Origin: Helianthus annuus
Lineage: Eukaryota > Streptophyta > Magnoliopsida > Asterales > Asteraceae
Assembly (NCBI RefSeq): GCF_002127325.2
Contig: NC_035439.2
Span: 138,509,901-138,573,900, forward strand
DNA: 64,000 nt
Direction: 5' to 3'
The notes below the pieces were generated by a model that was not told the origin of the DNA, did not search any database, and was given only the letters and a program-made list of their open reading frames with translations. The position numbers and the translations under genes are program-made. Below, piece by piece: positions 1-64,000 of the stretch (positions are counted from its first letter, which is position 1; each line of letters starts with the position of its first letter).

Positions 1-3000
1 TTAACCTTGTCCTATTCGTACACAATAGGTCAACACGCTCAGCAGCCCGTCTGCACTTTCAAGAACTTTAGGGATTGTCGTCCTAGCACATTTAGTCGCA
101 CTGAAGGAGCGGTTGGACTCCTCCACTGGTTTGAAAAGCTCGAGTCTGTGTTCGAGATGTGTGAATGCCCTGAGGCTCGCTGGGTCAAGTATGCCACTGG
201 TACTTTGGAAGGGATCGCGTTAACTTGGTGGAACGCGCAAGTGCAGATCTTAGGGTTGGCAGCTGCTAACGCCACCCCGTGGAATGACTTCAAGGAACTG
301 ATTAAACGTGAATACTGCACTCGGGAAGACATCCACAAGCTAGAGGATGAGTTTTATCATTTGAAAATGACTGGGTCAGAAATCGAAGCTTACACTAAAC
401 GGTCGAACGAGCTGGCCGTGCTGTGTCCAACTATGGTGGACCCTCCAATCAAGCGCATCGAGTTTTATCTCAAAGGTTTGGCGCCAGAAATTCAGAGCCA
501 TGTAACATCGGCTAATCTTGACAACATTCAGGCTATTCAGCGCCTCGCTCATCGTATCACAGATCAGGCAGTGGATCAGAACAGACTGCCTAAACGTATC
601 AGCGCTACTGCTACCGCTACCACTGCTACTACACTTGCTACTCCCAGCGACAACAAGAGAAAATGGGATGGGGATTCTAGCAAGGGGTCAGCTTCAGTTC
701 AGTCACAGGTTCAGCAGCGAAAGACTGACAGTTACCAGAGTCCCAGTCAGCATTCTTCAGGCAGTCACAGGCAGGGGGGATACCGAGGGAACCTCCCAAA
801 GTGCAACAACTATAACAGACACCACAGTGGCCAGTGTAACAAGGGTCGCTGTCAAAGATGCCTCAAGATGGGTCATGAGGCCAAAGATTGTAGAAGCCCT
901 CGGCCTGCGAACCAGAATCAGCAGCAGCCACAAGCGCAGCAGAATCAGCAACAGGGCAACAAGGGGTGTTTTCATTGCGGTGCAGAAGGGCACTTCAAAA
1001 GGCACTGCCCTCAGCTAAACAGGAACCAGAACAACAACAACAATAACAACAATCAGGGAAATGGCAACAACAACAACAATGGTGGGAACAACAACGGCAA
1101 TGAAGCAAGGGGTCGTGCGTTTGTGTTGGGGCAGGGTGATGCCAGAAATGATCCCAACGTCGTTATGGGTAAGTTTCTTCTTGACGATATTTATGTTACT
1201 GTTTTGTTTGATTCGGGTGCGGATACGAGTTATATGTCTTCGAAAATGAGTAAATTGTTAAAACGTACACCAACACCTCTAAACACCAAACATGTCGTAG
1301 AACTAGCAAATGGTAAAAGTGTAGAAGCCACGCATGTAGTCAAGGGTTGCAACATCGTTCTAGCGGGTCAGACCTTCTCGATTGATCTTATTCCTATAGT
1401 TCTGGCTAGTTTCGACATCGTCATCGGCATGGATTGGTTATCCAAGCAGCAGGCGGAGATACTATGCAAGGAGAAAATCATTCGTATTCCTCGTGCGGGT
1501 AAGGAACCTCTCGAAGTTCAAGGCGACAAGAGTGGTGCTGTGGTTGGCATCATATCTTTCTTAAAGGCTCAGAAATGTTTAAGAAAGGGGCATTCAGCTA
1601 TTTTGGCACTAGTTACAGATGCATCGACGAAAGAGAAAAGAATAGAGGATATTCCTGTTGTACGTGAATTTCCCCAAGTGTTGCCAGAGGATTTACCTGG
1701 CCTACCGCCTCATCGTCAGGTCGAGTTTCAGGTCGAGCTAGCTCCAGGAGCAGCGCCTATAGCTCGCACACCGTATCGTTTAGCTCCAACGGAATTGGAA
1801 GAGCTGTCTAAGCAACTACAAGAGCTCTTGGATAAAGGCTTCATTCGTCCAAGCTCTTCGCCTTGGGGAGCTCCAGTATTATTCTTGAAAAAGAAGGATG
1901 GCACTTTCAGGATGTGCATCGATTACCGCGAACTAAACAAGGTCAGAGTGAAGAACCGTTATCCTCTTCCTCGCATTGACGACTTATTCGACCAGTTGCA
2001 AGGGTCGAGTTAATATTCCAAGATTGATCTAAGGTCTGGTTATCATCAGCTGAGAGTCCGGGATGAGGACGTCTCCAAGACAGCATTCAGAACCCGCTAC
2101 GGTCACTACGAGTTTCTAGTCATGCCTTTCGGGCTTACGAACGCGCCTGCAGTATTCATGGATCTTATGAACAGGGTGTGCAAACCCTATCTTGACAAGT
2201 TTGTCATTGTCCTCATCGACGACATTTTGATCTACTCCAAGAGTCAGGAGGAACATGAGCAGCACTTACGCCTTATCTTGGAACTTCTTCGAAAGGAGCA
2301 ACTGTACGCCAAGTTTTCTAAATGCGACTTCTGGCTTCGTGAAGTCCACTTCTTAGGCCATGTGGTGAACAGGGATGGGATTCATGTCAATCCGTCCAAG
2401 GTAGATTCGATCAGGAACTGGCCTACACCGCGTACACCAACGGAAATACGCCAATTCTTGGGTTTGGCGGGGTACTACAGACGATTCATTAAAGACTTCT
2501 CCAAGATCGCACAACCGCTTACAATGTTGACACAGAAGGGTGTTACCTATCGTTGGGGTAATACACAAGAAACGGCTTTTCAGTATCTGAAGAATAGACT
2601 ATGCAGCGCACCTATTCTCTCACTGCCAGAGGGCACGGATGATTTTGTGGTCTATTGTGACGCATCGATACAGGGGCTTGGTTGTGTATTGATGCAGCGA
2701 GATAAAGTTATTGCCTACGCTTCTCGTCAACTCAAGGTTCACGAACGGAACTACACGACGCACGATTTAGAGCTGGGAGCTGTTGTTTTTGCGGTTAAGA
2801 TATGGCGACATTACCTGTACGGTACCAAGTGCACTATTTACACCGATCACAGGAGTCTCGAGCATATCTTCAAGCAGAAGGAATTGAACATGCGTCAACG
2901 ACGATGGGTCGAGTTACTTAACGATTACGAATGCGCTATTAAGTATCATCCAGGGAAAGCCAATGTTGTGGCTGACGCTCTCAGTCGAAAGGACACTCTA

Positions 3001-4140
3001 CCTAAACGCGTACGAGCCTTGCAGCTCACTATTCAGTCCAGTCTTCCTGCACAGATACGAACTGCTCAGATAGAAGCATTGAAACCCGACAACGTCAAAG
3101 CTGAAGCCTTACGCGGCTCAAGGCAACGAATGGAACAAAAGGAAGACGGTGCCTACTATGTAACGGGGCGTATTTGGGTCCCACTCTACGGTGGTTTACG
3201 AGAGCTTGTGATGGATGAAGCACACAAGTCTCGCTACTCAATACATCCAGGGTCGGATAAAATGTACCACGATCTCAAAACAACATATTGGTGGCCTAGC
3301 ATGAAAGCCCACATTGCTACTTACGTCGGAAAGTGTTTGACATGTGCAAAGGTCAAAGTGGAGTATCAGAAACCAGCGGGCCTACTTCAACAACCCAAGA
3401 TACCGCAATGGAAATGGGAAGAAATTTCCATGGATTTTGTTACCGGCCTACCCAGATCCCAGCGTGGGAATGACACCATATGGGTGGTCGTGGATCGACT
3501 CACCAAGTCTGCACACTTCCTGGCTATAAAGGAAACGGATAAGTTCTCCACTCTCACAGACATCTATCTTAAAGAAGTTGTTTCGAGGCACGGGGTGCCC
3601 ACCTCCACATTTCAGATCGGGATGCACGATTCACGTCAGAGCTATGGCAAGCGATGCATAAATCTTTCGGCTCACGGTTAGACATGAGCACAACGTATCA
3701 CCCTCAGACGGATGGGCAGTCTGAGCGAACGATCCAAACTCTTGAAGACATGCTTCGGGCATGTGTTATTGATTTCGGCAACGGCTGGGAAAAGCACCTC
3801 CCTTTGGTGGAGTTCGCATACAATAACAGCTATCACACCAGCATACAAGCTGCTCCATTCGAGGCATTGTACGGACGTAAATGCCGGTCACCTCTCTGTT
3901 GGGCAGAGGTGGGGGATAGTCAGATCACGGGTCCGGAGATTGTAGTGGACGCCACAGAAAAGATTGCACAAATACGACAACGCATGGCGGCAGCACGCGA
4001 CCGTCAGAAAGCCTACGCGGACAAGCGTAGGAAGCCTTTGGAATTTCAGGTCGGGGACCGGGTTTTACTTAAAGTCTCACCCTGGAAGGGTGTGGTTCGT
4101 TTTGGCAAAAGGGGCAAACTAAATCCGCGGTATGTCGGAC
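1..4140 (+). pseudogene. gypsy-1 gag-pol, first part (gag to integrase C-terminal region)
   Basis: The frame is open from base 1, so the N-terminus is missing. Visible parts in order: a gag domain (about 60-560); two CCHC zinc knuckles near 850-891 and 967-1008, separated and followed by Gln/Asn-rich low-complexity sequence; an aspartic protease with DSGAD near 1210; an RT with an LIDD catalytic box near 2212; an RNase H (YCDAS near 2650); and an integrase with an HHCC zinc region and DDE residues (D near 3430, SDRD at 3612). Two lesions are plain. An in-frame TAA at 2011-2013 falls within the conserved RT block where gypsy-3 has Tyr. A net one-base loss near 3606-3610, just before SDRD, moves the frame so that reading continues at 3612-4140. 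The solo LTR then breaks the conserved YVGPF region. Ty3/gypsy polyprotein by family knowledge; now non-functional. Confidence 0.92.
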
Positions 4141-7100
4141 TGTAACACCTCGAATTTTTGTGTCCAATAATGTGTTAACACGTGTCATTTGTTTACACGT
4201 GGCATTGATGTTAAATAAAGGACTAATTTTGACAAACCTTGAAAGTATATAAATTCGAGGGTTATAAATGTCAACAAGGGTAAATATACTGTATAGTAAC
4301 CCTAAATAATGCTTGAACCTTCAAACGAATAAATCATAGATCGTACAGAAGCGAAACGCCAAAGAAAGTGAGAGATTACAAGCTACAGGGGTTAACCGTG
4401 TCAACATGTTTAATTATACCTCTGAGTGACCCTTTGACGTTCCCAAGGCTTTGTAACGGTATTATACACTTACTAAAATATAATATATAAATTTCGCGAA
4501 GTTTCGTTATGAAACGAGGAAGTTACGATCGAATTCGTAGGAGAAGGGTTAAAAGCGTCAATAATGAAAGTTAAGGCTTTCTGAATAATTAATAAACTAA
4601 CCGGGGACTTAACAACGCGGATAAATAACACGAGGCCCCTAGTTGTAATTAACCGAGGGCCAAACCGCAAAGTTACCTCTTCAAACCCGAAAGGTCAGGT
4701 AAATCATTACGAAAGATTTCGTTATTAATTACCAGGATTTCGTAATCATGACAAGAGATTTAAAATTTCTGAAAAACAGACCTCTCGCGACCCGCGTGAA
4801 GGTTAGGCTTAAGTTGAGGCGGGCCGCGAGCCTCCTCTTTTACGCGCCTGATATTTGAAACTCAGGCGACCCGCATTAAAAGTGCATGGAACTCCCATGC
4901 GGGCCGCGTGGGACGCCCAGATGCATAAAACTTGTAACTACTTGCCTCTTGGAGCCTTTGAACGACCAACAACCAATAAATGAGGCATGCTCGACCCATA
5001 TCACTTAGGGACACCTGCCCATGATCCATGATCAAATGTAGACTGAGTTGTGATGATCTTGAGGTCTTTTGAACACTATAAATAGCCACACTTGGCTCAT
5101 AAGTTCACCACACTTCAAACTCATTCATCTGATCATTCCAAGAGCTCTCTAGCATTCTCTTCTGCTCTCTAAGCAAAATACCACTTCTGTAAGTCGTTCA
5201 TAACCAATTTGGTCTTACATTTCCATAGTTTTGGCTTATAAACTCAACCGTCGTAACTAACGGTTGTTATAGCAATAACTCACAAATGGTCCAGTGAATT
5301 GTCGGATCAAAAGTAGTTTTGAGTTGGTATTTGTGTGGGTAATAAACCCCTAAAAGGGTTCCCTCTGATCACCACTCTAACTATGTCAAAAATCGAGTCA
5401 AACGCGCACTTAAAAAGTCAACAGAAAGTCGTTTTGCCATTTTATACATAATCTGTAATGTATATGCTATGGAACCTGTTTTGATAATCATAAAACATGA
5501 TAATAAGTATATAAACTTGTTTGCGCTCGTTTGAATCGACCATTTGCTATATTGAACCGGTTCGGAGCTGAATGTCGCAAAAGTTTGACTTTTGCTTTGA
5601 CTTCAGTTCTGACCCGTTTTAGTGAGGTATAGATATGCCTTAGGACCCTCTTAGGACCAGGTCACATGTTGGTATAAACCTTTGTGATCGGTTCATGAGT
5701 TATCCGAGTCTTTTACGTGTTTCCGTTAATCGCCTAAAAGTTGACCGTAACGCCATTTTGAAAATAAAACGAGTATTTCGGACACGTGAACGGACCATAA
5801 CCTTGCTTATTAAATTATAAGCATGTCCTTAAAGTTTCGCGTCAATCCGAGGTCTAGAATGAGAGTTATGCTAAATAGCGCAATTAAAATAAACTTTTGT
5901 AATAAACGGCGCAATTAGCATAACACCTATCTAAACCAAGATTTCGTCACCAAAACCTTTACCCACTGTTATAAAATAATATTTTGGGAATTTTAAAGAT
6001 TTTTAATAATTTTTACCTTGCTCATAACCTGCGGTTATGGCTACGGTTCGGTAAATACCGAATATGCCCTTTTCGGCCAAAACATGAGTTCTACAAGGTC
6101 TTTTGACCCGATTCCAGTTGCTACTGGTTCCAAATAATAAATAAAGTATTTTAAGCTTTATAAGCTGTTCGGAAAACTCAGATTTCCTGTAGAACTCGAA
6201 AAGCTCTTTAAAAGTCTTTAAAATGACCGAAAAGCCCCTACGGGGCATAATATTAACTTAAACTCGTTACGGGCATCACGGAAGGTATCCTACTGATACC
6301 ACAACCTCTTTAAGGCATATTGACTTAGGAAATAAGCGTAAGACTCTCATGGTTAACCGTTTCGCCTATTGCGCGCACGGTTCGGCTTATGAAACTAGTT
6401 TTCATAGTTTAGCCGATACGGGTCAAATTATATCATTTGAACCCCAAAATCCAGAGTGTGAACCATAAACCCATATAAAACAAGTCTCTGAACTTGTTGG
6501 GTCAGAATCACACTCCATTCTCGGTTTTCGCCTTTCACGCGATTAAACCATATTTATATTCCGGAAACCAACCGGTCTAGGCTACGGCCAATATAAAGAC
6601 CCGTTAGGATTCTAAGAGGTTAATTAAAACCTTCGTTCCAGATTAGGAGCCCAGTAAAAGCTATCGGTGATTTAATCAAACTAAGGAATAATACTTGCAA
6701 AGGTAAATACTTTAACTTATTTCCCCTATATGGGCTTGGGTTACGGTATGTTAATACCGCTTGATTGAGCATTATATTTTTCCATCGCTTAGGTGGTTAA
6801 TTAAATAATATGATCGGCTCATTTAAACAGTTTTGTTTCTTAAAAGCCTTTGGGGGGTTTAATGACCGTTGTCCCGGATATCCTTGGCATCATTTTACGA
6901 AATGGCCACGACCATCGACATCCCGGTGTAGGCGTACACCCGGTATATATTGTCGACATTAAATCAAAAGACGTAACCGTTGGTTTTTATACTACGGTTT
7001 TACGCAATGTGGTGTGTCTATAAATCTTTAACCCGACACGACCCGGGCTACTGAACGCATAAAAGAACATGTAAAACGTTCACAAGATTTTAATAATTTT

Positions 7101-7513
7101 TCCAAGTTATAAAAGAGTTTGTGCCTTGTGCATTCAAATCAATTTTAATAAACATTTTCAAATGTGTCAGTTGAATGTATTTACCAGTGTAAACTGACGT
7201 ATTTTCCCCAAAAAGATTAAGTGCAGGTACTATACGAAATAGGCTGGCATAGGCGTCCTAAGCATCGTACATAGTCTCGCAAACTCGATGCTGCATCTGA
7301 ATGAACAATATTTATGATTTTTGATCCGCTGTGGATATATTCAACATCTGTAATACATTTGATATTACAACCAGAGGTTGAAGTTTATATATTTATCTTA
7401 AGCTTCCGCTGTGCATTATATAATTGTGTGGTTTGACTATATTGTTGCCAACATCGTCACGGTAATCCCCCACCGGGCCCACCGGTGAGACACGTGGAAA
7501 TCGGGGTGTGACA
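4141..7513 (+). mobile_element. Solo LTR A (Tekay-like gypsy), with CGGAC target duplication
   Basis: The 3373-bp segment begins TGTAACACC and ends GGTGTGACA. The 5-bp direct repeat CGGAC lies immediately outside (4136-4140 and 7514-7518). Removing it with one repeat brings the two parts of gypsy-1 pol back into the same frame. There is no internal region or second LTR, so this is a solo LTR, presumably left by recombination between two LTRs. It shares its terminal motifs, the hairpin with GGCG loop (about 6924-6944) and the end-proximal sequence with the LTRs of gypsy-3 and gypsy-4, so it belongs to the same broad family. It holds no open coding sequence. Confidence 0.93.
5077..5084 (+). promoter_or_regulatory. 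TATA box of solo LTR A
   Basis: TATAAATA stands about 0.94 kb into the LTR. GC-rich blocks (GCGGGCCGCG-type, about 4785-4915) lie upstream, and a pyrimidine-rich stretch suited to transcription start lies downstream. Boxes of the same kind sit at comparable places in solo LTR B and the gypsy-4 LTR. No start site can be fixed from sequence alone. Confidence 0.6.
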
Positions 7514-7946
7514 CGGACCGTTCGAGATCATTGAGAAAATAGGCAAAGTGGCCTACAAGCTAAACCTACCAGCTGAACTCGGTGCAGTTCACAATGTATT
7601 TCACGTGTCGAATCTGAAGAAGTGCCTGTCAGATGAGACCCTCATAGTTCCTTTTAAGGAACTCACTATCGACGAGCGGTTGCAATTCGTCGAGGAGCCA
7701 GTTGAAATCACGGACCGGGATGTTAAGGTCCTCAAAAACAAGAGAATCCCTCTTGTTCGAGTTCGTTGGAACTCCCGTCGTGGCCCAGAGTACACCTGGG
7801 AACGCGAAGACCAGATGACAGAAAAGTCCCCCCAGTTATTCGAAACCAATGCAACTACTACTGAGGCTGAAGCTACTACTGCGGAATTTCGGGACGAAAT
7901 TCCAAATCAACGGGGGGATGATGTGTCACCCCAAGAAAACCAGTAA
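7514..7946 (+). pseudogene. gypsy-1 pol, last part (integrase C-terminus and chromodomain-like tail)
   Basis: This continues gypsy-1 pol after the solo LTR. The second copy of the CGGAC target repeat is at 7514-7518, and the reading frame from 7518 runs to a TAA at 7944-7946. The start of this stretch matches the conserved PFEIIE and NVFHVSNLKKCL region of the gypsy-3 protein. The end has a degenerate chromodomain-like block (IPLVRVRW then TWERED), as in Tekay/Del elements. A Thr/Glu/Gln-rich tail of about 40 residues follows. By family knowledge the chromodomain-like tail helps target integration to certain chromatin; that is not shown here. Confidence 0.88.
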
Positions 7947-7984
7947 ACGATACAACTTACCTAGCTTCCTCAGTAACCGCATGC

Positions 7985-8022
7985 TAAATTTCGGGACGAA
8001 ATTTCTTTTAAGTTGGGGATAA
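7985..8022 (+). other. gypsy-1 pre-PPT palindrome and polypurine tract
   Basis: The near-palindrome AATTTCGGGACGAAATT is followed by TTCTTTTAAG and the purine run GTTGGGGATAA, right before the LTR start TGTGACAAC at 8023. The purine run is the expected plus-strand primer. A similar palindrome precedes the tract in gypsy-2, and a weaker form in gypsy-3. Confidence 0.75.
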
Positions 8023-8778
8023 TGTGACAACTCGAATTTCCAAGATTCCTATTTCGCATTTATTGCACGTTCTTGTATTGTTTAGTTGATTGTTTGCACA
8101 ATTAGTTGCTATGGGATTGTATATGTTTTGATACAATGAAATGTATTGTGTGATTGTGCATGGTTATGTGTTAATTGTGAAAGACTTGTCAGATATGTGA
8201 ACTTGGTGGTGAAACTATGAAATTGTTGTGAGATGGTGTGCTTGTGTAAAATAGAATAATAAAGGGTGTAAAAGAGTTATTAGTGAAACCTAAATCATAC
8301 TTAACCCTAATCCCTTGTTCACTAATCATTTTTCACAAAAACCAAAGCACGTACATTCACTTTCTCTGGCAATCATCATCACCAAGATATTCATCACTCT
8401 TGATTCCTCTCCTTCTCTAGAATCACCCAAGGTAATTGTGTAATCATTGTTTATTGGTTGTTTGATTGTTATCAATGCTTGATTCTTGTAATTCTTGTAA
8501 TTCTTGTAAACCCTAGTCTTCATATGATGGTTCTGTGTTTTTGATTTATGTTGATTAGTGTGATATGAAGATGATTCATCGTATAATCCATTGTCTGATG
8601 AATTAGATGCATGATATGATAGAACGCTTGATTGTTGATTTGGTTTCCTCTATGCAAAAGTAAAGCAATTAGGGTTTTGGATCGTATGAATGCTAATACG
8701 TAACTGATGTTCGCGTGAATGATGTTCTGCTCTCGATGATTGATTTTACTTGTAGTCTGAGTTTTATAAGATGAAATG

Positions 8779-9338
8779 GTCCGAATTTTTATAACCCAAG
8801 CATGTTGTCCGAAGTTTGATAAGTGTGTAAGGGGTCCGAGTTTTACCCCTTACCCTTGTCCGACCTTCAACACCTAATAAAGATCCGAGCTTCCTCACAA
8901 CACATGTATGTCCGAGTTATAAAGCAAGCACTGTCCGAGTTTTAATAAAAACATGGGTGGTCCGACTTTAATTAAGCAAAGGGGTCTGACCTTTGCTTGA
9001 TTATGTTGTTCGAGTTTCTTGAAGTTGATATGTCCGAGTTTTGCTAAAGTGAATCAGGCCCGACCTTTATGGGAATAGAGATGTCCGACTTTTTTATCAT
9101 GCTTACCATGTCCGAGCTTTAGAAGGGGCAGCCCCTTCTCTCTTTTGTCCGACCCTTCCTGGTCCGAGTTTTGTGAAGGGAGCTCATTCCCTTGTCCGAT
9201 CTTTATTGTAATGCAACATGTCTTTGACCCTCACCCCCACATGTCCGAGTTTTTCAAGTGGGAATTAAGTTGTCTGAGTTTTGAACCCCCATGTGATTAG
9301 TCCGACTTTTAACCCCCCCTCCTTAGTGTCCGAGTTAT
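8779..9338 (+). repeat. TCCGAGTTTT-like motif array in gypsy-1 LTR
   Basis: About 21 copies of a ten-base motif (TCCGAGTTTT and variants such as TCCGACCTTT and TCCGAATTTT) occur in one orientation, about 15-35 bases apart. The spacers are unrelated or purine-rich. The motif is more conserved than the spacing, which suggests protein binding or expansion of a short unit rather than plain microsatellite slippage. Confidence 0.75.
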
Positions 9339-9857
9339 GTTCAATGTATGCATGCTTAACTTAACTATGATCATCAGCAAACACATTAAATAGCAGTTCT
9401 GTAAACAGTTAACTCTATTATCTTATGCATGAAATCTTGTTAAGTATGTAATGTAGTTACGCATGTAAACCATGATAAGTGTAGTAGTTCTGCGAAATTA
9501 TGTTATCATGTTAAGCATGTTGATCCTGTTAAACACGGCTAATCTGCTAATTGTGTTACTGAATAACCTTATTCGTATCAATCCAGAACTCTATCGTAGG
9601 TGATGCATGATGTTAACTATCAAACACTCTATGATATAGATTACCTGCGTACTAATACGAACATGAACTGATTTATTACACGTGCACACAATAGGACTTG
9701 ACTGATTACTTGTGAGTGCATAACATAACATACCGAGCAAACCAAGGTGAGTTCACACTCTTACTAAGGCATGGGATTCCCAAGGGCTTGGGAATGGGAT
9801 TGAAGGAATGAGATTGACTAGATTCGTACATACACTGTGACTAGACTACCATACCAT

Positions 9858-10110
9858 TGTCCTCGGTTGTGCAGGACACATACGTAAAACCTACGTATAC
9901 TTATGCTACTCGCTATCCTCGGTTGTGAAGGATATTCACGTAAAACCTACGTGAAATAATACTCACTACTGCCTCGGTTGTGTCAGGCACTTACGTAAAA
10001 CCTACGTAAACCCCCGCGTACCCCTATCCTCGGTTGTGAAGGATTACTGACGTAAAACCTACGTAAACTTGTACGTGTTACTGTTCTCGGGATATGTAGA
10101 ACACTTATGG
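9858..10110 (+). repeat. ~57-bp tandem repeat, about 4.5 units, in gypsy-1 LTR
   Basis: Units start near 9862, 9916, 9970 and 10027, with a degenerate part-unit near 10082. Each full unit has CCTCGGTTGTG followed by an inverted repeat ACGTAAAACCTACGT, so every unit carries a small dyad centred on AAAACCT. The last unit has lost the dyad. Confidence 0.75.
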
Positions 10111-10568
10111 TTACGAATAGTCTAGTGGTTATACAACATGGGAAGCCCCTACCAATAGAACGTACTATCGGCCCAGTAGAGCCACATGTTACAAACGAAC
10201 TTACTATTACGCATTTACTTTCTGTGAACTCGCTCAACTAGTTGTTGATCCTCTGTTACATGCCTTGCAGGTCGTTAGATACATGGAGCTTGCACAGGGA
10301 GGAGCTAGTCGTTGTGGGCTTGGATCGTGATTATCTTGTTAAACACTTATGATATTTGATACTTTATTACTATGGGTTTTATTTATACGCTTCCGCTAAA
10401 CAGTGATAACTTACTTATGTTTTGGAAACACCTTTCATATGGATTTGGTTTGGTTTAATTGCTATTACTTTAACTATATACATTGTTCTATATGATTGGT
10501 GGCTTGATCCTGGTCAGTCACGCTCCCAAGCGGTGATACTCCGCAGGTGGATTTTTGGGGGTGTGACA

Positions 10569-11246
10569 CCTATTTATAGGCTCCAAAAGAGGAGAGGGCT
10601 GGCCGATCGGCCAGGCATCCCGATCGGACAGCCTGCTCGATCGGACAGTCCGTTCGATCGGCTGACAGCCTGATCGATCAACAGCCTGGTTCGAGTGTTC
10701 GTGCGACGATTTTCGATATTTCGATTTCGATTGAAGACGATACGAGTACGATAGAGTTTCCTATTCAAATTACTTTCAGTCCCAATAACTATATCTACAT
10801 ATAAGCATCTATATCTCGCGTAACCTCTTTTCCACTACTATCATGATTCGATTTCGATTGCATTCGATTGAGTTTTCAAGTTTCGATTCGAGTTTCGATT
10901 GAATACCACACAAAACATACAGTAAACACGCACAGGTAACACATAAGGCACACACACACGTATAACAACAACCAAAGTTCGCGTAATTCGAGATTCGAGT
11001 TCGATTGATGATTCGATTAGCTTGATTATTGATCAGTTAACTTTATCGCATTATTACTTCCTACTATTCACAGTCGTAAATCGGTTCGCGTCGATTAAAC
11101 ATTCGATTAATTCAATTTCTTAGATTAACAACACTGACTCCACATAATACAAATAAAACATAAAATAGACTATTTACAGTCAAAGAAGTCAAAGTTGACT
11201 TGGACTTTGACTTTGACTTTGACATTCGAAAACACGGGGTGTTACA
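10569..11246 (-). mobile_element. gypsy-2 3' LTR, truncated (first ~680 bp)
   Basis: Nearly identical to the start of the gypsy-2 5' LTR (about 19313-20007). On the minus strand it begins TGTAACACCCCG and carries TTTGAC-type repeats near its start. It ends right at the TATA motif (plus-strand TATTTATA at 10571-10578), where gypsy-1 was inserted. Confidence 0.88.
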
Positions 11247-11282
11247 GCCTCCCCTTGTTTAGGGAATTTCGTCCCGAAATTA
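11247..11282 (-). other. gypsy-2 polypurine tract with upstream palindrome
   Basis: On the minus strand, AATTTCGGGACGAAATT is followed by CCCTAAACAAGGGGAGGC and then the LTR start. The purine run AAGGGGAGG is the likely plus-strand primer. Confidence 0.75.
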
Positions 11283-11337
11283 GGCTCGAAGCTGCACATC
11301 GCCGTGAATGATTTTACCAATTTCCCGCTTCAGATCT

Positions 11338-14300
11338 TCATTCAAACAACTGCGGGTACTTAGCATTCATGTCGCTTTCGAGTTCTCAAGTGAACTCTGC
11401 GCCTCGTTTGCCCTCCCATCGGACTTTCACGATAGGGATGCGTGACCGCCTGAGTTGCTTGATTTAGCGATCCATGATTTCGACAGGCTTTTCCACGAAG
11501 TGTAGCGTTTCGTTTACTTGAAGGTCGTCGAGCGGCACAATCAGATCATGATCAGCTAGGCATTTTCGGAGGTTCGACACATGGAAAGTCGGGTGGACGT
11601 TACTAAGTTCCTCCGGTAGTTCGAGTCTGTAGGCGACTTTTCCGATCCTTTCCAGAATCTTAAAAGGTCCAACATATCGAGGCGCTAGTTTCCCTTTCTT
11701 GCTGAATCTGACCACACCCTTCCAAGGTGATACCTTTAGGAGTACGTAGTCGCCAACGTCAAATTCAAGGGGCTCGCGTCTTCTATCGGCGTAACTTTTC
11801 TGCCTATCCCTGGCTTTCGACAAGTTGTCTCGAATCTGGAGGATTTTGTCAGTCGTTTCTTGTAGTAGCTCGGGACCGGTTGATTGCGAATGACCGATCT
11901 CGTGCCACACAATAGGCGAACGACATCTTCTTCCATATAAAGCCTCGAATGGTGCCATTTGTATGCTCGCATGATAGCTGTTGTTGTACGAGAATTCGAC
12001 TAACGGTGGGTATTTGTTCCAACTACCACCGAAGTCTATGACACACGTGCGGAGCATGTCTTCAAGAGTACGGATTGTTCTTTCAGTCTGTCCGTCAGTT
12101 TAAGGATGGAATGTAGTACTCAGGTTAAGCGACGTACCAAGGGCCGCTTGAAACGTTTCCCACAATCGCGAAGTAAACCGAGCATCACGGTCTGAAATGA
12201 TGTCACGAGGCGTACCATGATTACAAATGATCTCGTCGGTGTAGATTCGGGCTAGTCGTTCTACCTTGTAGTCTTCCCGTATTGGCAAAAAGTGGGCTGA
12301 TTTGGTCAGACGATCAACTATAACCCAAATGCTGTCGTGACCTGATGGCGTGGGCGGTAATTTGGTTATGAAATCCATAGCTATACTCTCCCACTTCCAT
12401 ATGGGGATTGGAGGTTGTTCGAGTAAGCCAGAAGGTCGCTAGTGTTCAGCCTTAACTCTTGCACAAGTCAGGCAACTTCCAACATAGAGGGCGATATCCC
12501 GTTTCATACCCGGCCACCAGTACTTGTAACGAAGATCCTGGTACATTTTATCGGCACCGGGATAAATATAATACCGGGATTTGTGTGCTTCATTCATTAA
12601 AATCTTTCGCAAATCGGTCCGCTTAGAGATCCAAATTCGGTCCAGATAATAGAAAATCCCATCTGCTTTGCTTACCAGTTGAGCTCCATCGTGGTAGATC
12701 CTCTCTCTTTTCAAAGTGCGTTCATTAAAGCAAGCGTGTTGGGCTTCGCGGATGAGAGTTTCGAGGTTGTGCTGGGCTTGGGTATTGCGAATACTGAGCA
12801 AATAACTCGGTCTGCTGAGTGCGTCGGCTACAACATTTGCCTTGCCTGGGTGATAACGAATCTCACAGTCGTAATCGCTAAGAAGTTCTACCCGTCGGCG
12901 TTGACGCATGTTAAGTTCTTTCTGATTAAAGATGTGTTGTAAACTCCTGTGATCGGTGAAGATCGTACACTTGGTACCATACAGGTAGTGTCGCCAAATC
13001 TTCAATGCAAAAACAATTGCGCCTAGCTCGAGATCGTGGGTTGAATAGTTCTTCTCGTGGATTTTGAGCAGACGAGATGCGTAAGCTATAACCTTGTCCC
13101 GTTGCATGAGAACACAGCCAAGACCAAGGTTGGAAGCATCACAATAGACAATGAAATCGTTGTTTCCGTCTGGAAATGTGAGAACATGAGCATTGCAAAG
13201 CTTGCGCTTAAGGGTTTGAAAAGCAGATTCTTGTTCAGTTCCCCAAACAAAAGACCTGTCTTTATGAGTAAGGGCGGTAAGCGGCACGGCGATCTTAGAG
13301 AATCCCTCGATAAATCGTCGGTAATAGCCCGCTAATCCAAGAAAAGAACGGACTTCAGATGGGTTCTTAGGCGTAATCCAGCTCTTAACTGCTTCAATCT
13401 TCGCGGGATCGACATGAATACCTTGACTATTCACGATGTGACCCAGAAACTGAACTTCCTCCAACCAGAATTCGCACTTGGAGAACTTGGCATAGAGTTG
13501 GTTCCCCTGGAGTAACTCGAGAACCAAACGTAGATGTTGCGCGTGTTCGGCTTTCGATTTGGAATAAATCAAGACATCGTCGATGAATACGATGACGAAA
13601 CGGTCAAGATAAGGTTTACACACGCGATTCATCGGATCCATAAAAACCGCGGGCGCGTTGGTTAGACCAAAAGGCATAACAACGAACTCATAGTGGCCGT
13701 AGCGAGTGCGAAAGGCGGTTTTGGGTATATCTTCCTCTTGAATGCGCAATTGATGATAGCCTGAACGTAGATCGATCTTCGAGAAACACTTAGCACCTTG
13801 CAGCTGATCAAATAAGTCGTCGATTCGAGGTAGGGGATAACGGTTCTTGATGGTCAGCTTATTCAATTCCCGATAGTCGATGCACATCCTGAACGACCCA
13901 TCCTTCTTTTTGACGAAAAGGACTGGTGCACCCCAAGGAGAGGTGCTCGGGCGAATAAAGCCTTTTTCAAGAAACTCCTGGAGTTGGTTTGAGAGTTCCC
14001 TCATTTCGGATGGCGCGAGTCGATAAGGGGCTTTAGCAACAGGGTTAGCTCCAGGAATAAGGTCGATACGAAAGTCGATATCACGACTTGGCGGTAGTCC
14101 GGGAAGATCATCAGGGAACACCTGAGGAAATTCACGAACCACTGGGACGTCTTTGACTTCGGCCTTCTTTTTCTTTTCCTTCTCCGCTACTACAATGTTG
14201 GCCAAGAAAGCGTTGTATTCCTTGCGGAGATAGTTGCTAGCTTGGACGCATGACATGAGCTTGAGACCTTTCGAAGCTGTTTCACCGTACACACATAATA

Positions 14301-15998
14301 AATCACCATTCGCGAGCGAGAATCGAATCATCTTATCAAAACACACAACTTCAGCATGGTTTTCGCGAAGAAAGTCCATGCCTACTATGACGTCAAAACT
14401 TCCGAGCTGCATCGGAATGAGATCAATTGGGAAGATGTGATTGTTGAGCTCGAGGGTACAATCACGAAGAACAGAGTTAACGGCAACGGTTCTTCCAGTA
14501 GCGAATTTGACTTCGAATGACGAGGGGAGATAAGAGCGCTTACGACTAAGGAGCTTCTCGAATTCAAACGACACAAAGCAGTTATCGCTCCAGTATCAAA
14601 CAAACATGATGCATAAATACCATTCACAAGGAACGTACCATTAACCACGTTGTTGTCAGCCTGAGCTTGACGGGCGTTGATGTTAAAGGTTCTAGCACGG
14701 GCTGCTTGTTGTTGCTGCTGAGGCTGCTGCTGTTGCTGCTGAGGCTGCTGCTGCTGTTGCTGCTGCTGGGGTTCTTGTTTCACAACCCGGTTTGGGCACA
14801 TGTTTGCAAAGTGGTTAGGATCACCACATGCAAAGCAGACTCGAGCATTGACCGCGGGTGCTTGAGCTGCAGGTTGGCCTTGAGGGGCTGGTAGTAGAGC
14901 TTGATGAGCAGCGGCTTGAGCTGGGGCTTGACGGGGACCATAGCGACAATTCGCAGTGAAATGCCCGTAAAGGTTGCAGTGGGCGCAGAAACGACAGGCG
15001 ATTCCCACCGGATGATGGTATGAGCATGTCGGGCAGAGCGGGTGGGGACCTATGTATGCGCGCTTGGCTGGCGGCGCATTGATCACCGGAGCTTGTCGAT
15101 GGTGAGACTGCTGCTGAGCCTGTACGGCTTGCAGAGGAGCAGCAGTCGTTGTCACAGCACAGTTCTTGTTGCTGGAGTTGTTGTTGTTGTGCTTCTTCTT
15201 TCTTCTTGATGACTTGGAGGGTTGAGCAGTGGTGCTGTCGACGGACGATGCGGTGGTGGCTTGGTGCAGATACTTGGTATGCTTATCCCAAAAACCAGAC
15301 TTCACTCGCTTGTCATTGATCTCAGTGGCAAGCAGGTAGGTCTCTTCAATCGATGCTATCTTGGCAGCATGAACGAAATCGGCAACACAGTCGGGTAGAG
15401 CTCGAATATACTTCTTGATGGCCATGTCTGGCGTCTTGACTTGGTCGGGACAGATGATGCTAAGCTGCTTGAAGCGAGCAGTTAAAGCAGCGTTGTCTCC
15501 ATCCTTCTGCTTGATGTTCCAAAACTCGTCCTCCAGCTTTTGGCATTCATGGGGAGGGTAGAATTCGTCCATCATGATGGCATTCAACTCCTCCCAAGTC
15601 AGCTCATAAGCTGCATCATTTCCGCGCTTGTTTCGTTCGGCCGTCCACCAGTCTAGTGCTCGGGACTGGAAGACGCCTGTAGCATTGAGGGTGTGGAGAT
15701 TTTCAGGACAACCGCTTTGGCGCAGGGTGACTTCAACTGAATCGAACCATTGAAACATGGCGATGGGGCCATCTTCTCCGGTGAATTCTTTGGGTCTGCA
15801 TGCTTTAAACTGTTTGAAGCTGAAACCAGTCTTGTTGGTATCTTTAGGAGCATTGATTCGCGACTCCTCAGACGATTTGCTGACGTTTTCATACACCTCG
15901 CTCACAGCTTTTGCCACTTGCTTGGCGATGATAGCAGCGAGACGCCTGTCTCTCTTCTCTTGGCGAGTAAGTGGGGTTCGGTGTCCAGATGACGACAT
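11338..15998 (-). pseudogene. gypsy-2 gag-pol polyprotein, decayed
   Basis: The first ATG is taken at 15998. Gag has the conserved ALDWW region, CCHC knuckles (CAHCNLYGHFTANC and CFACGDPNHFANMC) and a long Gln-rich stretch (about 14700-14775). The protease motif FDTGA lies near 14600, and a one-base loss there (about 14585-14595) shifts the frame. Beyond it RT (FIDD at 13587-13576), RNase H, integrase and a chromodomain-like tail are read in one frame. That frame is broken by stops at 12441-12439 (TAG), 12102-12100 (TAA), 11466-11464 (TAA) and 11388-11386 (TGA). The natural terminator is the TGA at 11340-11338. The stops fall where relatives have Gln or Trp, so each can be a single C-to-T or G-to-A change. 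The element cannot encode a working polyprotein. Confidence 0.92.
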
Positions 15999-17142
15999 GG
16001 TCTGCAATACACATCGCCGTAGGTCTCAGACACAACAATCGAATCTCACCTCACACGTCTACTACTTACTAAAGCTCAGAAATACGTCGAAACACGCATC
16101 ACAAAATCACATAAGCATAAAGTCACAGATTCACATAATCACAGAACCACATAAGCACGTAGGCACGTAGAGCACAGAGACACCTAAGCACAGAAGCACA
16201 TACACATTTAATCACAGATGCAGTCAGAATACAGAAACCTATCATTCAAAGCTCGCGAGTCGTTCGTATATAGCGATCGCGTATAGTATATCGAATAGTA
16301 TCGTATAATCGTCTAGCATGTCGAGTATAGTATAGTATAGCGTATATCGTAGCGTAATTTCATCTAGATTTGCAGCGACTTGTTAGCGTTTTGAGATAGA
16401 AGAGCAATACGAGTCGTGTGTGTTGATCAAAGTGATCGCAAAAATTGAGTGAGCATCAAAATTAAACACATAAACAGGTAAACACACTTAAAACACATAA
16501 AATCGACGAATTATCAGAGTAAGAAGTTGCGAGCTCAGAATCGAAACACATAAAATCGAGAAATAGATTGTCTGCGGCTACTAGACATCGACTACCTAAA
16601 GCGATTCGACTATTCGCAGTAGACTTGTCGTCACTTTTCGACTTTCGGGATCGCGTTTCTGCCTCGATTCTTGGGCATTCAACGCGTATTCCCTAGGTCA
16701 TACTTGTGAGTTCAGGTCGTTGGAGTCCGTCGAGGCTTTGGTGGGATAAATAAAATCCGGAACAAGAAGTCAAGGTTAGGATTTCACCCCTAGCTTAGCA
16801 ACTTCTTCCTTGTTTTAGTAAAATTTGAGGAGATTATTCATCAAAATATGGATTTCACTCCTGATTTGGTATAATTCTCCTCGTTCTTTATCGAAAATAA
16901 TGAGGAAATCATTGATAAATTGATAAAATCAGCATTGACCAAACAATTTAGTCGAGAGTTTGCGGCTTTCACACCTAATCTCGACTAAATCGCTTGACTC
17001 TATTTGAAAATTCGAGTGCAGTGATAGCGAAGAATATTAGAATATAGCACATAAGCTTGGTCTGTTGGTTCCTAACTATAGTCTAGGTCTCTAAGACAGC
17101 GACCCGGACTAGGTCATGTCTAGCCTAATTCCCTATAGTTAT
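15999..17142 (-). other. gypsy-2 untranslated leader
   Basis: About 1.1 kb between primer site and gag. It contains CACAT/AGCAC-type simple repeats (about 16090-16210), ATAGTAT-rich sequence (16260-16350) and no supported ORF. Neither an ORF1 homologue nor the CTGCGT hairpin array of gypsy-3/4 was seen here. Confidence 0.7.
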
Positions 17143-17155
17143 GGCTCTGATACCA
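17143..17155 (-). other. gypsy-2 primer binding site (initiator-Met tRNA)
   Basis: On the minus strand TGGTATCAGAGCC lies 3 nt downstream of the LTR end TGACA. It is complementary to the 3' end of plant initiator-methionine tRNA. Confidence 0.9.
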
Positions 17156-18069
17156 ATCTGTCACACCCCAACCGATGGCGGAATCATCGAGGCATGGCAC
17201 TGAGCGAAACAGATTGTCCAGAAGTTTCCACAACAACTATTAATACTATTCAGTTAAATGATACGTCCCATACCGTATCCCAAATAATAGAATATATTAT
17301 TCAGATAACAACTAGTCAAGTAATTCTGTTTCGACAACTCAGATTTAATTAAAAACGAATAAATATTGTTCAAATGCTCCTAAAGACCCGGTCGGACAAG
17401 ATCTACAGACAACTATGCTCTAGACGCTTGTTCCTGACAGACAACTATTTGTTGGGGGCCTCTAGAGCTTTATTCTAGCCTCGCTTTCCTAGCAAGCAAA
17501 CATCTTAAACACCTGTCACATACGTTAAAATAAAGTCAATACATATAATGTAAAGGTGAGCATACAAGTTTGATAATAGCATATAGAGTTTGAAATAGTT
17601 TACGCATAACCAGCACGTACACAGAGGAAAACGAAGCATGTTAATTATCGACATGGATCTATCGATACCAATGACTGCGGGTTGATTGTCCGAGACAGTT
17701 CGCAATACATGATTACCACCGTAATCCATGCAAGTAATTGTCCTTAACAACCCCCGTGTGAACGGGTGCTGAGTCCAAACTATAGTACTACGTCGTTAAG
17801 GCAGGTAGACAGCATTCCACGTGTAAACACAATCAACAAGCATTCATTTAGTCACGTAATACATGCGAGTCGGTTAGCGTTCAAATAAATTGAGTAGTGT
17901 GATCGATGGTGATTTTGATAAGTAACGTATGTAACACCCAAAAGTGCTAAAAGCAAAAAGGGATCGAGTATACTCACAGCGATTGATTAATGGATTAAAG
18001 GGAGCGCTTGAGAGTAGGGTTAGCCTGAACAGTTCGATAGCATAACGATGAGTACACGTAAAATGGAAA

Positions 18070-18660
18070 CAAGGGATGGTGGGTCGAACAGCCTGGTCGA
18101 TCGGACAGTTGGTTCGATCGGACGGGTTGTTCGTTCGGTTAGACAGTTCGTTCGGACAGTCTATTCGATCGGCCGGTAGGCTTGATCGGCTGGACTATTC
18201 GAGTGGATTGTTTCTTCCCTTGAGTAGGATGTGTTTGTGTATGATGGTTTGACCTTTTGAAGTTTTCGTTGTAGTATTTGAGAACACTGAAGTGTCCTTA
18301 CCTTTCAGGTCGATCGATCGAACGGCCTGTTCGATTGGTCGGCTTAACCGATCGGTTAGGGACTTCAAAAGTGAGTCCTCAGCTGGATGTCACCTGATCG
18401 ATCGAACATCATGTTCGATCGGGTGGCACTCCGTACTACTACGAGTTGTAAATCGATTAAGGGTTGAAGCATAGTATCTCATGATCCGAAGAGTAATGTT
18501 TACCAATCAGTCGTTCGATCGGACATTACTTCGTTCAATACCATACCTCATGAATTTGTCAAATTGTGGGGCCATATGCTAGCCGATCGGCTGGCCTGGT
18601 CGATCGATTGACATGTCCTATCGGTTGGGCTATCCGTTTGGTCAGCATCCTGACCTGGTC
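18070..18660. repeat. GATCGG-rich degenerate repeats in gypsy-2 LTR
   Basis: Many copies of TCGATCGGACAG-like sequence in both orientations, since CGATCG is self-complementary. The same units recur at 19345-19445 and in the truncated LTR at 10605-10680. Confidence 0.65.
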
Positions 18661-19316
18661 GGCCTCTTCATCTAACACTTGGTTGTCTTGATTATTTGAC
18701 GTTATTTCGAGGTAGTTTGATAACGAGCTAAACCATGGAACTTTTGTTCTTACTTGTCTCCCCTGCTCGGACAGCAATCACCCAAGTCCGGCTGGTAAGC
18801 TGTTCGGAATGGTAGTTTGATGTTTGACCCGAAGTCGGTGAATCCTCGTAGATAGAATCCGAATCTTGAAGCACTCATCCACTAGAATGATTGGTGAGTC
18901 GACTCAAGCTCCGTTCCTATCGGTTTGAAGGCATTGAGTGTAAAAGAGTTGAAAGAAAGTTGGAAATCCTTCTTTCAATCCTTCACACCATGTAATTGTT
19001 TAGATCTGTGATAGATCTTAGCTTGTTATGTGGAAATCGGTTAGATCCGAGCTATTCATGGTGGATTGAGGCCAAAACATGATGTTCTTTAAGAACACCA
19101 TGATGACATCATCCTAGAATGCTCAGATCTTGATGATTTCACGGTTAGAAATCAAGATTTGAAAGATAGAAAGGTGTAGGAGTGTGTAATGATCAAGAAA
19201 GTACAAGATTTAGGATGAAAACTTACCGGAATCGAAAGAAATCTGAGAAAAGAAGGGGAGCACGAGCTGGTCGGTCAGAGAGTTTCCAAAAGTGGAAAGA
19301 ATGACAATGACAGCCC

Positions 19317-19324
19317 TATTTATA
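19317..19324 (-). promoter_or_regulatory. TATA box of gypsy-2 5' LTR
   Basis: TATAAATA followed by GGG on the minus strand. The identical motif survives at 10571-10578 in the truncated 3' LTR. Confidence 0.65.
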
Positions 19325-20007
19325 GGCTCCAAAAGAGGAAAGGGCTGGCCGATCGGCCAGGCATCCCTATCGGACAGCCTGCTCGATCGGACAGTCCGTC
19401 CGATCGGCTGGGCTGTTCGATCGGCTGACAGCCTGATCGATCAACAACCTGGTTCGAGTGTTCGGTGCGACGATTTTCGACGATTTCGATTGAAGACGAT
19501 ACGAGTACGATAGAGTTTCCTATTCAAATTACTTTCAGTCCCAATCACTATATCTACATACAAGCATCTATGTCTCGCGTAACCTCTTTTCCACTACTAT
19601 CATGATTCGATTTTGATTGCATTCGATTGAGTTTTCGAGTTTCGATTCGAGTTTCGATTGATTCGATTGAATACCACACAAAACATACAGTAAACACGCA
19701 TAGGTAATACATAAGGCACACACACACGTATAACAACAACCAAAGTTCGCGTAATTCGAGATTCGAGTGATGATTCGATTAGCTTGATTATTGATTAATT
19801 AACTTTATCGCATTGTTACTTCCTACTATTCACAGTCGTAAATCGGTTCGCGTCGATTAAACATTCGATTAATTCGATTTCTTAGATTAACAACACTGAC
19901 TCCACATAATACAAATAAAACACAAAATAGACTATTTACAGTCAAAGAAGTCAACGTTGACTTGGACTTGACTTTGACTTTGACATTCGAAAACACGGGG
20001 TGTTACA

Positions 20008-20382
20008 ATCAACAAAACAACCAGTAAAGACATGCATGCTACACTTCGCGAAGGTCAATTCAGTGTCACTTGGATTGCTCGGATAGGAAGTTAAAGAAAA
20101 AACAATGTCCATGACAATTTTTATTTTCTTAACCAGTGAAGAATGGAGAATTAAATTGTATTATTTATTGATATTTTGAGTTGTGTATAACATTGAATAA
20201 ACATCACATATTTATACTATTTTAGAAAACAAAAGAAAGGAAGGAGAAAATATTGGCTGTCATTTTGCTGTCATTTGGGCTGTAAACAGTTCGGTCAACC
20301 TCTATAATTTTGGGAGATGATGTTGCTCAATCTTTGGATTTGACTGGTCCCTCAATCAGTGAATCATTCTTTTTTTCTAACA
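20008..20382 (-). mobile_element. copia 3' LTR, truncated
   Basis: On the minus strand the LTR begins TGTTAGAAAA directly after a purine tract (CTTGGGGGTGAG, 20394-20383), just at the end of the RNase H frame. It contains AATAAA-type signals and the sequence GTTATACACAAC. It is cut by gypsy-2 at 20007. Confidence 0.75.
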
Positions 20383-21983
20383 CTCACCCCCAAGTTGAAT
20401 AGTGGGATCTCCAAAATTCAACTTGTTTAAGCACTTGCTTAAGATCTTCACTCCAACCGCTTTGGTCAAGATGTCTGCTAGTTGGTCTTCAGATCGAACA
20501 GATGGTAATTCAATTATTTTCGCTTCAACTTTTTCTTTAATGAAATGCCTGTCCACTTCTACATGTTTAGTTCGATCATGTTGTACGAGGTTCTCCGATA
20601 TTTGAATTGCGGCTTCATTGTCACACATGATCTTGCTAGTTTCTTTTGGAGGGAAACCAATCTCAACTAGGAGTTTTCGCACCCATAAAACTTCTACTAG
20701 ACCTCGTGCTATTCCTCTGAATTCAGCTTCGGCACTTGAAAGAGCAACAACCTTCTGTTTTTTACTTCTCTATGTGACAAGATTTCCACCAACTAATGTA
20801 AAGTAACCTGATGTTGATCTTCGGTTCCCTTTAACCCCCGCCCACTCTGCATCAGTAAACACTTGAGTTTTTAAATGACCGTTTGATTTGAAGAGGACTC
20901 CATGACCAATTGTTCCCTTTAGATATCTGATGATTCTTAAGGCTGCCTCCATATGTGTGAGTTGTGGCTTGTGCATGAACTGGCTTATTACTCCTACTGC
21001 ATAGGCTATGTCTGGACGAGTGTGTGAAAGATATATTAGCTTTCCCACTATTCGTTGGTACCTATTCATATTTGCCAACTCTGCCCCATCTTCCACATAA
21101 AGTTTTTGATTTGCAATCATGGGAGTTTCTGCTGGTTTGCAATCGATCATTCCAACTTCTGCCAGCAAGTCCAGAGTATATTTCTTCTGATGGATGAAGA
21201 TCCCTTGTTTTGACCTTTATACTTCAATTCCAAGGAAGTATTTGAGCTTTCCCAGGTCTTTCATCTCGAATTCTGTGAATAAACCGTCTTTTAACTTTGC
21301 CATTTCTTCTTTATCATTTCCTGTAATAATCATATCATCAACATAGATTATTAAACAGGTCACAAAATCTCTTCTTCGTTTAAGAAACAAGGTATGATCC
21401 GAGTTGCTTTGCCTGAACCCATATTTTTCATTGCTAAGGTGAACTTCCCAAACCAGGCTCGGGGAGATTGTTTCGACCCATAAAATGATTTCTTCAAACG
21501 AAAAATTTCACCGGGTTTAAAGTTATGTAAGAATCCGGGTGGAGCTTCCATATAAACTTCTTCTTTTAACTCTCCATGTAGGAAAGCATTTTTAACGTCA
21601 AATTGGTGAAGTGGCCACCCTTCATTTGTAGCTATGGAGAAGAGAACCCTAATTGTATCCAGTTTTGCAACTGGAGAAAAGGTTTCGGAATAATCGATCC
21701 CATATGTTTGAGTGTAGCCATTAGCAACTAACCGGGCCTTATACATTTTGATAGTACCATCCGGTTTATATTTCACCGTATAGACCCAGTGACATCTCAC
21801 AGGTTTTTTTCCTTGTGGCAGAGCACATTCCTCCCATGTTTCATTCTTTACCAGGGCTTCCATTTGAGTCCCCATGGCATTCTTCTAGTTTTTTGATTTC
21901 AGGGCTTGTTCTACATTGGTAGGAGTCTCTTCGGAGTAGACAGTTGCAGCGAAGGCTCTTGCTTCCTCGGATAGGTTCCTTTT
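20377..21983 (-). pseudogene. copia RT and RNase H segment
   Basis: Read leftward, the RT core is recognisable (VYTVKYKPDG, ARLVANGYTQ, DVKNAFLHG). The catalytic YVDD block is at about 21336-21325 in another frame. The RNase H follows: TRPDIAYAVGVISQF, then TDAEWAG, then the C-terminal DQLADILTK region. An in-frame TAG at 21887-21885 replaces a Trp in the conserved N-terminal RT motif. Several small frameshifts lie between 21400 and 21170 and near 20770-20680. The frame ends just inside the 3' LTR. This segment continues from 25330 across solo LTR B. Confidence 0.9.
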
Positions 21984-24900
21984 TGTGACAACTGTGTTCT
22001 GTAATCAATGTATAATGTAAAACAATGTTAATTACCAATAAAACAATGTTCTTTGGTGTTATTATATGTGTTTTGGTGTTATTATGTGTGTATTTGTGTT
22101 TGATGATTTTATGATTTGATTCGATTCCGATTTCAAGCATTAAATCGCTTTCTGGAAGGTTATACGCAAACTGGTGCGTAAACGCAGTCAGAATAATGCG
22201 ACAAACACTCCGAAATAGTGACATAGGATTAACATACCTTAAATAACCTCCACATAACTTATAAATAAGTTTTGGATGGTTTGGTGTGTCAAAATCAAGT
22301 TTGTTCGATCGTAGGGACTATTTGTGTCAAACTACGAAACTATACCGATTTGTATAGTAACGAACATTCCGGAACTTGATCATAAGTTAAACATACCCTA
22401 AATATCCTTTACATAGCTTAGAAATAGGCTTTGAGGGGTTAGGTATGCTAAAACAAACTTTATTGATCAATAGGGACTAAAAGCGTCAAAAAGTGCATAA
22501 GTTTGCATTTTCGTGCATATCTTACGTTCTGAATATATCCGGACATCCAAAAATTTATGTAATCATTAAAATATTTTATATTTGTGATTGGCATGATAAA
22601 ATTCCATTCGTCGCTTAATTTGGATCGTTTTTGCGTTCGTTACGACTTCCGTTGTAATTAACCGAACAACGCAACCGTACGAACAAACGAGCCGACATCC
22701 AACAAGTTCTTGAGCATATTTTGAGTTCGCTATACTTTAACATCATTTTAGAGCCTTGAAATGAAGTTAACAGGGCTTAAACGTGCCAAAAATGCATCAA
22801 AATGCAAGATTCTTAAGTGCAGGGAACATTTTGTCATTTCTGGAAAGAAGGCCCAGGCGGGCCGCATAGCCTGGTGTCTCTGCTTACGCGGGCCGCGTAA
22901 AAACGCCCAGATCAAAAAACCAATTTTCTGAAACAGCAGCCTAGTTCTGGGTTTTGAACATGGTTTTTAACAAACCATTAACTGGGTTTTAAGGTCCCCT
23001 AGTATTGAAATACAATGGGCACACATGGAGGTTGAGATTCAAGCTCGGTTTACGAGGAACAGTCGACCGAAATCTATAAATACCCACACCTCCATTCCTT
23101 GCAATTCACAAAATCTGATTCAAATGCTCTAAGTTGGGGTTTAGTACTTCATACCTGAGCAATTTGAATCAAGATTTCCTTGCTTGGACCCTTTGTAAGT
23201 ATTCTTTCGTGCTTTTATGCGTTTTTAAGCACGAAAGTCAAACTGTCTTTGACTTTCTGCTTTGACCAGGTTATGGTCGATACAAAGTTCGTTTGAACTT
23301 TGCAACGTGAGCGTAATCACAATGGTTATAGTCCCTAGTGACTATACCTACTGATTATCACGTTGACTAGGCGTAGTGACGAGTCGTAGTTTCAGCCAAA
23401 ATGCGTATTCATGCGTATTTTGTAACCAAACTACTCTTGGGTATCAAAACACTTTGTTTTGATATCAAAACCTGTTTTCTAACTTAACTAAACATGTTTT
23501 AACATGTTTAGCTCGTCACTTTTAGTTTAGTGCTTGTGTAGAGTCGTAAGTCAAGCGGTCTAAACAACTGCTTAGACTTTCAAACTAGACCCGTTTGGTC
23601 GATCATTAGGATACGACCAGGCATGTTTAGTGACCATAGTTGTATAGGGAATAACCTTCCGAGGTTATACCTTATGGTCACTTAGGTTTAAGTAGTTGTA
23701 TGATAGGTAGTTTATATGCCTTAGGTAAATGACCAAAATACCCTTTTCATGCATAATTAAATTTTAAGCATATGTAACATAAACTTTTGTCACTTAATTG
23801 ATTATGCAACATGTTTAGGCATATAATACTTGTCATAGGACTATTTAGACGTCTCGAACGCGCGTTTGCGGGAACGACGCGTTAAAGTAGCGTAAGCTAC
23901 CTTAATGGGTCGTAACGGGTCGAAAGCACTTAGGATAGGTTCCGATTTAGGATGTAGGCTTTGTTAAACCATATCACAGAGTTCCAACACTCATTTGGTT
24001 TACAAGACCTCCTTCTGTCCGATCTTCCGATTTAGGTATCGATTGTTTGACTAGTGATTCGATTACTAGGTGCTGCTTGATTTCTCTGGTTTGCTTGAGT
24101 TTATTGAAGTTCTTTTGATTGAGGATACTTTGCACTTCATGTGAGTACATAGTTCCCCTATTTTACTGTTTTCGATTGTTTTGGGGTGATTCATATGTGT
24201 TTAACGATTTCGAGGTTTAAACGATGGTTTCAAAAGCGATTAAAATGGTTTATATTAAATTAATAACGATTTCGATAAAGTGAACAAACTTGTTGGTTGT
24301 AATTACATAACGAATGATATTCATTAACATTGATCAAGCCGGCCAGTATTAGGTTATGGTACCATAGGATCTGACAAATCCCGTTATCAGACTGCGCCCA
24401 TGGTTATCTGTGGGGGTTGTGGGTAACGACTGAATCTGATGATAGTTAACTTACCCTTTGGTGGTTTGTTAATGCGAGAAGCGAGATAGTCGAGTCATGA
24501 AGGTTTGGATGTTATTAGCGAGACGACCAAAAGTAGTTTTCACAATTAAAACGAGTTAAACGATTTTGGGGCAAGTTAAACGATTTGAAACGACTTAAAC
24601 GAGATAAACGATTTGATTAAACGATTGGTTTTGGGTTGTGATTAGATAATGGGACGGGTGAAGCATGATAAAAGCATGGTAGATACGCCGCTGGTACATC
24701 TTATATATAAGTGCTCTTATTATATTACAGTTTGTGTCATTATTTAGTTCACTGGGGAAAACGATTTTAAAACGATGTCACACAACGAGGTTTTCGAAAT
24801 AATATAAACCATGCGAGTTTTATTAACGAATTTTTACGAGATGTTTTACAATTTGATTTAATTAAGTAAATGTTTTGGGGTTAAGAATCATGGCTACGAG

Positions 24901-25329
24901 ATTTTATAAATTATAACCAACTTGATTTGAGTTGGTTAATTATGTCGCAATACTATACTTTTCAAAACACGGTTTTTAAATTAGGTATTGCAACATGTAA
25001 ACGAGCCATGAATCCGATACTCTCATAAAACCTACGTGCTCGCCAGCATTTCCTTGCTGACTTTGTTTTTACATATGTTTCAGGTGATGTTGCTTGATGT
25101 TGATTGCTAGGATGCATGAGTCACATAGGATCTGGACGAGGCCTTAGTGACATAATAACAATGATAGTCGATATGTAACTTGTTTGTTTTGTGTTAAGAC
25201 AATGTAAATTACTTAACGAATCAATAAAACGAAACTTTTTGTATCCATGGTTGTGAAACAATAATTCTGTTACAACACTCCCCGACGTTTCTGCCACGAT
25301 TTGTTGTTTTACGTGGTCGGGGTGTGACA
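21984..25329 (+). mobile_element. Solo LTR B (gypsy type) with CTTTT target duplication
   Basis: 3346 bp beginning TGTGACAACTG and ending GGGGTGTGACA, flanked by CTTTT on both sides (21979-21983 and 25330-25334). It interrupts the copia linker between integrase and RT. It has GC-rich GCGGGCCGCG-type blocks (about 22850-22915) upstream of a TATA box, as in the other long LTRs. It lacks the GGCG-loop hairpin found in solo LTR A, gypsy-3 and gypsy-4, so it is a related but distinct family. No coding sequence is supported. Confidence 0.92.
23075..23082 (+). promoter_or_regulatory. TATA box of solo LTR B
   Basis: TATAAATA about 1.09 kb into the LTR, downstream of the GC-rich block. Confidence 0.6.
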
Positions 25330-26350
25330 CTTTTAGCTATGTTGGCCATAGGGTGTTTTGAGCTTCTAGACTCCTTTTCTGGAGAATATCTTTTTGGTGG
25401 GACTCCCCTGTTAACCCTTGGTGGTAACACATACTGTTGAGAAGCTTCTTCCAGTGGGGTTTCTTCATTATCCTGTAATACTTCAACATTCTGTTCTGTT
25501 TCTCTTTGACCAGAAGCACTAGGACCATCAGTAATATCAACATTTGCAACAGATTCAGAAGAGTGAGAGTCACTTACCTCAGGTATCGGGTCGGGAGGAG
25601 TATCTTCGGTGGCACTGGCAGTCGGATTAGGTTGTATAGGATTCTCAGAGATTTCGTTGATGGTACTGTGATTGTTACAACTTCCTTCTGGTGTTATGGC
25701 ATATTTCAACCAACTCAGTGTGTCACACTCTCCCTCCCCCTGACCAATGTGTTGGGAAGAATATTAGTACTTGGTTTCGAGAAAGTCACAATTCATGGTT
25801 GTAAACATGTGACGTGTCTCAGGGTTGTAGCATCTGTAATCCTTTTGGTTAACTCCATAACCAACAAAGACACTCCTTTCAGCACATGGATCAATTTTAT
25901 TCCGATGAGATTTGGGTATGTGCACAAAAGCTGTGCACCCAAAGACTTTGGGTTCTTGTGTAAGAATAGGTGGAATTTTGGTAAATTCTTCCAAGGTTTT
26001 TAATGGGGTTTTCAGTTTGAGGATTTTGGTTGGGAGACGGTTGATAAGATAGGTCGTTGTAGCTAAGGCTTCGGGCCAAAAAACTTTTGGAACTTGTGAT
26101 TCAATTGGAAAGGCCCTCGCCATTTCAAACATAATGCGATTCTTTCGCTCGGCGACACCATTTTGTTCTGGGGTATGATGGCAGGTAGTTTGTGAACTAT
26201 CCCTTTGGTTTCAAAAAATTGTCTCATTTGTGTGTTAACGAATTCCCCCCGATTATCAGATCGAAAAATTTGAATATTTCTTTGAAATTGAGTAGCATGA
26301 AATATGACAAATCTACCAAGGACTTCGGATTTATTTTTTAAGAAATAGAT
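25330..26350 (-). pseudogene. copia integrase C-terminal part and linker
   Basis: Read leftward from the gypsy-3 insertion, the integrase core has FRSDNRGEF, then HHTPEQNG-type sequence (about 26190-26150) reached through a frameshift. PKVFWPEALATTTYLINRLP and the GAG-like VFGCTAFVHIPKS region follow. After these comes a Ser/Thr/Glu/Pro-rich linker ending in RYSPEKESR and SKHPMANI-type sequence, which in copia elements precedes the RT. The element was split inside the integrase core by gypsy-3 (target repeat TAGAT at 26346-26350). Confidence 0.88.
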
Positions 26351-29160
26351 TGTAACACCTCGAAAAATTTCGTCCAATAATGTCTTGACACGTGTCATAA
26401 GGTTCCGGTATGTGAAAACATACTTTAGAGGGACTAAAAGTGACAAACAGTGAAAACTATGGAACGTAAGGGTCCAAAGTGTCAACAATGGATAAATAGA
26501 CTCTATGATAACCCTACATAATGTTTATAACCTTAAACGGATGGTTCATGGATCATACGACGCGGAATTTGCACAAAAGTGAGGAATTACAAACTATAGG
26601 GGCCAAAAGTGTCAACATGTTGAATTTATACCTCTGAGTGAACTTTTGGCAGACCCGAAGCTTTTTAATGCTAAAATATACTCACTTAGAATATGTGGTA
26701 AAAATTTCATGAAGTTTCGTTAACGTATGAGAAAGTTATGGCCAAAACCGTACTTGAGGGGCTAAAAGCGTCAACGTCGAATTTCATGGCTTTTCGGTTG
26801 AGCGCAAAGTTATCCGAGGACATTACCATGTTGGTAAATGTCCCAAGGTTCTTAGAAACCAAGTTTGGGGGTTTACGGGTCAAAATAAGTAGCCGAAACA
26901 TCGCGTACAAGAGCAGGGACCAAAGCTGCCAAGTTTGAAAGTTGTTTGGCTGTTAAGCAGGTCAGGCGACCCGCCTGGACAGGCCCAAGCGGGCCGCGAA
27001 CCCCTATCAGATGCAGAAATCGCGAAAATGACCATTTTGGGTCCGAATTTGAAGTGCATTACAGCTTTCATCACCTCTCTTTTGCTCCAATCAGCTTCCT
27101 TGCACGCCTAGGCTATTGTGACCTCTCTATAACATCTGAATTCACCTTAAATCAGATTATTCATTCACTTTCTTGGGGCACTTGTTGTAAACAAAGAACA
27201 CACACAACTTGCAAAACTCTCAAGGCAATTATGGAGCATTTCTGAACGACAAGGCTGACTCTAAGTGTTAACTAAGCTTCATTAGGACCTTTGTAAGCTT
27301 CTATATCAGTCTCTAATTCGTTCTTGCTTTGATTAATTGTTAAAAGTCAAACCGTTGTTCTTATTATTTGACTTTTCGATTAAACGAGTTTTACTCTGTC
27401 ATTTCTCAAATTGAAACCACTGATATGTTGGTATTTATGTGGGAAACAAACCCTCAAAAGGGTATTCTCTAATTCCCACTTTATGCATGCTAATTGTCGA
27501 GTCAAAGGTGTTATTAAAAAGTCAACAGAAATCGTTTTTGCGAAAAATAGCTTAAATGGTAATATAGATGACATGCAATCAGTTTGATCATCATAAATAA
27601 CTTATAATATATGTAAGAATGTGTTTTACCATAATCAACTCGACAATCTTTAGTATAAATACGAATCGGAACCGAAAGTCTTGTAAAACGACTTTTTCGT
27701 AGACTATCGATTCGGATCCGTACATGCATGTTTGAGATCTGTAATGGAGAGTATTTTTGACTATTTTTATTTTAGTATAACTTTCTGGAATTTTTAATAC
27801 TTGAGTCTATGCTTAGCCGATTCATTTGCATGTTTCCGATTTATGCTTAAAGTTGACTATTTTGCCCTTTTTGATATAAAACGTGATTTTTGGAAAAGTG
27901 AAAGAGTAGAAATCTTTATTTCTAATATATAAACTTGCACCGAAAATTTGAGATCAGTTAGTGGTCCAGATTTTGAGTTATGGCCTATATCGTAAAACTA
28001 TATCTTAAAGTTACATAAACGGCGCATTTAGCGTATAACCTATTTCAGGCCACGTTTTGATACAAAACTTTTTATCCACTGATGCTATATAATATTTTGG
28101 GATTTTTGATGATTTTTATTTAATTTTTGGCTGATCGTTTCTTAGATCGCTAAGTTATTTCGGTTTATGCCGGTTTTGACCGTTTAAGCCATAAAATGAG
28201 TTTTACACATTCTTTTGACCCGAAACCTTTTTCTACTGATTTTATATGTTAAATAAATTATTTTGAGCATTCTGGAAATATAAAAATCTCAGCTTTCTTT
28301 TGAAAACCCGGAAACGGCTCTAAATCGTATTTTAAGCGTTTTTAGCGCATAGTGAGCGTTATACTCATTTTAAACATATAAGACTCATACCTACTGATGT
28401 ATTTAGTATATTTTCATATAATAACAGTAAGTATAAATGTTTTAACTCAGATTTCCAGTTTTGGCATTTTTAGCCCTCGTGAAATTACTAAAATACCCCT
28501 ACGGTGCATAGTTTGATTTTAAATGTTAAGTTTGGTATATGGGTCATACCCTACTGTTATAATATGTTAAATGAAGTATGTTTACTGTATAAACCAGACC
28601 CGAAACTCAGATTTCTAATTTGACTCTTTTATAATCTTTTAAATGACCAAAATGCCCTTATAAGGCATAAATTGAGTTTAAAATTATTCGGGGCACAATA
28701 GAACATAACTTGCTGATATTATATTATATTTAAAGCATATTATCTCAGGGAACTTGCATTTGACTCTTTTGACTACCCGTAACGCCCTTTTAGCGTTCGG
28801 CTCGGTTTACGTAACTAGTTTGCGTAAATTGACCGAAACGGGTCAAACATTATCATTTTTATCTCAAAATCCAGAATGTATTTAGTATACCCATATTATA
28901 CAAGTATTCAAACTTGTCGGGTCTAAATCACATTCTATCCGGTCCTTCGCTTAATCGTGCGCTTGTACCGTATCGTTTTTAAAACTAACCGGTCAAAGCT
29001 TAGGCTTAAATAAAAGACCCGTTAGGAATCTAATAGGTTATTATAAACCTTTGTTCCAGATTAGGAGGCCCGGTAAAAGCTACCTACACTTACCATTTGT
29101 GATTCATACTTGCTCAGGTAAATACATTTCGACTTATTTTCCTTATACGGGCTTGGGGTA

Positions 29161-29177
29161 CGGTATTTAAAATACCG
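29161..29177 (+). other. Conserved LTR hairpin CGGTATT-TAA-AATACCG
   Basis: A seven-pair inverted repeat, also at 39680-39696. It recurs with changed loops in gypsy-4 (61381-61397) and solo LTR A (6744-6759), always in the run between a TGGGCTTGGG-like motif and GCTTG. Confidence 0.6.
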
Positions 29178-29339
29178 CTTGATCGAGCGCACAAATCCTG
29201 CGCCCTATGGGTGTACAGTCTTGAATAGTTTGTGCGACTCGTTTAAACAGTCTTGTCTTACTTTAGGCTTTGGGGGGTTATTGACCGTGTCCCGGATATC
29301 CTCGGCATTATCTTACGAGATGGCCACGACCAGAGCACG

Positions 29340-29358
29340 GGGTGTAGGCGTACACCCG
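29340..29358 (+). other. Conserved LTR hairpin with GGCG loop
   Basis: GGGTGTA-GGCG-TACACCC. Also at about 39859-39877 (3' LTR), about 61554-61575 (gypsy-4, stem extended to nine pairs) and about 6924-6944 (solo LTR A, six pairs). Confidence 0.6.
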
Positions 29359-29892
29359 GCGTGTATAACTCTTTAATGTGGTGTGTCATTTAATCTTTAG
29401 CCCGGACAGCAGATCCCGGGCCACCAAAAGTACGAGTACATGTAATTCGTTCACAAGTTTATATTGCATAATTATCCCAAGTTAATAAAAATATTTATGC
29501 CTTGTGCATTTAAATCAATTTTCAATCATTTTCAAAATGAGTCAGTTGATTTGTATTTACCAGTGTAAACTGACGTATTTTCCCAAAAGGTTAAGTGCAG
29601 GTACTATACGAACTAGGCTGGCTGTTTCCTAAGAGCGTCCACTATAGTCTCGCAAGCTCGGACGACAAAATAAACTGTTGAAAAATTTTATCTTATTTTT
29701 ATTTGATCCGCCTGTGGATCCGTTTCAACTACTTATGATGTTATTATTACATTTAATTAAAGTTGAAATGTATCTATTCTGCTTCCGCTATGCATTATTA
29801 TATTGTGTTGTTTGTCTATGACGATGCCAACCACGTCACTGTACCCCACACCGGGCCCACCGGTGACATGTGGAGGTCGGGGTGTGACAGGT

Positions 29893-29905
29893 TGGTATCA
29901 GAGCC
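29893..29905 (+). other. gypsy-3 primer binding site (initiator-Met tRNA)
   Basis: TGGTATCAGAGCC begins 3 nt after the LTR terminal TGACA and matches the complement of the initiator-Met tRNA 3' end. Confidence 0.93.
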
Positions 29906-30096
29906 AACGCTGAGTGAATTAAACACTAGTCTTTTGTGTTTGATCTCAGTTACACAATTGCACATTCCTCGATTTTCGAGTCTAGACAAAGAACTTAGGA
30001 AATGTTCAAAATTTCGTTTGTTTTATTTTTTATTTACTGTTAGCTTTGTCTTATATATTTTGTTGTGCAACTTGTTTGATTTTTAACAGGTTCATC
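29906..30096 (+). other. gypsy-3 short leader before ORF1
   Basis: 191 nt, T-rich towards its end, finishing TTTTTAACAG|GTTCATC before the ATG. This resembles a 3' splice site; gypsy-4 has TTGTATGCAG|GTCAAC at the same place. The intron is hypothetical. Confidence 0.4.
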
Positions 30097-31368
30097 ATGC
30101 CGCCACGTATGCGAGGACGAGGAGGATTCGCCACATCACATGACCACGAGGCAGGGCCTTCGCACAGGCGAGCCCCATCAGCATCGCACAACACTGCAGC
30201 CCATGATCTTTGGAGATCATTCGCCGAGCCAGCCAGGCACTCGGTATCATTGAGTACCTCGCCATCCCTACCCCACTCATTTGGGCCCCACTCTGAAAAT
30301 GGGCCCCACGACTCCCATGGATCTTTCATTCCATTACACCAGTCACCTCACCACTACCCAGCACCAGCTTATCAGGGCCTATACAACCCTGATGCTTACT
30401 TGGATGAACCAGTGGGTCATAACCCACTAGGACCTGAAGACCACTTCTCTGGTGGTAACGAGATGGAGGTCGACGAGGACACTGACCCTTCCCTGCCACT
30501 GTCCGGCACGCCTAACCATCCCATTGAGATATCGGATGGGTCACCATACAGGGGATCACCATTCAATGGTGTTGACAGCTACGAGGAGAGGTTTAAGCAG
30601 CACGAGTGGTTCTATACCCCCAGCCACCACAACTCCCCCATGCACCAGTCTTACCACGGTTCTCCCGTGCACTCTCAGCACCACTCCCAACAGCAGCAGC
30701 ATCAACAGCAGCCCCAGCAGCAGGACCCATCTGAGGCCTTCTGGTGCGACGTGGTCACTCCGTCGCCACCACCACCACCGGTTTTGCCTCCTCCGCCTCA
30801 GAGGCCAAGGAGGAACGCGCGTATGTCTACGCGAGGAGGGATTCGCATTGCCACCCCTCGACATTCAGGTAGCGGCCGCTACTCGCCGCTCCACGAGGAG
30901 TCAGGGATGGGAGAGTCTCAGCATCCCGTCTCAGAGGTTACTTCTGCGACTATTGCGCCACTACCGCCGCAGAACTTTGGAGAGCCCATCCCTGCGTATG
31001 CTAGCGCAGCACAGTTCAATCCTTTCGAGCCGACTTTTCCTCCCGGTTATGATTATACGGGAGATCCCTACTGGTTAGCTTCAGGCTACAACCCTCTCAA
31101 CCAGGAGAGTGCTTTTGGAGGTCCCTGGGTTACGGGACAATCAGCTTTTGGATTCCCACCGCAGGGATACCAGCAGCCGCAGCCTCCACAGCCACCGCAG
31201 TATCAGCCACCGCCGCCAGCGCCGATGATGTCGCCACCGCAAGTCCAAGAAATCCTGCAAGGGATACACGACGTGCGACGGGAATTGCAAAATGATCGCC
31301 GACACAACCGCGGTATGTTCAAGAAGATGGTTGCCTTGATTAAGGGTAAGAGTAAGAAGGATTATTAA
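30097..31368 (+). CDS. gypsy-3 ORF1: novel Pro/Ser/Gln/His-rich protein upstream of gag-pol
   Basis: 423 codons, ATG with A at -3, TAA stop. I do not recognise a domain. The protein starts with a basic MPPRMRGRGG stretch and is rich in Pro, Ser, His and Gln. It has an acidic patch (EMEVDEDTDP, about residue 140) and a PIEISDGS motif about 20 residues on. Gln/His and Pro runs follow in the middle, then an RRNARMSTRGGIRI segment. A charged, probably helical C-terminus ends LIKGKSKKDY. No signal peptide, membrane segment, zinc knuckle or protease motif is seen. Gypsy-4 carries a clear homologue with the same block order. Conserved blocks (NPLGPEDHFSG, GTPNHPI, ERFKQ) amid diverged sequence suggest selection on the protein. 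It shares frame 1 with gag-pol but is separated from it by 888 bp with stops. The role is unknown; nucleic-acid binding is a guess from the basic ends. Confidence 0.8.
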   Translation: MPPRMRGRGGFATSHDHEAGPSHRRAPSASHNTAAHDLWRSFAEPARHSVSLSTSPSLPHSFGPHSENGPHDSHGSFIPLHQSPHHYPAPAYQGLYNPDAYLDEPVGHNPLGPEDHFSGGNEMEVDEDTDPSLPLSGTPNHPIEISDGSPYRGSPFNGVDSYEERFKQHEWFYTPSHHNSPMHQSYHGSPVHSQHHSQQQQHQQQPQQQDPSEAFWCDVVTPSPPPPPVLPPPPQRPRRNARMSTRGGIRIATPRHSGSGRYSPLHEESGMGESQHPVSEVTSATIAPLPPQNFGEPIPAYASAAQFNPFEPTFPPGYDYTGDPYWLASGYNPLNQESAFGGPWVTGQSAFGFPPQGYQQPQPPQPPQYQPPPPAPMMSPPQVQEILQGIHDVRRELQNDRRHNRGMFKKMVALIKGKSKKDY

Positions 31369-31394
31369 ATCCTTTGTTGTTAGCTCTTTTACTC

Positions 31395-31568
31395 ATGTCC
31401 CTGCGTGGACATTTATTCCTGTATTCTACCCCTGCGTGGGTATATTTCTCTTATTCTACCCCTGCGTGGGTATGTTATTTCTGTTTAACCCCTGCGTGGG
31501 TTTGTTTTGTTTGTTTTGTCTGTTTGTTTGTTTTGTTTGTTGTTATTTGGTTTAGCCCCTGCGTGGGC
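31395..31568 (+). other. Five-hairpin CTGCGT array, gypsy-3
   Basis: Five perfect hairpins with the same six-base loop CTGCGT: ATGTCC/GGACAT (31395-31412), TACCC/GGGTA (31427-31442 and 31457-31472), AACCC/GGGTT (31487-31502) and GCCC/GGGC (31555-31568). The first starts 27 nt after the ORF1 stop. Spacing is ~30 nt except before the last, where a TTTG-rich expansion intervenes. A sixth, smaller CCC-GTTTA-GGG follows at 31590-31600. Gypsy-4 has the same array with different but still paired stems. Confidence 0.85.
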
Positions 31569-31600
31569 ATGCTATTTAAGTTGAAAAGTCCCGTTTAGGG

Positions 31601-32256
31601 CAAAAGTTGTACTAGTTTACTTTAATTAAAATGGATAATTTAAATTTTTCATTTTATCTATGTGCATGAATTTAATATTCAAATAAATGGAAATATCAAT
31701 TTTTATTTGATTTGCCATTTTAATAAGAATCTTAGTAAGGTAGAACCTAGCTTGAATGTCTTATTAAAAGGCCTAGCCAATATGGTAAAACCTGGTTGAA
31801 AAGATTCAACTCTCTGTTAACATCTGAAAACATGTTAACATTCTTGACTAAGCGTGATTCGTAAAATCACACATGTCACCCTTTTTAATAAATTATCTAC
31901 AGATTATATCTGTATACAAGTCTGATTGTGACTTGATACCTACGGGTTATGACTATGTCATATAGTGGCAGTTGTGGTTTATGACTCTCTGTCTAGTAAA
32001 GGATTATTTGTTTAATTATACAATGCTAATCCTATAAAAATCTAAATTTATAATTTAGAAGTCGTCCGAAGTGACTAGGCCTATTGTGCCAATATATATA
32101 TTTCATTCCATAATATAGTTGCTAATAAAAGCCCTGAATGAAATTAAATAAATTAACTATTATGATTCTTAATATCATGGTTAATAAATCGTCTAGAACG
32201 ATAATACTGTTAGGTTTCTAAATAAGACCTTGTCCTTTTATGTAGCTTAAAGCTAC
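31601..32256 (+). other. gypsy-3 spacer between hairpin array and gag
   Basis: About 650 bp, AT-rich, with no open frame. Its start (GGGCAAAAGTTGTACTAGTTT) resembles the same place in gypsy-4 (about 63756 on). Stops in all frames separate ORF1 from gag-pol. Confidence 0.7.
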
Positions 32257-35200
32257 ATGGCCAAATCGGAGGAGACCAACAGTCATTCTGGAGAACACCC
32301 AGATGATACAAAGATTCACGTCACTGGTGCGGAACTGCAAGCACTGGTTGAAAACGCTGTTGCCAAAGCTATGGATAGGCAATTCAGAGAATCTAGCGGA
32401 ACTCGGAGTAGGACCCGAACTGTAACGCACGTCAAGCCGAAGACTCATTCAGAGGCTCATAGTAAGCCACCTTCTAAGAAGAATGAGCCGAAGAAGGATG
32501 AGGGGGATAATCACTCCTCCAACCACAGCAGTATTCCTAAGCAAGAAATCAAACTGAAGCATGATACGCACAGCAAGTCCTGTACGTACAAGTATTTCGT
32601 TTCATGCAAACCCAGGGATTTTACTGGGGAAAAAGGAGCAGTTGACTGCATGACATGGATTGATGAGATGGATACTGTGGTTGATATCAGCGGATGTGCT
32701 GATAGGGACGTCGTGAAGTACGTGTCCCAGTCGTTCAAGGGAGATGCGTTAGCATGGTGGAAGTCACTTCTTCAAGCTGCCGGTAAGGCCACTCTGTACG
32801 GTATGTCATGGGAACAGTTTGTGGCCCTGATCAAAGAGAATTTATGCCCGCAGCACGAGGTCGAAAGGATCGAATCGGATTTCGTATCTCTGGTTATGAA
32901 GAACCTCGATTGTCAAGCGTATCTTACTACGTTCAACACTTTATCTCGGTTAGTGCCTTATCTGGTGACCCCAGAGCCGCGAAGGATTGCTCGATTTATT
33001 GGGGGTCTGGCACCAGAGATAAAGGCAAGCGTCAAGGCTTCAAGGCCTACGACATTTAGATCCGTAGCTGATCTATCCCTCTCCCTCACTCAAGATGTAG
33101 TCAGATTGAGAGCTATGAAGAGCTCAGAGGAGAACAAAAGGAAACGTGAGGATGACACCTCACGAAGATCGGAGAAACGACACAGAGGGAACAACGACCA
33201 TAGGAAAGGGTCGGGATCTAAGAAAGGAGATCATCAATCGGGTGAGAGACCCAGATGTAAGACCTGCAAGAGACACCATTTTGGGAAATGTCGTTTGGAG
33301 GCGAAATCCCAGTCTCAAGAAAAACGGTGTGGAATCTGCAAGTCCACGGACCATAAAGCCTTGGACTGCAAGAAGCTTAAGGACGCAACTTGTTTTGGTT
33401 GCAACGAGAAAGGGCACATCCGGCCAAATTGCCCAAAGAATGCGAAGAAGGCTGATGAAGGGAAGAAGACTAATGCGAGAGTCTTCAGAATGGACGCCAA
33501 GGAAGCAGTTCTCGACGACAACGTCATTACAGGTACGTTTCTTGTAAATGATGTTTTTGCTAGAGTCTTGTTTGATTCAGGAGCCGATAAGTCGTTTGTA
33601 GATGATAAGTTTTGTAAATTGTTAAACCTTCCTGTTAAAGCCTTAAGCGTGAAATATGAGGTGGAATTAGCCGATGGAACCATAGAAACCGCCTCGACCA
33701 TTCTAGATGGATGTGTTATATCCATTAGGAATCATTCCTTTCCGTTATCCTTGCTTCCCTTTAAGCTAGCTGGATTCGATATAGTGATAGGCATGGATTG
33801 GTTAGCGCAAAACCAAGCCCAGATTGTGTGCAACAGAAAGCAAGTAGTAGTGAAGACTCCGTCTGGTGAGTCACTCACTATTCAAGGAGATACCCAGCAT
33901 GGATTGCCTGAGCAAGTGTCCATGCTCAAGGCATCCAGATGCATGCAGAAGGGATGTGTCATTTATATGGCACAAGTTACCATTGATGAGCCGAAGCCGA
34001 AGATTGAAGATATCCCTGTTATCTCAGAATACCCTGAAGTATTCCCGGAAGAACTACCCGGTTTGCCACCGGATAGGCAAGTGGAGTTTCGGATAGACAT
34101 CATTCCAGGCGCTGCGCCTGTAGCAAGAGCACCATATAGATTGGCACCAACGGAGATGAAGGAGTTGAGGACGCAGTTGGATGATTTATTAGCTAAAGGT
34201 TTTATTAGACCTAGCTCGTCTCCTTGGGGAGCACCAATCTTGTTCGTTAAAAAGAAGGATGGATCGATGCGTCTGTGCATCGATTTCCGTGAGCTTAACA
34301 AAGTCACTATCAAGAATAGATATCCATTACCCAGGATCAACGATCTGTTCGATCAGTTGCAAGGAGCAAGCTATTTCTCAAAAATCGACCTGAGGTTAGG
34401 TTATCACCAGTTGAAGGTCAAGGAGGAAGACGTACACAAGACAGCATTTAGGACTCGTTATGGACATTACGAGTTCCTAGTGATGCCGTTTGGGCTCACT
34501 AACGCACCAGCCGCATTCATGGATCTCATGAATCGTGTCTGCAAGCCCTATCTAGATAAATTCGTTATCGTCTTTATTGACGACATCCTTATCTACTCGA
34601 AGAGCCGAGCTGACCATGAGAAACACCTTCGTTGTATTCTCAAACTTCTGCATCAAGAGAAGCTTTATGCCAAATTTTCGAAGTGTGAATTTTGGCTTCG
34701 AGAAGTCCAATTCCTTGGACATGTAGTAAGCGAGCGTGGTATCCTAGTAGATCCCGCTAAAGTAGAAGCAGTCATGAATTGGCAGGAGCCAAGGACGCCT
34801 ACTGAGATTCGCAGTTTCCTCGGATTGGCAGGATATTATAGGCGATTTATCGAGAACTTTTCAAGAATTGCTGCGCCCCTAACTTCGTTGACTCGTAAGA
34901 AGATTAAGTTCGATTGGGGCCCTAAGCAGCAGGAATCCTTCGATATTTTGAAGAAGAAGTTAAGCAATGCTCCAGTGTTGACATTGCCCGATGGCGTAGA
35001 AGAATTTGTGGTGTACTGTGATGCGTCACACACTGGCATGGGCTGTGTACTCATGCAGAAAGGCAAAGTCATTGCCTACGCTTCTCGCCAGCTCAAGGTG
35101 CATGAGAAGAACTACACCACCCACGATTTGGAATTGGGTGCTGTTGTATTTGCTTTGAAGCTATGGAGACATTACTTGTACGGAACCAAGTGTATAATTT

Positions 35201-36834
35201 ATTCAGATCACAAGAGTCTTCAGCATCTGTTCAATCAGAAGGAACTGAACATGCGTCAAAGGCGATGGATGGAAACTTTAAATGATTATGACTGCGAGAT
35301 AAGATACCATCCAGGCAAGGCCAATGTAGTTGCCGACGCCTTAAGTAGAAAGGAAAGGGTGAAACCGATCAGAATCAATGCCAAGCGCATTGAGATAAGG
35401 AATAATTTGAATGAAAGGGTGTTAGCTGCACAGAAGGAAGCTGTGTTGGAAGCTAACTATCCTGCGGAAAAATTAGGAGTAACTGAGGAGCAGTTATCCT
35501 ACGACAAAGATGGAATGCTACGACTAAACGGACGAATATGGGTTCCAGTTTATGGAGGACTTCGGGATGTTATCCTCCAGGAAGCCCACAGCTCTAAATA
35601 TTCCGTTCATCCTGGAGCTGATAAGATGTACCAGGATTTGAAAGCAAACTACTGGTGGATTGGTTTGAAAAAGTCAGTAGCTGAGCATGTAGCTAAATGT
35701 TTGACTTGTGCGCAAGTCAAGGCTGAGCATCAGAAGCCGTCAGGTTTGCTTCAACAACCTGAAATTCCCAAGTGGAAATGGGAGATGGTGACAATGGATT
35801 TCATCACCAAGTTGCCGAAGACGAAAAAGGGAAATGATACCATATGGGTCATAGTAGATAGACTGACGAAGTCAGCTCATTTTCTACCCATCAAGGAGAT
35901 GTATAGCTCCGATATGTTAGCTCAATTATACGTCGATAAGATTGTAGCGTTGCATGGTATACCTATATCTATTATCTCCGATAGAGATACTAGGTATACG
36001 TCGCATTTTTGGAAAAGTTTCCAGCAATCGTTGGGCACTCGTTTGAATTTTAGTACGGCTTATCACCCTCAGACCGATGGTCAGAGCGAGCGTACTATTC
36101 AAACTTTGGAAGACATGCTTCGTGCATGTGCGATCGATTTGGGTGGTAGTTGGGATAAGAACCTACCACTGATTGAATTCTCCTACAACAATAGCTACCA
36201 TTCCAGCATAAAGGCTGCGCCTTTTGAGGCCCTATACGGTAGAAAGTGTAGGTCACCCATTTGTTGGGCAGAAGTTGGAGATGTCCAGTTGTCAGGACCA
36301 GATATCGTTTTTGAAACGACGGACAAGATCGTTCAGATTCGCGATCGTTTGAAAGCTGCCAGAGATAGGCAGAAAAGTTATGCAGATCCAAAGCGCAAGG
36401 ATTTTCACTTCGATGTAGGTGATAAGGTATTGCTTAAAGTATCGCCCTGGAAGGGGGTGATGCGATTTGGTAAGAAAGGCAAGCTAAGCCCAAGATACAT
36501 AGGACCTTTCGAGATTATCGAACGTGTCGGGTCAGTCGCTTACAAGTTAAACTTGCCTGAAGAACTTAGCGCTATTCATAATGTGTTCCACATCTGTAAT
36601 TTGAAGAAGTGTTTCGCTGACGAATCACTGGTTATACCGCATACGGATATACACATAGATGAGAGTTTGAAATTCGTGGAAAAACCTTTGTCGATCGAGG
36701 ATCAACAGGTGAAAAAGCTTCGAAGGAAGTACATACCTATTGTAAAGGTCAAATGGGATGCCCGTAGAGGTCCCGAATATACGTGGGAAGTGGAATCCAC
36801 GATGCAAGAGAAATATCCTCATTTGTTTCAGTAA
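32257..36834 (+). CDS. gypsy-3 gag-pol polyprotein, intact
   Basis: 1525 codons from ATG to TAA without interruption. Domains by residue: a Lys/Ser/His-rich N-terminus (1-105); gag capsid-like domain (about 108-285); CCHC knuckles at about 357-370 ([14 protein letters not shown]) and 379-392 ([14 protein letters not shown]), with a preceding partial one; aspartic protease with DSGAD at about 439; RT with FIDD at about 773; RNase H (YCDAS at about 921); integrase with HHCC zinc region (about 1115-1160), first Asp of DDE at about 1180 and SDRD at about 1240; and a degenerate chromodomain-like tail (YIPIVKVKW to TWEVE, about 1492-1512). By family it encodes capsid assembly, maturation, reverse transcription and integration. 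Gag and pol are fused in one frame, as usual for Tekay elements. It lies 888 bp downstream of ORF1, so its translation needs splicing, internal entry or reinitiation. Confidence 0.96.
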
Positions 36835-36837
36835 ATC

Positions 36838-36870
36838 TCGAGGTCGAGATTTCTTTTAAGGGGGTGAGGA
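36838..36870 (+). other. gypsy-3 polypurine tract
   Basis: CTCGAGGTCGAG, then ATTTCTTTTAAG, then the purine run GGGGGTGAGGA, ending exactly at the 3' LTR start. CTCGAGGTCGAG is a palindrome-like counterpart of the TTTCGGGACGAAA dyad of gypsy-1 and gypsy-2. Confidence 0.85.
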
Positions 36871-39800
36871 TGTAACACCTCGAAAAATTTCGTCCAATAA
36901 TGTCTTGACACGTGTCATAAGGTTCCGGTATGTGAAAACATACTTTAGAGGGACTAAAAGTGACAAACAGTGAAAACTATGGAACGTAAGGGTCCAAAGT
37001 GTCAACAATGGATAAATAGACTCTATGATAACCCTACATAATGTTTATAACCTTAAACGGATGGTTCATGGATCATACGACGCGGAATTTGCACAAAAGT
37101 GAGGAATTACAAACTATAGGGGCCAAAAGTGTCAACATGTTGAATTTATACCTCTGAGTGAACTTTTGGCAGACCCGAAGCTTTTTAATGCTAAAATATA
37201 CTCACTAGAATATGTGGTAAAAATTTCATGAAGTTTCGTTAACGTATGAGAAAGTTATGGCCAAAACCGTACTTGAGGGGCTAAAAGCGTCAACGTCGAA
37301 TTTCATGGCTTTTCGGTTGAGCGCAAAGTTATCCGAGGACATTACCATGTTGGTAAATGTCCCAAGGTTCTTAGAAACCAAGTTTGGGGGTTTACGGGTC
37401 AAAATAAGTAGCCGAAACATCGCGTACAAGAGCAGGGACCAAAGCTGCCAAGTTTGAAAGTTGTTTGGCTGTTAAGCAGGTCAGGCGACCCGCCTGGACA
37501 GGCCCAAGCGGGCCGCGAACCCCTATCAGATGCAGAAATCGCGAAAATGACCATTTTGGGTCCGAATTTGAAGTGCATTACAGCTTTCATCACCTCTCTT
37601 TTGCTCCAATCAGCTTCCTTGCATGCCTAGGCTATTGTGACCTCTCTATAACATCTGAATTCACCTTAAATCAGATTATTCATTCACTTTCTTGGGGCAC
37701 TTGTTGTAAACAAAGAACACACACAACTTGCAAAACTCTCAAGGCAATTATGGAGCATTTCTGAACGACAAGGCTGACTCTAAGTGTTAACTAAGCTTCA
37801 TTAGGACCTTTGTAAGCTTCTATATCAGTCTCTAATTCGTTCTTGCTTTGATTAATTGTTAAAAGTCAAACCGTTGTTCTTATTATTTGACTTTTCGATT
37901 AAACGAGTTTTACTCTGTCATTTCTCAAATTGAAACCACTGATATGTTGGTATTTATGTGGGAAACAAACCCTCAAAAGGGTATTCTCTGATTCCCACTT
38001 TATGCATGCTAATTGTCGAGTCAAAGGTGTTATTAAAAAGTCAACAGAAATTGTTTTTGCGAAAAATAGCTTAAATGGTAATATAGATGACATGCAATCA
38101 GTTTGATCATCATAAATAACTTATAATATATGTAAGAATGTGTTTTACCATAATCAACTCGACAATCTTTAGTATAAATACGAATCGGAACCGAAAGTCT
38201 TGTAAAACGACTTTTTCGTAGACTATCGATTCGGATCCGTACATGCATGTTTGAGATCTGTAATGGAGAGTATTTTTGACTATTTTTATTTTAGTATAAC
38301 TTTCTGGAATTTTTAATACTTGAGTCTATGCTTAGCCGATTCATTTGCATGTTTCCGATTTATGCTTAAAGTTGACTATTTTGCCCTTTTTGATATAAAA
38401 CGTGATTTTTGGAAAAGTGAAAGAGTAGAAATCTTTATTTCTAATATATAAACTTGCACCAAGAATTTGAGATCAGTTAGTGGTCCAGATTTTGAGTTAT
38501 GGCCGATATCGTAAAACTATATCTTAAAGTTACATAAACGGCGCATTTAGCGTATAACCTATTTCAGGCCACGTTTTGATACAAAACTTTTTACCCACTG
38601 ATGCTATATAATATTTTGGGATTTTTGATGATTTTTATTTAATTTTTGGCTGATCGTTTCTTAGATCGCTAAGTTATTTCGGTTTATGCCGGTTTTGACC
38701 GTTTAAGCCATAAAATGAGTTTTACACATTCTTTTGACCCGAAACCTTTTTCTACTGATTTTATATGTTAAATAAATTATTTTGAGCATTCTGGAAATAT
38801 AAAAATCTCAGCTTTCTTTTGAAAACCCGGAAACGGCTCTAAATCGTATTTTAAGCGTTTTTAGCGCATAGTGAGCGTTATACTCATTTTAAACATATAA
38901 GACTCATACCTACTGATGTATTTAGTATATTTTCATATAATAACAGTAAGTATAAATGTTTTAACTCAGATTTCCAGTTTTGGCATTTTTAGCCCTCGTG
39001 AAATTACTAAAATACCCCTACGGTGCATAGTTTGATTTTAAATGTTAAGTTTGGTATATGGGTCATACCCTACTGTTATAATATGTTAAATGAAGTATGT
39101 TTACTGTATAAACCAGACCCGAAACTCAGATTTCTAATTTGACTCTTTTATAATCTTTTAAATGACCAAAATGCCCTTATAAGGCATAAATTGAGTTTAA
39201 AATTATTCGGGGCACAATAGAACATAACTTACTGATATTATATCATATTTAAAGCATATTATCTCAGGGAACTTGCATTTGACTCTTTTGACTACCCGTA
39301 ACGCCCTTTTAGCGTTCGGCTCGGTTTACGTAACTAGTTTGCGTAAATTGACCGAAACGGGTCAAACATTATCATTTTTATCTCAAAATCCAGAATGTAT
39401 TTAGTATACCCATATTATACAAGTATTCAAACTTGTCGGGTCTAAATCACATTCTATCCGGTCCTTCGCTTAATCGTGCGCTTGTACCGTATCGTTCTTA
39501 AAACTAATCGGTCAAAGCTTAGGCTTAAATAAAAGACCCGTTAGGAATCTAATAGGTTATTATAAACCTTTGTTCCAGATTAGGAGGCCCGGTAAAAGCT
39601 ACCTACACTTACCATTTGTGATTCATACTTGCTCAGGTAAATACATTTCGACTTATTTTCCCTATACGGGCTTGGGGTACGGTATTTAAAATACCGCTTG
39701 ATCGAGCGCACAAATCCTGCGCCCTATGGGTGTACAGTCTTGAATAGTTTGTGCGACTCGTTTAAACAGTCTTGTCTTACTTTAGGCTTTGGGGGGTTAT

Positions 39801-40408
39801 TGACCGTGTCCCGGATATCCTCGGCATTATCTTACGAGATGGCCACGACCAGAGCACGGGGTGTAGGCGTACACCCGGCGTGTATAACTCTTTAATGTGG
39901 TGTGTCATTTAATCTTTAGCCCGGACAGCAGATCCCGGGCCACCAAAAGTACGAGTACATGTAATTCGTTCACAAGTTTATATTGCATAATTATCCCAAG
40001 TTAATAAAAATATTTATGCCTTGTGCATTTAAATCAATTTTCAATCATTTTCAAAATGAGTCAGTTGATTTGTATTTACCAGTGTAAACTGACGTATTTT
40101 CCCAAAAGGTTAAGTGCAGGTACTATACGAACTAGGCTGGCTGTTTCCTAAGAGCGTCCACTATAGTCTCGCAAGCTCGGACGACAAAATAAACTGTTGA
40201 AAAATTTTATCTTATTTTTATTTGATCCGCCTGTGGATCCGTTTCAACTACTTATGATGTTATTATTACATTTAATTAAAGTTGAAATGTATCTATTCTG
40301 CTTCCGCTGTGCATTATTATATTGTGTTGTTTGTCTATGACGATGCCAACCAAGTCACTGTACCCCACACCGGGCCCACCGGTGACATGTGGAGGTCGGG
40401 GTGTGACA
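36871..40408 (+). mobile_element. gypsy-3 3' LTR
   Basis: 3538 bp, nearly identical to 26351-29889. It lacks one T at about 37206 and differs at about 14 single bases by eye. It ends GGTGTGACA before the second TAGAT target repeat. Confidence 0.95.
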
Positions 40409-41965
40409 TAGATGCAAGTCATTCGTGTACAATCATCCACGAATATTACAAAAAAACGGTAGTTTTGCCCCCCCCCCCCCAATAATAGGAGTAGGACCCC
40501 AAACATGAGAGTGAATTAATGAAAATGGCACATCAACCCTCGTGTTATTTGGTTTAAAGGTTTGCCTGTGGCTTTTAGCCAATACACAAGTTTCACCAAG
40601 GAGATGTATTGTTCGAAGGAAAAAGTTTAGGAAATTAAATATGTAAATAACCCGTAGATGGATGTCCCAATCTTCTATGCCATAACCATGCTTCCCATTC
40701 TGGTGTTCCATGAGCCAGCGTCACAGTACCGTTTTGAGTCACCTCATCCATATAGTATAATCCTTGTCTTTCAGTGCCACGCCCAATAATCCATCCCGTC
40801 CTGATATCCTGTAAGGGACAAAAGGTTGGTTGCATGAGAACTAAGCAAATAAGTTCTTTTGTAACATGGCTTATTGATAAAAGTTTATGTGATAGTGAAG
40901 GCACGTAAAGACAATTAGAAAGTCTAAGTGTTGAAGAAATCTCAATCGTTCCTCCTGATTTCACGCTCATTTTTTCGCCATTTGCTGTTTTTATATATTC
41001 TCTTCTAGGTTTGGATAATGACGTAAGATCCGAAAAATCATAGGTCATGGTATCGGTTGCCCCACAATCAAATATCCATGAATTATCCCACTTTTCACCA
41101 TAATTTTTAGCTATATTTGCATTACCACCATAGTTTTGGTGGTTTTTGCAAAGTTTAAAACTTTCTTTTATAAAATCTATGAAACCATTAAAGTTTGTTT
41201 TTTTGAGGGACAAAATTGCAATTTTCTTTTTGATAAAGTGGAGTCGTTAGAGATGGTTTCAAGATATTTGATGAATTGCAATTTTCATTTTGACTAAATT
41301 GCAATTTTGCTTTTTGAGTTAACAGAGACTTCGAGAAGTTTTTTGGTAGGTATTTTTCTTTTTTATAAAGTGGGGTTTTCAAGAGTCCATCTCTCTCAAT
41401 CCCAATACCTATATTCATGGTGAAAGTTCCATCCTCCTCACTGTGTTCAACCGCCGCCGCCATTCCTCCAAATCCGCTACTATTCCGGTTCCCATCTCTG
41501 GTGGTTTCACGGTTGACGGTGGTGGGTGTTTTCCTTTTCTTCTGTGCCGTAAGTTTTATGCCTTTCTTGTGACCATCGGACCACCACTCTCGATATACAA
41601 CGAGTCTAAAACACCGGTCCTTGGTATGCTTTGTCATACCACAGTGGTCACATTTAAGGTGAGACTTGTCTTCTTTAGCCACACTGTTTTTTTACATCAC
41701 TTCGCCGGTATCCCTTAGAAGCAAGCCCCAACCCTTCCGATTCAGTGGCTATCAAACTTGCTGCAATGCCCTGTGTGTCATTGAGAGGTGCTCCGAGGAT
41801 GTTCTGGTGAGCGGCCTCCTTGCGAACAGTGGCGTATGCGGCCTCCGCCATTGGAAGTGGTTCTGACCGGAGTATCTCCCTCTTTATTGGGTCATACTTT
41901 CGGTCGAGGGCGTTTAAAAACTGGAATAGCTTCTGTTCATTCCTGATTTTGAAATACTTTGTCTG
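40409..41965 (-). pseudogene. copia gag, protease and start of integrase
   Basis: Read leftward: a C-terminal gag piece with FQFLNALDRKYDPIKREIL and MAEAAYATVRKEAAHQNILG (about 41920-41770); a CCHC knuckle CDHCGMTKHTKDRC (about 41650); a protease with IFDCGATDTM (about 41080-41050), where Cys stands in place of the usual Ser but the catalytic Asp is kept; the pre-integrase LWHRRLGHPSTG region (about 40680); and the integrase start FVDDCTRMT (about 40440), cut by gypsy-3. The frame changes at about 41210 (in a T run), about 40640 and near a poly-C run at 40466-40480. The gag N-terminus is lost at about 41965. Confidence 0.88.
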
Positions 41966-42108
41966 TAATAACTACTTTGCTTGATATGTTATGGTATGGG
42001 ACGTAACGTTAAATATTTGGTAATATTAGTTGTTATGGATTTCTTCTAGACAATCTGTTTCGCTCAGTGCCACGCCCCGATGTTTCCGCCATCGGTTGGG
42101 ATGTGCCA
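41966..42108 (+). mobile_element. Fragment of a gypsy-2-type LTR (3' end)
   Basis: About 140 bp resembling the terminal part of the gypsy-2 LTR in plus orientation. Shared stretches include ATGGTATGGGACGTA, TTAGTTGTTATGG and GACAATCTGTTTCGCTCAGT. Both then have CCGCCATCGGTTGGG with a degenerate terminus GATGTGCCA. It is joined directly to the broken copia gag. The left boundary is approximate. Confidence 0.7.
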
Positions 42109-42649
42109 TGTAGAAAGGAAAAAAATAACAAAGTTTTTTTTTATTCAACATGATTTTTTTAAAGCTCAAGTATTTGGTGTGTTTAATGGGATATTAAAAG
42201 ATGATTTTTTAAAAGTTCAAAATATTGTAATCTAGATTGTGCCAGATGGGTTGATTTCAATATCCGTGATGTAATTTTGTAAGTGTCGGGTTTCAGTTGT
42301 TTACGGGCCTGGTGATGTAATTTTGTAAGTGTCGGGTTTCAGTTGCTTGCGGGCCCGGTTTTTATATTTTCAATATAGAAGTTTCGCTGTTAAGCCATGC
42401 GTAGTGGTAAGGGTGAATAATGCCCCACCTATGGGTGTTTTCCGTCACATGTCATCCTAGTCAACAAAGGGACGTTTTTCACAAATGGACGTAGTAGTGA
42501 TAATGCCGAATAATACCCCATCAATCATTAAACAATTATTAAATTCATTAGATAAAAACATTACATTTAAAAAAACCCGAAATAAGAAAAAAAAAATTAA
42601 AATCCTAAAAAAAATAAAAAACGATACAAATAAATAAAAAACTATTAAG
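42109..42649. other. Non-coding stretch with a short tandem duplication
   Basis: AT-rich. A ~45-bp unit (GTGATGTAATTTTGTAAG... through CGGGCC) is present twice at about 42267-42308 and 42312-42353, with a few changes. From about 42395 the sequence may be the non-coding end of the Harbinger-like element to the right; no clear terminal inverted repeat was found. Confidence 0.5.
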
Positions 42650-43806
42650 CTAGAGTCCGTATTTTTGACGGATTTGTTGCCGACGCATTTGAGCTAGGAT
42701 CAACGCGTCGCCGGTGAGATGGTCGATGGGTTTAGACAAAAATTCGATATCTTTCTCCATGTGTCTCGATTCTTGTATCGCGACAAACTTTTTGTTTTCG
42801 GCGTTTCTCTTCGAAATCTTGCTTCAATATTTCGGGATTCGATGAAGAGGACTCCGCTTTTTTCCCTTATTTTTGGTACTTCTTCTACCCGACGGTCGTT
42901 CCAACTCCAAATCCTCGTCGTCTAAAATAATATTCAAATCGACGTTACGAGCATCTGAGGTGGGTGTGTCCGGGTCAATCGACGATGATGTTTTGGACCG
43001 CTTTGATTTACGCCTACCGCTAGACGTCATCGTCGGTACGTTTGATCATTTTGGACTTCCTCGTAAAAGCTCCCAACATCTCAAATACGTGAAACTGCCT
43101 TTGTAGCATTGTATTCTTCCAACGATCTTGTAATAATATTACCATCGTTTTGGCCGCTTCCCCAGTTGTCTCGAATGCGTTGGAAGACCTCTTGAAACTG
43201 GTGACATTTAAAGTTGATATCGGTCCATTTGCTCGAAATAGAATCTTTATCTCGATATTCATCTTTCCCTATTGCTTAAAGAACGTTTCACGATTTTTTT
43301 GCCAAAAAAGAGTAATGTTTGATAATTTTCTACAAAGAAATACAAAAATTATAATGTTATATTTTACAAAAAAATATATGGGCCGAATTATGTAAAAAAA
43401 ATAACTTTTTAAAATGCATACCAACATCGGGGGCCTTCGATATATCTAGCCACGCACGTGCCAGCGCGTATTCCTCGTCTTTCGTCCATACTTGGTAGTT
43501 TCCTTTTCAACGAGTAGCGGTTGGATCTTTCTTTTTGTGAGACCTTTTCCCACGTTTGGATCCGTCGACAACGGGGACGGGTTGTGTCTCCGGCACCGTT
43601 TCTATCTCTGGATCGATATCTTGAGTAGACGGTTGCGAACCGCCCATGGTTGGAAAGGTTTGCGGAACTTGTAAGAATGGTTGCGAACCGCCCGGTGCTA
43701 GTATTTGGGCGTACACAAATACATTAGGATCCATATTTGTTCGGCCGATATGTGTTGGGGTTACCGAGTCTCGACGGCACACCGAATGGGGTTGGAAGGG
43801 ATTCAT
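42650..43806 (-). pseudogene. Harbinger-type Myb/SANT-like ORF1 relic (often annotated 'glutathione S-transferase T3-like')
   Basis: From ATG 43806 reading leftward: a Pro/Gln-rich N-terminus; KRGKRSHKKKDPTATR; then the trihelix/SANT-like VWTKDEEYALARAWLDIS; EYRDKDSISSKWTDINFKCHQF; GSGQNDGNIITRSLEEY; SGRRKSKRSKTSSS; and a C-terminal FLSKPIDHLTGDALILAQMRRQQ region ending at TAG 42652-42650. This protein type (Myb/SANT with NAM-associated C-terminus) is the ORF1 of PIF/Harbinger elements and its plant relatives. A likely GT-AG intron lies at 43421-43330. Lesions: TGA where Trp is expected just after TATR (about 43508), and further frame changes near 43080 and 42900. The gene is non-functional. 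Confidence 0.75.
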
Positions 43807-43891
43807 GATTGTGGGTGAAAAGTGGAGAAAGTTTTTAAAATATAGAGAATGTGGGTGAAAAGTTTATAAAAAACGAGGTGAGAAGTGGGAG

Positions 43892-43898
43892 TTATATA
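43892..43898 (-). promoter_or_regulatory. Possible TATA box for the Harbinger-like relic
   Basis: TATATAA on the minus strand about 90 nt upstream of the presumed ATG at 43806. Confidence 0.4.
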
Positions 43899-46800
43899 GG
43901 GTAAAGTTGAAAAAAATACTATTAATGCATTTAACCATTGATCAATGGTATAATTTCGAAAAGGGTGCGGCAAGAGCGTTTTTAAAACAACGCTATTCAA
44001 ATTTTTTGTTCAAAAACACCTCAGGGGCGGTTGGGCCGGCATAGTTGGGCGTTGTTTTATAATAAAACGCCCCATTCTGAGACAAGTACGGGTGTTCTTA
44101 AAAAAAAAATGATCGCTCTTTTTTTTAGGGATGGTACAAGGATATATAAGTCATTTTAAGTTATGGATACCTTAGCTGATGTGATCGACCTGACGTTGCC
44201 TCCTTTCAGCGATAATGTAGTGATGCGATTCTTTCAACTAAATATTGGGTTTTATTTTTATTTGTATTTTTATTATTAAAATTTGACTTTCATTATTTAT
44301 AACCTGGATTTTATGAATTTTAAAAAGTTATAATAACAGAAAACTAGAATAACTGCAATATATATATAGAGTAGGGTTCATTTCAGAACTACTCTTATTA
44401 CGAGAACCACGAGAACAATTGTAAACACAACAAAATAAACCCATCCACCACTATCACCCAAAACCTAAACATCCACCTTCACCCCACCATAACCCAAGGT
44501 TATAAGTAGTATGCATGTATATACGTATACGTACATATACGCGATACACGCACCGATTTGAAAAGTATATACAAGTATATATATACGCATACGTATGCAA
44601 GGAGACCAATGGTGACAACAAACAAGGTATGACAAGCAAATAAAGATAGTGTTAAAAATATTATTTCTTTTAACAAAGCATCGAACTCGGGAAATATATT
44701 AATATTAAAGGAAAAGTATATTATAAACTATCGATTTAGTGAAACGATATCTCACGAGATGATAATATATATTTTTGAACATAAAAATATATTATTACTA
44801 GATCAGATCGATCATGTGAGGACACAAATATACATGAGGGGCTAGGCCCAGGAACATGATACAAACAAGGGTGTGTATATATATGTGTAGATAGATTACA
44901 TGTATATGGTCATTCGGATAATCACCCACCAATGTGTCTAAACAAACATAGGTTTTTAAAACAACTAAATAATCTGAAGTCTTAACAAGGATTTGGTGAA
45001 AGACTTGCACATTAATCAAACGATTAGACCAAAGTGTCTTAATGGACACTTGTAGGCCGGCGTTGATACATGGAACATTGTTGATTGCTAGCATTGTGCA
45101 CGGATCGCAAGTTATGAGTCTCGTGGCCCATCTTTTAAATATTTTGTTTTCAAAATAAGGGGGAATACATGTTTATCAATGGTATGATAGTTATGTAATG
45201 AAATCAACTAGATTATGTGTGCCTAAGTGGTAGTGCATTTAGTAGCCATTTCACAGCATGAACCGCAGAATAATCAGTCAGATCTATCGACTCTGGGCAA
45301 GCTCCACTTCTGGTCCGTGAGATTCTTTGGGAGTGCTTTTGTGTGACAACTAGTGGCATGTCACTAGGAATTCATCACTTAACTCAACGAAACGCTGTTA
45401 TATTTCAACATAAGTTGTAAGTGATACCTGCTCTAATGATACCACTTATTGTGGTTTGTACACAAGTTTTAAAAATTTTCTTTTATCTATGTATTAGTTT
45501 TTTTTTTCTTTTTTTGCAACACAAGCGATAAAAGTATAAAAATTTTCAAACGCTTTTAGAAACTCCCACTAATGATTCATTTACATAAAGCCTAGGAGTC
45601 CGGAGGAACAAACATATCGTGTATAATTCTCGGCTCATATTGTTTAGGCCCGTATATTCGTTTTTCCAAATCAAGTAATTAAAAAAAAAAATACTGTTAT
45701 AGTGTAAGATATATTGCAGCTTAAAGGCTATAGGGATTAAAAAACTAAATACGCTACAACTTATTTCAACCAATATTGGTGGCCAACTTGGGGTGTTATA
45801 TTCATATTTAGAATCATATGCTCCATTAAGATCAATATTTTCGATATTTTTAATAAAAAATAAAACCTTTGATATTCCTTATGAGAATCAGCTATTAGTT
45901 TTTCAATCCACAATAAGTATAAAACTTATTTTATAATATAAAATTACAATGATAAGGTTACCTTGAACCTGAGAATGTTGGGATATCTGTATATTATAGC
46001 CTAGGCTAAAGTTACTCTAAAGAATAACATTCGAAAATCCGTACGATAATAAGGGAACCAAAATCATTGACAATGGCATATATAGAATATAGAGTACGTA
46101 ATAAACAGACATTATGTTTCATTAGTCGTTAAATAATTTTTTTAACCATGGGTAATAATAAATATGTGGTTTTACAATCAAGTTTTTTTCTAATAAATTT
46201 GTTTTGTAGATACAATCTAATACTCTGGTTTTGACTTTTGAGACCGATTTTTATTTATAAAATACAACCTACGACCAAATTTTAATTTTAAATTTTGTTT
46301 TTTAAATATAACTAGTAATAACACCCGCGCGCGTTGCGGCGCGACAAGCGTTATGTGATGTGTTAACCATATGAAAACGCACGTTTTGACGTATTCGATT
46401 GAACTCAATGTATCCTATAGTTGCATTGCCATTGGATCAAAACGTAACGTAAATCGAATTTATATCGTACTATCATAACGTATTATACGCGACCCGACTA
46501 ACTCGAATTTATACCGTCAAACTCTCGAGGGATTCAAAGTGGCATTTGCAAAGTTCATAAAAAGTTAAGTGGTTAAAAATTGCATTTCCTAAACTTAAGG
46601 ACTAAGAAAGGGGAAAGTTAAAATTTGATAAAGTTTTGTGTAAGAAGGAAACTATAACAAAGTTGGGGCTGAAAAGGAAACTAACATAAAGTTAGGGAGT
46701 TAAAAACAAACTATTTGTAAAATAGAGTAGTAGTTTAGGAACTAAATTTGTCATTTTATGAAACTTTAAAGGTACCAAAGTAAAAGGGTTAAAATTGTAA

Positions 46801-48578
46801 CATGGTGAAAGTATGAGGGGGGAGGCAAAACCGGTGAGGTTTCCACCGACTTTTTCTTTTAACAGTATTAGTAAAGAAACATAAAATTTAGAACGAAACA
46901 TAAAACGAAAAAATTGTGAAGATTAAAAGTTTGGGGACCAAAGTTGGAAAAAAAACTTGATGGGTTAATTTTGAAAGATGATAAAGTTTGGATTAAAAGT
47001 AAAAAAAAAAAATCTAAGGGGCTAACATAAAAAGGAAGAAAACCTTTGGGTTACATATAAAAAATTAACTTTTTTTTTTGGAAAACTCCCCATGCATGGG
47101 GTATAACACCTTAATGCCTAAAGATGTTACTAATTTATAGTTGTTAAATTTGTGATATGTTTTTCAACCGTGTTTTATTTTAGTTTTTTTATTTTGATAT
47201 AAATTTGTGACCAAATCAATTTTAGCAAAACTACATACTGGCAGGTAGACGGGCAACAAGATGCGTCACAACCCCATTTTGAATAGCAAATCCAATTCTA
47301 CCGAAAATAAAACTCTGGTTCCTCGACGTCGAGAAATTATTGTGCACGACCTTCTGCACACTCGATAACTAATTTTGTAACCATTTATTTTTTCGGCCCG
47401 GTCACTACTTTTGCGAGCACTTCTTGGGCCATAAATTGTGGTCACTTTCATCTCTTTTTGTACTAAGGTAAGTTTGATAACTAAACTTACAAAATGCTAA
47501 GGTGTTGAAAATATACATTTAATAAAAAAATCATACAAATTTTGTTCTTTTAATGATGATGGAAGAAAACCGAAAAGCTTCCTAATCCTCTGTGCAGTGG
47601 ATGCTGATTCAATGCCAACATACACACATCCTACGTATCTTGATGGAGATGACATGACTTTTGACATCTCTCTTTTTCATTGTTTAGGTATTTCGAATTA
47701 ATATAAATCATCATCATACTCCCTCGGTAAATCCTACTAATAGCAAAGTTAAGGTAGCATTTAAAGAGGGTAAGATGTGACCTCTACCCCATAAAAATAG
47801 AGAGTCAAAGGAAAGATGAAGTTCCAAAATTGAGATAACTACTCATTACTTTTATAGTTTCATAAAGTATCCAAAATTGCTTATTAATAAACTTACGCCT
47901 TCTTTTGATATTTTCGTAAAATTGTTGTGTGGTTGTACAATGAAAGATGAAGTTCTAAGGGCACACGGGGTGGTCCGTTATACCACCCCGATCACTCATT
48001 AATCCATCACGGAACACAGCCGCCTATACTTTAACGCATTATATTTGTAACGCGTGGAATTGTTAACGCGTTGATAATCCATTTATTGCATAAAGCTGCT
48101 CTGCATGTTGCATGTAAAAATGGAAGAATTCTACAACCCGTGTACATGGAAGAAAATGGGAGCACCCCCACTACAACACGTGTACATATAGTTATAGAAT
48201 ATGGCAGAATTCTATAAAATGGCAGAATTCTATAAAAATAAAAATTATAAAAATTTGAGAGTGATAGAATTCCATCACTAGTGATACCACCCCCTACATT
48301 TCTATCACTAGTGATAGAATATTGGGTGATCACATGGCATGATTTGATTGGATAGTGGAAGTGATAGAAACTATCACTAGTGAACCACTCCTCCTCCCCT
48401 AATAAAGTCAAAAAATCATTCACTAACAATTTATAAGAAGTACTAGCATTCTTTGCATATACTTGGCAATGTGCCAACCCACATAGAATGAAAAGTTTGA
48501 ATACTTTGTAAAAATAAAACTCAAATTAAGACCATTGTATTTTTTTATGCATGATATATATATATAATGTAAGTATTT
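43899..48578. other. AT-rich intergenic DNA with no supported gene
   Basis: I see no protein resembling a known family. Notable pieces: a TIR-like start at about 44370-44425 (AGGGTTCATTTCAGAAC then CGAGAACCACGAGAAC) similar to the ends of the 49-55.8 kb element; a GC-rich CCCGCGCGCGTTGCGGCGCG at 46323-46345; A/G-rich degenerate repeats of AAAGTTNGGG-like units (about 46550-47050); the palindrome CCCCATGCATGGGG at about 47088-47101; and TATCACTAGTGATA palindromes near 48270-48390. Confidence 0.6.
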
Positions 48579-48955
48579 ATAGAAAACTCACTTTAATTTA
48601 GAAAACCCGTGAAACTCAAAGCTCCCGATGTTTTTTTTGAAAAAAATTACACATGTTATATACATGTTTTTAAGGGTTTTGGGCAAAAAACTCAAAAAAG
48701 CGCCGAGTAGATATTTTAAAGAAAAATAAACAAGTTTTGGTGTAACACATGTTACAAATATGTCAGATGAATGTAACATGTGTTACACCAAAACTTGTTT
48801 ATTTTTTTTTTAAAATATCTACTCGGCGCTTTTTTGATTTTTTTTTGCCCAAAACCCTTAAAAACATGTATATAACATGTGTAATTTTTTTCAAAAAAAA
48901 AAACATCGGGAGCTTTGAGTTTCCCGGGTTTTCTAAATTAAAGTGGGTTTTCTAT
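48579..48955. repeat. Foldback element (~180-bp arms, 17-nt loop)
   Basis: Arms 48579-48755 and 48773-48955 are nearly perfect inverted repeats separated by 17 nt. Differences are mostly lengths of T/A runs and a few bases. The outer ends read ATAGAAAACTCACTTTAATTT and its complement. A transcript through it would form one long hairpin. There is no ORF, so this is probably a MITE-like foldback. Confidence 0.85.
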
Positions 48956-48964
48956 ACATCCTTC

Positions 48965-48966
<2 letters not shown>

Positions 48967-49021
<55 letters not shown>
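48967..49021. repeat. (TA)n microsatellite
   Basis: About 27 TA units, directly next to the inverted-repeat-ended element on its right. Confidence 0.95.
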
Positions 49022-49023
<2 letters not shown>

Positions 49024-50639
49024 ATAAGGATCCGTTAAGAACCACCATTTATTGCGAGAACCGCGAGAACCAATGCGAACACATGACATTATTGTAAATA
49101 TATTGAACTACAACACAAAACACGCGGTGGCATATATTGTAAATATATTGAACTGTAACATAAGACACGTCCCCTGTTTTAGGGGTTCTCCAGTTCAATT
49201 CATTCATTCCCAAACCACAATCTGCATCATCAGCAGCGACACATTGAGGGATCATGGCTGTTCACGGCGACGTACAGGCGGCGCACAAGAGTGTACGGTG
49301 GTTCACACGGCAGTAAACAACGGTCGATCTCACAAATTTCACGGGTTCGTTCGTATCTCATCGGTCGTTCACGGATTTCACGGTGGAGCGGCAGTCGGCG
49401 TTCACGGGTTCCACGGCGGGGCATAAGTCGGTGGTGGTGATGGTCTGGTGGTGGTGACCATGACAACTGTGTGTCTAGGGTTCCGGCGAGGTTACCAGTG
49501 TCTCTCATAGCGTCTCTCATCGACCGATATAGATACAGAATGGGACACTTGAATGTTATCTTGAACATCCGCAACGTCGTTGACTTGAATCGACCGATCT
49601 AGATACAGAATAGGACACTTGAAGGTGATCTTGAAGTCAGAGACTTGAATCAGAGACTTGAATCGGTGTTCCAGCGAGAATTCAGGTAATCTCTTTTCGT
49701 CTGCATCTCTCCATTTTTATGCAGATCGATTCATCGTGTAGTTAGTGGGCGAGCGTGAAGGAGATGGGCAGTGACTGTAGGTTCACCACCGTCAATCCAA
49801 CATCGCGGTCACAACTACACCACCGGACCATCCCGGATGGGTCACTGCGGATTGGACGTTTGTAAGTGTTTATTATTGTGTAAATCGGTGTTAATTTTAA
49901 GTTTTTTTTTCTGTCCATATGTTGCTTTTGAATTATTACATTTACTATATTTGAAGTGCTCATGTAAAAGTGAATAAAAATGACGTCAAGAGGAGATGAG
50001 ATTACTCTGATTGGCATAATTCAGTGCTTCTCATCTTTATAAGTTTTTTGTGACTGATATGCACATATACATTGCAGTTTATACGGTTTGAGACTAAAAA
50101 GTATTATACATCTATACTTGTAAATTATCTATACTTGTGAATTATACTACTGCATTAAAATGATAAGCAATAAATTATACTGCATTGAATGATATGTAAA
50201 TGTGCATTATGTTGACAAATACATTATGTCGTTATATATTAAATGATAATGCACAAGTGCATTATGTGACAATTACATTATGCACATGTGCATTATGTAG
50301 ACATTATTATGTTGACAACTACATTGTGCACATTTTACACATGTGCATTATTTTTGACAATTAAACTATGTAGACATTTAACGACAATCCGTAACCATCA
50401 CAAATTAATCATCACATATAAACTTTTAGCCAACCCAACGGTACATAACTATACATATGTTTAAACATCACCAATACCACCTATTTATCATTAATAAACA
50501 TCAAACAACTAACTTATTGTTTTCTTACGTATATTACTTATCATGCACATGCGCATCCCATTACCACACCCTGTAATAATTACAAAATTTTAAACAACTT
50601 TTATTTATTATTTACACAGGAACAGTACAGGAACAGTAC

Positions 50640-50790
50640 GCCTAATGGCGCCTAATGGCACCCCATATTGTATACCCGATGTTGACGATGATCCTGAAGA
50701 ATCTGCACACATACAAGAATCTGAGCAAACTCTTAGACGTTCAACCAGACCAGAAGTCCGTAAATCAACCAACCCGACTTATTATTCTTG
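50640..50790 (+). other. Short coding-like fragment, possibly copia linker
   Basis: One frame reads an acidic DVDDDPEESAHIQESEQ stretch and then LRRSTRPEVRKSTNP before a stop at about 50790. The RRSTR-type motif is common in the linker between copia integrase and RT. Too short to be sure. Confidence 0.25.
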
Positions 50791-51727
50791 ATTGAACTAT
50801 TTACGACGATAAACGTTTTGCACTATATGTTTGTTTTCAAATGTTTATGATTATCATCGTTACATTTTGTTATCAATTACCTATTATATGTAATCGTTTC
50901 AAATTTTATTATTATCCATCTAACATATATGACCAAACTTACTATATTGACAGAAAAATGCACATGTGCATACATGTTTACTGTTTGAGTCCATATGGTT
51001 ACTGATATGAAAAAATGCACATGTGCATACACCTATTTAATTATGGTTACTCAATATTATATGCACATGTATTATCTCCACTTTGGGGTTTCGGTAGTTC
51101 ACCAGCACCAGTTCATGGTCTTCTCACTCAGCCGAGAGGCATTCACGGCGGCGGGGAGCCGTGCATGATGGTTTTCATGGCATATAGATAGTCGTGTTCA
51201 TGAACTTCATGGCGGTTGCAGTCGGCACGATGTTTACAATGGCATATGGCGTCTTCGTGTCGATCCTCGTATATTCGATGAACCTCCTCATATATTGTCT
51301 GAATATCATCATCATACAACATCTATACAACATCTGATGCCGACTTTGGTGGTCCATCTGTTGTCAATCCCGTTGATAGTCACAGAATTATGTCTAAAAC
51401 TGTTGAAAGTCGACATACCCTTCATAGGTTTGAAATTCAAACTCTTGACTCTATGTCTACATCACTTTGACAACACCTACAAATATAGATCATCAAGAGT
51501 TGCAATTCATTCGATTTGTGACTAAAGGTATTATGTTGACTGTAAACGATGTTTATACTTTTGTACATGATATTGTATTAAATGATGTGCACATGTGCAT
51601 TATATTGACTGTAAATGATGTTGTATTAAATTATATGCACATGTGCATCATGTTGATTGTAAATGATATTGTATGAGCTTATATGCACATATGCATTATG
51701 TTGAAAATTATACCATGTCGTTGATGT

Positions 51728-51949
51728 ATGGATCCTGTTTATGTATGGATTCTGAATAGGTGCCTTATGGATGACTATCCAATTATGTACAGAATGGCAT
51801 TAAACAAAGGGTCTTGGGTGGCGGACAACTACAAAAAAATGGAAGAACAGGCTGACAACCGGGGAGGCATGGGTGGAGTTTATGCATCTTATGGCGTGCT
51901 GAGAAACACCAGAGTGAAGACGGGTCAAGATGGGTGGGGTTGGCACTGA
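51728..51949 (+). other. Short open frame of unknown nature
   Basis: 73 codons with LMDDYPIMYRMALNKGSWVAD. This faintly resembles the part of plant LINE pol just upstream of the zinc-binding domain. Composition is coding-like but the frame is short and isolated. Could be chance. Confidence 0.2.
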
Positions 51950-53409
51950 TGTTGATGCTGAATTCCCTACTCTAAATAGAACGTTTAATCACTAGGAGGA
52001 CATTGTGATGATGTACAACACTTATGATACAACAACCGGATTTTCCACACGCAACTACTTTATATTGATTATCACTTGTTTTTCGTTTACATTCATTGTT
52101 TATCTACTTAACGGTGTAATATTCATTGTTTTATTCATGTCCATTTAACATAAATTACCAATATGTCCACTGTTTCAACACATGCACATGTGCATTACCC
52201 AACGCGTGCATTTTCAACATTGAAACCGTAGCATCTAAACTTGTCAACTCACTGTTTCTAATGTCATTATGTTTTAAGTGCATGTACTTAATTTTCAATC
52301 CCCCTATTATACATTGCAACGTATACATTATGCACATGTGCATTGCCACCGTATACTATGTCAAACAACATTAAACATTACTACCTTTACGTTATGCACA
52401 TGTGCATTGCCAACATAATTTATGCCACACATTATATCACATCAATATGTGCCTGGGCATTTCCAACATATATTATACCATACACCATACAACATTGTAA
52501 ACTACATGTCCTATACCAAACACCATCATGAATTACCACTATGCATCATAATATATAAATATGCAAATGTGCATAGGCAACACAATCATTTACGTCACAA
52601 TATTACACACTTGTGTATTTCTAACATATACTATACCAACCACCATATAACATTTGAAAACGTTGTAAACTGAATATAATCATCCGGTAACACATCATAT
52701 ATCACCACTATGCATACTAATTCACCTTATGCACATGTGCATTTCCAACATATATTATACCATATTACAACAAATTATGGAATTAACAATCACATAGTTG
52801 TCATCGTCCAATAAACAAATATAAATTATCGTTAAAAGAAAATAACTAACATATAAACCATCATACAACAAACAACCATAATTTTCAATATAACATTGTT
52901 CTATCCAACTTTCTTTCATTACTGTTTTCCACTGTCTTGTCGCCCTTATCATCCATCACATAAAATCCATCACATCGTGCATTCGTCTACTTGTCCTATT
53001 CCTTGTATTTCTTTATCCTGCCGTAACTGCACGTGACATCAAAGAACATCATTCAACAGAAAGTAACAATTGGATGCACATGTGCATATATTACCAACTG
53101 CATCATCGACTAATAACCATCCTTCTTTGGCTTTTCACTTAACACTTTTGTATTCACCTTCCTTATCATCTGGCTTTTTTGTTGCCCCTTTGTCATTCGA
53201 TCTCAACAAAAGTGTTATTTTCTTCGCTTTTTTCCATTTTTTTTGCCTACAATAATAATTGAAACATAATATAATCAAACATGCAATTTCAATTAGTATG
53301 TGCATTAAACAACCTTTTTCATCACATATTCTTATAATGATGCTTAAAATCAATCCATATCTAAAGTTTAATGTTATGTGCTCAAATTCAATATGCACAT
53401 ATGCATCAA

Positions 53410-53730
53410 TTTAAACAACAACATCAACAAAATCTAATTACACAGAATCATATACACGTATATTAAACAAAGCTGCTCATGTTTGCTACGCACATGTGAA
53501 TCACATGAAACAATAACACCATCATATCCTAATTACACAAAATCACAATAACACCATCATATCCTAATTACACAAAACCACGTATCTTACACAAAACTTC
53601 ACAAGTTCACTATGCACATGTGCATTACCTAAAACAACAACACCAACATTTTCTAATTACCCAAAATCATATACACGTATCCTAAACAAATCTGCTCAAA
53701 CTCACTATGCACATGAATGATATTATTAAC
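53410..53730. repeat. Tandem repeat with CTAATTACACAAAATCA units
   Basis: Repeated blocks of CTAATTACACAAAATCA, ATACACGTAT and CACTATGCACATG occur with spacing of about 35-120 bp, including a 35-bp perfect-looking duplication at about 53510-53580. Confidence 0.6.
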
Positions 53731-54130
53731 TTTATTTGGTTCACATATACATACTAGGTCGGCTATGGCACTGTATAAGATATGTGCAAGTGCGATAACA
53801 TAATAAGCACAGTTAACAAATCAACGAGTTGAATCACATTCATATAAATCATTGATGGAAATCAAAATTACTGATAAAAAACAGATACCTAAAGAACAAT
53901 ATATATATCTACTGGTAATAATCAGATCCTTACCGAGTGTTACTGATAAAAAACAGATACTTAAAGCGTTGCACTTTGCCCTATTTTTTATCCAAAGAAA
54001 CCCAAGCATGTTAACTTCCTCCTTCAGACGTGTCAGATTCGTTTGCTTCCTATTAAAAACATCATTCATGTTTCTCCATATAAACAATAGCATAATCTGA
54101 ATGATTGAGATCATAACCTGTTTCTATTTT

Positions 54131-54757
54131 TTAGATCCGTAGTAGGCGCTGATGCAGATACACAAAATCCTTCAGATCTAGCACGAATATTGATCCCAAC
54201 TTGCACCATTCAGTGACAAAATCCCATAGACTTTGAGCCAATCTGCATGAAACAAAAAGTTGGCTCGCTGTTTCGTCCCCGTCATGGCAGATCTTGCAAT
54301 CAAGGGCTGGAATTTGGACATTTCTTCTACTAAGATTCGTTGTTGTTGGTAGTCTATCCAAAACAAGCCTCCAAACCAATAAATTTATTTTTAGCGGCAC
54401 CCATCTGTTCCAAAAGAACCCGAAACCATCATTTAGAAACGACTTTTCCTCGATTATCTTCCTGATGTTACGAACTGTAAATAACCCTGAGGATTCCGGA
54501 GACCACATCCATCTGTCTGGACCCACCTCAAAAGAGACCGCATTCGCTGCATAGGTTAAGTCCGACAACTCAGCCAGTTCAGACGGGTTAAGTTGTAGCC
54601 TAGACCATTGGAGATGCAGCATTAGTTGTCCGTTTTCTACCCCCATCCGCTCTTGTAGACACGCTGATTTGCGGCGTTCCAGCGCATATAAAAGTGTGTA
54701 CCCGCTGCACAACGACTGGTCACCCAACCATACTTCCTTCCAGAACGTTACTTAACT
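54131..54757 (-). pseudogene. LINE (L1-type) pol fragment: reverse-transcriptase zinc-binding domain
   Basis: Read leftward from about 54757: FWKEVWLGDQSL, then ALERRKSACLQERMG, then the zf-RVT domain with WVPLKINLLVWRLVLDRLPTTTNL, CKICHDGDETASQLFVSC and AQSLWDFVTEWC. It ends at TAA 54133-54131. This domain sits at the C-terminus of plant LINE ORF2. The RT and endonuclease parts are absent, with a stop just upstream of FWKEVW. A 5'-truncated LINE insertion or captured piece inside the inverted-repeat element. Confidence 0.8.
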
Positions 54758-55767
54758 TTCTGAGCCCGCTTAAACAACGACATTAGATCCACCCCCAAAC
54801 CTGCAAAATTGTTAGAAATATTGGCAATTTGTTTCCACGTACCAGGCGCGGACAATTTAACTGGAATGACCTTATTAACCTATTCTAACAAATTATGCAC
54901 ATGTGCATAATTATACGCATTTTCATCAATATGACTGACCCTTTTAAACTAATATGGCAAAATATGCATATGTGCATAACTATGCACATGTGCATTAACA
55001 TGACTGACCTTATCAACAGTTTTGCTTCATTAAAAAAAAAACCCTAACCCGTAACAAATCCAATTTCGTATTACCACCAATCATATTTAATATTAATCAG
55101 TAACAAAATTACATACAAAAAAGAACATAACTACCACATTACAGATTGTACTATCACACAACAATTGCCCCTAATCCCTCAAAAATTATATACATCACAC
55201 CATTTTCACTAATGCATATAAGAAACGAAGATTAAGCCTCATATTCACATATAAAAGATCTGAAACGGTGATTAAGCTTCATGCTAACATATAGATATGC
55301 AAAACAAAGTGTATAAACTTACAAATTCACGGAACGGTGTAATGACGCTGGATATTCCGACAATAACTAGGTTATGGCAGTTCATTGGACGTTTGTTCTT
55401 CAAATTCTCCCTAATTATGCCACAATCTTCAATGATTCTATTATTTTTTGCCCTAATTTCGCATATATAACGAATATATGCTCGATGACTCTTTTATTTG
55501 TGCCCTAATTTCGAATATACTACGAATAAAGGATGAATGGTAAGATCGAGATGACGAATTTTGGAGAATCTGGAGTGACGGATGTGAACTGAGATGACGA
55601 ATTTCGAAGTCCAGGAGTATCAGACGTGGGTGTTTAGGAGGAGGCTCTTAATGTCAGGTGTTTAGGAGGAGACACTTAATTTGAATTTTGTTATATATTT
55701 ACAGTATTGCCCCCTGTTCACATTAGTTCTCGCGGTTCTCGCATGAACCTTACCCTATATATATATA

Positions 55768-56394
<627 letters not shown>

Positions 56395-56486
56395 CACCCG
56401 GGATTGCTTCCCGAGCTCGAGAAAGTTACTTATATTAAAACTATTAATTATAAATACATAACTAATATCATACGAAACAACCACCG

Positions 56487-56715
56487 ACTCTTTAGCAATA
56501 GCTTTTGCAAGCATAGTCTTCCCTGTACCAGGTGGGCCATACAACAAAACACCTTTTGGGGCCCAAGTAACTTCCCATATGAAAAAAGCTCAGGCCTACG
56601 TAGAGGTAAAATGAGCAATTCATACAGTGATTGCTTGATAGCTTCCAGTCATCCAATGGAATTAAATTCCACATCAATATGACCAGATTTATCACATTGC
56701 ATGCAATCACATCCT
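56487..56715 (-). pseudogene. ATAD1/MSP1-type AAA ATPase exon fragment
   Basis: Read leftward: VIACNVIN, then [36 protein letters not shown] and the Walker A block [19 protein letters not shown]. In plant ATAD1/MSP1-like proteins (mitochondrial outer-membrane AAA ATPases that extract mis-targeted proteins) these lie contiguous in the same order. Breaks: a one-base loss in the N-terminal block (about 56688), TGA replacing the second Gly of the IGG motif (about 56656), and another base loss before the Walker A region (about 56555). After AKES the similarity stops, possibly at an intron. Walker B and the rest of the ATPase are not found. Confidence 0.8.
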
Positions 56716-56842
56716 GTTATGCATCACACCTAAGAAAATATTATACTAAATTAAAGCTTTGATCTAATTATAGAGCTTTGATCACATCCTGTTATGCATC
56801 AGACCTAGGATTTATCACATTGCATGCAATCACATCCTGTTT
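56690..56842. repeat. Local direct duplication
   Basis: TTATCACATTGCATGCAATC and the following ACATCCTGTT occur at about 56690-56719 and again at about 56813-56842. An extra copy of ATCACATCCTGTTATGCATC lies between. The first copy includes the pseudogene's 5' edge. Confidence 0.75.
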
Positions 56843-58171
56843 ATTTGAAGGTAAACACATTTAGAGGAATCACGTTGAAAGGAGCCCCAAAATCTGGTAA
56901 AGTGTATGGAGGGCAGTTTATGGGACAGGCATGACGTTCTGTGTTTTTATACTTGAATTTGCTAGCATTACATATATAAAATATATATATATGTTTATGA
57001 TAAAGATATTTTGTACACCATGATGATCACCCTTGACCCTACTTCCACGACATACCAAGACCATTTAAGTTTAACTAATATCGTTATATATTTGCTTTCT
57101 CATGTTCTTATGATTAAATACATTTTTCTATGTAAACATAATTGACAGATCTAAACTAACCTGCACTGCATAATATAATGAGATTCTCCATAGCATACTT
57201 ACATACGTAGATGGTCAAATTTATCCAGGTGCTGGGTGCGGCATCCAAAACTATTCAATTTCACAAGATTTTGCATAGCTTTCATGCTCACTTTCTTCTT
57301 CCTGGGGACGTAAATAGTAAGTTGATTTCTATGTAACCGAATGTAACATATGATAGTAGTTTTCCAATCTTCTGAGTTTTGTACTCTTCATTTTTCTCCA
57401 AAAAGCATGCATCCTGAATCTGTTGTAAAAATATGTAAACCACATATTCAAAAATCCAAACCATGCACATTCTTATGTTAACTCTTTTTTGTAACGTATG
57501 CACCATGACACCAATATGCTACCTTGATAGTTAGTGTGCGTATGCAGTTCCGATCATATATCAAGTTGACCGACTAAGTGATGTGCCTAATATTGCTACA
57601 AGAAGGGTGAATGCATTACAAAAAGAGCGTGTTGTCTTCTTTTTGATTGCTTCCTTTCATGTAAGGGTTCTATGCATCAAATACGTTATCTCTTGTAATT
57701 GGGTTAGTTTGATTATTTCATGTACATATTATCACCAACACTTATCACTTTTTTTTTGCTATCTTTCACTTCAGTACGAAACTTAAAATTTATGGGTACT
57801 TATCTTTGTTAATCTTAGTAAGAAGACGTAGACAAATAGTTACACTTCAAATGTCAATGTGTCAGCTGATTCATGTTTGGAATTTGTATATGTTTGTATA
57901 TATATGACTTAACTGATTTATAATAAATGATTCCCACTTATAGTTCTTTTTTTGACAGAGGGAAGAAGAAGAATTTAACCCAACAGTGGTTTCAACCACT
58001 GTTTTAACCCAATCAGAGAAAGAAGATTGAGTATACAGAATAAAATTAAAGTTTTACAAAAACAATCAACAAAAAGCTACCTCAATAAATCAGTCAATCA
58101 GTTTATCTATCATCTTCTCATTTATATAAAATGATTATTCATTTATAGTTTATCAATTTTGGGAAATTGAG
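56843..58171. other. AT-rich intergenic DNA
   Basis: Nothing recognisable. A perfect ten-base inverted repeat AACAGTGGTT-TC-AACCACTGTT is at about 57979-58000. Remaining exons of the AAA ATPase were not identified. Confidence 0.6.
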
Positions 58172-58357
58172 TTAGGGCTCACCGTTAAAGATATGGCCAT
58201 CGCGAATAGGATCGATATTTACATAAAGTGATGACAGAGACCAGAAGGAAAGTACAGTTGACATTGAGTCAACACGTTTTGGATTATTGCCTACTTGAAG
58301 TTTTGCACTCAAACCTTCTTTAAATACTTGATCTCTACCACCACTCAACCGAGTCCA
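58172..58357 (-). other. Coding-like open frame, possible exon remnant
   Basis: 61 codons between stops on the minus strand, including GGRDQVFKEGLSAKLQVGNN and LSFWSLSSLYVNIDPIRDG. Amino-acid composition looks protein-like but no family is recognised. No start codon or splice sites are assured. It could be a piece of a host gene carried with the nearby AAA-ATPase fragment, or chance. Confidence 0.3.
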
Positions 58358-58635
58358 TCATCTTTTGTTATTGTAAGGTTTCCCTAGACAAACAAAGATA
58401 CAAACTTAAAACACCCATACGTTTGCAGTCATGTTTGCTATCCCTAACCGCATAGCTAAACACGTCAAACAAATCCATGTTATATGCCAAAACAAATACA
58501 CATATCCAGCGTAAGTCATTCAAAGATGCACCGAATTTTAGCAAACGAATGTAAGTAAAGAACTAAATCGAGAAAAAATAGAGCATATGCATCTAGGGTT
58601 GATGAAAGAAACCTGCGATTGAGAAACAAAATAAT
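58358..58635. other. Flanking DNA left of gypsy-4
   Basis: AT-rich, no gene. Its last bases ATAAT (58631-58635) are the expected gypsy-4 target duplication; the other copy is outside the window. Confidence 0.5.
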
Positions 58636-59216
58636 TGTAACACCTCGAAAATTCCTGTCCATTAAAATAAAGACACGTGTCATGTGAGACAGACGTGTCA
58701 GAAAAACCGGATTAAATAAAAAGATGTTTGGTAGGATTTTAATAAAAAGGGCGTCATGTCATTTAAAATACATCTGAACGACCCAAGGGCGACATGTTAT
58801 TAAATCACCTCTGAGCGACCCGAGTTTTATAAATCCCAAGATCCTTAAATCATTATATAATCATCTTATATGATAACCGGTTGTTTCCAAATAAATAAAG
58901 TTCCATCTTTTATGTGAACTCGGGATTTGGCAGGATTGTTACTACTAATAATGCTGAATAAAATTCTTATAAGAAAGAATCAAGAATAATTATGAAGCTT
59001 GTTAACTATAATGGGAATCCAAGACTTGTTCTTGGTGTTTCCGTCACTTTACAAGTTCCATAAAAGGTCACATGAAGGAGGAAAGTAAGACCTATCTAAG
59101 CATGCAATGGCTGAGCAAATGGCCCCACTACTGAAAAAGATGGATTGAATTCGGAATTGTTTGATTGCATGGTCAAGACTTAAAAGTTTACAAATTTTTG
59201 TCCTCTGACCAACGGT

Positions 59217-59364
59217 TACGGACCGCAAGGCCCTAGGCTTACGGTCCGTAAGGAGGGTACCTGGGCGTTTTCAGCAAGGGTCGGTTACGGACCGTAGCCA
59301 TTTCAGCATACGGTCCGCAAGAGGTGCTTACGGACCGCAAGGCCTTAAGCTTACGGTCCGTAAG
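59217..59364. repeat. TTACGGACCG palindromic repeats in gypsy-4 LTR
   Basis: Three pairs of inverted arms: 59217-59226 with 59243-59252; 59285-59294 with about 59309-59319 (imperfect); and 59328-59337 with 59354-59363, the last enclosing AAGGCCTT. They take the place of the GC-rich GCGGGCCGCG blocks in the other LTRs. Confidence 0.75.
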
Positions 59365-59540
59365 ACTGTCGCTGGCAGCAGAAAATGGACAGCTGCCTGT
59401 TCAGCCTGTTGCACCGCCTTATTGAGGTGGTTTTCGAAACAAGGGACTCTCTAGGCAGTATTTACCCTATTAGGGACACCTGGGGTAATCTTGTAACTAT
59501 CCTAGACTTCCATGTCTTGATCCTAGAGCATCTTGGTCCC

Positions 59541-59548
59541 TATATAAG
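59541..59548 (+). promoter_or_regulatory. TATA box of gypsy-4 LTR
   Basis: TATATAAG about 0.9 kb into the LTR, about 180 nt after the palindromic repeats. Confidence 0.6.
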
Positions 59549-62144
59549 GAAGTGAAGTGGTGAACTTTGATCATTCATTGTGTCACTCACTTGGAGCTTT
59601 TCTCTGGAACTTCCTTGGACAACAACAAGTGCTCATTAAGTCTCTAATCCTTCTTAGGACTCTTGTAAGTGACCCTAACCTCCTTTAATCCATTCTAGCT
59701 TAGTTAATTAGCCAAAAGTCAAACCGTCGTAATTAAGGTTTGACTTCGTGATTAATTAAAATGTGCTCTGTCAAATCACGAATTAAAGATACCTTTAAGT
59801 AGGTAATTATGTGGGTAACAAACCCTTAAAAGGGTACTTCCAGATTCCCACTCTAAACATGTCAATTGTCGAGTCAAAGCTAACTATAAAAAAAGTCAAC
59901 AGAATGCTTAAATCCAAATTAACTTATAATTAGCAATGTAGGATGCATGCAACCTGTTTTATCATTAATATAACTTGGTAAATAATGTAAGAACATGTTC
60001 CAACATGTTCAACCCGACAATTTTCTGTTTAGACCCGGTTTGGAACCGAAAGTCGCATAGTTTGACTTTCGCTTTGACTTTCAGTTCTGACCCGTTTTAG
60101 TCATGATTATGATTTCCTTAGAGCTTCTTTTGGACCTAATAACATGTTAGTATATCCTCCTGTGATTATACAACTTGGTTCATTAGATATCTTGATCTTA
60201 TGCATGTTTCCGTTAAATGCTCATATGTTGACCATTATGCCCAAATGTCCATAAATCATGATTTATGAAAATATAAAAGGGTAGACATCTTAGTTACTGA
60301 ATTTTAGACTTGTCCCCAAAATTTGACATCAATTTGAGGTCTAGGTTAGGAGTTATGCTCATTAGCGTAAATAGAAGCTTTCTTAGTAAATAGTTAGCGT
60401 AATTAGCATGTAACCTACCTAAACCCAAATTTTGTATCAAAAACTTTATACCCACTATTATATAATAATATTTTGGGAATTTTAAAGATTTTTATTTATT
60501 TTTAGGCTGAGCATAACATAGGGTTTTAAGCTTAATTCGGCTTATGCCGGTTTTGCCCTTTTCGGCTATAAAATGAGTTTTACAAAACCTTTTGACCTCA
60601 AACCTTTTCCTACTGATTTATTATGTTAAATATATTATTTTGAGCCTTTTGGAATTATAAAAATATCAGCCTTTCTTTAAAAACCCGGAAATGGCTTCAA
60701 ATCGTCTTTTTAGGCATTTTTACGACATAGTATATGTCAAAACTAGTTTTTATACATAAGGTCTAATACCTACTGATATATTTTGTGAAATTTCATATTA
60801 TAACAGTAAACTAAAGTTGAGAACTCAGATTTCCGGTTTTAACCTTTTAAGCTTATGTAAAATTACCAAAATGCCCTTATGGGGCGTAATTGGAGTTCAA
60901 AATCATTTGGGGCATAATAGGACTTATCTTACTGATATTACAACGTATTTGGTGCATATAATCTCAGGAAACTTGTGTATGATTTATATGGCTACCCGTT
61001 ACGCACTTTCGCGTTCGGATCGGCATATGTGACTAGTTTATGCACATTAGCCGAAGCGGGTCAAAGCGTATCATCTTAGTCTCTAAATTCAGAATGTATT
61101 TAGTTTACCCATATTACACAAGTCTCCAAAATTGTCGGGTCTAAGTCACATTCCTTTTTTTGTTTTCGCTTTCCTCACGATTAAACCATGTTTATCCTTC
61201 GAAACTAACCGGTCTAAGCTTAGGCTATGTTAAAAGACCCGTTAGGACTCTAATAGGTTATTATAAACCTTCGTTCCAGAATAGGAGCCCAGTAAAAGAC
61301 ACTTGCATTTTGCTTTTGTGGGTTATACTTGCTCAGGTAAATACTTTTAACTTATTTTCCCTTATATGGGCTTGGGGGTACGGTATATAAAATACCGCTT
61401 GGTCGGGCAATTGACCCTAACTCATTAGTAGTTGGGTATTATCAATATGACCCGTTTGAAAACTGGTTTGTTTGTTTTACGCCTTTGGGAGCTTAATGAC
61501 CATGTCCCGGATATCCTTGGCATCATTTTAAGAAATGGCCACGACCTTGACACCCGGGTGTAGGCGTACACCCGGTAATGTGTCCATTTATTAAGGTATA
61601 AACGTTGGCTTCCCGCCGCGGATTTATACTGAGAGGTGTGTCAATTAACCTTAAACCCGGCACGACCCGGGCGACTGAACGCATAACGAACATGTAATTC
61701 TTTTACAAGTTTAACTTTGATTAATTATTCCCAAGTTATAAAATGTTTTGTGCCTTGTGCATTCAAATCAATTTTTAAAACCTTTTCAAAATGAGTCGGT
61801 TAAATTGTATTTACCAGTGCAAACTGACGTATTTTCCCCAAAAAGATTAAGTGCAGGATCTACACGGAATAGGCTGGTTTCTCCTTAGCATCATAGAGTC
61901 TCGCAAACTTTGGGATGCATTTATCTGTTGAACAATTTTCTCCTTTTTAATTCGATCCGCCTGTAGATCTATTTCGACTACTTGTGATACTTAGATATTA
62001 CATTTGATGGTTGAAGTAAATCTATTTTATTGCTTCCGCTGTGCATTATAATTTGTGTTGTTTAACAATGATGATATCAACTACGTCACGATAATCCCCC
62101 ACCGGGCCCACCGGTGACACGTGTAAATTCGGGGTATGACAGGT

Positions 62145-62157
62145 TGGTATCAGAGCC
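62145..62157 (+). other. gypsy-4 primer binding site (initiator-Met tRNA)
   Basis: TGGTATCAGAGCC 3 nt after the LTR end, as in gypsy-3. Confidence 0.93.
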
Positions 62158-62334
62158 AACACTGAGTGAATTAAACACTAGCCTTTTGTGTTTAATCTCA
62201 GTGCACAAATTGCACATTCTTCGAGTTCCGAGTCTAGACAAAGAACATAGGACAAACTCTGTTTCGTTTTATTTTATTTTGGGTTTATATTATATATGTT
62301 GTTGTTGTTATCTAAAACTTGTATGCAGGTCAAC

Positions 62335-63562
62335 ATGCCGCCAAGATTTCTTCGCGGTCGAGGCAAAGGACCAGTCACGGGTCACGATCACGAAGCCGGG
62401 CCTTCGCACTGGCGTACCCCGTCCATCACCATGAGCACTAGTCCACAGGAGCCGTGGAGGCTCTATGTTGAACCCGGGAGACGGTCAGTTTCCCTCAGCT
62501 CTTCACCTTCTTACCAGCACTCCTTTGGGCCCCAATCGGAAAACGAGCCCAACGAACAACCACCCTCTTTCATACCTTTGCAGAGATCCAACTCTCACCA
62601 CTCCTTTGGTGACCCAACCCCAGTTTTCCAAAGCCGATTCAACCCGGCCAACATGCTTCCAGAACCCATGGGTTTTAACCCACTCGGACCGGAAGATCAC
62701 TTCTCTGGGGAAAATGACATGGACGAGGATACTGATCCAATGGAGCCTGCTACAGGAACGCCGAACCACCCCATCAAAATCTCGGATGGGTCATCTTTCC
62801 ACGGATCACCGTACCGCGGTCCGGATAGTTATCAAGAGAGGTTCAAGCAGTGGGACTGGTACTTCACGCCCTCTGAGCACTCGTCCCCGTATCAGCAACA
62901 GCAGCAGCAAGATCCTTCTGAGGATCAACGATTTGTGGCAGTCACTCCGCCACCACCACCACCAGTGGAACAGCAGCCGCCTCCGGAGCCACCGAGGCGG
63001 AGAAGGTCGAACGCACGGATATCCGTGCGAGGAGGAGTCCGAATCAGCACTCCCCAGCCCTCAAGTGGTAGTCATTATCCGCCACTCCAGGAGGAAGAGG
63101 AAGTCCCACAGATGGGAGGTCCATCCAGCCCCATTCCAGAAATCAACTCAGTACCTGCGGCACCACCGTTGGGTTTCGATAACCCAATCCCTGCATACGC
63201 CGGTTCAGCGGCGTATAATCCTTTTGAGCAGCCGACGCATACCCACTACAACTACAACTACGCTAGTGTGGATCCATATCAGGAAGCATGGGATTACAAC
63301 GCTAGTCACCCAGAGGGGCCTTATGGTGGTCTATGGACCACAGGCTACCCGACTTATGGGTACCAGCATCCCCACGCCGCCTCCTCCACCGGTGTACCAG
63401 TCGCCGCAGCCACAGATAATTCCACCAGAGCGCCAGCAGGAAGTCCTTGAGAGATTAGACCGTTGTGAACGGGAGATTTAGACTGAGCGCAGACACAACA
63501 GATGATTCTTTAAGGGACTATCAGATCTGATCAAGGGAAAGTCCAAAAGAAGGGACTATTGA
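62335..63562 (+). pseudogene. gypsy-4 ORF1 homologue, decayed
   Basis: It starts ATGCCGCC, like gypsy-3 ORF1, with A at -3 and CAG|GTCAAC just upstream. The first ~340 codons are open and share blocks with gypsy-3 ORF1: MPPR then RGRG; HDHEAGPSH; SVSLS then SPS; NPLGPEDHFSG; DEDTDP; GTPNHPIKISDGS; ERFKQ then TPS; and RRSNARISVRGGVRI. The frame gains a net +1 at about 63360-63390, so the open frame runs on to a TGA at 63448-63450 while the homologous sequence continues in the next frame. There it passes two stops (TAG 63479-63481; TGA near 63503) and ends with the conserved LIKGKSKRRDY before TGA 63560-63562. A homologous but now inactive gene of unknown function. Confidence 0.82.
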
Positions 63563-63594
63563 AGATCCTTGTTATTTTTATTTAGTTGTAATTC

Positions 63595-63729
63595 AGTCCC
63601 TGCGTGGACTTTTTGCTTCAGTATTCAGCTCCTGCGTGAGCTTGTCATTTTGTACTCTGCTCCTGCGTGAGCATGTTTGGTTAGTTAACCCCTGCGTGGG
63701 TTTGTTTCTTTCCCCGCCCCTGCGTGGGC
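63595..63729 (+). other. Five-hairpin CTGCGT array, gypsy-4
   Basis: Five perfect hairpins with loop CTGCGT: AGTCC/GGACT (63595-63610), AGCTC/GAGCT (63627-63642), TGCTC/GAGCA (63658-63673), AACCC/GGGTT (63687-63702) and GCCC/GGGC (63716-63729). Spacing is 29-32 nt, and the first begins 33 nt after the ORF1 stop. A sixth CCC-GTTTT-GGG follows at 63748-63758. Confidence 0.85.
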
Positions 63730-63758
63730 ATTTATTTTCGTAGAAGTCCCGTTTTGGG

Positions 63759-64000
63759 CAAATGTTGTACTTGTTTGAAACAATTATGAGATGTTTTAGT
63801 TAAATTTTCATCTTTATTTATTATTGATAACTATATGCATAAAACCTTAAAATAAGTGAAAATTTAAAAAGATCTGCCGTTATATTGAAATGGTAAAATC
63901 TAAAGAGAACAGAGACCTAGCCTTTTGATTAATAAAACAAGGCCAAAATGGTAGTTCCATAATTAGGTTAAGATCCATAATTAACATCTCAATTTAGGAC
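63759..64000 (+). other. gypsy-4 spacer before gag
   Basis: AT-rich, no ORF. The start resembles the gypsy-3 spacer. Gag would begin to the right of the window. Confidence 0.6.

Follow-up and report, generated by a model that had tools for sequence, protein, structure and literature searches.

A probably selected array of CUGCG-loop RNA hairpins lies behind the additional 5' open reading frame of sunflower Ty3/gypsy retrotransposons

In MLV, hairpins with GACG loops are found in the leader just before gag. Such tetraloops take part in retroviral packaging (PMC516450), and the MLV hairpins SL-C and SL-D, which repeat one loop sequence, were linked to both packaging and dimerisation (PMC516450 and PMC5874298, in their available parts). 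The hairpin array that we describe here in sunflower (Helianthus annuus) shares this repetition, but whereas MLV has two GACG hairpins with 4-nt loops, the sunflower array has 3-10 hairpins with 6-nt loops and is located behind an extra ORF. The packaging signal in the nsP1 region of alphaviruses is also comparable, as it is formed by 4-6 short stem-loops in which GGG at the base of the loop is conserved, and packaging is lost when these stem-loops are disrupted (PMC8233893, in its available part). However, that signal lies within coding sequence, belongs to a virus that is not reverse-transcribed and carries GGG rather than CUGCG; moreover, its function was shown, whereas for the sunflower array we infer one. 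Cer1 of C. elegans is an LTR retrotransposon with an extra nuclear protein, CERV, that is needed for the export of its genomic RNA (PMC10309623, in its available part), a likeness that we draw from the description. Unlike in the sunflower elements, no hairpin array appears in that text, in which “stem-loop” and “response element” had no matches and the one “hairpin” was a protein fold (PMC10309623). The host elements of the array and their additional 5' ORF (5'aORF) have already been published (PMC11728184, PMC12844716, in their available parts). In sunflower, the Ty3/gypsy elements of Tekay group 2 carried the 5'aORF in 500 of 523 cases; like the elements studied here, they are present in a high copy number and have an extra 5' ORF of ~400 aa that is proline-rich, ends in a basic C-terminal motif and precedes gag-pol (PMC11728184, in its available part). 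The same part of that paper is concerned with the ORF and the protein that it encodes; it contains no match for “hairpin” and does not describe the array.

The window, i.e., the whole stretch of 64,000 nt of sunflower DNA that was analysed, contains an LTR retrotransposon around the array at 31395-31568, with LTRs of ~3.5 kb, between which an ORF1 of 423 aa is followed by the array, an AT-rich stretch of 686 nt and a gag-pol ORF of 1525 aa. A second, related element with a broken ORF1 and an array of its own enters the right end of the window. Apart from the arrays, the following features were recognised:

26351-29889, + strand: 5' LTR of the first element (ends approximate; a direct repeat with the sequence from 36871 onward, 100% identical over two 300-nt stretches)
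29893-29906, + strand: primer-binding-site-like sequence TGGTATCAGAGCCA, 3' of the LTR (read from the sequence; identical in the second element)
30087-30090, + strand: conserved CAG/G, 3'-splice-site-like, just 5' of the ORF1 ATG (a candidate site, found in every ORF1-start row that was aligned)
30097-31368, + strand: ORF1 (5'aORF), 423 aa, proline-rich with a basic C-terminus (open reading frame)
32244-32256, + strand: conserved AG (in TATGTAG), 3'-splice-site-like, 10-14 nt before the gag ATG (a candidate, from family rows compared by eye)
32257-36834, + strand: gag-pol ORF with capsid, protease, RT, RNase H and integrase (open reading frame and Pfam domains)
36871-40408, + strand: 3' LTR of the first element (direct repeat)
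62335-63450, + strand: ORF1 of the second element, with an interrupted open frame (in most rows, the alignment of relatives extends to residue 346-348)

The Pfam matches at 32257-36834 placed a Ty3-type capsid, PR, RT, RNase H and integrase in the gypsy order. The CCHC-type knuckles of Gag were read from the translation, while the Pfam knuckle models had no match to Gag; no type II chromodomain was matched in Pfam at E<=0.1 and ORF1 matched no Pfam family. We take TGGTATCAGAGCCA to be a primer-binding-site-like sequence of the initiator tRNA-Met type. The label “Tekay-like” rests on the 5'aORF and on the description in PMC11728184, the available part of which gives the basic motif RKSHRGFLKGLANLLKGKK that the C-terminus of ORF1 (...FKKMVALIKGKSKK) resembles by eye, a likeness that carries no score. 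Names such as “extensin-like” or “early nodulin-75-like” are frequent for this ORF1 in the public sunflower annotation (P0013, P0015, P0021, P0065 and others); the entries under such names are apparently transposon proteins that were misnamed as host genes.

The two arrays and the conserved block that follows each of them are composed as follows, with hairpins and the second block read from the sequence:

31395-31412, + strand: hairpin 1 of the first element, ATGTCC-CTGCGT-GGACAT, 6 bp
31427-31442, + strand: hairpin 2 of the first element, TACCC-CTGCGT-GGGTA, 5 bp
31457-31472, + strand: hairpin 3 of the first element, TACCC-CTGCGT-GGGTA, 5 bp
31487-31502, + strand: hairpin 4 of the first element, AACCC-CTGCGT-GGGTT, 5 bp
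31555-31568, + strand: hairpin 5 of the first element, GCCC-CTGCGT-GGGC, 4 bp
31588-31603, + strand: conserved block GTCCCGTTTAGGGCAA, 3' of the array, with a possible CCC/GGG mini-hairpin (3/487 differences in family A)
63595-63610, + strand: hairpin 1 of the second element, AGTCC-CTGCGT-GGACT
63627-63642, + strand: hairpin 2 of the second element, AGCTC-CTGCGT-GAGCT
63658-63673, + strand: hairpin 3 of the second element, TGCTC-CTGCGT-GAGCA
63687-63702, + strand: hairpin 4 of the second element, AACCC-CTGCGT-GGGTT
63716-63729, + strand: hairpin 5 of the second element, GCCC-CTGCGT-GGGC
63746-63761, + strand: block GTCCCGTTTTGGGCAA of the second element

The motif CCTGCGTG occurs 10 times in the window, always on the + strand and with five copies each at 31400-31565 and 63599-63726, compared with 0.85 expected, and 10 occurrences were reached in none of 100 shuffles. 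An earlier sequence-only reading of this DNA reported five hairpins in each element with the loop CTGCGT and stems of 4-6 bp, which is what the sequence contains, and its compensatory stem pairs between the two elements were correct. Comparing the family majorities over 25 homologous pairs (five hairpins with five pairs each), seven pairs differ, of which six changed on both sides with Watson-Crick pairing kept, none was broken and one is open in both families. The period of ~30 nt that was claimed describes most of the units (24-32 nt), but longer spacers occur, e.g., one of 67 nt that precedes hairpin 5 in the window. The array lies close behind ORF1, as was also claimed, at a distance of 26 nt in the first element, but the 33 nt given for the second element holds only against the homologous end, because the ORF1 of that element is broken and its frame ends at 63450. 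Additionally, GTCCCGTTT followed by A or T and then GGGCAA, or a close variant, is found 3' of the arrays (31588-31603 and 63746-63761).

In the 3.01-Gb sunflower genome, three consecutive motifs spaced 10-40 nt apart had 2359+2224 matches compared with 109+78 for the reversed control. Extrapolating from the first 100 rows, which held 51 arrays on part of one chromosome, there would be ~2,300 arrays in the genome. Loci were also ascertained from the side of ORF1 using the ORF1 of the first element, of the second element and of a distant family as queries, for which the 99, 110 and 104 matches listed were the best of 17,457, 16,382 and 19,324 candidates, respectively. The loci taken from these lists (30, 20 and 20) were chosen by their ORF1 similarity and not by their hairpins; the window's own copy was among the 30 loci of the first query. 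The array was present behind ORF1 in all 70 loci, and the CCCGTTTnGGGC form of the block 3' of it in 59 of them. The number of hairpins was 3, 4, 5, 6, 7, 8, 9 and 10 in 1, 2, 47, 8, 3, 4, 4 and 1 loci, respectively; the number five that was thought to be kept is therefore the commonest one within a range. Fewer than three exact copies of CCTGCGTG were found in seven of the 70 loci, where three were reached only with variant units. In the 40 short loci, the motif always had the expected orientation (40 vs none on the opposite strand).

The reverse search agreed with this. Among 38 distinct arrays that had been ascertained by the hairpins (L001-L008, ten of L039-L068 and L189-L208), 36 had ORF1 similarity upstream, which in L050 was weak (2e-3); the two misses were L004, with other sequence upstream, and L197, of which ~270 nt upstream were covered. 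Copies confined to places outside ORF1-bearing elements, which the sequence-only reading named as evidence against itself, were thus not the picture obtained. Similarity to gag was found downstream in 17 of the 18 array-ascertained arrays with 1.5 kb of downstream sequence and in all 27 family-A loci examined. The exception was L044, in which other sequence follows hairpin 4 and the row of which, with a spurious gag ATG, was excluded from the comparison of gag starts. Three nearby copies of one internal deletion of most of gag (L002, L003 and L004, G000:C1:10.59-10.61 Mb) form a gag-deletion derivative that is uninformative on retention because it is a local triplication; its junction had no copy elsewhere with <=3 mismatches allowed. 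No non-autonomous gag-less family that keeps the array was found, one deletion derivative with its three local copies having been followed. The ORF1 relatives among the matches listed were from Helianthus species (the best 120 of 121 and of 193 in word-based protein searches, which have a limited reach).

Because the array co-occurs with ORF1, the ORF1 protein is by its position as good a candidate for a partner as Gag. It is possible, though unlikely in our estimation, that the array serves export in the manner of Rev/RRE or a CTE, in which a nuclear and perhaps oligomeric ORF1 protein would bind the hairpins of the unspliced RNA through its basic tail and carry this RNA out of the nucleus or past splicing. 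The co-occurrence in 70 of 70 and 36 of 38 cases supports such a role, as does the last alignment block of ORF1, which is 0.82 identical to that of L053, the most distant intact family, compared with 0.34-0.60 and, in one case, 0.75 for the other blocks. However, this block has fewer than 40 columns and is only 0.55 identical to that of the L042 family. The CAG/G before the ORF1 ATG and the AG before the gag ATG are both kept across families, which suggests from the alignments that they are 3' splice sites; against this role, no 5' splice site could be fixed and ORF1, matching nothing in Pfam, has no RNA-binding fold. High AT is a feature of plant introns, and the stretch between the array and gag is 67-71% AT in seven elements. 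A nuclear signal, RKSHRGFLKGLANLLKGKK, was predicted in the described sunflower 5'aORF (PMC11728184, in its available part), and the CERV protein on which Cer1 relies for export is made from a spliced mRNA (PMC10309623, in its available part). A more specific version, which we regard as rather improbable, is that this plant LTR lineage has its own Rev/RRE-like circuit, where a nuclear, oligomerising ORF1 protein would bind the CUGCG-loop array in the unspliced but not the spliced gag-pol RNA and control its export, splicing or packaging. Such a circuit would fit because ORF1 co-occurs with the array and because conserved AGs precede both ORFs.

The LTR sequence TTGCTCAGGTAAATAC, exact in both elements, was weighed as a splice donor and discarded: a TATA-like palindrome is located 3' of it, so that TTGCTCAGGTAAATAC may precede the start of the transcript. 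This LTR palindrome, CGGTATTTAAAATACCG / CGGTATATAAAATACCG around a TATA-like box, is conserved in both elements (29160-29180 and a matching stretch near 61380). At the gag start, a short hairpin, TGTAGC-TTAAA-GCTACA, is found at 32241-32256 of the window, and the conserved AG before the gag ATG of the first element also lies inside its TGTAGC/GCTACA stem. The family of L048 has a longer stem at this place (ATTGTAGC/GCTACAAT). The first arm of the gag-start hairpin often contains ATGTAG, a start-stop pair. L053 and L209 do not keep this feature.

Position also bears on a role in translation or stability, either as an element in the 3'UTR of ORF1 or as an IRES or reinitiation aid for gag-pol, to which we assign a low probability. 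It is in keeping with such a role that hairpin 1 begins so soon after the ORF1 stop in the first element and that gag-pol is the second ORF. However, the distance from the array to the gag start was 684-789 nt with 15-22 ATGs in all seven elements measured, which is hard to pass by scanning or reinitiation and far for a short IRES. Because of these ATGs and this distance, help for ribosomes looks the weakest of the functional options that the sequence-only reading proposed, the others being binding by Gag or by the ORF1 protein, although the ATG count does not speak against a role in the 3'UTR of ORF1. Export of unspliced RNA from the nucleus and dimer linkage were absent from that reading and have to be considered in addition.

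The comparison of copies within families showed how strongly the hairpins are constrained. In family A, which has 31 rows, i.e., 30 loci and the window copy, so that the latter is included twice, the stems differed from the majority at 6/1232 positions, loop bases 1-5 at 3/770 and loop base 6 at 14/154, compared with 156/1992 in the spacers, 488/14651 in the downstream sequence and 56/6200 at the end of ORF1, a rate that is biased low because the loci were chosen by ORF1 similarity. The stems and loop bases 1-5 thus vary ~16-20 times less than the spacers, a degree of constraint that the block GTCCCGTTTAGGGCAA 3' of the array shares. In the other families, the stem and spacer rates were 2.3 vs 8.2% (B), 0.4 vs 1.2% (E), 3.8 vs 5.2% (F) and 4.5 vs 12.9% (G); the loop rates were 6.5% in F, which is above its spacer rate of 5.2%, and 6.2% in G, with 3/10 copies of the F family and 5/14 of the G family having been ascertained by the motif.

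Across the 393 hairpins of the 70 loci, loop bases 1-6 differed in 9, 2, 12, 23, 7 and 45 hairpins, respectively, and hence the loop is best described as CTGCG with one nearly free base. The invariant loop of the sequence-only reading accordingly stands for bases 1-5, which are near-fixed, but not for base 6, which is mostly T and also C or A. The commonest changes in bases 3-5 were CTGTGT (12), CTACGT (11) and CTGCAT (4); CTGTGT and CTGCAT are CpG transitions of CTGCGT, and loop bases 1-5 hold despite the CpG that they contain. The CTGCG core is the majority in all of the hairpins of four of the five families and in all but one hairpin of family G, where CTGTGA is the majority. It is hardly conceivable that the array is an unselected minisatellite in which template switching in the course of copying maintains perfect stems. 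Its units are in tandem and its length varies among copies, as would be expected of one, but template switching fixes no loop and explains neither the 16-20-fold lower variation in family A nor the strict boundary of the stem. Equal rates of substitution in stems and spacers among young copies were not seen in family A. Moreover, recent expansion is not the main source of the arrays, because the units within an array mostly differ in their stems, less so in family G.

Covariation was assessed in 132 loci with 101 distinct arrays and 571 units, the loops of which were CTGCGT in 453, CTGCGA in 30 and CTGCGC in 20. Among the 108 distinct CTGCGT units, which were kept only if >=2 of 4 pairs form, pairs 1-4 were Watson-Crick in 91, 101, 100 and 84, values that were reached in 131, 0, 0 and 0 of 2000 permutations; pair 5 was formed in 48/108 (3/2000 permutations) and pairs 6-7 were no better than chance. 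When the count was repeated without the filter on 308 units (71 of them distinct) from the 70 ORF1-ascertained loci, 61, 67, 68, 54 and 32 of the 71 formed pairs 1-5, respectively, values that 205, 1, 0, 0 and 14 of 2000 permutations reached, and there was nothing at pairs 6-7; these permutation counts are not probabilities because the copies share ancestry. Pair 1 alone is near chance in both sets. All four pairs were formed in 270 of the 308 unfiltered units. The corresponding count of 351/393 fully paired units is biased upward because the hairpin finder requires some pairing, loop variants being counted only with a paired stem. An independent count used the 40 units that were seen at least twice among the 71 distinct 16-mers: paired cells made up 88.0% vs 76.9% after shuffling, 33 cells vs 13.5 were changed on both sides and the covariation score was 0.503 vs 0.297, each reached in 0/500 shuffles, with the slid-partner controls at 0.011-0.146. 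The number of pairs with a change on both sides was not significant in these 40 units (57/500). Arms from different units paired fully in 330/969 combinations compared with 270/308 for arms of the same unit, and covariation is therefore unit by unit. Covariation persisted in the further copies, and the selected RNA structure that was proposed from two elements is now strongly supported by many copies and families.

Thermodynamics by itself does not identify the hairpin string as the preferred fold. The global folds of the two window arrays had z values of -1.90 and -2.24 with a minimum that pairs units with each other, and in eight other arrays that were scored the global minimum was 8.5-62.7 kcal/mol below the hairpin string. 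When pairs were limited to a span of 24 nt, the hairpins had a probability >0.5 in 41 of the 53 units of these eight arrays. Each of the five units that were tried is self-complementary, with homodimer energies of -15.5 to -19.7 kcal/mol compared with -3.3 to -5.4 for the hairpin. Because of this self-complementarity, the covariation is also compatible with an intermolecular duplex, and in-register duplexes between molecules predict stem covariation equally well. The array might accordingly be a dimer linkage, in which contact between two genomic RNAs through the UGCG loop core would be followed by a longer duplex of each hairpin with the corresponding one in the other RNA, a reading that we consider to have little probability. 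The UGCG core can pair with itself through two G-C and two G-U pairs, as the self-complementary loop of a dimer initiation site does. However, UGCA, which is one CpG transition away, would be expected to kiss more strongly, and CTGCAT does arise (4 changes from CTGCGT, 5 in all) without being the majority in any of the five families; nor was the loop found to change freely while remaining palindromic, the CTGCG core being fixed. Moreover, loop base 1, which is outside the core, is constrained (9/393 vs 45/393 at base 6). A protein reader is favoured because the core is fixed and non-optimal (UGCG rather than UGCA) and base 1 is constrained. The loop complement ACGCAG was dropped as a kissing partner; its single occurrence in the first element is within pol.

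With regard to the strand, G-U cells exceeded A-C cells on the sense strand by 80 to 19 when pooled and by 33 to 15 in distinct units, and this excess suggests an action on the sense strand; the bias was absent among distinct private changes (11 to 12, or 23 to 14 counting every copy).

Searches for similar arrays elsewhere found no plant relative among the matches listed in two scans of viral contigs. There were 68 viral strands with >=3 motifs, of which seven had >=3 stems of >=4 bp. Three of these seven (L251, L290 and L298) have one nearly identical repeat region in common; together with L295, they were rejected as relatives, since the ORFs of L298 and L295, read by eye, give them the look of phages with unrelated repeats. 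The repeats of all four form CTGCGT-loop hairpins, and those of L295 have varying stems (GCAATC/GATTGC, GTAATC/GATTGC and GTAATC/GATTAC). The remaining three were L171, L262 and L278. Arrays with another loop end (CTGCGV) had 1348 matches in the sunflower genome (control 0+6), the 100 listed being other repeats by eye, and were set aside. The loop-variant pattern was also matched at many places of the genome (G000) by two tandem repeats, one with a 48-bp unit that contains CCTGCGGGCGCATGGG and one with the 18-bp unit CCTGCGAGGATCCTTGAA. In Rfam, the region 29800-32400 had no such family at E<=1, the one match being weak, unrelated and below the gathering score (E 0.79). The matches listed in a PMC text search for the motif strings looked unrelated by title. 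No RNA packaging or dimerisation signal of a plant LTR retrotransposon and no RNA structure of a sunflower Tekay element was among the matches listed in the literature search, which covered titles and the starts of abstracts and left most subscription journals uncovered.

Taken together, the near-fixed loop, the covarying stems, the sharp stem boundary, the constraint within families and the position behind ORF1 in all of the loci examined make it very probable, judging by sequence, that this is a selected RNA hairpin element. In this view, the sense transcript of Tekay-like Ty3/gypsy elements with a 5'aORF would bear a cis-acting RNA element made up of 3-10 consecutive hairpins. Their stems have 4-5 bp, and each hairpin would present a near-identical loop of CUGCG and one free base. 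Its position, covariation and constraint are those of a structured RNA between the primer-binding site and gag, from which we infer action in cis. It presumably acts as RNA, with the loop being read by a protein that would gain avidity from the repeated site. The loop may be bound by the nucleocapsid part of Gag with its CCHC-type knuckles, and through this binding the full-length genomic RNA would be selected for inclusion in the particle. Such a multivalent packaging signal is our tentative first choice, which we hold with somewhat less than even confidence; it is placed first because leader hairpins of this form do so in other retroelements, i.e., by analogy. The case for packaging comes from the position, the repetition, the near-fixed exposed loop with its G residues and the precedent.

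To our knowledge, no role of the 5'aORF proteins has been established, and no plant LTR retrotransposon is known to us to have a cis-acting RNA element for packaging. The array is a multi-hairpin leader element in a lineage in which none was known to us before. Being strongly constrained and adjoining the 5'aORF, it offers a concrete, short target for testing what Gag or the ORF1 protein recognises.
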